Source of the DNA: Magnetococcales bacterium | GTDB lineage: Bacteria; Pseudomonadota; Magnetococcia; Magnetococcales; DC0425bin3 | DNA: 39,732 nt | Assembly: GCA_015231175.1 (NCBI GenBank) | Contig: JADGBZ010000029.1 | Span: 1-39,732 of the forward strand | Reading direction: 5' to 3' | Shown here: positions 1 to 39,732 of the stretch, piece after piece | Layout of the letters: every line of letters starts with the position of its first letter | Position numbering within the stretch: position 1 is the first letter of the stretch | Notes under the pieces: model-generated | Databases searched by the model: none | What the model saw: the letters and a program-made list of their open reading frames with translations, nothing else | Told to the model about the DNA's origin: nothing | Position numbers and translations under genes: made by a program

Positions 1-58
1 CTTCGCCCCGAACCCCACCAGGAGGAAGGGCACAGCCCTTCCTCCTGGACCTCCACCC
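1..58 (-). repeat. Dispersed hairpin repeat, copy A
   Basis: A perfect 14-bp inverted repeat (18-31 with 35-48, 3-nt loop ACA) is followed on the minus strand by a conserved tail at 1-23. The same 23-bp tail, again next to a CCAGGA...TCCTGG hairpin, occurs at 22393-22415 on the plus strand. Copy A lies just after the ybdD stop, in the sense orientation of that gene, so it would be transcribed into the 3' end of the cstA-ybdD message. There is no T-tract, so it is not a classical intrinsic terminator. It may continue past the window edge. Confidence 0.7.
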
Positions 59-91
59 CAGTTTTTCAATCGTTTTTTTGATTTTGCAGCC

Positions 92-313
92 CTAGCAACA
101 CCGCCCCGGCTGCCCCCCGCGCCCACCATAACGCGCCTCCTGCCGCTCCTGGATGAACGCCGCCCGGGTCATGACCGGCTCACCCGGATGGCGCCGCTGC
201 CGGTGCAAAACATAGGCATCATAGTCAGGCAACCCGACCAGCAGACGGGCAGCCTGGGCCAACACCCCCCAACCACGCCGCCAAAAATCACCCACACCCC
301 GCATCATCGACAC
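92..313 (-). CDS. ybdD: YbdD/YjiX family protein, CstA partner
   Basis: Small cytoplasmic protein of 73 residues, the usual size for this family. It matches E. coli YbdD along its length: a GVLAQAARLLVGLPDYDAYV segment, a HPGEPVMT segment and the family ending RQEARYGG followed by GG..GRCC. In enterobacteria YbdD/YjiX lies directly after cstA or btsT and is thought to assist the transporter; its biochemistry is unknown. The GTG start at 313 has AGGGG 8 nt upstream. The ATG at 307 would give an ATGA overlap with the cstA stop at 304-306. Either way the gene is translationally coupled to cstA. Confidence 0.88.
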   Translation of the reverse strand: MSMMRGVGDFWRRGWGVLAQAARLLVGLPDYDAYVLHRQRRHPGEPVMTRAAFIQERQEARYGGRGGQPGRCC

Positions 314-2352
314 AACAACGGCCCCTCGGTCCCGGACTCCTTGACCGTCGGCTGCTCACAACGCCACGCCGCAACACAGACGCGCATCCCAAAACCCAGA
401 ACAACCAGCACCACCGCCATGAACAGAACAGCCAGCGTGACATCCACCCGGTCGTTGAAGACAATCTGCTGCATCTGCTCCAAACTCTTGGCCGGCGCCA
501 AAACAGTACCCGCTGCCAAACCATCCTGGAAATACGCCGCATGGGCCAGAAAGCCAATCTTTGGATTGGCGTGGAAAATTTTTTGCCAGGCCGCTGTCAG
601 GGTGCTGGTCAGGAGCCAAAGCGTGGGTAATGTGGTCACCCAGGCGTACCGCTCCCGCTTCATCTTGAAAAGCACCACGGTGGCCAGAATCAAGGCGATG
701 GAAGCCAACATTTGATTGGCGATCCCAAACAAAGGCCAGAGGGTGTTGATCCCGCCAAACGGATCCATGACCCCCTGATGCAAAAAATAACCCCAAGCGC
801 CGACACATAAAAAAGTGGCCACAAGATTACCGGCCAAGGAGGAGGTCTTTTGCAGGGGAGCGAAGAAAAAGCCCAACAAATCCTGCACCATGAAACGACC
901 CGCCCGCGTACCGGCATCCACCGCCGTCAAGATGAACAAGGCCTCGAACAAAATGGCAAAGTGATACCAGAAACCCATCATCTCCCTGCCACCCAAAAGT
1001 TGCGAAAAAATAGAGGCCATGCCCACCGCCAGGGTTGGGGCGCCCCCGGTGCGGGAAAGAATGGTGTGCTCCCCCACGTCCGCAGCGGTCTGTTGGATCA
1101 TCTCTGGCGTCACCACAAACCCCCATTGGCCAATGGTTTGGGCGGCATGATCGGCACTGGGTCCGAGGATGGCCATGGGGCTGTTCATGGAAAAATAGAT
1201 GCCTGGCTCGATGCACCCCGCCGCCACCAGCGCCATGATGGCCACAAACGCCTCCATGAGCATGCCGCCATAGCCGATAAAACGGGCGTGCAACTCATTT
1301 TCCAACATTTTCGGCGTGGTCCCCGAAGCGATGAGGGCATGAAAGCCGGAGACGGCGCCACAAGCTATCGTGATGAAAAGGAAGGGGAAAAGAGACCCGG
1401 ACCAGACCGGACCGCTCCCATCGGTGAATGATGTCAAGGCAGGCATCTTCATGGGGGGAGCCACGATCATGATGGCCACGGACATGGCCAGGATGGTTCC
1501 AATCTTGAGAAATGTCGAAAGATAATCACGCGGCGCCAGCAACAACCACACCGGCAGCACCGAAGCCAAAAAACCATAGGCCATGAGCATCCAGGACAAA
1601 TCCTGGGCAGTGAATGTGAACAGTGGCCCCCAGGTGGGGCTCTGCATCACCTCCCCCCCTATGACGATGGAGGCCATGAGAGAGATGAAACCGATCACCG
1701 ACACCTCCCCCAAACGACCAGGCCGGAGGAAACGCAGATAAACCCCCATGAACAGGGCAATGGGAATGGTCGCCGCAACGGTAAACGTTCCCCATGGGCT
1801 CTCCGCCAGGGCCTTGACGACGATCAGGGCCAGAACAGCCAGCAAAATCACCATGATCATCAAGGTGCCGAACAAGGCTATGACCCCCGGCGCCTCCCCC
1901 ATCTCCGCCTTGATCAGTTCACCCAGGGAACGACCATCCCGCCGCATGGAGATGAAGAGAATCATGAAGTCCTGCACGGCGCCCGCCAGGACGACGCCGA
2001 AGAGCAGCCACATCATGCCCGGATAGTACCCCATCTGCGAAGCGAGCACCGGGCCAACCAACGGTCCCGCCCCGGCGATCGCCGCAAAATGGTGCCCGAA
2101 GAGGAAATAGCGGTTGGTGGGGACAAAATCCAGGCCGTCATTTTTTCGCACCGCCGGGGTTGGCCGTTCAGGATCCAGTCCCATGACCCGGCGGGCGATA
2201 AACAGGCTGTAATAGCGAAAACTGATCAGATAGACGGCAATCGCCGCCACGACGATCCACAGGGCGTTGATGGTCTCGCCATGATGCAACGCGATGGTTC
2301 CCAGTGCGAAGGCGCCAAACACCCCCAACACCACCCAAGGCAGATGCTTCAT
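304..2352 (-). CDS. cstA: CstA-family carbon starvation / pyruvate-peptide transporter
   Basis: Inner-membrane transporter of about 682 residues with many hydrophobic helices, close to E. coli CstA throughout. Family blocks seen include LFGHHFAAIAGAGPLVGPVL, MRRDGRSLGELIK, LLLAPRDYLSTFLKIGT, ACGAVSGFHALIASGTTPK and GINTLWPLFGIANQMLA. CstA proteins take up peptides and/or pyruvate during carbon limitation. Three starts are possible: ATG 2352 (chosen because it aligns with E. coli CstA), ATG 2382, and TTG 2400. The last two overlap or abut the stop of the upstream SLBB gene (2390-2392), so read-through or coupling is likely. A cstA gene directly behind a polysaccharide exporter is an unusual pairing. 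No promoter is visible between the two genes. Confidence 0.93.
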   Translation of the reverse strand: MKHLPWVVLGVFGAFALGTIALHHGETINALWIVVAAIAVYLISFRYYSLFIARRVMGLDPERPTPAVRKNDGLDFVPTNRYFLFGHHFAAIAGAGPLVGPVLASQMGYYPGMMWLLFGVVLAGAVQDFMILFISMRRDGRSLGELIKAEMGEAPGVIALFGTLMIMVILLAVLALIVVKALAESPWGTFTVAATIPIALFMGVYLRFLRPGRLGEVSVIGFISLMASIVIGGEVMQSPTWGPLFTFTAQDLSWMLMAYGFLASVLPVWLLLAPRDYLSTFLKIGTILAMSVAIMIVAPPMKMPALTSFTDGSGPVWSGSLFPFLFITIACGAVSGFHALIASGTTPKMLENELHARFIGYGGMLMEAFVAIMALVAAGCIEPGIYFSMNSPMAILGPSADHAAQTIGQWGFVVTPEMIQQTAADVGEHTILSRTGGAPTLAVGMASIFSQLLGGREMMGFWYHFAILFEALFILTAVDAGTRAGRFMVQDLLGFFFAPLQKTSSLAGNLVATFLCVGAWGYFLHQGVMDPFGGINTLWPLFGIANQMLASIALILATVVLFKMKRERYAWVTTLPTLWLLTSTLTAAWQKIFHANPKIGFLAHAAYFQDGLAAGTVLAPAKSLEQMQQIVFNDRVDVTLAVLFMAVVLVVLGFGMRVCVAAWRCEQPTVKESGTEGPLLCR

Positions 2353-2389
2353 CCCACGCGCAATCCGTGTGCTGGTGACCATGCAGAGA

Positions 2390-5300
2390 CTATTTCCCAA
2401 TGATACCCAATTGTTTGATGGCAGCCGTCGTGATCGTCAGGTTGTAGAGAATGCTGGAGACATTCTTCAAGAAATCCATGATCTCGATCTGGTCTGTTTT
2501 CAGAGGGACGACGATGGTGTCGCCCGCCGCGACATCCAGGCTGCCCATGGCAAACCAGGAGGATCCAAAAATGCTGTCGGCATTCTTGGGAATGACCTGA
2601 CCATTGGCCTTGACGATGTAGATATTATCCTTGTCGGCGCTGTTGCTGAAACCACCACTCAGACTGACGTAATCTTCCGCCGACTTGCTGCGCCAGAACT
2701 GATGGGAAGAGGGATAGTTGACCTCGCCCAGAACGGTCACCTCGCTGCTCTTCGGCGGCAACAGGATTTGATCCCCGTCACGCAACGAGATGGAGACAGA
2801 GGCCTTTTTTCCTGATTCCCAGAAGAACGAATCGGCAACCGGCGAGCCGTCGTCCTCTACACCAGCCAGGATTGCCGGAAGGTCGATGGCCAAACGTCCC
2901 TGCGGATGGGTCTCTTTCAGCTTGGCCATGATGGCATTCAGGGTCACCGGGTCGACCGCTGCATTTTTCGTTGAATCGGCGGAGATCGACGTCCGCGTGT
3001 GCATCAGGGTGTATTTGACGATCTCCCCTTCCAGACGATTGGCCAGGGCTTCCATCTCCTTGCGCTCCCTCTCCTTCAAATCTTCGCGCAGGAATATGGC
3101 CCCCTCCGGAAAGGCAAATTCGGTCAGATTGCCAGCCCGTTCGATCAGCTGTTTGAGCGTCTCCCCTTTTTTGACCGGGTAGGTGCCGGGAAAGCGGACT
3201 TCCCCCTGGATCGAGACATGCATGGTTCCCGACCAGTTGGGCACCGGCTTGATGGTCAGGGCATCGTAGGGACGCAAGTCAAGATCGGCTGTTGGATTCC
3301 CCGACAAAACGTCATTCAAGGCGACACTCAGGTGCTGCATCTCCCTGGTTTTTTTATCGGTGATGAAGTAGCGGTTGATCTCCGCTTCCAGGGTATAGGC
3401 TGGTTCGGCCATCCATCCGCCGGCGCGGATCAGGTCGCTGATGCGCATCCCCTCTTCCAACGGGTAGCGACCTGGAAAGCGCACCATGCCCGAGACAGCG
3501 ACGATGCGGGAGGGTTGCGAAAAGGTGGCCTGGGCCTGGAGTTGCTCCAGAACCGGCTTCAGCAACCCCTCACGGGTACGCTGTGACCAGGAATAAAAAT
3601 GGTCCGCCAACTCTGGAGAGTTGGTCGGCACCCTGAGGAAGGAAAACTTCTCCTTGGCATCGTCCGTTTGCATGCCGCCCGTCATGAAGGCAGGAAGGTC
3701 AGAGACCGAATGCCTGAACCGTTTGAAGCGTTCCCGCTGGTTGAATCCACCGAAGGCGGACTGCTGGGTCGTTATCTCCGTTTCCTTTTCCTGCATGTTC
3801 TGGGCACGGCTCGCCTGGGAGCGTGACAGAGAATGGGCCAGGCCGGCCTGCTGCTGACGCTGGTCATCGGACAGATACCTCCCCCTGACATTGGCGTAGT
3901 TCCGGCTCAGGAAATCCGTCCCCCCGACCATGGCCGAGCGGGAGAAGACATTGTCCATGCCTCCCTGTCCACCCCCTTCGCCAGAATCACCGCTGCCGGA
4001 TTTTTTGACCGAATTGGCTATGAAGAAATCATCCGACTGCTCCAGGTTGCCGCTTGAGTCAATGAAGGGATTTTGTCCTTCCTTTTTTTCCACCTTGCGA
4101 TCGCGACCGGCTCCCTGCCCTGGAATCTTGAGTTCCCGGGAGAAAAGCCCCTTGCGATCCTGGGCCAGGGTATACTCTTCAAAATAGTTGCTGCTGGCAA
4201 AGACGAGCAACTTGTCTTCAGGGCGGACCAGGAGATCGCTGGGCGAGCCTTCGTTGCCGAAGATATCGCGCAGCCGGATCGAGAAAGGAGCGACCCGGCC
4301 ATCCTTGTCCAGGACGCGCACCACGACGGCATAATCCAGGTCGGTCCCGGGCAAGGTGTCGGCAGCCGAGCGCACCAACTCCGACAGATGCATGCCCTGA
4401 GCAAACGGGTAGACGCCCGGGAAACGAACATTGCCCTCAACGCTGACGATGGGCTCAAGCTGATCGGAGGGTGTTTGTCGGCGCAGTTCCGTCACCCAGG
4501 GTTCGATGGTTTTCGCCCGATCCTCGTTCAACCCCAGGACCAGAATCTCGTCATGCGGTTGCAAGAGGGTATTGTAGGGCGATTCCCGATTGGCAAAGGG
4601 CTGATCCAATCTGGAGACGAGAAATTTCCATCGATAGCCATCATGCGACTCGCGTCGAATCAGGACGTAACCAAGATCGGGATTTTCCTGTAACGCCCTG
4701 GGGGACGAGACCACATCGGTCAGGCGCAATCCCTGGCGCCATTCGTAAGGTCCGGGACGTTCCACATGACCGGAGAGGGTGACCACATCCTCCATCTTTT
4801 CGAGCACGGACTGGATGCGGATGGTATCGCCACTTTGCACCCGGGTCTTGGCCAAGGAACCCTGACTCAGATCCAGGGCCAGAATTTTACGTCCTTTGCC
4901 CTCCTGGATACGTTCCAGCTGGATCCCTCTCTTGAAGGCGGACGGAAACAAACCCCCGGCCATTTTCAAGACATCCTGGACCGTTTTATCATTTTTCAGC
5001 TCGAAAATACCGGGTCGGCGCACCTCCCCTTCCACCCCGACGGTCGCCCCGATGGGGGGAACAAAGAGCACATCTCCATCCACCAATCTGGCGTCGCGAC
5101 TGGTATCCCCATGCATGAGGAGATCATAGAGATCCAGGGTCGTGACAACCTTGTCGCCCCGTTTCAATTGAATTTGCCGCAGCGACCCCACTGGCGTCAC
5201 ACCGCCACTGGCGAAGAGGGCATTGACCATGGTGGAGAGAGCCCCCACCGTAAAGCTGCCCGGGCGATGAACATCCCCGAGAACGAACACCCGGATGGAG

Positions 5301-6022
5301 CGCAGCGACGCCATGGTCACATGGGTCAACTCCATCCCGATCAATTGCGACTTGATACGTCCGGCCAGCAGATCCTTGACTTCATGGAACGAGACCCCCG
5401 CCACGGGAATGAGGCCAATACCCGGAAAATCGACCATGCCCTCGCGCGTGACTTTGAGGGGATAGGTTTGAAAAGCCTTCCCGGACATCTGGACCTGTAT
5501 CGTATCACCCGGCCCGATCACATAGTCGGAGGGGATGGGGATGTTGGCAACCGGGGCAAAGGTCGAGGGCATGCCCTCAAACAGATCGTAGCCAAACTGC
5601 TTGAGGAGAGGGCCCTGCACCCCCTTCTGTTCCAGGCTGGCATCCTTGGGCAAGTCGGCCTGGCCTTTTCCGTCCATTTTGGTTTGTTTGGCGCCAGGAA
5701 CGGGCTCCGGAACCGGCAGCCGCGCCGGGTGAATCCTGCTCAGGGGGTTGTCCTGGGGGGTGTCTGACTTTTTTTCCTGCTGGTCCTTTTGCTCCTGGCC
5801 GAGTAACGGGGCATTTTGATTGTCGCCAAAATCCCCTCTGATGTTGATCGATGGCGTCCTGCCCAAGGACGGCAAGCCAAGTGCGTCGGACTTGCGGCCA
5901 CCCCGCAAGAGTTCCATCAGGCCATCGCCAACCAAATCATCCGCCGCTACCGCTCTTTCCGGAAAAAAGAGAGCGGCCAGGGCAAACACAACCAGGATGA
6001 CTCCATAAACTCGACCACGCAT
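2390..6022 (-). CDS. Polysaccharide export outer membrane protein with seven SLBB domains
   Basis: A 1210-residue exported protein. The signal peptide is about residues 1-27 (cleavage near AVA-ADD), followed by a charged linker. A Poly_export (PES/Wza-type) domain lies at about 164-240 (DYVIGPGDTIQVQ). Seven SLBB-type units start near residues 244, 328, 414, 526, 841, 935 and 1095, most carrying the G-x-V-x-x-PG signature. A Gln/Ser/Gly-rich insert of about 200 residues (640-840) separates units 4 and 5. A C-terminal amphipathic stretch (1180-1205) resembles the membrane-spanning end of Wza-like proteins. Wza homologues have two or three SLBB units and about 380 residues, so this is a greatly enlarged member. 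Expected role: outer-membrane channel for capsule or exopolysaccharide. The beta-barrel protein gene lies 118 bp upstream; cstA overlaps or follows directly. Confidence 0.88.
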   Translation of the reverse strand: MRGRVYGVILVVFALAALFFPERAVAADDLVGDGLMELLRGGRKSDALGLPSLGRTPSINIRGDFGDNQNAPLLGQEQKDQQEKKSDTPQDNPLSRIHPARLPVPEPVPGAKQTKMDGKGQADLPKDASLEQKGVQGPLLKQFGYDLFEGMPSTFAPVANIPIPSDYVIGPGDTIQVQMSGKAFQTYPLKVTREGMVDFPGIGLIPVAGVSFHEVKDLLAGRIKSQLIGMELTHVTMASLRSIRVFVLGDVHRPGSFTVGALSTMVNALFASGGVTPVGSLRQIQLKRGDKVVTTLDLYDLLMHGDTSRDARLVDGDVLFVPPIGATVGVEGEVRRPGIFELKNDKTVQDVLKMAGGLFPSAFKRGIQLERIQEGKGRKILALDLSQGSLAKTRVQSGDTIRIQSVLEKMEDVVTLSGHVERPGPYEWRQGLRLTDVVSSPRALQENPDLGYVLIRRESHDGYRWKFLVSRLDQPFANRESPYNTLLQPHDEILVLGLNEDRAKTIEPWVTELRRQTPSDQLEPIVSVEGNVRFPGVYPFAQGMHLSELVRSAADTLPGTDLDYAVVVRVLDKDGRVAPFSIRLRDIFGNEGSPSDLLVRPEDKLLVFASSNYFEEYTLAQDRKGLFSRELKIPGQGAGRDRKVEKKEGQNPFIDSSGNLEQSDDFFIANSVKKSGSGDSGEGGGQGGMDNVFSRSAMVGGTDFLSRNYANVRGRYLSDDQRQQQAGLAHSLSRSQASRAQNMQEKETEITTQQSAFGGFNQRERFKRFRHSVSDLPAFMTGGMQTDDAKEKFSFLRVPTNSPELADHFYSWSQRTREGLLKPVLEQLQAQATFSQPSRIVAVSGMVRFPGRYPLEEGMRISDLIRAGGWMAEPAYTLEAEINRYFITDKKTREMQHLSVALNDVLSGNPTADLDLRPYDALTIKPVPNWSGTMHVSIQGEVRFPGTYPVKKGETLKQLIERAGNLTEFAFPEGAIFLREDLKERERKEMEALANRLEGEIVKYTLMHTRTSISADSTKNAAVDPVTLNAIMAKLKETHPQGRLAIDLPAILAGVEDDGSPVADSFFWESGKKASVSISLRDGDQILLPPKSSEVTVLGEVNYPSSHQFWRSKSAEDYVSLSGGFSNSADKDNIYIVKANGQVIPKNADSIFGSSWFAMGSLDVAAGDTIVVPLKTDQIEIMDFLKNVSSILYNLTITTAAIKQLGIIGK

Positions 6023-6140
6023 GCTGAACCATTTTCTTTTGTCGGGAGCAAATTTTGGACTTTACCAGGATATGGTTTTCCTGCCAAGGCATCCTGTTTC
6101 AGCAAGCCCCAGGAAAGCGGCGGATCGCAACCCTCCGGGA

Positions 6141-7280
6141 TTAAAAACCACCCTGGAGACCAAAATTCAACAGGCCATACTGCCTGCCAAACTTGGATGA
6201 GGTGAATCGATTGTATGAAAAAGGGATCTCACTCAAAAGCTGGTGATTCATCATTTGTGCTCGCACAAAAAAAGCGACCTTTTTGTAGGGTTTATACCCA
6301 ACTTCTGTTGTAATCAAAGTATTTGAATCAAAATATGGGATGCCAGAAGCACGCAAGTCTTCGTCCATGGAGCGGTTTTGCATTTCATACCTGGCGCCCA
6401 GTCGAAACCTCCACGCCTCATTGAACCATTGATACATCCCCCCAAGGTGCTGATAGGTTGCCTTGTATTTCATCTGCATCATGTCCGGGCCAGGGTATCT
6501 GGGGGATGGATCATTGATATCAAAGGCAACCAGCTGGCACTCATCCACGGTTCCACCAACCAATTGCCCGGCAATCTGATATTTTGAAGGTGAATCCAAT
6601 TTGTAACGACAATTATTCGACATGGTCGCAATAAAATCTTTAAAACCGATCTTGCTGGTACCACCGCCAACAAACACCGAAAAAGAGTCTTTTTTTGTCA
6701 CATTCCATGTGCCGATCAAATCGATTTGCGTTTGTTCGTCAGATGGTTTCATGATATCGACATTATCTACTGTATTGTCTCCCAGGAGGAGGGTTGTCTT
6801 TTTGCTAACCCCTTTCGCTGAATTTCCCCATTGACTGAAGCGGAGCGCCAAAGCAGGCAGTTTTCCCAGGTTGACGGTCAACTGGTACTGTATGGCACGT
6901 TGCCAACTGAATCCATCCAGGGGTTCCTGAGGTGTCTGTATCGCCCGACTCCATAGGGAGCCGTCCACCCAGAGTCGGCGTGTCAATGCCACACCTGCAT
7001 AAATGTGCCCTCCCCGATAATCACCTACATCGGTATTGGCGTAGGTCGTGTCTCTCCCCCTGATATTGGCAATGTCCACCTTGTTGTTCATTACATCAAA
7101 ACTGATCTCATACTCACCATGCAGAGGAGAGAAGCCACGTTGTGCCGTCAGAAATTCGTCAAGCGGCGCTCCAGCGACCCGCGCTGGAAAACCCATCCCT
7201 TCCAGGAAGCAGACGAGAAAAATCACACTGCTCCCGGATAGACGCTGGCTGGGAAAATTCTTGCGTTGCAAAATCGACAA
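6141..7280 (-). CDS. Putative outer membrane beta-barrel protein
   Basis: A 379-residue protein of unknown family. It has an N-terminal signal-like segment (hydrophobic at about 18-38, ending ARVAGAP). The rest alternates polar and aromatic/hydrophobic residues, with many Tyr, Trp and Phe, and it ends in ...LNFGLQGGF; a terminal Phe after an alternating strand is the usual outer-membrane barrel signal. The start is a TTG preceded by GAGGGGGAGA; no better start exists before the signal region. Its base composition is clearly AT-richer than the neighbours, which may mean transfer or relaxed surface-protein evolution. Lying upstream of the SLBB exporter on the same strand, it may serve the same polysaccharide export system, in the manner of outer-membrane proteins of EPS loci. 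That link is inference. Confidence 0.7.
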   Translation of the reverse strand: MSILQRKNFPSQRLSGSSVIFLVCFLEGMGFPARVAGAPLDEFLTAQRGFSPLHGEYEISFDVMNNKVDIANIRGRDTTYANTDVGDYRGGHIYAGVALTRRLWVDGSLWSRAIQTPQEPLDGFSWQRAIQYQLTVNLGKLPALALRFSQWGNSAKGVSKKTTLLLGDNTVDNVDIMKPSDEQTQIDLIGTWNVTKKDSFSVFVGGGTSKIGFKDFIATMSNNCRYKLDSPSKYQIAGQLVGGTVDECQLVAFDINDPSPRYPGPDMMQMKYKATYQHLGGMYQWFNEAWRFRLGARYEMQNRSMDEDLRASGIPYFDSNTLITTEVGYKPYKKVAFFVRAQMMNHQLLSEIPFSYNRFTSSKFGRQYGLLNFGLQGGF

Positions 7281-7324
7281 TCTCCCCCTCAGTGACGTTG
7301 AACAAGCCTACAGCACCACCATCA

Positions 7325-7363
7325 CAAAAAGAAAAAAGGAGTGTGCACAAGGCACACTCCTTT
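7325..7363 (-). terminator. Rho-independent terminator after the lipoprotein gene
   Basis: A perfect 12-bp stem (7352-7363 with 7335-7346, 5-nt loop) read on the minus strand is followed by a T-rich run (TTTTTTCTTTTT including the stem base). It lies 31 nt after the stop of the 7394-9343 gene. Only about 45 bp separate it from the TTG start of the next gene. Confidence 0.85.
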
Positions 7364-7393
7364 CAAGAGATCGAAACTCCAATGCGCTGCGGA

Positions 7394-9343
7394 TCACTTA
7401 ACGGTGAAGGTACCCTGAATCGAGCTGATCGGGCCATCACCCGTGTCGACAAGAGCGTTGCCATTCATGTCGGCAGAGATCGGGAGACCGTTGAAGCTGA
7501 TTTGGTAGAAGTAAGACCCCTGCGTCACGGCTGCATTCAGGGCCGAGGCCAGATTCTTGTTCGCATTGAAGAGGCTGAAAACTTTGGCCTCGATCATGGT
7601 GTTGGAAGCCGTACCAGGATTGGCCGCCTTGCTGGCAGTCAGGCCAGCCTTGGAGACGAGCACGCTATCGAACGCCGTGTTGGAAACGGTCAAGGTGGAA
7701 GGCGTGGTCATGGTGGTGTCTGTCGTGTAGTAGGTCACCGCAGCCGTGCCACCAGCCGGCAATGTCAGCGTCAGGAACGTCCCATCAGAGACATAGTTCA
7801 TGATGTAACTCGCGCTGATATAACGCTCACCGGAAGCCCTGGTCGCAGAGGTGCCATCCTTCAGCAGCAGAGTCACGTTCGCAGTACCCGCCGAGATCAC
7901 GGGAAGGCTGGTCAGGTTGAAGTTGATCACGGGGGAAACGGCCTGCGCACCCGGGTCCGACGCATTGCCCGGGTATTGGACGGTCGTCAACAGGGCCAGG
8001 TTCTTCCCACTGATCGTGTAGGTCGACGGCAGATTGGTGGTCAGGACCGTCCCGCTGAGAGTGGGCGTCGACATGGGGAATCCAACGCCATTGTTGCCGT
8101 AGTCATACACGGTGATGGAGTTGGCGGCGGCATTCAAGAGAATGTTGTTGGTCGTTGTGGGAGACGACGGGACAATAGCCTGGGCCGCATTGGAAGCGGC
8201 AGCAGCCTGAGCGGCAGCCGTGGTGGCATTCGCTGTTGCGACCGACGTGACACTGGAGGCAGTGATCGCACTGACCGTACCAATGTTGGCGAGGAAGGCC
8301 GTCTTGATGTCCCCGATGAGTTTGGACGTGCCGATCGCCGCCAACAGAGCGCTATACTTGGCGGCGAGGGTAGGATTGCTGGCCTGCAACAACGGAACAG
8401 CGGCGCTCCAGAAGTATTTCGCTGCCGTCCCCAAGGCCGCCGAGGTAGAGGTGGTGGTCAGCACCGGCTGAACCTTCGAAGTGAAGGTGCTGGCATACTT
8501 CAGGGCGATGGTCGCCATGGTGACCGGTCCACTGGTGCTCGTGACCGTCAAGGATTGACTGACCACCTCGTCGGTGACCTGGGCAGCCGACAGGAAGACG
8601 GCATTCGTGAAGGCGGGAGTGGAAGCCACATCCAGAGCGGTCCCCGACTTCAGCGCCGTACCGAGCATGCCGACAACGTTCGCGACGCTCCACCCAGTGC
8701 CACCCACGTTGGTGGGGTTGGATGCAGCGACGCGACGCAGCATTTCGCCGGTCGCTTCCAAAGCCATGGCATACTGGCCGGCATGGGCAGCATCCAGAGC
8801 GGTCACATCGGTGGTCAAAGGATCGAAGGTGGCGGCGCCATCAAGAGCCCCGTCGATACCGAAGCCAAACTGATTGACGACGAACCCCTTGACGGCATTG
8901 ACGTTGGCCGTCGTGACAGCCGCTGACGTACCACCCGCCGCCGCCACGGCAGCCGAGTAAATGATCGACGTAAGCGCGTTGGCGTTCAACGTCGTGGTCG
9001 CGCCGGTCACAAGCGTGTTCAGGTCCATATCCGGAACCAACCCGGTCACATCGTCGATACCGCCCGAGAAGGTCAGCGGATAGGCAGCAGTCGAATTCTG
9101 GGCCGGCAGAGACAGCGACACGCTGTAGCGACCGTTGGTGGGCACCGCGCCGCTCAGCAGCTGCCCGTTGTAGCTGATCGTCGAGTTGGTCAAGGGCCCT
9201 TTGGCCGCCAAACCGGAAACCGTCGAGCCGGTCGAGCCGGACGAACCGCCGCCGCCACAAGCCACGACTCCAACCGTCAGGATTCCCGCCAGTGCGAGCA
9301 ACGAGCCTTTTTTGGCCAATGTTTTCATCCCCCACTGCTTCAT
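7394..9343 (-). CDS. Ala/Thr/Ser-rich surface lipoprotein
   Basis: A 649-residue protein not assigned to a named family. The N-terminus is a lipoprotein signal: positively charged start, hydrophobic 13-28 and lipobox VVAC with Cys29, followed by a Gly/Ser linker (GGGGSSGSTGST). The body is poor in charged residues and very rich in Ala, Thr, Ser, Val and Asn. A segment of about residues 40-80 (AAKGPLTNSTISYNG) resembles the opening of other proteobacterial Gly-rich lipoproteins. Close to the C-terminus DMNGNALVDTGD looks like a Ca-binding dockerin/EF-type loop. The ATG at 9343 has GAGGAG 9 nt upstream. A strong terminator follows. A secreted or surface-anchored structural or adhesive role is plausible but unproven. 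Confidence 0.8.
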   Translation of the reverse strand: MKQWGMKTLAKKGSLLALAGILTVGVVACGGGGSSGSTGSTVSGLAAKGPLTNSTISYNGQLLSGAVPTNGRYSVSLSLPAQNSTAAYPLTFSGGIDDVTGLVPDMDLNTLVTGATTTLNANALTSIIYSAAVAAAGGTSAAVTTANVNAVKGFVVNQFGFGIDGALDGAATFDPLTTDVTALDAAHAGQYAMALEATGEMLRRVAASNPTNVGGTGWSVANVVGMLGTALKSGTALDVASTPAFTNAVFLSAAQVTDEVVSQSLTVTSTSGPVTMATIALKYASTFTSKVQPVLTTTSTSAALGTAAKYFWSAAVPLLQASNPTLAAKYSALLAAIGTSKLIGDIKTAFLANIGTVSAITASSVTSVATANATTAAAQAAAASNAAQAIVPSSPTTTNNILLNAAANSITVYDYGNNGVGFPMSTPTLSGTVLTTNLPSTYTISGKNLALLTTVQYPGNASDPGAQAVSPVINFNLTSLPVISAGTANVTLLLKDGTSATRASGERYISASYIMNYVSDGTFLTLTLPAGGTAAVTYYTTDTTMTTPSTLTVSNTAFDSVLVSKAGLTASKAANPGTASNTMIEAKVFSLFNANKNLASALNAAVTQGSYFYQISFNGLPISADMNGNALVDTGDGPISSIQGTFTVK

Positions 9344-9608
9344 GTCTTAAACTCCTCACAATCTAAAATTATTCAGGTTGATCCCATCCCTGGAAGAAAG
9401 CACGCCCCAAGGAAAAAGGGGAAGCCCATGCGGTCAACGCTGACCCTGTTCACAGCGGCTTCTCGATGCGGACCAGCACGCACCAATCTCCAAAAAACAA
9501 TCCTACCATTCCGTTCCCTTGCCCTGCAATACCACAACAGCCGCCACATTGCCAAACGTTGCCACCCCATGTCAATACAAAACTATCAGACCGCACCACA
9601 AAATCATC
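9344..9608. other. Intergenic region between parC and the lipoprotein gene
   Basis: This 265-bp stretch must hold the 3' end of the recA-parC transcript and the promoter of the lipoprotein gene. No convincing terminator hairpin with a T-tract was found after parC. No small gene with a good ribosome site was seen. Confidence 0.5.
9500..9529 (-). promoter_or_regulatory. Possible sigma-70 promoter for the lipoprotein gene
   Basis: On the minus strand TTGCAG (9524-9529) and TAGGAT (9500-9505) are separated by 18 bp. This would give a leader of about 150 nt before the lipoprotein start at 9343. Only a moderate consensus match; other promoters cannot be excluded. Confidence 0.25.
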
Positions 9609-11882
9609 TCAGGCATCCTCCTCAAGCCCTAGATCTCCCGTCAGCCCCTTCCCGACCTGGTCGGGAGAGATGCCACTGCCGCAAAACACGGCTCCGCTCA
9701 AAAAACCATGCGGCAGCATGGCGCCCCGCGCACCCCTTGGGGCCCGCCACCTGCCCAAATCCACAATTTGTCGCGTCCGCCGGCCAGAATCCAGGGTGAC
9801 GCCACTCTCCGGGGAAAAAACAACGATATCCACAATCTCCTCACCCTTTTGCAGCCGTTGGATCCGCACCCCCTTGCCGCGGGAAAGCAGCGGAAACTCC
9901 TGCACGTCGCACACCAAGAACCGACGCCCCTGGCAGATGGATCCGACAAGCGTCCCTTCGATGGGCCGAACGGAGAGAAGCCGGTCACCCTCGCCAAAAG
10001 TCAGGATCTGCTTGCCGGTCCTCTGGTTGGCAACAAAATCGCTCCCTTTGATGCGCAACCCCTGTCCCCACCGGGTGGCCACGAAATACTCCTTCTCGCT
10101 CTCGACCACAACAACCCACTGCACGACATCGCCACCCTCGATCTCGAAAATGACGGTCAGGGGTTCACCGAAACCCTTACCCGAAGGCAACCGATCCACC
10201 AGAGTGGAATACACCTTGCCCGACCCGAACACGAAGGAAACCGTATCGTTGGAGAAGGCGTTGATTTGCAGCAACAGGTCATCATCACCTTTGAACCGTT
10301 GCCTGCCCAGATCGGCATCATGCCCCTTCAAGGTCTTCACCCAACCCCTGAGCGACAAAACCACCGTCTGGGGTTCACGCTGGATCAAATCTTCTGGCCG
10401 CAGGTCGATCTCCTGCGGCGTCCCACCCAACTCCGTGCGGCGCGGATCGGCAAACTCCCTGCGAGTCTTCTGCACCTCCTGCTGCACCGCACCCCACATG
10501 CGCTGATCTTCCGCCAACAAGGTGCGCAACTCATCCGCCCTCGCCTCCTTCTCCGCAATCTCCTTGCGGATGGCCATCTCCTCCAGGCGGCGCAAGGCGC
10601 GCAGACGGAGATTGAGAACGGCTTCGGCCTGCTCACTGTCCAGGCCAAAACGGCGCATGAGAACCGGGGCCGGATCATCATGCTCCTTGATGATGGCAAT
10701 GACGGCATCGATGTTCAGATGAACGATCAAATGGGCCGCCAACTGGTGCAGCCGCTGACCCATACGTTCCAGTTCGTGGCGGCTTCGCCGCGTGATAACC
10801 TGAAACCGATGACTCAACCACGCCTGTAATAATCCCTTGAGATCCATCACCTCAGGTCGGGCATCAGCTGTCACAACATTCAAATTGACTGCAACCCGCA
10901 CCTCCAAATCCGTATTCTTGAACAGGTAGGCCATCACCTTTTCAGGTTCGATACTCCGCGTCCTGGGCTCCAGGACAATCCGCAGAAGCTCATCGGACTC
11001 GTCACGCACGTCGGCCAGGAAGGGGGATCTCTTGTCAACGATCAACTGGGCGATACGCTCAATCAAACGAGCCTTGGGAACCTGATATGGAATTTCACTG
11101 ATCACGATCCGCCAGCCACCCCTTTGCAGTTTCTCCACACTCCACCGCGCCCGCAACCGAAGCGTTCCCCGTCCCGTCCGGTAACTCTCCAGAATCTCGG
11201 CCTGGCTGGAAACCAGAACACCACCGGTCGGAAAATCGGGCCCCGGCACACAGCCCGCCAGTTCCTCGATCGAGGCCTCTGGCCGACGAATCAACAACAG
11301 AGCAGCGGCAAGCACTTCACCCACGTTGTGCGGAGGAATCGAGGTCGACATCCCCACCGCAATCCCCGTGGACCCGTTGGCCAGGAGGTTGGGAAACCGC
11401 GCCGGCAGCACAACGGGCTCTTCGAGAGATCCATCGTAGGTCGGAACCAGATGGACGGTCTCCTGGTCCAGATCCTCAAGCAAAGATTGCGCCACTTTTG
11501 TCAGACGCGCTTCCGTATAGCGCATGGCTGCGGCCCCGTCGCCGTCGATATTGCCGAAATTCCCTTGGCCATCCACCAACGGGTAGCGCACGGCAAACTC
11601 CTGGGCCAGACGCACCATCGCCTCATAGGCCGCCTGGTCGCCATGCGGGTGGAACTTGCCAATCACATCTCCGACCACACGCGCCGATTTTTTGAACCCC
11701 GACCCCGGATCCAGATGCAACGCACGCATGGCAAACAGAATGCGGCGGTGGACCGGTTTCAGGCCATCGCGGACATCCGGCAGGGAACGACTGATGATCG
11801 TCGACAGGGCATAGGCGAGGTAGCGGCTCTCCAACTCCAGCCGGATGGGGGTCTCCCTGACAAGGCCGGAAGCAAGGGTCAT
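9609..11882 (-). CDS. parC: DNA topoisomerase IV subunit A (ParC)
   Basis: A 757-residue type IIA topoisomerase subunit that, with ParE, decatenates daughter chromosomes. The N-terminal breakage-reunion domain shows [20 protein letters not shown], the HPHGD motif (78-82), and the catalytic Tyr122 in [11 protein letters not shown] preceded by Arg121. A GyrA-box is not evident, and the C-terminal region is a short beta-pinwheel type, which supports ParC over GyrA. In the quinolone-contact helix the residue equivalent to E. coli ParC Ser80 is Gln83, while the acidic Glu87 (Glu84 equivalent) is kept. The gene starts 36 nt after the recA stop on the same strand, so the two are probably cotranscribed. 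parE is not in this window. Confidence 0.93.
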
Positions 11883-11918
11883 GGGATCATCCCGATGGGT
11901 TGACCTGACATCCGGGGA

Positions 11919-12989
11919 TCATCCCTCGGAAGATTCCGCGTCTGTCCGCACAACGGGCGGGATGGGAGCGGCATCACCGCCGCCACCAAAACGTGGTGGC
12001 AGGTCATGCGCCACGCGCAGGCGATCCTCCAACTCGTGACAGATCGCTTCGTTGTCGCGCAGGTAACGTTTGGCATTTTCCCGTCCCTGCCCAATCCTTT
12101 CGCCCTTGTAGGCATACCAGGCGCCGGATTTTTCCAGAATATTTTTCTCCACGGCCATATCCAGAATCTCCCCGACCAGAGAGATGCCCTCCCCATAGGT
12201 GATATCAAATTCGGCAGATCGGAAAGGCGGGGCCATTTTGTTTTTGACCACTTTGACCTTGCACCGGCTGCCAACGATATCCTCTTTGTCCTTGATGGAG
12301 TTGGTGCGACGGATATCCAGGCGCACCGATGCATAAAACTTAAGCGCGTTACCGCCGGTCGTGGTCTCTGGACTGCCGAACATCACCCCGATTTTCATGC
12401 GGATCTGATTGATGAACAGGACGATGGAGTTGGAGCGGGAGATGCTGCCCGTCAATTTGCGCAACGCCTGGGACATGAGTCTGGCCTGCAACCCCATGTG
12501 GGAGTCGCCCATGTCCCCTTCCAGCTCCGCCTTGGGCGTCAGGGCTGCCACCGAGTCGACCACCACCAAGTCAACAGCGCCGGAACGAACCAGCATATCG
12601 GTGATCTCCAGGGCCTGCTCGCCCGTATCCGGCTGGGAGATCAGGAGCTCCTCGATCTTGACCCCCAGCTTGCGGGCGTAGCCAGGATCCAGGGCATGTT
12701 CGGCATCCACGAAGGCGGCCACACCACCTTTTTTTTGGATCTCTGCCGCCACATGCAAGGCCAGGGTCGTTTTGCCCGAGGCCTCAGGCCCGTACACCTC
12801 CACCACCCGACCCCTGGGAAGTCCTCCAACCCCAAGCGCAATGTCCAACCCCAAGGAGCCGGTGGAGATCACCGGTACCTGATCCAGGATCCCCCCATCC
12901 ATGCGCATGATGGAACCCTTGCCAAACTGCCTCTCGATCTGGGCCATGGCTGCATCCAACGCCTGCGCCTTGTTGCTGTCCAGTGCCAT
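11919..12989 (-). CDS. recA: Recombinase RecA
   Basis: A 356-residue RecA, the strand-exchange and SOS coprotease ATPase. It starts with the canonical [11 protein letters not shown]. Walker A is GPEASGKTT, followed by [10 protein letters not shown], Walker [14 protein letters not shown], the loop-2 region [21 protein letters not shown] and [12 protein letters not shown]. The ATG at 12989 has GGGGAA about 8 nt upstream and matches the family start; an in-frame ATG at 13010 would add seven residues without family support. The C-terminal tail is acidic and Gly-rich. parC follows at 36 nt. No recX or alaS, common recA neighbours, is present. Confidence 0.98.
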
Positions 12990-13071
12990 CTTCGGTTCCC
13001 CTTCGCGCATTGATCAACCCATGGACAACAGGCCATCGCCTGCGCCCTCGTCTTCTTAAAGAAATCCCCGC

Positions 13072-13107
13072 ATTCTAGCAAAATCCCCCTTCAAGGCATA
13101 GCAAAAT
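13072..13107 (-). promoter_or_regulatory. Probable recA promoter with 9-bp direct repeat
   Basis: On the minus strand TGC-TAGAAT forms an extended -10 element (-10 at 13072-13077), giving a leader of about 75 nt. The 9-mer ATTTTGCTA occurs twice, at 13076-13084 (overlapping the -10) and 13099-13107, 23 bp apart. A repressor site there would block transcription. No good -35 is present, as is common with extended -10 promoters. Confidence 0.4.
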
Positions 13108-13255
13108 GGTTCGGAGCGCCACAAGATTCGGTCGGTGGGCAGGATCTCGCCGGGAGAGGATCGGTTGCCCCCTTCTCCCGCTTCCGTGTAGGATGCTGAA
13201 GAAGTGGCGTAAAAATCGCCGCAAGGGTTGCAGGACGATCCTGGACGGTTGGAGG

Positions 13256-13300
13256 ATGGCGAGAGGCTTCTTCCGTCCGCACAAGAACAAGAGAGGGTGA
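13256..13300 (+). CDS. Possible 14-codon leader peptide in first 41-bp repeat
   Basis: ATG at 13256 opens a 14-residue frame (MARGFFRPHKNKRG) whose TGA stop overlaps a GTG as GTGA at 13297-13300. That GTG opens a frame which repeats TRGFFRPHKNKRG and, because the matching stop in the next repeat is changed to TGG, runs in frame into pilT. GGAGG lies directly against the ATG, which is too close for a good ribosome site. It may be a leader or chance reading of a repeat. Confidence 0.25.
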   Translation: MARGFFRPHKNKRG

Positions 13301-13379
13301 CGAGAGGCTTCTTCCGTCCGCACAAGAACAAGAGAGGGTGGCGAGAGGCTTCTCCCATCCGCACACAAAAACAGTCATG
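13261..13379 (+). repeat. 41-bp tandem repeat, three copies, upstream of pilT
   Basis: Units at 13261-13301, 13302-13342 and 13343-13379. The first two are almost identical; the third is degenerate in its second half and ends 10 bp before the pilT ATG. The period is 3n+2, so the reading frame changes from unit to unit. The repeats could be operators spaced about four helical turns apart, or a leader-peptide array (GTGA coupling at 13297-13300). Confidence 0.85.
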
Positions 13380-13389
13380 GGGTGTAGAC

Positions 13390-14427
13390 ATGGAAATATC
13401 CGAACTGTTGGCCTTCAGTGTCAAAAACAAGGCCTCCGACCTGCATCTTTCAGCCGGGATGCCGCCTCTCATCCGCGTGGACGGCGATATACGTCGTATC
13501 GACGTTCCGGTTCTGGACCACGAACATGTCCACGACATGATCTACGACATCATGAACGACAGACAGCGCAAAGAGTACGAGGAACATTTGGAAGCAGACT
13601 TTTCGTTTGAAATTCCTGGACTTGCAAGATTCAGGGTCAATGCTTTCGTACAAAATCGGGGCGCCGGTGGCGTCTTCCGCACCATTCCTTCCGACATCCT
13701 CAGCCTGGAACAGTTGAGCGCACCGAACATTTTCAAGGAGTTTGCCGAATCTCCCCGGGGCATGGTTCTGGTCACCGGACCCACTGGTTCCGGCAAATCC
13801 ACCACCCTGGCCGCCATCATCGACCACAAGAACAAAAACGAATACGGCCATATCCTCACCATCGAGGATCCCATTGAGTTCGTTCACCAATCCAGCAAAT
13901 GTCTGATCAACCAGCGCGAAGTGCACCGGGATACGCAGAGCTTCACCAATGCCTTGCGTTCGGCCCTGCGTGAAGATCCAGATGTCATCCTGGTCGGCGA
14001 AATGCGCGACCTGGAGACCATCCGTCTCGCTCTGACCGCCGCAGAAACCGGCCATCTGGTCTTCGGCACCCTGCACACCACCTCGGCGGCCAAAACCATT
14101 GACCGTATCGTCGATGTCTTCCCGGCTGCGGAAAAAGACATGATCCGCACCATGCTCTCCGAATCTCTGCGAGCGGTGATATCTCAGAACCTGCTCAAGA
14201 AGAAGGGGGGGGGACGGGTGGCGGTCCATGAAATCATGGTTGCGACCAGCGCCATCCGCAACCTGATCCGGGAAAACAAGGTTGCCCAGATGTATTCGGC
14301 CATTCAGACCGGCAAGGCGGTCGGCATGCAAACTTTGGAACAGGGCTTGCAGGATCTCATGCAGAAGGGTCTCATCACCAAAGAAGCGGCCCGCGACAAG
14401 GCCAACATCAAGGATGCTTTTAAATAG
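13390..14427 (+). CDS. pilT: Type IV pilus retraction ATPase PilT
   Basis: A 345-residue hexameric cytoplasmic ATPase that depolymerises the pilus and powers twitching or surface sensing. Seen: start MEISELLAFSVKNKASDLHLS, Walker A GPTGSGKST (130-138), Asp box EDPIEF (159-164), Walker B DVILVGEMRD (198-207), His box GHLVFGTLHT (221-230) and the PilT-specific AIRNLIRE motif (288-295). Length is normal for PilT. The ATG at 13390 matches the family start; an in-frame GTG at 13297 would add 31 repeat-encoded residues and is less likely. First gene of a plus-strand operon with two FlgO-like lipoproteins, pilU and a GGDEF protein. Confidence 0.95.
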   Translation: MEISELLAFSVKNKASDLHLSAGMPPLIRVDGDIRRIDVPVLDHEHVHDMIYDIMNDRQRKEYEEHLEADFSFEIPGLARFRVNAFVQNRGAGGVFRTIPSDILSLEQLSAPNIFKEFAESPRGMVLVTGPTGSGKSTTLAAIIDHKNKNEYGHILTIEDPIEFVHQSSKCLINQREVHRDTQSFTNALRSALREDPDVILVGEMRDLETIRLALTAAETGHLVFGTLHTTSAAKTIDRIVDVFPAAEKDMIRTMLSESLRAVISQNLLKKKGGGRVAVHEIMVATSAIRNLIRENKVAQMYSAIQTGKAVGMQTLEQGLQDLMQKGLITKEAARDKANIKDAFK

Positions 14428-14443
14428 CCAGGACTTTATACCT

Positions 14444-15082
14444 ATGCGCAAAATGTTCCCCGGTCTCCGGCTCTTGCCCGTGCTGGTCGCAGTTGGAGTG
14501 ACTGGTTGCAACCAGACATGGATGTCGTCGGCGCCGCCACCACCGCCACCACAGCCTGTGGCCATGGCGTCGCAACCCATGCCACCAGCCTTCCAGGAGG
14601 TCGACCTGATCGACATGAGTCACAAGATTGCCGACTCCCTGGTAGGGGAACTGCGCAAAAACCACCCCTCCTTCAGCCGCCAGAAGCCCATTCTGGTGGC
14701 CAGTTTTGTCGACAGAACCAATGTGGACACCACCTCGGAACTTGGGCTCATGGTCTCCGACCACATCTCTTCCCGGCTGACCCAGCAGGGTTACGCGGTG
14801 GTGGAACCCAAATTGCGGGAGGATATCTCCATCCGCGTCATGGAGGGCGAGTTTGTTCTCTCCCGCGATGTGGACAAGCTCTCTACGGAATACAAGGCTT
14901 TTGCCGTGGTGGTCGGCAGTTATACCCGCAGCCGGGACACCCTGGATTTCACCACCCGCATGATCCAGGTCAGAAACAAGCAGGTGTTGGCCTCCATCGA
15001 TGCCAAGATGCCTCTGGGTACCGCCTCGCGTGACCTCCTGGTCGAAACAGGTGGACCCGCCTTGAAAGTGGTGGACAGATGA
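14444..15082 (+). CDS. FlgO-like outer membrane lipoprotein, first copy
   Basis: A 212-residue predicted lipoprotein: hydrophobic segment 9-20, lipobox GVTGC with Cys22, then a Pro-rich linker (APPPPPPQP). The body matches the FlgO domain pattern: IADSLVGELRKN, ILVASFVDRTNVDTTSELGL, SSRLTQQGYAVVE, GEFVLSRDVDKL and AFAVVVGSYTRSRDTLDFTTR. In Vibrio, FlgO is an outer-membrane protein linked to flagellar motility; here the gene lies between pilT and pilU, pointing to a pilus-related role. It starts 16 nt after the pilT stop (AGGA overlaps that stop) and ends in an ATGA overlap with its paralogue. Confidence 0.85.
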   Translation: MRKMFPGLRLLPVLVAVGVTGCNQTWMSSAPPPPPPQPVAMASQPMPPAFQEVDLIDMSHKIADSLVGELRKNHPSFSRQKPILVASFVDRTNVDTTSELGLMVSDHISSRLTQQGYAVVEPKLREDISIRVMEGEFVLSRDVDKLSTEYKAFAVVVGSYTRSRDTLDFTTRMIQVRNKQVLASIDAKMPLGTASRDLLVETGGPALKVVDR

Positions 15083-15660
15083 AGAGCCATGTCACCACTG
15101 TCGTGGTGGCCGGCCTCTTGACGGTCGGTTGTCTGGCTGCGGTTGGTTGCGCCTCGCGGCCAACACCGGAAACCCTGCCCCTGGTCTCCCAACCCATGAC
15201 CCAGCCACTCCCCCAGGATCTGGTTGAGGCTTCCTATGCAGCTGCCGATGTCATGGTCGCTGAGTTGGAAGAGCGTATGATGCCTCAGCAATCCATCCTT
15301 CCGGTCACCTTCGTCAATCTGGACAATCTGGACGAGACCTCCTCCCTGGGGCGGCTCATCGCCCGACAAATGGCCTCACGCTTCACCCAAAGGGGCTACT
15401 CCATCATTGAGGCCAAAATTCGCAAGGATTTATTGATCCGGAAGGATCAGGGGGAGTTCATCCTCTCCCGGGAGATCGAGAAGATCGGCCAGGATCACAA
15501 GGCCAAGGTTCTTCTGGTGGGCAGCTATACCGTCGCCCAGAATCGCATATTCGTGAACGCCCAGATCATCCGCCTCAAGGACAAGGTTGCGCTGGCCTCC
15601 AGGGATTTCATGCTGAATATCGGATCGGACATCCGCCGCCTGCTCGGACAACCTCTCTAA
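15079..15660 (+). CDS. FlgO-like outer membrane lipoprotein, second copy
   Basis: A 193-residue paralogue of the preceding gene. It has a lipoprotein signal with Cys24 (AAVGC), then VMVAELEERM, ILPVTFVNLDNLDETSSLGR, ASRFTQRGYSIIEAKIRKDL, GEFILSREIEKIGQDHKAKVLLVGSY and a final strand region. The shared blocks show a tandem duplication of a FlgO-type gene. The second copy lacks the long Pro-rich linker. The 4-nt ATGA overlap implies coupled translation and perhaps a heteromeric complex. The function in this pilus operon is inferred from position only. Confidence 0.85.
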   Translation: MKSHVTTVVVAGLLTVGCLAAVGCASRPTPETLPLVSQPMTQPLPQDLVEASYAAADVMVAELEERMMPQQSILPVTFVNLDNLDETSSLGRLIARQMASRFTQRGYSIIEAKIRKDLLIRKDQGEFILSREIEKIGQDHKAKVLLVGSYTVAQNRIFVNAQIIRLKDKVALASRDFMLNIGSDIRRLLGQPL

Positions 15661-15734
15661 CAACTTGGCCAGGTTGCTTTTCACCTGCTTGGCCTTGCGC
15701 ATGGACCAACCCGTTATAACGAGGAACGACCGCC

Positions 15735-16883
15735 GTGGAACGTGATCATGCCAATCGCTTCATGCTGGATGCCTTGAAAAACATGCTGGAACAGGGTGGC
15801 TCCGACCTCTTCATCACTGTCGGATTTCCTCCAGCCATCAAAAAGCACGGAAAAATGACACCCGTGACCGACAAAGCTTTGACGGCTGCGCAAACTCTGG
15901 AACTGGCCCGTTCCATCATGACCGAGAAACAAGCCAAGGAGTTCGAGCAAACCCGCGAGTGCAATTTTGCCATTCATCCGCAGGGTATTGGCCGGTTTCG
16001 CGTCAACGCCTTCGTTCAGCAGGGACGAGCCGGCATGGTGCTGCGCACCATCACCACGGACATTCCTGATTTTGACAAGCTGGGTCTCCCGCCCATCTTG
16101 AAAGATGTGGTGCTGTCCAAGACCGGCCTGGTGTTGATGGTCGGTGGTACGGGTTCCGGAAAATCCACATCTCTGGCCGCCATGTTGGGCCATCGCAACG
16201 CCATGACCCACGGCCACATCATCACCATTGAAGATCCCATCGAGTATGTCCACCCACACCACAACTGCCTGATCACCCAGCGGGAGGTCGGCGTGGACAC
16301 CGACGATTGGCACATTGCTCTCAAAAACACCCTGCGTCAGGCTCCCGATGTCATCCTGATCGGCGAAATTCGCGATCGCGAAACCATGGAGCACGCCATC
16401 AATTTTGCCGAAACCGGCCATCTGGCGCTCTCCACTTTGCACGCCAACAGCGCCAACCAGGCTCTGGACCGCATCATCAACATGTTCCCTTCCGACAAAC
16501 GTCAACAGCTCCTGATGGATCTGTCCCTCAACCTGCGGGCGATCGTCTCACAGCGTTTGCTGCCGAGAGTGGGTGGCGGGCGTGTTGCCGCCATCGAAAT
16601 CCTGCTCAAATCCCCCCTGGTATCCGATCTGGTTTTCAAGGGAGAGGTCCACGGCATCAAAGAGGTCATGGCCAAATCCAATGAGCTCGGCATGGTGACT
16701 TTCGATCAGGCCCTTTTCAACCTGTTTGAAAAGGGTTTGATCACCTACGAGGATGCCTTGCGTTTCTCCGACTCTGCCAATGAGTTGCGCCTCAAAATCA
16801 AACTGGAGAGCAAATCGTCCAAGAACAAGGATCTCACCGCCGGGCTGGGGAGCTTGAGCCTCAAACCCAAAGAGGAAGCGTAG
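15735..16883 (+). CDS. pilU: PilT-like retraction ATPase PilU
   Basis: A 382-residue PilT paralogue. Walker A is GGTGSGKST, Asp box IEDPIEYVH, Walker B DVILIGEIRD and His box GHLALSTLHANS. It lacks the AIRNLIRE motif of PilT and carries the longer charged C-terminal tail typical of PilU (about 40 residues after VTFDQALFNLFEKGLIT). PilU works with PilT to raise retraction force. The start is GTG at 15735 with GAGGAA about 8 nt upstream; a 74-nt gap separates it from the FlgO-like pair. Placement in one operon with pilT is common, but the intervening lipoproteins are not. Confidence 0.93.
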   Translation: MERDHANRFMLDALKNMLEQGGSDLFITVGFPPAIKKHGKMTPVTDKALTAAQTLELARSIMTEKQAKEFEQTRECNFAIHPQGIGRFRVNAFVQQGRAGMVLRTITTDIPDFDKLGLPPILKDVVLSKTGLVLMVGGTGSGKSTSLAAMLGHRNAMTHGHIITIEDPIEYVHPHHNCLITQREVGVDTDDWHIALKNTLRQAPDVILIGEIRDRETMEHAINFAETGHLALSTLHANSANQALDRIINMFPSDKRQQLLMDLSLNLRAIVSQRLLPRVGGGRVAAIEILLKSPLVSDLVFKGEVHGIKEVMAKSNELGMVTFDQALFNLFEKGLITYEDALRFSDSANELRLKIKLESKSSKNKDLTAGLGSLSLKPKEEA

Positions 16884-16901
16884 TCAAAAGGAAGTACACA
16901 C

Positions 16902-18248
16902 GTGGCCACAATCCTGGTGGTGGATGATGATGGTCAGACAGTCGAGCAGGTCAGCGCCATCGTTGCCGGAGCGGGTCACACGCCTGATTTTCTCCTGGAA
17001 GCGCAGTATCTTTTACCTAAATTGGAGACCGAACCTGTTGACTTGATCCTGCTTGATGTCAACATGCCGGATGTGAATGGGCTGATGGTCCTGGAGCAAC
17101 TGAAAGGTTGGTCCGGGGCAAGCCGGATCCCGGTCATCATGATCACAGGTGAAAGCGAGGAGAATTTGATTGCCCGCTGTTTTGATCTGGGGGCGGTGGA
17201 TTTTGTTCACAAGCCTGTCCGCCCGATCGAACTCCTCTCCCGCATCAAGATCGCCCTGGACACCAAGGCCTACATCGACGAAATTTTTGCTCGTGGATCT
17301 GCCCTCCAGCAGGCTTACGAATTCAATGCCGCTGTCCTGGACAGCATCGAGGACGGCCTTTGCGTCGTTGATGGCAGGGATTTTCATCTGCACCATGCCA
17401 ACCGTGTCTTTGCCGAGCGGGCGCAGTATGCCGCACCCCTGATTCCGGGCCAAAAATGTCAGGATATCATGGCAGGAAAAGGTTCCTTATGTCCGCTTTG
17501 CCCCGGCCCTGCGGATGGGCGTTGTCCAGTCCGGGCCGCCGCCGACAACGCCACATCCCAAACCAATGAACATTTTCACTACACTCCCGATGGCAAGCGG
17601 GTTTTTACAAAAATCATCACCACCTTGATCCACGGAACTCACGCCAATCCGGAGCGGGTTCTCTACATCACACGTGATGTAACCGCCCGGCAGGAAGGCG
17701 AGGAACGTCTCAAACACATGGCCTTCCACGATGCCTTGACCGGCCTGCCCAATCGGCAGCTCTTTCTTGACCGATTGGAACAGGCCATTGTGCAAGGGCG
17801 GCGTCACAAACAATGGGTCGCTGTTCTGTACTTCGACCTGGATCGCTTCAAAGCGATCAATGACACGTTGGGTCATGCCATGGGAGATCTTCTGCTCCAG
17901 CAGGTTGCGCGGCGTCTTGTTTCCTGCGTGCGGGAGAGCGACACTGTGGCCCGGCTCGGCGGTGATGAGTTTACCGCAGTTCTGACCAATATCACCCAAT
18001 CGGCGGACATTCTGCAAATCTCCCATCACATGCTCGACCTGCTCGGCCAAAGCTTTCACCTGGAAGAGCACGAGATGACCGTGACCACAAGCATCGGCAT
18101 CAGCTTTTTCCCCATGGACGGCGATGAGCCGGGTCAACTGGTCAAAAAAGCGGATGCCGCCCTCTACAAGGCCAAACACGCCGGGCGCAACAATATCCAA
18201 TTTGCTTCCGGACGCCCGTCCCAGGAACAGTTCAACCTCTTCAGTTGA
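16902..18248 (+). CDS. Response regulator with PAS and GGDEF domains (diguanylate cyclase)
   Basis: A 448-residue protein. Receiver domain at 1-120 with acidic DDD near residue 8, phospho-acceptor Asp52 (LILLDVNMP) and Lys104. PAS-like region at 140-255 with a Cys cluster (Cys186, 197, 200, 208; CPLC core). GGDEF domain at 270-440 with an intact GGDEF (353-357) and the RxxD inhibitory site RESD (344-347) exactly five residues before it. It should therefore make c-di-GMP with product feedback. The GTG start at 16902 has AAGGAAG upstream. Being last in the pilT-pilU operon, it may tie c-di-GMP output to pilus retraction or surface contact. It ends 7 bp from the convergent crp-like gene, with no visible terminator. 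Confidence 0.93.
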   Translation: MATILVVDDDGQTVEQVSAIVAGAGHTPDFLLEAQYLLPKLETEPVDLILLDVNMPDVNGLMVLEQLKGWSGASRIPVIMITGESEENLIARCFDLGAVDFVHKPVRPIELLSRIKIALDTKAYIDEIFARGSALQQAYEFNAAVLDSIEDGLCVVDGRDFHLHHANRVFAERAQYAAPLIPGQKCQDIMAGKGSLCPLCPGPADGRCPVRAAADNATSQTNEHFHYTPDGKRVFTKIITTLIHGTHANPERVLYITRDVTARQEGEERLKHMAFHDALTGLPNRQLFLDRLEQAIVQGRRHKQWVAVLYFDLDRFKAINDTLGHAMGDLLLQQVARRLVSCVRESDTVARLGGDEFTAVLTNITQSADILQISHHMLDLLGQSFHLEEHEMTVTTSIGISFFPMDGDEPGQLVKKADAALYKAKHAGRNNIQFASGRPSQEQFNLFS

Positions 18249-18255
18249 TTGCCAG

Positions 18256-18975
18256 TCACGACCCACTTCCGTCACATTGACTCCCTTGTCGGCGAAGGGC
18301 CGTCAGGTCCAGTATCCGGATCTGGCGCCGTTCCACCTCGATGATCCCCTGCTCGCTCAAATCCCGCAAGATCCGCGAGAGGGTTTCAGGCTTGACGGAT
18401 ATGTGCGATGCCAAAAGATGTTTAGGAATATCGAGATGGACCACCGGAGCGGCACCGGGTTCGGGTGGGAGGGAGGCAAGCAGAAAGCGAACCAGTCGGC
18501 ACGGCGCCGATTGCAAACATAAGCCATCAATGTTGGAAACGTGGCAACTCAACTGACGGCTGAGGTGCCCCATGATTTTGAAGCAAGTCTCGGGCGATTC
18601 CCGTAGAATTTCCAAAAAAAGGTTGGCCCGGATGGATAGTACCTCACCGGAATGAACGGCCTCCGCCTGCACGGGATAGCGTTTTTTATCGAGAAACATC
18701 AGTGCCGTACCGAACGTCTCCCCCGGCTTGACAAGCCGCAGAACCTTCTCCTCGCCGGTGTGGGAGACGCGACCCAGTTTGACCATGCCGGTTGCCACTT
18801 GATAAAAATGGACAAACTCCTGATCGCGATGCACCAAAACTTGTTTCTCCGCAAGGCGAATCCTGGCAATGCCTTGCTGGAGGCGTTCCAACTGCCTCTC
18901 CGCAAGGGAGGCGAAGAGCGGCGTCCTGCGGATCAAATCCTTTGACAGGGGGGAGTTGATTTTTTTCTGGTTCAT
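18256..18975 (-). CDS. Crp/Fnr-family transcriptional regulator
   Basis: A 239-residue regulator. N-terminal cyclic-nucleotide-binding fold (RTPLFASLAERQLERLQQG, VLRLVKPGETFGTALMF) and a C-terminal winged helix (LLASHISVKPETLSRILRDLSEQGIIEVERRQIRI). The Fnr N-terminal four-Cys cluster is missing, so it is not an iron-sulfur oxygen sensor; the Dnr/Crp type is more likely, effector unknown. The ATG at 18975 has AAGGAG 9 nt upstream and is preferred over an upstream in-frame start at 19050. It is divergent from the YdcF-type gene (108-bp gap) and convergent with the GGDEF gene. Confidence 0.9.
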   Translation of the reverse strand: MNQKKINSPLSKDLIRRTPLFASLAERQLERLQQGIARIRLAEKQVLVHRDQEFVHFYQVATGMVKLGRVSHTGEEKVLRLVKPGETFGTALMFLDKKRYPVQAEAVHSGEVLSIRANLFLEILRESPETCFKIMGHLSRQLSCHVSNIDGLCLQSAPCRLVRFLLASLPPEPGAAPVVHLDIPKHLLASHISVKPETLSRILRDLSEQGIIEVERRQIRILDLTALRRQGSQCDGSGS

Positions 18976-19083
18976 CGTTGAGGCTCCTTCGTCAGGGTGG
19001 TCTGGGGCTCCAACCCGCTTGTCCACCCAGTCGATACCTTTTCGACACATCTTGACTCATGGCAGAAGGGAGAGGTCGACATC

Positions 19084-19911
19084 ATGCCGCTCGCGCTCAA
19101 ATATTGGCTGGGAGGGTTGATCAACCCTCTCACCCTGGCCCTGCTGGCCGTGGCCTTGCTGGCCTGTTTGTCCCGGCGCTGGCCCACGGTTTCCCGGCGA
19201 TTGAGTTTGGGGATTATTCTGCTTTTATGGTCGATCTCCACACCCCTGGTGGCGACCACGACCAACCTCTCCCTGGAAGGGAAACACCCGCCGCTGCCCA
19301 TGGCGAAAATAGCCCCTGCCGATGTCATCATCATCCTGGGCGGAGCCGTATTTGGCGCCACCTCCCCACGTCTGGAGGTCGAACTGACCGATGCATCCGA
19401 CCGGGTGTTGCATGCTTTTCGCCTGTTCCAGGCTGGAAAAGCCCCCGTGATCCTCATCAGCGCCGGTGGGAAGCCCCTTCCGGAAGCAAAATCCATTGCC
19501 ACCCTGTTGCAGGCATGGGGCACACCCCACACATCCCTGCTCCTGGAGGAGAGGAGTCTCAACACTCGGGAAAACGCCCTGGAAAGCAAAAAGATCATGG
19601 ACCAACACAACATGCGGAGGGGGATCCTCGTAACCTCGGCCTTGCACATGCCACGCGCCCTGGCCACATTCCGCGCTGCGGGGGTGGATGTCACACCTGC
19701 TACAACCGATGTCAATGCCATACCTGGGCATGAACCCCTGCTGCTGCGTTGCCTTCCCAACCCTGGCGCCATGTCCGGCGTCATGGCGGCCATGCGGGAG
19801 TGGGCCGCCATCTGGCTTTATCACCAGCGTGGCTGGATCCGGTCACATCACGCCCCGGAACCCGGCCACATCTCTTCAATCCGGCTCAGGTCAAACCGGT
19901 GGCCGACATAG
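19084..19911 (+). CDS. YdcF/ElyC-type DUF218 membrane protein
   Basis: A 275-residue protein with two N-terminal hydrophobic helices (about 10-27 and 38-58) and a DUF218 domain: DVIIILGG at the start of the fold, AGKAPVILISAGGKPLPEAKS, LLLEERSLNTRENALES and GILVTSALHMPRALATFRAAG. E. coli members (ElyC, SanA, YdcF) act in envelope maintenance, including lipid-carrier use. The ATG at 19084 follows GGGAGAGG. The last 64 bp overlap the convergent gene 19848-20495, so both C-termini are encoded by the same DNA. Confidence 0.88.
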   Translation: MPLALKYWLGGLINPLTLALLAVALLACLSRRWPTVSRRLSLGIILLLWSISTPLVATTTNLSLEGKHPPLPMAKIAPADVIIILGGAVFGATSPRLEVELTDASDRVLHAFRLFQAGKAPVILISAGGKPLPEAKSIATLLQAWGTPHTSLLLEERSLNTRENALESKKIMDQHNMRRGILVTSALHMPRALATFRAAGVDVTPATTDVNAIPGHEPLLLRCLPNPGAMSGVMAAMREWAAIWLYHQRGWIRSHHAPEPGHISSIRLRSNRWPT

Positions 19912-20495
19912 ACCTCGGTCTCGCCGCCATCGTAGACCTCCACCTCGATCATGTGGATGGCATCGTCATCGGCCAGGAGGTAATAATCCAGCCCCTTGCC
20001 ATCTTGAGGACGTGGAAAAAACGCATTGCCACGATAATCCCCCTTATGAAAAATTCCCTTGGCGGCATCCACCTTCAGGAGGTAGACCGACGCCGTCCAT
20101 CCTGCCATGGAGTCAGGCTCCTCCATGCGATGCAGGGTCAATGGCCCATCCTTGTCATCAAAAAGTTTAGCAAACTCCTCCAACCTGAACAAACGTGCCA
20201 CATCACTGCGTTCGAGACGACCGCTGACCCAAAAAAGGGGAGGATCTTCCCGTTCATCCAGGGTCAGATGGACAGTCAGACCCCCAGCACTCGTCAAGGT
20301 CAACTCCGGCGAACGCTCGTTGCCGAACAGGTAGGTGTTGACCTCGTCCACCGTGAACCGTTCTCCACTCAAAATCAGCGTATCCAACGTGCCAAAGCGA
20401 AGTCCGTCACCCTTGCGTAAATCTCGCGGATGGCGCAAGGCACGCCCGTGCTCCGAGGCGTGGGAACCAAAAATTTTTTTGAAAAATCCCGCCAT
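19848..20495 (-). CDS. Uncharacterised protein (about 215 residues)
   Basis: Family not recognised. It starts MAGFFKKIFGSH, an amphipathic basic N-terminus often seen in small cytosolic or membrane-associated proteins. The middle is mostly beta-type (LRKGDGLRFGTLDTLIL, LTVHLTLDEREDPPLFWVSG), followed by KGIFHKGDYRG.AFF and DYYLLADDDAIHMIEVEVYD. It has no signal peptide or membrane segment. The start at 20495 was chosen for AGAGA about 9 nt upstream; a longer frame to 20699 would run through an intergenic direct repeat and is unlikely. It overlaps the convergent YdcF-type gene by 64 bp. Confidence 0.65.
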   Translation of the reverse strand: MAGFFKKIFGSHASEHGRALRHPRDLRKGDGLRFGTLDTLILSGERFTVDEVNTYLFGNERSPELTLTSAGGLTVHLTLDEREDPPLFWVSGRLERSDVARLFRLEEFAKLFDDKDGPLTLHRMEEPDSMAGWTASVYLLKVDAAKGIFHKGDYRGNAFFPRPQDGKGLDYYLLADDDAIHMIEVEVYDGGETEVYVGHRFDLSRIEEMWPGSGA

Positions 20496-20797
20496 GGGTC
20501 TGATCTCTTGCCAACGCATCGTCCCCGCTTCCAGACCTGAACATCGTGATGGTATAACGATATCCTCCGCCGATCTGGCAGGGAGAAGTGGATTAGACTG
20601 CCAACACCCCATCTCCGGCCACATGATAAGGGGAAGTGGATCGGAGTGCCAATGACCCATCGTTGGGTCAGCTACTTTGCCCAAGCAAATGTCATGCAAA
20701 TCCAGCTTTGGAATGGATCGTTGTCACTACCCTCCCCTCCCTCTGTTCGGCATAATGGGCCAGGGTGTGGGTGCTGAACAGACACTGGAGAGTCGCG
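20496..20797. other. Divergent intergenic region with repeats
   Basis: This 302-bp stretch separates the minus-strand unknown gene from the plus-strand HsdR_N/FGE gene and should contain both promoters. It contains a pair of 31-bp imperfect direct repeats (20583-20613 and 20631-20661). No convincing -10/-35 pair or small gene was identified. Confidence 0.5.
20583..20661 (+). repeat. 31-bp imperfect direct repeat pair
   Basis: Copies at 20583-20613 and 20631-20661, offset 48 bp, both containing GAAGTGGAT and GTGCCAA/CTGCCAA followed by CCCATC. Read on the minus strand they give MGHWHSDPL and MGCWQSNPL, but that frame has no credible start. More likely a repeated operator or a fragment of a dispersed repeat. 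Confidence 0.65.
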
Positions 20798-22294
20798 ATG
20801 AAACAACTGTTGCAGGAGATCCAAAAACACTTGGCCAAAGGCGGTTACCGTTCCATGGCACAAGTGCGGTTCTCCCTGATTGGCAGCCTGCTGGTCAAAC
20901 TGGGTTGGCCCATTCATGACCCCGTGGAGGTAAACGCCGCCTTTGACATGTCCGAGGGGGGCAACTCTCCCATCCCACCCATGGCGTTGACCATTCCGGG
21001 AGGGTCCGAGCCTGCCGTCATCATCGAACTCCATCCTCTGGGCAGCATGACCCGGGATCTGCAACCCCGGGCCACTCCTGGTACGATGTTCCACGTTCTG
21101 ACCGATGGTCCCGTTTGGCGGTTTTTTTTCCGGGAGACGCACAAGACCCAACCCGATCTCTGTTTTAAATCCATCGACTTGGTCCAAGCCGATCCGGATG
21201 AGGCAGGCAACTTTCTGTTGACGATCCTGGGTCGGGAGGCCCAAATCAGCGGCTCGGCCCGTCAGCGCCTGGAAAAAAAATTGGCCTTGGGGGCAAAAAA
21301 AAGGTTGGAGCCCCTGCGCCGCCTGCTCCCCAAAGCCCAATCCGTCGCCAACACGCCGCCCCACCCGGAACTTGCCGCAGTTTTACAGGTCATGGCCAAA
21401 AATGCCGGCGTCGCTGTGACGCCCGATGATGTTGCCATGTTTCTGCAAGAGGTCAAGGAGACCAAGGTGCAGGAGGTCGTTGCCCGGGTGACCCTTGCCA
21501 CCCAGGAAAAAAAGGAGTGGATCGAACCTGTCACCGGCATGCCCTTCATCTGGGTTCCGGGTAGCCGCTTCATGATGGGCAGCCAGGAAGATGAGGTCGG
21601 TCGCCTGCCCAATGAGGGACCGGTCCATGAAGTCACCCTCTATGGTTACTGGCTGGCCAAATATCCGGTCACCTTCGCCCAGTGGAAAAAGGTGACGGAC
21701 GCCGAATCACGCAATTCACCTTGGTCCCGGGACCGCAAAAAAACCAAGGAGGAGTTGGAACGGGAGGAGAATGAAGCCAAGCTACTGAAAGCAAAAGGTG
21801 ATTTTCCTGTCGAGTCCGTCCTGCGTCAGGAGGCGATCGACTTCATCAACAAGCTGGGACTTCTTGGCGGTGAGGGGTCCAAACTCCGGTTGCCCACCGA
21901 AGCGGAGTGGGAGTTTGCCGCCCGGGCCGGTTTCTCCTCGACCTACCCCTTCGAGGGTGATCCGCGCCGGGAGCTGGAGGCCCACGCCTGGATCAACACC
22001 AATTCCAAGGGGGTAGTGCAGAAAGTAGGGACCAAAAAACCCAATGCCTGGGGGTTCCACGACATGCTGGGCAACGTCTGGGAGTGGGTCGCCAATGCCT
22101 ATTATGTCTACGGAGAGGCCCCGGTGAGCAACCCCCAAGGGCCGGAAAGGGGCAACGTGTGGGTGCGTCGTGGTGGCAGTTGCCGCAGCAATGCCAAAGC
22201 CTGCCGCCCGGCTCGGCGCAACAACATCCAGGCCGACGAGGCCGAAGCCAAAAACAGTGGCGGGTTGGGCTTCCGTCTGGCCAAAAACGGCTGA
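20798..22294 (+). CDS. Degenerate HsdR_N-like domain fused to FGE-sulfatase (C-type lectin fold) domain
   Basis: A 498-residue protein. Residues 20-160 follow the pattern of the type I restriction enzyme R-subunit N-terminal domain: VRFSLIGSLLVKLGWPIHDP, PAVIIELHPLG, VLTDGPVWRFFF and GREAQISGSARQ. The PD-(D/E)XK site is decayed: the VDYAL Asp is absent (PPMAL at 61-65), Glu77 remains, and the IEAK Lys is His79. Residues 240-498 are an FGE-sulfatase domain: FIWVPGSRFMMGS, KLRLPTEAEWEFAARAG, NAWGFHDMLGNVWEWV, VRRGGS and GLGFRLA. Of the two FGE cysteines only the second position (Cys469) is present; Ser464 takes the first, and Cys462 is displaced. So neither nuclease nor formylglycine activity is expected. 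ATG 20798 follows GGAGAG. Confidence 0.85.
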   Translation: MKQLLQEIQKHLAKGGYRSMAQVRFSLIGSLLVKLGWPIHDPVEVNAAFDMSEGGNSPIPPMALTIPGGSEPAVIIELHPLGSMTRDLQPRATPGTMFHVLTDGPVWRFFFRETHKTQPDLCFKSIDLVQADPDEAGNFLLTILGREAQISGSARQRLEKKLALGAKKRLEPLRRLLPKAQSVANTPPHPELAAVLQVMAKNAGVAVTPDDVAMFLQEVKETKVQEVVARVTLATQEKKEWIEPVTGMPFIWVPGSRFMMGSQEDEVGRLPNEGPVHEVTLYGYWLAKYPVTFAQWKKVTDAESRNSPWSRDRKKTKEELEREENEAKLLKAKGDFPVESVLRQEAIDFINKLGLLGGEGSKLRLPTEAEWEFAARAGFSSTYPFEGDPRRELEAHAWINTNSKGVVQKVGTKKPNAWGFHDMLGNVWEWVANAYYVYGEAPVSNPQGPERGNVWVRRGGSCRSNAKACRPARRNNIQADEAEAKNSGGLGFRLAKNG

Positions 22295-22310
22295 GCCGGG
22301 CGATACACCG

Positions 22311-22476
22311 AGTCACTTGCAAGCGTAACCATTCAGCACCCGGCAACGAATCGGGATCCAGGGGGCTGGCTCCTGGCAAGTCCAGGACAGAGTCCTGGTG
22401 GGGTTCGGGGCGAAGCCCTGACAAAGGCCTTCATGCCCAAGCTTTTCTTACCATGGCGCCGAACAGTCACTTGCAA
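22311..22476 (+). repeat. Repeat block flanked by 12-bp direct repeats, with hairpin repeat copy B
   Basis: AGTCACTTGCAA occurs at 22311-22322 and 22465-22476. Between them lies the hairpin repeat, copy B: a 7-bp stem at 22382-22388/22392-22398 followed by the 23-bp tail at 22393-22415 shared with positions 1-23. The block fills most of the 214-bp gap between two genes that converge here. The flanking repeats could be a target-site duplication of a small non-coding element. Confidence 0.55.
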
Positions 22477-22508
22477 ACTTCCGATCCGGGTCGGTCGTGG
22501 CGACGGGC

Positions 22509-23882
22509 TCACGCCGTGGCCATACCACAATAAAACCGGACCAGACTCTCCGTTCCTGCATGAAATGTGGGGAGATGCAGATTTTCGTTGGGTCCATGGA
22601 TGCGGGAATCGGGCAGGCTGAACCCCAACATCAGAGTATCCAGGTTGAGGAGACGCTTGAATTCGGAGACCACCGGAATGGAGCCGCCCTCGCGCACCAG
22701 GAGCGGGGCCACGCCAAACCCTTCCTGAAGGGCCTGCCGCGCCGCCCGGACTGGGGGTATGTCGTCTGGCACCTCGATGGGACGTGCGCCGCTTGGAAAA
22801 CGATGGACATGGAGCGAAACCCCGGCAGGAGTGTTGGCCAGCAAATAATCGGTGACCAGAGCCACCATCTCTTCCGGATCCTGATCGGGAACCAGACGCA
22901 GAGAGATTTTGGCCTTGGCCGTCGCCGGGATGACCGTCATGCTCCCCTGGCCGGTGAAACCACCGAAAAGACCGTTGATCTCAAAAGTCGGGCGCAACCA
23001 AAGCCGCTCCAAAAGCGACCATCCCGGTTCACCCCAACCGGATGCAACCCCCAGATCGGCCAGGTAGGCCGATTCATCCAGGGAGAAGCGTCGCAGTTGC
23101 TGTCGTACCGCATCTGCTGGTGGGCGCACCCGGTCATAAAAACCGGGTATGCCAATCTGCCCATCCCTGCCCTTGACCGAGGCCAGCAGGCGGGCCAATC
23201 CCTCCAGGGGGTTGGTCAGAATGCCCCCCAGAGATCCCGAGTGAAGATCCTCCCTGGGACCGGTCATGGTCAGCTCCAGGTTGATCAACCCGCGCACCCC
23301 CAGGCAAATGGCCGGTTGCCCCACCGCCCACATGGCGGAATCGGAGATGACTGCCCAGTCTGCCCGCAAAAGTTCAGCCTGTTCGACCAAAAACCGCGAC
23401 AGATTGGGGCTGCTGATCTCCTCCTCCCCCTCGATCAAAAACACGACGTTGACCGGCAGCGAGCCCTGCACCCGCATGATGGCTTCCAGAGCCAGAATGT
23501 GCATGAAAAACTGGCCCTTGTCATCGGCGGCGCCCCGCGCATAAAGCCGATCGGAGCGCACCTCTGGCGCAAAGGGAGGGGATCTCCAGGCTTCCAGGGG
23601 ACCAGCCGGCTGGACATCGTAATGCCCGTAAATCAACAGCGTGGGGCGGCCAGGGGCATGGCGCCAGGAACCTGTAACCAGGGGATGCCCCCCGGTCGGC
23701 ATGACCCGAACCTCTTCCATGCCTGCTTCGGTCAAAAGTCCAGCCACATGGGCAGCACACGCGGCCATGGCAGAAGCGCCCTGTGGATCGTTGGCTACGG
23801 AAGGAATCCGCAACAACGCATCCAGCCGGCCCAGATTTGTCTCACGCCGGCCAACCAGGTCGGCAAGAATCGATGGCATCAC
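22509..23882 (-). CDS. M20-family metallopeptidase (dipeptidase type)
   Basis: A 457-residue cytoplasmic zinc peptidase. Metal-site motifs are visible in order: IYGHYDVQP (His87, Asp89), LYARGAADDKGQ (Asp120), the general-base region EGEEEISSP (Glu153/Glu154), ISDS (Asp181) and RIHGPNENL near residue 434. The dimerisation (lid) domain lies in between, with DLHSGSLGG. Length and motifs fit the M20 dipeptidase/CNDP-like group. Its ATG overlaps the sixA stop (ATGA at 23879-23882), so it is the last gene of the ABC-SixA operon. The substrate is unknown. Confidence 0.93.
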   Translation of the reverse strand: MMPSILADLVGRRETNLGRLDALLRIPSVANDPQGASAMAACAAHVAGLLTEAGMEEVRVMPTGGHPLVTGSWRHAPGRPTLLIYGHYDVQPAGPLEAWRSPPFAPEVRSDRLYARGAADDKGQFFMHILALEAIMRVQGSLPVNVVFLIEGEEEISSPNLSRFLVEQAELLRADWAVISDSAMWAVGQPAICLGVRGLINLELTMTGPREDLHSGSLGGILTNPLEGLARLLASVKGRDGQIGIPGFYDRVRPPADAVRQQLRRFSLDESAYLADLGVASGWGEPGWSLLERLWLRPTFEINGLFGGFTGQGSMTVIPATAKAKISLRLVPDQDPEEMVALVTDYLLANTPAGVSLHVHRFPSGARPIEVPDDIPPVRAARQALQEGFGVAPLLVREGGSIPVVSEFKRLLNLDTLMLGFSLPDSRIHGPNENLHLPTFHAGTESLVRFYCGMATA

Positions 23883-24460
23883 GATTTTCCGTCGGGTAAT
23901 TGTTTGGGGCTTTTCATGTCGATCAACCGGGCGCTGTGCATCGCCAACCCGGTCCAGTCATCCGGCATGGCCAACCGGGCCACGGTCGCGGTCTTGACAA
24001 GGCCGTATTCGGGGGGATACTCCCCACCCGCTCTGTCAGGCTGATCGGCCACACGGTTGGAAAGTTCCCGGCTTCTGATATCGTTGGCCGGCACCAGGTA
24101 GGTCAGCAGCATCTCCAAACCCGGGTTGTGTCCCACCAACAAGACACACGCAACGGCAGGAGGGGTCTTCGCCAAAACGCGCAACAACTCTTCGACACCC
24201 GCCTCATAAATATCGGAATGCCAGTGAATCCCTCCCGGATCCATCTCCAAGGCAGTACATACTTCGGTCACCGTCTGCCTTGCCCGCCTGGCCGGGGAAC
24301 AAACAATGTGATCAGGCGTCACCTGCTGGGAGCGCAACCACCGACCCATGCGTGGCGCATCCCGCCAACCTCTCTTGGACAGGGGCCGGTCAAAATCAGT
24401 GCCAGCCTGGGTACCCCAGTCGGACTTGGCGTGCCGCATGATGATCAACTCACGGGCCAT
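23879..24460 (-). CDS. sixA: SixA-type phosphohistidine phosphatase
   Basis: A 193-residue histidine-phosphatase-superfamily protein. The catalytic RHA motif is in LIIMRHAKSDWG, followed by FDRPLSKRGWRDAPRMGRWL, CSPARRARQT and the second His in LVGHNPGLEMLL. SixA removes phosphate from histidine of phosphotransfer proteins (ArcB HPt or PTS-Ntr in E. coli). The ATG at 24460 is preferred: AGGGGG sits 6 nt upstream, whereas the alternative GTG at 24466 lies inside that ribosome site. The C-terminal extension of about 40 residues is longer than in E. coli SixA. The ABC permease gene ends 15 nt upstream. Confidence 0.9.
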   Translation of the reverse strand: MARELIIMRHAKSDWGTQAGTDFDRPLSKRGWRDAPRMGRWLRSQQVTPDHIVCSPARRARQTVTEVCTALEMDPGGIHWHSDIYEAGVEELLRVLAKTPPAVACVLLVGHNPGLEMLLTYLVPANDIRSRELSNRVADQPDRAGGEYPPEYGLVKTATVARLAMPDDWTGLAMHSARLIDMKSPKQLPDGKS

Positions 24461-24475
24461 GAACACCCCCTGTCA

Positions 24476-25249
24476 TCAGACCCCTTTTTCAACACGTCTG
24501 ACCTGAGCAAGCGCCAGAACCAGACAACCCACCGCCCACAGCGCCGAAACGCCCAAAGCCAAAAGATAATCCGGATGCGTCAACAACGTCTGACTGTTTT
24601 CGTACAACGGCAGACGGATCAATTTCAAGGCGTGGGTCACCGGATTGGCCATCATGACCCACCACAGCCACCCGGGGAGGTGATCCATGGGAAAAAGCGA
24701 ACCGGAGAGCATCCAGAGAGGCATCAGAAAAACCGACATGACCGCATGGAAACCCGCCGTCGTTTCCATGCGCCAGGCCATCAAAAACCCCAGTGCGGTA
24801 AAGCCCAGGGAGCCGATGACCAACCCCAACAAGAGCAACAGAAAGCTCCCCACACCCACATGCAATCCCAGAAAGGGAGCCGCCACCAGCAGGACCACGC
24901 TCTGCACCAGGGCCACTCCCATGGCCCCCAACACTTTTCCAAGGACAATGGCCATCCGCGACACCGGCGCCACCAGCACCTCCTGCAACAACCCCTGTTG
25001 ACGATCCTCGATGATGGTGATGGTGGAAAAGATGCCTGAAAAGAGCATCATCATCATCAGGATGCCTGGATAGAAATATTCCAGATAGGAGATGTGTTCC
25101 TGGCCAGGAGCCTTGAACGAAGAAGAGAAACCGGCGCCCAGAAACAACCAGATCAACAAGGGCTGCGCCAGGCTGCCCACCACCCGGTGACGTTGACGAA
25201 AAAATCTGACAAGCTCGCGCCGGGCCAGGGATCGGATGACCCGCATCAT
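24476..25249 (-). CDS. ABC-2 type transporter permease
   Basis: A 257-residue membrane protein with about six hydrophobic helices and the ABC-2 family arrangement: ELVRFFRQRHRVVGSLAQPLLIWLFLGAG at the start, EYFYPGILMMMMLFSGIFS, IIEDRQQGLLQEVLVAPVSR (the coupling-helix region), and LPLWMLSGSLFPMDHLPGWL near the end. It resembles NodJ/DrrB-type exporter subunits. Its start overlaps the ATPase stop by 4 nt (ATGA), so the two make one exporter. The substrate cannot be deduced. Confidence 0.92.
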   Translation of the reverse strand: MMRVIRSLARRELVRFFRQRHRVVGSLAQPLLIWLFLGAGFSSSFKAPGQEHISYLEYFYPGILMMMMLFSGIFSTITIIEDRQQGLLQEVLVAPVSRMAIVLGKVLGAMGVALVQSVVLLVAAPFLGLHVGVGSFLLLLLGLVIGSLGFTALGFLMAWRMETTAGFHAVMSVFLMPLWMLSGSLFPMDHLPGWLWWVMMANPVTHALKLIRLPLYENSQTLLTHPDYLLALGVSALWAVGCLVLALAQVRRVEKGV

Positions 25250-26220
25250 AACTTTTGCCCCCCTTGTCCAAGTTGCTGGGTTTCGGCTTCGACCTGTTCC
25301 AGGGAACGCCCTGTCAGATGAATGAAAACATCCTCCAGGGTGGGCTCTTTGATGGAGAGGTGGTGAATGCCACGCGGGATGGCCAACAACTCGGCCACCA
25401 GGTCACGGGGATCCCCTCCCTCGACGCGAAGTTCATCGTCACGGCGATGCACCGTCAAACCCGGTTTGGTCTTGAGTTCCGCCTCCAGGGCATCCGGGTT
25501 GCGCGTCTGAATGACGACGACGTTGCCCCCCAGAGCCGCCTTGAGCCGGGCAGGAGAGTCGGCAGCCAGCAACTGACCGTTTTGCAAAATGGCCATACGA
25601 TCCGCAACTTCCGCCTCGGAAAAGATATGACTGGTGAGCAGGATGGTTAAATTTTCCTGCTTTTGGATCGTGCGTAGCGCCTGCATGAAGGCGTGGCGGC
25701 TGCCGGGATCCAGCCCGGTGGTGGGTTCATCCATCATGATCAGGGGTGGTGCGTGGAGCAACACCTTCACCAACTCCACCTGCCTGGCCAACCCTCCGGA
25801 GAGCGTCTTGACCACCTGCCCCATGCGTTTCTCCAAGCCGGTCCAGCCCAGCGTCTGTGACAACCGCTGCTGGAATGCGGCCCGACTCATGCCGTACATG
25901 TCCGCATGGATCTGCAAATTTTCCATGACCGTCAACTGGGGATCCAGGGCCGGCTTTTGAAAAACCACGCCCATCAGACGCCGGACGGCGGCACTCTCAC
26001 GCACACTGTCGTGGCCGTCGACAAAAACCTGTCCCGCGCTGGGTTGCAGCAAACCACAAAGAATTTTGAACAAAGTCGACTTGCCCCCGCCGTTGGGGCC
26101 GGTCATGACAAAAAAAGTTCCCCTGTCAATTTGCAGATCAAGCCGATCCAGGGCCGGTGGCCTCGCCTGGTCCCGTTTGACCGGGTAGCGATGGATCAAT
26201 TGACGGATATCGATAAACAT
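25246..26220 (-). CDS. ABC transporter ATP-binding protein
   Basis: A 324-residue ATPase. Walker A GPNGGGKST, Q-loop VVFQKPALD, signature LSGGLARQ, Walker B LIMMDEPTTGLD and switch TSHIFSEAE are all intact. The C-terminal 90 residues are the extension seen in DrrA/NodI/CcmA-like exporters, ending EPTLEDVFIHLTGR. The ATG at 26220 fits the family; an in-frame start at 26268 would add 16 unlikely residues. First gene of the operon ATPase, permease, SixA, M20 peptidase, all overlapping or closely spaced. Confidence 0.92.
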   Translation of the reverse strand: MFIDIRQLIHRYPVKRDQARPPALDRLDLQIDRGTFFVMTGPNGGGKSTLFKILCGLLQPSAGQVFVDGHDSVRESAAVRRLMGVVFQKPALDPQLTVMENLQIHADMYGMSRAAFQQRLSQTLGWTGLEKRMGQVVKTLSGGLARQVELVKVLLHAPPLIMMDEPTTGLDPGSRHAFMQALRTIQKQENLTILLTSHIFSEAEVADRMAILQNGQLLAADSPARLKAALGGNVVVIQTRNPDALEAELKTKPGLTVHRRDDELRVEGGDPRDLVAELLAIPRGIHHLSIKEPTLEDVFIHLTGRSLEQVEAETQQLGQGGQKL

Positions 26221-26491
26221 GCCATACGCCTTGCACACGAAGGGTTGTAAGAGGCTGAGGGATGCCACGAAAACGCAAGATGGGTCAAGGTGTCACGGAG
26301 ATCCACAGGCGATATGACTGCCAGGAGATCACCGCCCGACATGAAAGGCAACCATTCAGCGCCATTGCAGGAAAAGTTTGGCTTGGAAAAAAATGTTACG
26401 GGAAAACAGCAGGGCCATCGACTGAGATATCAGCATCGGTCAAAGTGCTGATGTCTCAGGCATCATTTTACGGACGGTTGGAGAATCCAAA
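26221..26491. other. Divergent intergenic region, ABC operon / rfbD
   Basis: This 271-bp stretch holds the promoters of the ABC operon (minus) and rfbD (plus), a GCAACCATTCAGCGCC motif (26348-26363) shared with two other gaps, and a long hairpin (26422-26459). A short plus-strand frame at 26262-26504 has no family features and was not accepted. Confidence 0.5.
26422..26459 (+). promoter_or_regulatory. Long hairpin in the rfbD leader
   Basis: A 14-bp inverted repeat (26422-26435 with 26446-26459, one T-G wobble in RNA, 10-nt loop) ends 33 nt before the rfbD start. The following sequence has only four T residues in a row, so termination would be weak. It could be an attenuator, a protein-binding hairpin, or a palindromic operator for the divergent pair. 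Confidence 0.5.
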
Positions 26492-27400
26492 GTGGATGCG
26501 ATGATTTTTGGCGCAGACGGCCAGTTGGGCCGTGAATTAAGCCGTACCATGCCACCGGGATGGGACGTTCGGGCACTGACTTTTGCCGAATGCGATATCA
26601 CTCACGACCAGGTTGTTCACAAACTGTTGGCCCAGTCACAACCACGGATCGTCATCAATGCAGCCGCCTACACGGCGGTGGACAAGGCCGAATCCGACCC
26701 GGAATCCGCTTATGCCGTCAATGCCACCGCTCCGGGAGCCCTGGCCCAGGCTACCCATCAACTGGGCTTGCGCTTCATCCATATCTCCACGGATTATGTC
26801 TTTTCCGGTCAAGCCGGGCACCCCTTCCAACCCGGGGATCCAGTTCAGCCATTGGGTGTCTACGGGCAGAGCAAAGCCGAAGGTGAGCGCCTGGTCATGG
26901 CCCACTCCGAGGGCAAGGCGACCATCTTGCGCACGGCATGGCTTTATTCAGCGCATGGACAAAACTTTCCTCGCACCATTGTGCGTCTATTGCGGGAACG
27001 CGACCGTCTGCGCGTCATCACCGACCAGGTCGGTTCACCCACTTGGGCACGCGGTCTGGCTCAGGCCATCTGGGATGCGGCACAGCTCCCGGAAAAAAGC
27101 GGCACCTGGCACTGGACGGACGCCGGTGTGGCCAGCTGGTACGATCTGGCTGTGGCCATCCAGGAGGAGGCCATCGCTCTGGGCATGCTGTCCCGCTCCA
27201 TTCCCATCGACCCCATCCCGACCCATGCCTACCCCCTCCCCGCTCCCCGGCCTGCCTACAGCGTCCTCGATTGCCACGCCACCTGGGAGTGGCTGGGATG
27301 GACTCCCAAACACTGGCGCCAGGCCTTGCGGGAGATGCTCAAGGAATTGGTGGGTGCTGAACAACCATCGACCCGGGACCGTACACCATCAGAAGACTGA
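26492..27400 (+). CDS. rfbD: dTDP-4-dehydrorhamnose reductase (RfbD/RmlD)
   Basis: A 302-residue NAD(P)H-dependent short-chain reductase that makes dTDP-L-rhamnose. Seen: nucleotide-binding FGADGQLGREL, NAAAYTAVDKAESDP, STDYVFSG, the active-site YGQSKAEGE (YxxxK), RTAWLYS and DQVGSPTWARGLA. The start is GTG at 26492 with GGAG 8 nt upstream; an ATG at 26501 is the alternative. rmlA, rmlB and rmlC are not in the window, so this is a detached member of the pathway. It converges on the nonulosonic acid operon. Confidence 0.93.
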   Translation: MDAMIFGADGQLGRELSRTMPPGWDVRALTFAECDITHDQVVHKLLAQSQPRIVINAAAYTAVDKAESDPESAYAVNATAPGALAQATHQLGLRFIHISTDYVFSGQAGHPFQPGDPVQPLGVYGQSKAEGERLVMAHSEGKATILRTAWLYSAHGQNFPRTIVRLLRERDRLRVITDQVGSPTWARGLAQAIWDAAQLPEKSGTWHWTDAGVASWYDLAVAIQEEAIALGMLSRSIPIDPIPTHAYPLPAPRPAYSVLDCHATWEWLGWTPKHWRQALREMLKELVGAEQPSTRDRTPSED

Positions 27401-27509
27401 TATCACACCCATCCCCGCGATGGCATGCTTTCGGGTTGCAACGATCGCAACCATTCATCGCCCTTTCACGATCAACGGCTCATATCCTTTGCAACATGAA
27501 CGAAAGCGA

Positions 27510-28223
27510 CTACTCCCTGGGGATCTCTTCCCCCGCCTGAATGATGGCCCGCGCCAGAATCAAATCCAGGCGTGTATCGATATCCAGAGATCGTTCGGGG
27601 GGCATGACATAACCGAGGGTGGTTTCGCCCAGGAAGGTCCGATGTTCCCGCAACCAGGGGACGCGGGCCACGCAAACCGCCCCGTTCAAGGCAAAGGCCT
27701 TAGGCAGATCCTGTCGCCGAATGTGGGCCGTGCCTGATTTCGGTCCAAGGACGGGCGTCATGTGACCGGACTTTCCCAAACGATACATGTACTGAGGATT
27801 CTGATGGGTCTCCACCAACGAGACGCAGGCAGGGGCGTTGCCGTTTTCACACAGCTCCAGACAGGCCACGACATCCGCCACACGCCGCAAGGGTGATGTC
27901 ACCTGCAGCAGCACCAGATAATCGTAACTTTCCGACAGGCAATCCAGGGCGTGAATCAGGACCGGAATGGTTGACGAGTCATCCTGAGCCAACGCCACGG
28001 GCCGCACAAACGGAGCCTCGCAGCCCCATTGTCGGGCCGTCGCGATGATCTCGGCATCTTCCGATGAAAGAACCACCCGGTCGATGTAGGGAGAATCCCG
28101 GGCCACCTCGATGCTCCAAGCCAGCAAAGGCTTTCCGGCCAGATCGCAAATATTTTTGCGCGGAATACCCTTGGAACCACCCCGTGCGGGAATCACCGCC
28201 AGAACGCGCTTGCCGTGAATCAT
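27510..28223 (-). CDS. neuA: Acylneuraminate / legionaminate cytidylyltransferase
   Basis: A 237-residue CMP-sugar synthetase that activates a nonulosonic acid with CTP. It has the start motif VIPARGGSKGIPRKNI, LLAWSIEVARDS, LSSEDAEI, LQVTSPLR, FALNGAVCVA and a final DIDTRLDLILA. The gene may equally be called legF; the neighbourhood (legC, ptmE) favours a CMP-legionaminic acid product. Its start overlaps the ptmE stop by 4 nt (ATGA). Last gene of the operon; a weak 6-bp hairpin (27434-27452) lies in the 109-bp gap to rfbD. Confidence 0.93.
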   Translation of the reverse strand: MIHGKRVLAVIPARGGSKGIPRKNICDLAGKPLLAWSIEVARDSPYIDRVVLSSEDAEIIATARQWGCEAPFVRPVALAQDDSSTIPVLIHALDCLSESYDYLVLLQVTSPLRRVADVVACLELCENGNAPACVSLVETHQNPQYMYRLGKSGHMTPVLGPKSGTAHIRRQDLPKAFALNGAVCVARVPWLREHRTFLGETTLGYVMPPERSLDIDTRLDLILARAIIQAGEEIPRE

Positions 28224-29272
28224 TCAAACACCTTGGGATAATCCTGGCAGGCCTGTTGAAAATCTCCCAGACGTCCAATGTCCAACCAATATTCCAGAAA
28301 CGAAAAGGCAGCCGTAACCCGTCCCAACTCCACGAGTTTACGGAAAAGGTCGGTCATATCGAAATAGCCGCTCTCCGGCACAAAGGAGATAACCTGTGGA
28401 CTCAAGAGGTAGATGCCAGCGTTGACGTAATACGCCTGCACCGGTTTTTCGACAATGTTGACCAGGCGATGGGCGTCGGTCTCCACCACCCCATAGGGCA
28501 CGGTCTGTTCAACCTTGCGCACGCAGAGCGTGGCATCGGCCTCATGCTCCTTGTGAAACTCCAGAACGTTGCTGAAGTTGATCCGGGTCAACAAATCCCC
28601 GTTCATGACAAAGAAGGGCTCGTCCGGGATGTCGGGCAACAACGACAGGGAACCGGCGGTCCCCAGGCGGTCATTCTCTTCCAGATATTCGATGGTCACA
28701 CCCCATCGGGAGCCGTCGCCAAAGTGGGACTGGATCATCTCCTTCCGGTAGTTGACGGACATGAAAAAGCGGTGAAAGCCATGCTGGATGAAACTCTCCA
28801 GGATGATCTCCAGGATGGGTTTCGCTCCGACATGCAACAAGGGTTTGGGGCACTGCTCGGTCAGACGCCCCAGGCGGGTGCCCAAACCTCCGGCCATCAG
28901 CACGACCCAATTGTCCTTGACCTGCGGTCGCGCCAACTCCGACAGGGTGTTCAAACCCACCAGGCGGCCTGCATCATCCACGACCGGGATATGTTCCAGG
29001 CCACGCGCCCCCATCATGGAACGGATGCTTTCATGGGACTCCGATACCCGAGCCACGGTCGGGTTGGGGCTCATGACCGTCCGGATCGGAGCATGGAGGT
29101 CGATACGATTGAGAAAGCCGCGCCGCACGTCGCCGTCCGTCACGATTCCCAGGAGATGTCGATTTTCGTCCACAACGATCACCACTTTGATGGCCCCCTG
29201 GTTCATGATTTCGAGGGCGTGGAAGATCGGCAGCTCTGGTCCAACCAGGACCTTGCGCCAGTCATGTTTCAT
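28220..29272 (-). CDS. ptmE: PtmE-like CBS-domain nucleotidyltransferase
   Basis: A 350-residue protein: two CBS motifs in residues 1-120 (VVIVVDENRHLLGIVTDGDV; IPVVDDAGRLVGLNTL), then a nucleotidyltransferase domain (VVLMAGGLGTRLGRLTEQ, PKPLLHVG, FFVMNGDLLT, DIGRLGDFQQA). This CBS plus NTP-transferase arrangement is that of Campylobacter PtmE, which forms the GDP-amino-sugar entering legionaminic acid synthesis. The ATG at 29272 overlaps the neuD stop (ATGA) and is preceded by family-consistent spacing; the longer frame to 29440 is an antisense-like extension through neuD. The assigned reaction is inferred from family and context. Confidence 0.88.
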   Translation of the reverse strand: MKHDWRKVLVGPELPIFHALEIMNQGAIKVVIVVDENRHLLGIVTDGDVRRGFLNRIDLHAPIRTVMSPNPTVARVSESHESIRSMMGARGLEHIPVVDDAGRLVGLNTLSELARPQVKDNWVVLMAGGLGTRLGRLTEQCPKPLLHVGAKPILEIILESFIQHGFHRFFMSVNYRKEMIQSHFGDGSRWGVTIEYLEENDRLGTAGSLSLLPDIPDEPFFVMNGDLLTRINFSNVLEFHKEHEADATLCVRKVEQTVPYGVVETDAHRLVNIVEKPVQAYYVNAGIYLLSPQVISFVPESGYFDMTDLFRKLVELGRVTAAFSFLEYWLDIGRLGDFQQACQDYPKVFE

Positions 29273-29913
29273 TCGGGTAACTCCCGTGCCGGGACACCCA
29301 CCATGCGTGCCCCTTCTGCTACGTCCCGGACCACCACCGCACCCGCTCCCACCACAGCGTGGCGCCCGACATGGACACCCTGGATGATGGTGGCACCTGC
29401 CCCCACCAAAGCGCCTTCGTCCACCTTGACGCCTCCGCACAACACGGCACCCGGCCCGACATGGGCATGGGCGCCGATGGCGCCGTCGTGGTCCACCACG
29501 GCGCCCGTGTTGACAATGGCGTTATCTCCTACTACGGATCCCACCTGTACCACAGCCCCGGCCATGATTTGCGCCCCGGCCCCCACCCGCACACCTCGGG
29601 CGACGACAGCATCCGGATGGACGAGGGAGGGAAAGCGATATCCCCGCTGTTGCAACTCCCGGAACAACATTTCACGATGGTGATCCTTCCCCACCTGACC
29701 CAGGCCGTTGACCAGTTGAGCGAAGGCCGGCGGAAACCGGTCCAACTCGGCGTCGGTTCCCAGCACGGGAATCTCGTAGGGATTCTCCGCCACATGATCG
29801 GGGTCGGCATCCAGAATACCGAGAATCCGCTCGCGCCAATCAAGACTGACCATGGCCTCCATCACCACCTGGGCGTGTCCTCCGCCACCCAGTACGAGCA
29901 ACTTTTCGCTCAT
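29269..29913 (-). CDS. neuD: NeuD/PglD-family sugar acyltransferase
   Basis: A 214-residue protein with an N-terminal Rossmann-like part (LLVLGGGGHAQVVMEA, ILGILDADPD) and a C-terminal left-handed beta-helix of hexapeptide repeats (VHPDAVVARGVRVGAGAQIMAG onward). In sialic acid operons NeuD is an O-acetyltransferase; in legionaminic and bacillosamine pathways the related LegH/PglD N-acetylates the 4-amino group. Because legC lies in this operon, an N-acetyltransferase role is at least as likely. The ATG at 29913 overlaps the neuB stop (ATGA) and matches the family start. Confidence 0.9.
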   Translation of the reverse strand: MSEKLLVLGGGGHAQVVMEAMVSLDWRERILGILDADPDHVAENPYEIPVLGTDAELDRFPPAFAQLVNGLGQVGKDHHREMLFRELQQRGYRFPSLVHPDAVVARGVRVGAGAQIMAGAVVQVGSVVGDNAIVNTGAVVDHDGAIGAHAHVGPGAVLCGGVKVDEGALVGAGATIIQGVHVGRHAVVGAGAVVVRDVAEGARMVGVPARELPE

Positions 29914-30998
29914 ACGATCTCCTGATCCCTTGCATAATCCCGGGCAGCCGGTCGGCCCAACAGACTCCACCACTCCATGGGGGAGAGACCGCCCCCTGGC
30001 CGTCTGGCCCCCAGGTTTTCCTCCGAAAAGAGCGTCCCGGCAGGAATATCCTGCAAAGCCACCAAGCTTTTGCGGGCCACATCCCGATTTTTCAACTCTG
30101 CCGGAGTCGGTACTTTTCGCCCATCTCCCATGGCAGCTTCCACCTCCCGAATACCACGGATCATGACTGCCAGTTGTTCCGGCTCCAACGAGGCGCGGTG
30201 ATCCGGACCGGGCAAATCCCGATCCAGCGTGAAATGTTTCTCCACCACCACCGCTCCCCTGGCGACAGCCGCGATGGCCACAGCCACCCCCTCGGTATGG
30301 TCCGAATATCCCGTCGGCAAACCGAAGGCCTCCCGAAGCACCTCCATCCCCCGCAGATTCACCTCTGCGAACGGGGCCGGATACTCTGTCGTACAGTGCA
30401 ACAAGCGTGCCTGTTCGCGCAAAATCCGCCCGCCTGCGGGAGAAACGAAGGCATTCTGAAAAGCGACTCTCCCGGGAGGCCCGGTGACACCCAGGAGACC
30501 GAAGGCCAAAACACCCAGGGCCGTCTCAATTTCCGCCAGGGTTGCCATGCCCGTCGAGAGAATGATCTCCTGGCCGGAACGCCCGGCGGCCAGCAACAAG
30601 GGACCGTTGGTCAACTCCCCGGAGGGGATCTTGATCACCCCCAGATGCAGGTCATGGAGCAAAAAGTTCAGACTCTCCAGGTCAAAAGGGCTGGAGAGGA
30701 AGGCAATTCCTGCCGCCTGGCAGTGCGCCTGCAACCGCCTGTGGGCCGCAACGTCCAACTCCAGGCGCTGAATCATGGCCCATTGGGACTCATCCGGGTC
30801 GGTAGTGATCCGCTGATAGGCGGCTTTGGGCGCCCGCCGGCTGACCAGGCTGTCGGCCTTGAAGGTCTGGAATTTCACCGCATCCGCGCCTGCCGCCGCC
30901 GCCGCGTCCACCAACTTCAACGCCATATCCTGGGAACCGTTGTGATTGACCCCCGCCTCGGCAATCACGACACAACGACCCGGGCAAAGAATTCCCAT
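29910..30998 (-). CDS. neuB: N-acetylneuraminate / legionaminate synthase
   Basis: A 362-residue enzyme that condenses a 6-carbon amino sugar with phosphoenolpyruvate. It has IAEAGVNHNG, DAVKFQTFKADSLVS, FLSSPFDLES, IKIPSGELTN, STGMATLAEIE, LHCTTEYPAPFAEVNL, GYSDHTEG and VVEKHFTLDR, with a C-terminal SAF (antifreeze-like) domain (RKSLVALQDIPAGTLFSEEN). The ATG at 30998 has GGGAGA about 7 nt upstream. It starts 11 nt after the deacetylase gene. legI is the alternative name if the product is legionaminic acid. Confidence 0.95.
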   Translation of the reverse strand: MGILCPGRCVVIAEAGVNHNGSQDMALKLVDAAAAAGADAVKFQTFKADSLVSRRAPKAAYQRITTDPDESQWAMIQRLELDVAAHRRLQAHCQAAGIAFLSSPFDLESLNFLLHDLHLGVIKIPSGELTNGPLLLAAGRSGQEIILSTGMATLAEIETALGVLAFGLLGVTGPPGRVAFQNAFVSPAGGRILREQARLLHCTTEYPAPFAEVNLRGMEVLREAFGLPTGYSDHTEGVAVAIAAVARGAVVVEKHFTLDRDLPGPDHRASLEPEQLAVMIRGIREVEAAMGDGRKVPTPAELKNRDVARKSLVALQDIPAGTLFSEENLGARRPGGGLSPMEWWSLLGRPAARDYARDQEIV

Positions 30999-31009
30999 GT
31001 CATCTCTCC

Positions 31010-32011
31010 CTATGCAGCCACGCTTTGCGTCGGGGCCTGCACCATACGGGTCCAGACACAAAGGGGGGCATCACCGCTCATGGGCAGCTCGGTATATTTC
31101 AATCTTGAAAGTCGGTAGGGGCGGGAAAAATTCTCCACCAGCCCTGCCTGATCGGTAACGGCCATGCAACAGCCTGGCACAGCCTGCGCCAGCTCTTCGG
31201 AGCGGATATCGCAGCTTCCGTAGGGATAGTTCATCATCCAACGGGTCGGGATCTCCCCCAGAATGCGGGCCAAAAACTCCCTGGAGCGAAGCATCACCTC
31301 TCTCTGCCCGTGGCGGGAAAGCGACTCCATGCGTTCATGGAAAACCCCGTGTCCACCGAGAGTCATACCGGCCTCGGCCATCTCCCGGAGTTGCCCCGCC
31401 GTCAGGTACAACGTTTCGGCAAAGCCGGTCTCATCCGCCGTGACATACTTCCGGAACAACTCCCCGGCGATCACCCAGGCGGATTGGCGTGGCAGGACAT
31501 GTTCCAACAGACACTTGAATTGAGCCGTGGGCAGGTCACCGCACCGCACCACGCCACAGGCGCTGGCCTGCAACAGATCCTCGGTGGGTGGCAATTCATA
31601 GGCATCCCGCCAGGCGGCGATCCGTTTCAACAGGTCGCAAAATAATTTTTCCCGATCCACCCGGGTTGCCAACATATGTTGGACCTTGTGGACGATCATC
31701 ACCCGCCTGTTTTCCACTGCATCGACGATCGGGAAAAAACACCCGGCCAGGCCGCGCCGGAGCAAACGAGGCAACACGGTCGTCCGATGCGCCTGCAAGC
31801 CATCGTCAAAGGTCAGAAGGCAGGCATTTTCCGGCAGAGGCTCGCCCTCCTTGAGCATGGCGGCCAGGATGCGCTCAGGCGAGCAGACCACATGGTGGCG
31901 ATGGATATAATCCAGCTGCCCTTCAAACTGCCGGACCGACAATCCCGGGAGCGCTGGAGATGGCGGGTCAACATCAGGGTGTACATCCTCGTACATGACA
32001 ATCGTGAGCAT
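31010..32011 (-). CDS. Polysaccharide deacetylase (NodB-like) in the nonulosonic acid operon
   Basis: A 333-residue carbohydrate esterase 4-type protein. NodB motif 1 is present as LLTFDDGLQAHR (metal Asp), motif 2 as GGHGVFHERM (H-x3-H), and NYPYGSCD resembles the R/YPYG motif. A long insertion separates motifs 1 and 2 (about 110 residues). No signal peptide, so cytoplasmic. It sits between neuC and neuB with 9- and 11-nt gaps, so it belongs to the operon, though a deacetylase is not a standard step of either pathway. It may trim a precursor or later allow a different N-acyl group. Confidence 0.85.
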   Translation of the reverse strand: MLTIVMYEDVHPDVDPPSPALPGLSVRQFEGQLDYIHRHHVVCSPERILAAMLKEGEPLPENACLLTFDDGLQAHRTTVLPRLLRRGLAGCFFPIVDAVENRRVMIVHKVQHMLATRVDREKLFCDLLKRIAAWRDAYELPPTEDLLQASACGVVRCGDLPTAQFKCLLEHVLPRQSAWVIAGELFRKYVTADETGFAETLYLTAGQLREMAEAGMTLGGHGVFHERMESLSRHGQREVMLRSREFLARILGEIPTRWMMNYPYGSCDIRSEELAQAVPGCCMAVTDQAGLVENFSRPYRLSRLKYTELPMSGDAPLCVWTRMVQAPTQSVAA

Positions 32012-32020
32012 GCGGGTCTC

Positions 32021-33220
32021 TCAATTGAAATCGCCAAGGTTGAAGTCGTGGAACTGCTTTTTCAAAATGTCATCCAGGGGAAATTCAGCCAGGATCTCAA
32101 CGATCCGCCGAGCCGCATCGCCTTGGCCATAGGGGGGAACCATGGCGTGCAATCCTTGCCGAAACTGTGGGTCCAACCCTTTTTCGAGGGCACGGATGAT
32201 CGAACGACTCTCTTCGGCACAATCGATCACCGAGATCGCCTTCAGCCGACCCCGTTGCCGATCACCCAGGTTGATCGCCGGCAGTTTGAAACAGGGGGCC
32301 TCGATCAAGGCGCTGGATGAATTCCCCAACATGATATCCATATGGCGCAGGGCGCTCAGGTAACGGACCGTTCCCAGATTGGTCACCACCATGGCTCGCT
32401 GTTTCTGTTGCACCACCCAGGCGTCGATCATCTGCTGGATGATGCGCCCCGCCGTATCGGCATTGGGACGGGTGAAAAGGATTCTGGCATCGGGATACGC
32501 ATCCAGGGCGGTCAGGATGGCAGCGGTCGCCTTTTCCGGCCCACCGGATTCCAATGTCACCGGATGGTAGGTCACCAAGATGTTGGTTTGGCCCAACACA
32601 AATCCGGTCTCTTGTTGCCAGGCATCCCGTTCCAGGAGGGGAGTGCGGGCGATGTGGTCCAGGCCCGGGCTTCCGGTCACAAAGACACGGCCCGGATCCT
32701 CTCCCAATTGGATGACACGTTGGCGATAAGCCGGAGCCGCCGTAAAGTGAAGGTGGGCCATTTTGGTCAAGGCGTGCCGAATCGCCTCATCCATCACCCC
32801 TTCCGAGGCCTCGCCGCCATGCACGTGGGCTACCGGAATCCGCAAGGGCATGGCCGCCATCACGGCGGCCAGCGCCTCGAAGCGATCACCCAGCACCAGA
32901 ACCAGACCTGGCCGCAACCTCTCCAGGGCATCGGCAAAACCGATCACCCCGAGGCCGAGGGACTTGGCGATGGCAACGCCAGAATCACCGGACAGAAGCA
33001 TCTCCACCCGTTGGTCCACGCCAAAGCCATCCGTTTCGATCTGTTGGACCGTCATGCCAAATTCCGGTGACAAATGCATCCCCGTCGCCACCACTTGCAG
33101 CTGCAATTGCGGATGTTCTTGAATCTCCCGCATGATCCAATACAGATGCCCATATTCGGCCCGTGAACCGGTCACCACACAAATGGCTCGTGTCCCCTTT
33201 TTTCTGGCAACGTGTTTCAT
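32021..33220 (-). CDS. neuC: UDP/GDP-sugar 2-epimerase, hydrolysing (NeuC/LegG)
   Basis: A 399-residue enzyme that releases the nucleotide and inverts C2 of an N-acetyl-amino sugar, feeding NeuB. Motifs: VVTGSRAEYGHLYWIM, VLVLGDRFEALAA, AHVHGGEASEGVMDEAIRHALTKMAHLHF, GSPGLDH, TYHPVTLE and GNSSSALIEAP. The ATG at 33220 lies inside the first unit of a 65-bp tandem repeat and overlaps the stop of a 22-codon mini-ORF by 4 nt (ATGA). Only the first six residues (MKHVAR) are shared with the repeat. legG is the matching name in the legionaminic pathway. Confidence 0.94.
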   Translation of the reverse strand: MKHVARKKGTRAICVVTGSRAEYGHLYWIMREIQEHPQLQLQVVATGMHLSPEFGMTVQQIETDGFGVDQRVEMLLSGDSGVAIAKSLGLGVIGFADALERLRPGLVLVLGDRFEALAAVMAAMPLRIPVAHVHGGEASEGVMDEAIRHALTKMAHLHFTAAPAYRQRVIQLGEDPGRVFVTGSPGLDHIARTPLLERDAWQQETGFVLGQTNILVTYHPVTLESGGPEKATAAILTALDAYPDARILFTRPNADTAGRIIQQMIDAWVVQQKQRAMVVTNLGTVRYLSALRHMDIMLGNSSSALIEAPCFKLPAINLGDRQRGRLKAISVIDCAEESRSIIRALEKGLDPQFRQGLHAMVPPYGQGDAARRIVEILAEFPLDDILKKQFHDFNLGDFN

Positions 33221-33285
33221 GATGGCAACAGACTCCGCGCTGTGACGATCACCTGCTCTTGTCCCGCTCTGGCAACGTGTTTCAT
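33217..33285 (-). CDS. 22-codon coupling mini-ORF 2 (NeuC-like start, LegC-like end)
   Basis: ATG at 33285 overlaps the stop of mini-ORF 1, and its TGA (33217-33219) overlaps the neuC ATG. The peptide begins MKHVAR, exactly as NeuC, and ends EQVIVTARSLLPS, close to the LegC C-terminus (DQVIVTTRSLLSS). It is a product of tandem duplication of the gene junction; whether the peptide itself matters is unknown. Confidence 0.4.
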   Translation of the reverse strand: MKHVARAGQEQVIVTARSLLPS

Positions 33286-33350
33286 GATGGCAACAGACTC
33301 CGCGCTGTGACGATCACCTGATCTTGTTCCGCTCCGTCAAAGTGTTTCAT
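33282..33350 (-). CDS. 22-codon coupling mini-ORF 1
   Basis: ATG at 33350 overlaps the legC stop (ATGA, 33347-33350), and its own TGA overlaps the ATG of mini-ORF 2 (33282-33285). The peptide begins MKHFDGA and ends EQDQVIVTARSLLPS, a copy of the LegC tail. Together with mini-ORF 2 it keeps an unbroken coupled reading path from legC to neuC. Confidence 0.4.
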   Translation of the reverse strand: MKHFDGAEQDQVIVTARSLLPS

Positions 33351-34501
33351 GATGACAATAGACTCCGTGTTGTTACAATCACCTGATCCTGTTCCGCTTC
33401 GGTCAAACCGGACGAACAGGGAAGCGTCAAGATGCGTGGGGCGATGGTTTCGCTGACGGGCAACAGGGTGCGTGGCGCATCCCGGTAGGGAACCTGGTCA
33501 TGCAGGGGCTTCCAGAACGACCGGACTGCAATGCCTGCCTCGCGAAAGGCATGGTGCAGCCTGCGGATCGATTCCGGATCCATGGTCTCGGGAAGCAGAC
33601 AGCCGGAAAACCAACAGGCGCTCTCGGCCCACTCCGGGACCGGGAAGGGCGTCACGCCCGGCAGATCCTGGCAAGCCGCATCGTATCTGGCACGGATGCG
33701 GCGTTTGGCTGCCACGAGATCGGCAAGGCGTTCCATCTGGGCGCACCCCACGGCAGCCTGGATGTTGGTCATCCGATAGTTGAAGCCTACCCGGTCATGA
33801 TCATAATCTTCGCCATGCCGGGCAGTGGTGGTCAGATGCCGCACCAGATCCAGCAACGCCGGATCATCCCCAGCCACCGCGCCACCTCCGCCACAGGTGA
33901 CCGTCTTGTTGCCATTGAACGAAAACACCGTCAAATCGGCCCCCAGCCTGCCCACTGGTCGCCCATGGCTGCGCGCTCCCAGGGCTGCGGCGCCGTCCGC
34001 CACCACCGGCAACCCATGCCGGCGCGCTATCGCCACGATGGCATCCATATCCGCAGGCGTTCCCAACACATGGACCGGCATGACTGCCGCCACCCGCCGC
34101 CCGGTGGGCCGATGCACCACCTGGTTTTCGCCGCGCCGTTCAGTGCGCTGACACAACTCGACTTCCAAACGCTCCGGATCGAGATTCCACCCCTCCCGAT
34201 CCACATCCAGAAGCCAGGGGAGCGCACCACAATGAGCCACGGCGTTGGCACTGCCAATAAACGTGTAGGCCGGCAGGATCACCAAGTCGTCGCGTCCCAC
34301 CCCAACGGCGGTCAAGGCCGCATGCAAACCCGTCGTCCCCGCCGAAGTCGCCACGGCCCGCACGGAACCGGCTGCCTCGGCGACCATGGCTTCAAAACGA
34401 TCCACAAAAGGCCCGACCGACGATACAAATGTCGATCGGATGCACTCCTGAAGGTACGGGGCTTCGTTTCCCGTGAGATCCGGTACGGCAAGAGGTATCA
34501 T
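33347..34501 (-). CDS. legC: LegC-family PLP aminotransferase
   Basis: A 384-residue DegT/DnrJ/EryC1-type aminotransferase. SAGTTGLHAAL binds PLP phosphate, LPAYTFIGSANA and ADGAAALGA carry the cofactor Asp, and FSFNGNKTVTCGGGG with Lys199 is the LegC form of the PLP-lysine motif. Expected reaction: amination of a 4-keto-6-deoxy-HexNAc nucleotide sugar in legionaminic acid synthesis. The ATG at 34501 has GGGGA 6 nt upstream and matches the family start MIPLAVPDL; a start at 34519 adds six residues. The C-terminal 16 codons lie in the 65-bp repeat. First gene of the operon; the required dehydratase (LegB) is not beside it. Confidence 0.93.
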   Translation of the reverse strand: MIPLAVPDLTGNEAPYLQECIRSTFVSSVGPFVDRFEAMVAEAAGSVRAVATSAGTTGLHAALTAVGVGRDDLVILPAYTFIGSANAVAHCGALPWLLDVDREGWNLDPERLEVELCQRTERRGENQVVHRPTGRRVAAVMPVHVLGTPADMDAIVAIARRHGLPVVADGAAALGARSHGRPVGRLGADLTVFSFNGNKTVTCGGGGAVAGDDPALLDLVRHLTTTARHGEDYDHDRVGFNYRMTNIQAAVGCAQMERLADLVAAKRRIRARYDAACQDLPGVTPFPVPEWAESACWFSGCLLPETMDPESIRRLHHAFREAGIAVRSFWKPLHDQVPYRDAPRTLLPVSETIAPRILTLPCSSGLTEAEQDQVIVTTRSLLSS

Positions 34502-34540
34502 GATTTTTTCCCCTGACATCGGCTTGCGGAGCGGCCCCAT

Positions 34541-36013
34541 ATGGATGCTGCCACACTGAAAAATCATCTGTCTCAGGGCATCGAATCGCAAAATTCGGGC
34601 CGACACCCCGAGGCCATCGTCCACTTCCAGGCCATTCTGAAGGAGCACCCCGGCCACCCTTACGCCTGTTATTTTCATGGCCTCTCCCTGATGCAGACCC
34701 AAAATCCCGACCAGGCCATGGAGATGTTGAGCCGCGCCATCGTCGGCTCTCCCGAAGAACCCCTTTTTCACCAGGCCCTGGGCATTCTCCTGCAACAGCA
34801 AGGGCTCTACCGCCCGGCTCTGGAGCGTCTGCATGAGGCCATCCGCCTGGCCCCTGATCAGGCCCGCAACCACTATCATGCCGGGGATGCCCACATGGAT
34901 CTGGGTGAACTGGCCGAGGCCACCACCCGATTCCGGGAAGCCATGCGCCTGCAACCGGACTTCAAGGAGGCCGCTGTCAACCTGGGCCTCTGCCTGAAGG
35001 CCCAGGGAGACCTGGAGGCGGCCCTGGGCCTGTTTGATTTTGTGCTGACCCTGGACCAGAACCACCTTCCTGCCCGTCTTAACCACGCTTTGACCCTGCT
35101 GATGGCTGAGCATTATACAGAGGGGTGGAAGGCCTATGAGAGCCGTTTTGAGCTGCCTGAGGTCATCGAGCAGATGCAGCGCCTCCCTGAGGGATTGCCC
35201 CCTTGGCGCGGGGAGTCCCTGGCCGGAAAAAAGCTGTTGATCCTTGCCGAGCAGGGTTTTGGTGACAACATCCAGTTTGTCCGCTACCTGCCCCAGGTCA
35301 AGCAACTCGGCGCCGAAACGCTCCTGGAGTGTCCCTTCGCCCTGACATCCCTGTTGCAACGCCTGCCTGGTGTGGACCGCGTCACCAACCGCGCCCAGGT
35401 CAAGCAGGATGGCCAGGGCCATGATTATTATTGTCCCTTGTTAAGCCTTCCCGGTCTGCTGGGCACCACGCCTGCCACAATTCCCGCGCCGATTCCCTAC
35501 CTCTCCCCCCTGCCGGACCGCAGCGAAGCCTGGCGTCCTCTCATCCAGGGAGCAGGGCGCAAGGTGGCGCTCTTCTGGGAGGGCAAACCGTTACATCGCA
35601 ACGACCTTGCCCGGCGTCGTTCCTGCCGCCCCAAGGATTTGGAGCCATTGTTGGCCCTTCCCGGGACAACCTTTTTCAGCTTGCAAACCGCCGACACGCT
35701 GACCACACCCGGATTCCGTGCCAAGGTTCCTCACCCCGTGCCATTGGGCGACAGGCTCACCAGTTTCGAGGAGACGGCGGCTGCTCTCTCCCACATGGAT
35801 CTGCTGATCACCATCGATACGGCCATCGCCCATCTGGCCGGGGCGATGGGCAAACCGGTGTGGCTCCTCACCCCGTTTGCCCCGGATTGGCGTTGGCGCC
35901 TCTACGGCAGCGACAACCCCTGGTACCCCACCATGACCCTGTTCCGTCAACAACAACCTGGCCGCTGGGATCAACCGGTCCAGGATATCGTCGCACGGCT
36001 GCGTGGCGCCTGA
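34541..36013 (+). CDS. TPR protein with GT9/heptosyltransferase-like glycosyltransferase domain
   Basis: A 490-residue protein. Residues 1-190 are five or so tetratricopeptide repeats (GRHPEAIVHFQAILKEHPGH, YHAGDAHMDLGELAEATTRF, NLGLCLKAQGDLEAALGLF). Residues 230-490 form a GT-B fold domain as in TPR-linked family 9 glycosyltransferases: LILAEQGFGDNIQFVRYLPQ, ALFWEGKPLHRND, FFSLQTA, ITIDTAIAHLAGAMGKPVWLL and PFAPDWRW. Such proteins are thought to glycosylate proteins or glycans; the position next to the nonulosonic acid operon suggests a role in glycan assembly. GGAG lies about 10 nt before the ATG. It diverges from legC across only 39 bp. Confidence 0.88.
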   Translation: MDAATLKNHLSQGIESQNSGRHPEAIVHFQAILKEHPGHPYACYFHGLSLMQTQNPDQAMEMLSRAIVGSPEEPLFHQALGILLQQQGLYRPALERLHEAIRLAPDQARNHYHAGDAHMDLGELAEATTRFREAMRLQPDFKEAAVNLGLCLKAQGDLEAALGLFDFVLTLDQNHLPARLNHALTLLMAEHYTEGWKAYESRFELPEVIEQMQRLPEGLPPWRGESLAGKKLLILAEQGFGDNIQFVRYLPQVKQLGAETLLECPFALTSLLQRLPGVDRVTNRAQVKQDGQGHDYYCPLLSLPGLLGTTPATIPAPIPYLSPLPDRSEAWRPLIQGAGRKVALFWEGKPLHRNDLARRRSCRPKDLEPLLALPGTTFFSLQTADTLTTPGFRAKVPHPVPLGDRLTSFEETAAALSHMDLLITIDTAIAHLAGAMGKPVWLLTPFAPDWRWRLYGSDNPWYPTMTLFRQQQPGRWDQPVQDIVARLRGA

Positions 36014-36109
36014 GGGGCGATCAAAGTCTGTACAGCCTGGAAACATGGAACTGTTAAAAACCCAGCCACGAAAAAGGAGTCTGCGAATCGGGGGCAGGGA
36101 GCTGGACAG

Positions 36110-38917
36110 TCAACCCACCTGCCTGGCATAGGGTTGCATGACTTCAAGCAACTGCTTTTTCTTGATGGGCTTGCTGAGGTGGGCGGTACAACCTGCCGCC
36201 AGAGCCCTTTGCACATCCTCCGTCAATGCGTAGGCAGTAACGGCAATAACGGGGATGGGCGCCCTGTCGTTGACTTTTTCCCAGGAGCGGATCGCCTTGG
36301 TGGCCGTCAAGCCATCCATGACAGGCATCTGCAAATCCATCAGAATCAGGTCATACTGGCCCTCGATATATTTACCGATGGCCTCCTGGCCATTGTCGGC
36401 AAAATCAAAGGTCCACCCCGAATCTTTGAGAAAAGCCTGGATCAGAAATTGATTGTCCTCGGCATCGTCGACCACCAAAAGATGGGACACCACCGGGAGG
36501 GGTTCACCAGTCTTTTCGCGTGGTGGCTTGGTCAAAGGAACCCCTCCCTCCACGACATCCCTGACCATGGCTTGGATCTCGCGCGGTTTGATGGGCTTGA
36601 CATAATAGTTGGCAAGCCCCATGGCCCGGCTGCGTGCCACAAACTCCGCCCGACTGTCGGAGCTGAGCATGAAGACGATCGGTGGCTCCAGAGCAAGCTG
36701 GCGCAACCTCTCCACCACTTGAAAGCCATCCATGCCGGGCATGTGTACATCCAGAAACAGGATGCGGACAGGCTCACCACGCGCATGTGCTTGTTGCAAC
36801 TCGTGAATGGCCGCCGGGCCATCCGTGGCTTCCCAAATGCGGATGTTCAGGGACATGAGAGAGTCACGCAGAATAAGCCTGTTGACCTTCGTGTCATCGA
36901 CAACCAAAACACTGACCGTAGAGAGATCGGGCAGAGGTTCCGTTGTCATCGAGGGCGTGGCTGACGGCTTGCCGAAGGGAACGGTGAACGAGAAGCGGGT
37001 TCCTTCTCCCGGGGTACTTTCCACCGCGATGTTTCCGCCCATTTTGTCCAGCAAACGCTTGCAGATCGTCAATCCCAATCCGGAACCACCAAAACGGCGC
37101 ATGATCGATCCATCCGCCTGGGAAAAATTGTCAAAAATAATGGGCAGCTTGTCGGCAGGAATCCCGATGCCGGTGTCGGCCACCACAAAAGATAAGGTTA
37201 CAACATTTTCTCGGTCACCCACCCCCGGGCCGTTTTCAGGTGACATTTTGGCAACAGTCACCATCAGGGTGACTTCACCGTGATCGGTAAACTTGATGGC
37301 ATTTCCCAGCAGGTTCATCATGATCTGTTGGATGCGCACCGCATCCCCCACCAGCGTGGCAGGGACATCGCTGGCCACATGGGCAGCCAGTTCCAGCCCT
37401 TTGGCATGGGCGCGCACCGCCAGGATTTCACAGGTGTTTTCCACCTGCTCCTGCAAGTCGAACGGGGCATGCTCGATCACCATGCGGCCCGACTCGATGC
37501 GCGACATGTCCAAAATGTCATTGATGATCGCCAACAGCACCTCTCCGGCAGAACGGAGAACCTGTACGTAATGCCGCTCATCAACGTCAAGATGCCGCTC
37601 ACTAAGCAGTTCAGCCATGCCGATGATGGCATTCATGGGTGTACGGATTTCGTGACTCATGGTGGAGAGAAACTCGCTTTTGGCCTGGTTGGCCGCCTCC
37701 GCCTTGATCTTGGCCTGCTCAAGTTCGCGAATGGTCCGTTGGAAACGCTCCGCCATCGTGTCGAAGGCGTTGGCCAGGGTGGCGACTTCATCGCAGCCGC
37801 GCACGCCCGAACGGGTAGACAGGTTGCCTTGCGTCAGGGCGTCAGCCGCATGCACAAGCTGCCTGAGGGGGGATGTCAAGCGACGGGATAGCAGGGTAGC
37901 CAGAAAGACCAGGCATCCCAATCCCAACGCTGCGGCCAACCCGGCGAGAGCGACTTCCCGGTAGATGGGACCATACACCTCCTCCCTGTCCATTTTGACG
38001 ACGATACCCCAGGTCGTGGAGGAGTTCAGGTGGAGATGCCGAAAAGCCGCCACCACGGGACGTTGACGATAATCTTCCGCCTCGACGACACCCTCCAATC
38101 CCTGCAAGGCAAGTTGCGCTGGAATCATGCCCCCCAGGCCTGGTCTAGACAGTAAATCGGGGATCGTTTCCACCTTGAACCGAAGCGGGGAGATGAAACC
38201 CAGGGTGGCATCGACCAGCAACAGCTCACCCGTCCGGGAGGTCTTGCTTTGGAGTTCGGCCATGGCCCGCAGTGCCTCGTTAATGGAAACAATAACCACC
38301 ACGGCAGCAAGAGGACGGCCATCCGAGGCCAATATCGCCTGCCCGATCGGAATATGGTACTCTGTCCCCATGCGTTGTACTTGGCCAATGACGCTGGAGC
38401 GTGTCAGAGCAAGCCGCTGTAAAAATTGTGGTGCAAAGTGCGGCCAGGAGACGTTCAAACGACTGGAAAGTTGCGGTCTCCCGTCGGGTAATGACAACAA
38501 CTCGACCCACTCGACCTCAACATATGCCCGATCATGTCTCTGCAAGAGATCCAAAAGGGCCGCTCCTGCCGAGTTGTCCCTCTGCTCCAACAGACGACGA
38601 GAGAGGATCACCAGCGCATCGGAATCGGCAAAGACCTGGGTATCCCTGGCCTTCTCATGGACCCAGTTCAGGATCAAATCCTTCCTGCCATCCGCCAACT
38701 GGCCAAACTCGTTCATGAACCTCTTTTGCAACTCACCGATGTATCCCGCGTAGTTCAGTCCCGGCAATCCGAGAAAAACAACCTCGAACACCACCAGTAA
38801 AACGACCACATACAGCAGTGAGAACCAAAAAACCATCCGGCTGCGTATACCCCGCAGAAAATATCTCGGCGCCAGAAGATGAAACGTATCGCGACAGGCT
38901 ACCATCCAAGGGGTCAT
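36110..38917 (-). CDS. Hybrid sensor histidine kinase with two receiver domains
   Basis: A 935-residue inner-membrane kinase. TM1 about 28-50, a periplasmic sensor of about 270 residues (Cache-like: [25 protein letters not shown]), TM2 about 322-346, then HAMP (347-400). HisKA carries His422 in [13 protein letters not shown]; HATPase has [18 protein letters not shown] and GGSGLGL. Receiver 1 has Asp723 and Lys774, receiver 2 Asp861 and Lys916; both look active. No HPt domain is present, so phosphate must leave through a separate protein. Its start overlaps the stop of the binding-protein gene by 4 nt (ATGA, 38914-38917). It converges with the TPR gene across 96 bp without a clear terminator. 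Confidence 0.95.
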
Positions 38918-39690
38918 GGCGATATCACTCCCTGGTAGGAAAAATTCTGCAACCGATTGCCAACCGGATCGGCCAACACATGCAAGAGCGTTTTGGAATC
39001 AAAGCATGCGCGCACCGCATCCCATGTAAAGGTGTTGGGCAATCCGCCCATTGATTGCAGAAAATCAAACACTTGTCCAAGATGTCCTTCTTTGGTCAAT
39101 TCATTTTCATCGACAATGGGTAATGCCCCCAAACGACGAATGCCACGCAGGGCGATCATCTCCAACCCGTCCTGCGAAGGAAGCGACACATCCGGAAGGA
39201 AATCACGAGCCGACTGGATGGCCCAACTCACAGCCAGGCGCAGATGCCATTCGGATTCCAGCAGCCAATTCAGGGCACGCACCTGGGAAGCCAGGAAACT
39301 TTTCACGACTTGTGGATCACGTTGCGCCAAATCCGGAGAAAAATAGAGGTAGCCCGTCATGAGGGAACGAAAGAGCGGCCACCCCTGGCCCTGATGGATG
39401 GAAAGGGTCGTGGTCGGCTCCCAGGCAACGTAGGCATGGACATACCCCTGTTGCAAAGCCGTCGGCATGGCATGGACGTTCATGGGAACCAAACGTGCAT
39501 CGTCGGGGGTCAATCTGGCAATGGCAAGCGCCTTGAGCAGAGTAAAATGGGCTGCGGATCCATGGGGATAACCGATTTTTTGGCCGCGCAGATCCGCCAG
39601 AAACATGGCATGGCGCGTCACGATGGTCGCGTAGCCGACATCAAACAGGGAGACGATGCGAACCTGGTCATCCTTACACTCGATGTTCAA
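38914..39690 (-). CDS. NitT/TauT-type periplasmic binding protein, N-terminally short
   Basis: A 258-residue frame matching the later part of NMT1/SsuA-like binding proteins: [74 protein letters not shown] and [12 protein letters not shown]. About 80-100 residues normally found before this point, including the signal peptide, are missing. The only start is TTG at 39690 (AAGGG upstream), and an in-frame TGA lies at 39715-39717. It may be the 3' part of a gene broken by a stop or frameshift, or a true short form. The ATGA overlap with the kinase gene suggests that it served as the kinase's ligand receptor. Confidence 0.6.
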
Positions 39691-39732
39691 GTTTTTCCCT
39701 TCTTGACAGTTTTTTCACCCGTCAAACAGCCA

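Follow-up and report, generated by a model that had tools for sequence, protein, structure and literature searches.

What holds a restriction-nuclease module and a domain of the formylglycine-generating enzyme (FGE) fold together in one polypeptide, when both appear to have lost residues needed for catalysis? The question is raised by a gene of Magnetococcales, an order of mostly magnetic bacteria. The window, by which we mean the whole stretch of 39,732 nucleotides that was analysed, is contig C29 of a 3.8-Mb draft genome (hereafter G000). A sequence-only reading had described the product of this gene as a decayed restriction-type nuclease domain fused to an FGE domain, and the two-domain architecture is confirmed overall: the gene encodes a single 498-residue protein, with an HsdR_N module at residues 1–222 and the FGE domain at residues 250–496. 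Selection has kept the fusion product intact, most likely for binding or signalling and not for catalysis, and it clearly illustrates how a restriction-nuclease domain can become a conserved pseudo-enzyme inside a receptor-like architecture. Among the papers searched, none covers both HSDR_N and FGE-sulfatase. The features of the gene are as follows.

20798..22294, + strand: fusion gene, stop codon included; a single open reading frame of 498 aa from ATG (extendable upstream to a GTG at 20765), with orthologues of full length in 11 further Magnetococcales genomes
20798..21187, + strand: HsdR_N-like PD-(D/E)XK core, predicted to be catalytically dead, residues 1–130 (HMM and hhalign matches to intact HsdR_N proteins; AlphaFold and Foldseek)
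21023..21034, + strand: IELH, the former ExK motif, residues 76–79 (alignments)
21101..21121, + strand: TDGxxWR, invariant in the fusion family, residues 102–108 (alignments)
21188..21463, + strand: helical connector, residues 131–222 (AlphaFold helices at 133–221; DrdV aligned over 206 columns; hhalign coverage of 3–214)
21545..22285, + strand: FGE-sulfatase / C-type-lectin-fold domain, residues 250–496 (PF03781; PvdO, TvpA and FGE structures by sequence)
22166..22222, + strand: RRGGSCRSNAKACRPARRN, conserved putative ligand-pocket segment, residues 457–475 (alignments; motif common to the kinase-FGE paralogue)

A restriction-nuclease module without its active site

A Pfam scan of the single fusion sequence matches no model to the N-terminus. 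When residues 1–239 were used as query against 100 relatives, 12 fusion proteins were retrieved together with a 399-aa protein (L117) which scores above the cut-off for PF04313 HSDR_N and has an intact VDFA...EVK active site. A profile built from the 12 fusion N-termini and searched in 398 Pseudomonadota genomes returned the same 12 fusions, L117 and more HsdR_N-type open reading frames, mostly of 350–400 aa (E=1e-16 to 3e-5); the intact ones that were read out have VD(Y/F)...E(V/C/A)K. Furthermore, hhalign aligned the profile with intact HsdR_N proteins over 210 columns with a probability of 98.9% (E=1.6e-17), against 0.1–0.4% for the controls, namely five column shuffles, a reversed profile and an unrelated family. 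The HsdR_N pattern that had been recognized by eye is thus borne out.

Structure prediction is compatible with this assignment. The AlphaFold model of the N-terminal domain alone, computed from the 12 fusion sequences, has a pLDDT of 89.7 and a pTM of 0.75. In a Foldseek search of the PDB with this model, the type IIG enzyme DrdV ranks first (206 columns, probability 0.75), followed by several chains of EcoR124I HsdR (probability up to 0.6), and restriction enzymes make up most of the top 20; the best E-value is 0.095 and none falls below 0.001, so the matches are not significant singly. The prediction thus does not refute the PD-(D/E)XK fold proposed for residues 1–170, just as the presence of the fusion in other genomes does not refute the earlier reading; the fold assignment rests mainly on the sequence profiles. 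L117, an active relative, has the helical connector as well, and DrdV has a structural counterpart of it. Judged from these profiles and alignments, residues 1–222 are a true HsdR_N module (type I/IIG restriction endonuclease) that is predicted to be catalytically dead.

The loss of the active site is family-wide. In a joint alignment with active HsdR_N proteins, the Asp of VDYA is replaced by Met, Leu, Ile, Val or Pro, and the Lys of ExK by His, Arg, Thr, Met or Leu, in 12/12 fusions; 11 of them retain Glu77. After the ExK strand, the segment that bears QxxRY is shortened, and the motif is absent from every one of the 12. The invariant TDGxxWR corresponds to the LT(D/N)Gxx(Y/W)xF stretch of the active proteins. 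The observation that the Asp is lost and that IEAK reads IELH was therefore right, and holds beyond this one sequence.

All 12 fusion genes are full length and free of stops. Between closer pairs, dN/dS is 0.05–0.13 for the N-terminus, and 0.04 for the C-terminus in the sole close comparison with a usable dS; a more distant pair gives 0.45 and 0.26, respectively, values that are not reliable as dS is near saturation. The full-length orthologues and the low ratios between close pairs show an old, conserved pseudo-nuclease rather than a decaying gene, and by these comparisons the whole fusion protein is under purifying selection. Thus, the term "decayed" is misleading, given that the N-terminal domain itself is under such selection.

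The FGE domain and its kinase-linked sister

The C-terminal half holds an FGE-sulfatase domain of C-type-lectin fold. PF03781 matches with E=3.4e-44 and 151.8 bits, against a curated cut-off of 23.3, and the nearest solved structures by sequence (PvdO, Treponema TvpA and formylglycine-generating enzymes) all match this half. In the full-length model the FGE part is poorly predicted. Enzymes are common among proteins of this fold, PvdO, EgtB and FGE being examples. In the fusion, the copper-binding Cys pair of the catalytic formylglycine-generating enzyme is incomplete: the first Cys aligns with Ser464, a serine in 12/12 fusions, and the second is present as Cys469. The missing first Cys had been noted correctly. 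With the nuclease active site destroyed and the copper pair broken, the alignments support the view that both halves look like binding modules.

The fusion is found full length in 12/48 Magnetococcales genomes, a sample consisting of G000 and 47 others. These genomes are mostly drafts, and the sets are to be read as samples. The profile search found no fusion in the roughly 350 other Pseudomonadota genomes sampled, and outside Pseudomonadota the N-terminal profile found none on the FGE loci that were fetched. Two of the 80 FGE relatives that were retained from genomes with a name, the best match included, are labelled Magnetococcales, and the order was identified from these labels. Within the order, the fusion occurs in families f1–f5, f7 and f11; every sampled member of f4 and f11 has it, and all sampled members of f6, f8 and f13 are without it. 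The closest pairs of fusions fall within a genus, and inheritance looks vertical.

A tree of 63 FGE domains unites the 12 fusions in one clade (support 99/94), and the sister of this clade is the FGE domain of a Ser/Thr kinase-FGE protein encoded on another contig of G000, C7 (100/99). This placement implies one fusion event, in which a kinase was, in effect, exchanged for a dead nuclease module. The simplest history is that a nuclease module, already or soon inactivated, was placed once before an FGE domain of the kinase-receptor type. Most Magnetococcales genomes have this kinase-FGE type as their top match, in open reading frames of about 640–740 aa, and it is present in many genomes that have no fusion. 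An intact HRDxKPxN loop was read directly in 15 of its loci, including those from families f8, f9, f10 and f12, which lack the fusion. The segment RRGGSxRSxxxxCRxAxRN is common to the two proteins.

The FGE domain is used repeatedly as a module on signalling domains in G000, which encodes three different Ser/Thr kinase-FGE proteins (L191 on C7, L192 on C46 and L189 on C68) and one FGE-TIR protein. The last is a locus of its own (L188, G000:C48:9500-14000), where at 831–3480 on the + strand an FGE-TIR fusion lies directly downstream of a Ser/Thr kinase gene; as a candidate conflict or signalling system, this pair is stronger than the fusion described here. Separately, three loci of the kinase-FGE type in other genomes (L211, L217 and L218, from G022, G029 and G043) have one in-frame TGA each. 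As the matches extend into the final residues of the query, the TGA is probably a normal stop; selenocysteine was considered at these positions, and a pattern search returned nothing for these loci.

Genomic setting and alternative explanations

The neighbours in the window are ordinary: DNA topoisomerase/gyrase A, pilus-type ATPases, GGDEF, Crp, an M20 peptidase, an ABC exporter, sugar nucleotidyltransferases and a hybrid histidine kinase. Two sets of tandem repeats were also noted in the window, of 65 nt in three copies (33203–33397) and of 41 nt in three copies (13252–13374). The statement that no partner gene is obvious is correct for the window and does not extend to five relatives (G007, G009, G013, G020 and G024, from three families), where the gene divergent from the fusion encodes a protein of about 210 aa that looks helical throughout. 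The genes concerned are listed here.

19848..20495, − strand: in the window, divergent neighbour of the fusion, 215 aa, weakly DUF4178-like (E=0.0065 and 0.0024, below the cut-off; synteny)
L112:10438-11094, L113:10580-11224, L114:10524-11159, L115:10435-11199 and L110:9202-9822: family of about 210-aa helical proteins

The DUF4178-like gene is near the fusion only in near relatives, G002 and possibly G003. No Pfam or PDB relative of the helical family was found. In G005, the fusion and the helical gene each stand at the start of a contig, and their orientation would be compatible with adjacency. The helical family is present in 41/48 genomes of the order, mostly away from the fusion and sometimes near prfC or purA, against 12 genomes for the fusion, and adjacency is kept in five; it is therefore a candidate partner, and an obligate partnership was rejected.

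Bacterial FGE (FGS) domains have been read as lectin-like sensors in conflict systems, in which other domains lie N-terminal to them, and were proposed to sense invaders, REase-fold domains being among the effectors of such systems (PMC7159879, PMC8195603); FGE domains have also been proposed as antigen sensors diversified by diversity-generating retroelements (DGRs; PMC10907252). On this precedent the fusion could be a defence sensor whose FGE domain recognizes an invader molecule, while the dead nuclease grips nucleic acid and recruits an effector encoded elsewhere. The FGE-TIR gene that adjoins a kinase gene in the same genome speaks for such a role; we nevertheless consider it unlikely. 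PADLOC gives no match for the fusion or the window neighbours tested, housekeeping genes stand where defence genes were looked for in the window, and no STAND NTPase, vWA, MoxR or EAD partner was found. The distribution follows families, as set out above. A mobile or phage origin was rejected, as the viral scan found no relative of the fusion and the best matches in the plasmid scan cover the FGE half only, with no copy of the fusion. DGR diversification of the FGE domain was likewise discarded: the assembly holds no template-like copy of 21900–22294, and conservation along the fusion protein is highest at the 3' end. G000 does have a DGR elsewhere (L119, G000:C71:12000-17657, 2269–5391 on the − strand), with a reverse transcriptase, a bAvd-like gene and an Lcl_C-domain target; its template (4466–4618) and variable repeat (2268–2420) differ at 24/153 positions, 22 of them at a template A. 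Thus, the fusion has an FGS-type layout without the partners or the diversification, and the defence half of the earlier suggestion of "defence or signalling" is possible but unsupported. The signalling half holds in kind, given the order-wide kinase-FGE sister and the FGE modules on kinases and TIR in G000.

A DNA-binding regulator, in which the pseudo-nuclease would keep sequence- or structure-specific DNA binding gated by an FGE ligand, is also improbable in our judgement. The fold does belong to DNA enzymes, and the net charge of the core is −1 to +4 in the fusions versus mostly −2 to −8 in active relatives; however, this shift is small, comes partly from the lost acidic residues and does not settle DNA binding. 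No known DNA-recognition domain is present, and TDGxxWR matches a motif of the active relatives rather than a DNA-binding signature. We hold it less probable still that the FGE domain is an enzyme of PvdO/EgtB-like chemistry to which the N-terminus only delivers substrate. PvdO is the closest solved structure both by sequence and by fold, and the domain may perform a chemistry independent of the Cu-Cys pair. Against this stand the serine at the first Cys position throughout the family, NCBIfam equivalog scores far below their cut-offs (82.9 vs 500 bits for PvdO, 67.8 vs 360 for EgtB and 45.4 vs 420 for SenA), and a sister FGE domain that sits on a protein kinase. As for a decaying pseudogene or a chance resemblance, we give it practically no credence: the active site is indeed lost, but this reading is refuted by the 12 full-length orthologues without stops, the low dN/dS in both halves, and the strong profile match with its clean hhalign controls.

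Proposed role and comparison with known systems

Having weighed these alternatives, we propose that the fusion is a cytoplasmic, non-catalytic, ligand-binding receptor or adaptor of two domains, belonging to the kinase-FGE signalling family, a proposal in which we have about even confidence. None of the 12 fusions has a strongly hydrophobic stretch. Since the pocket segment is common to the fusion and the kinase-FGE protein, the FGE pocket would bind the same ligand as its kinase-linked sister or a similar one, be it a peptide, a protein or a glycan. The pseudo-nuclease module, standing in the kinase's place, might serve as a docking or dimerisation surface for a protein or for DNA. The fusion could then tune the kinase-FGE pathway, either as a competitor for the ligand or by linking that ligand to another output. 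Points against the proposal are that the fusion and the kinase-FGE gene lie on different contigs, that many genomes have kinase-FGE proteins and no fusion, that the Foldseek matches of the N-terminal fold are weak one at a time, and that five relatives keep the helical gene next to the fusion. More speculatively, and as something of a long shot, the protein might be a clade-specific, intracellular coincidence detector, with the pseudo-restriction domain as sensor of foreign or damaged nucleic acid and the FGE domain as reader of a second ligand, together gating the kinase-FGE pathway. The fusion is in any case tied to an order-wide kinase-FGE protein, and because they share an FGE module the two lend themselves to a joint search for the ligands of bacterial FGE sensor domains; the same question applies to the FGE domains proposed as immune sensors.

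Several known systems resemble one half of the fusion or the other. The stand-alone HsdR_N nucleases of about 360–400 aa (PF04313/PF13588, L117 for example) share the N-terminal module of about 220 aa and, in L117, the helical connector as well. These nucleases retain VD(Y/F)...E(V/C/A)K and, for the most part, QxxRY, and their C-termini are different, whereas the fusion has lost the Asp, the Lys and the QxxRY helix and continues into an FGE domain. DrdV and EcoR124I HsdR are the best structural matches of the N-terminal model, at an E-value of only about 0.1; unlike these enzymes, the fusion is without a methyltransferase, helicase or target-recognition domain, and its active site is lost. 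With formylglycine-generating enzyme/SUMF1 and PvdO, the fusion shares the PF03781 fold and retains the second active-site Cys, but the first copper-binding Cys is Ser464 and all NCBIfam equivalog cut-offs are unmet. The FGS conflict systems (Kaur et al. 2020, 2021) and DGR targets such as TvpA likewise carry a C-terminal FGE/FGS domain of lectin-like fold; the fusion differs from them in that no NTPase, EAD or protease partner was found, and neither hypervariation nor a template repeat is seen. Finally, the Magnetococcales Ser/Thr kinase-FGE protein of contig C7 and its orthologues have the sister FGE domain, placed last in the chain as in the fusion and with the same pocket segment, and carry a kinase with an intact catalytic loop where the fusion has its dead nuclease module.
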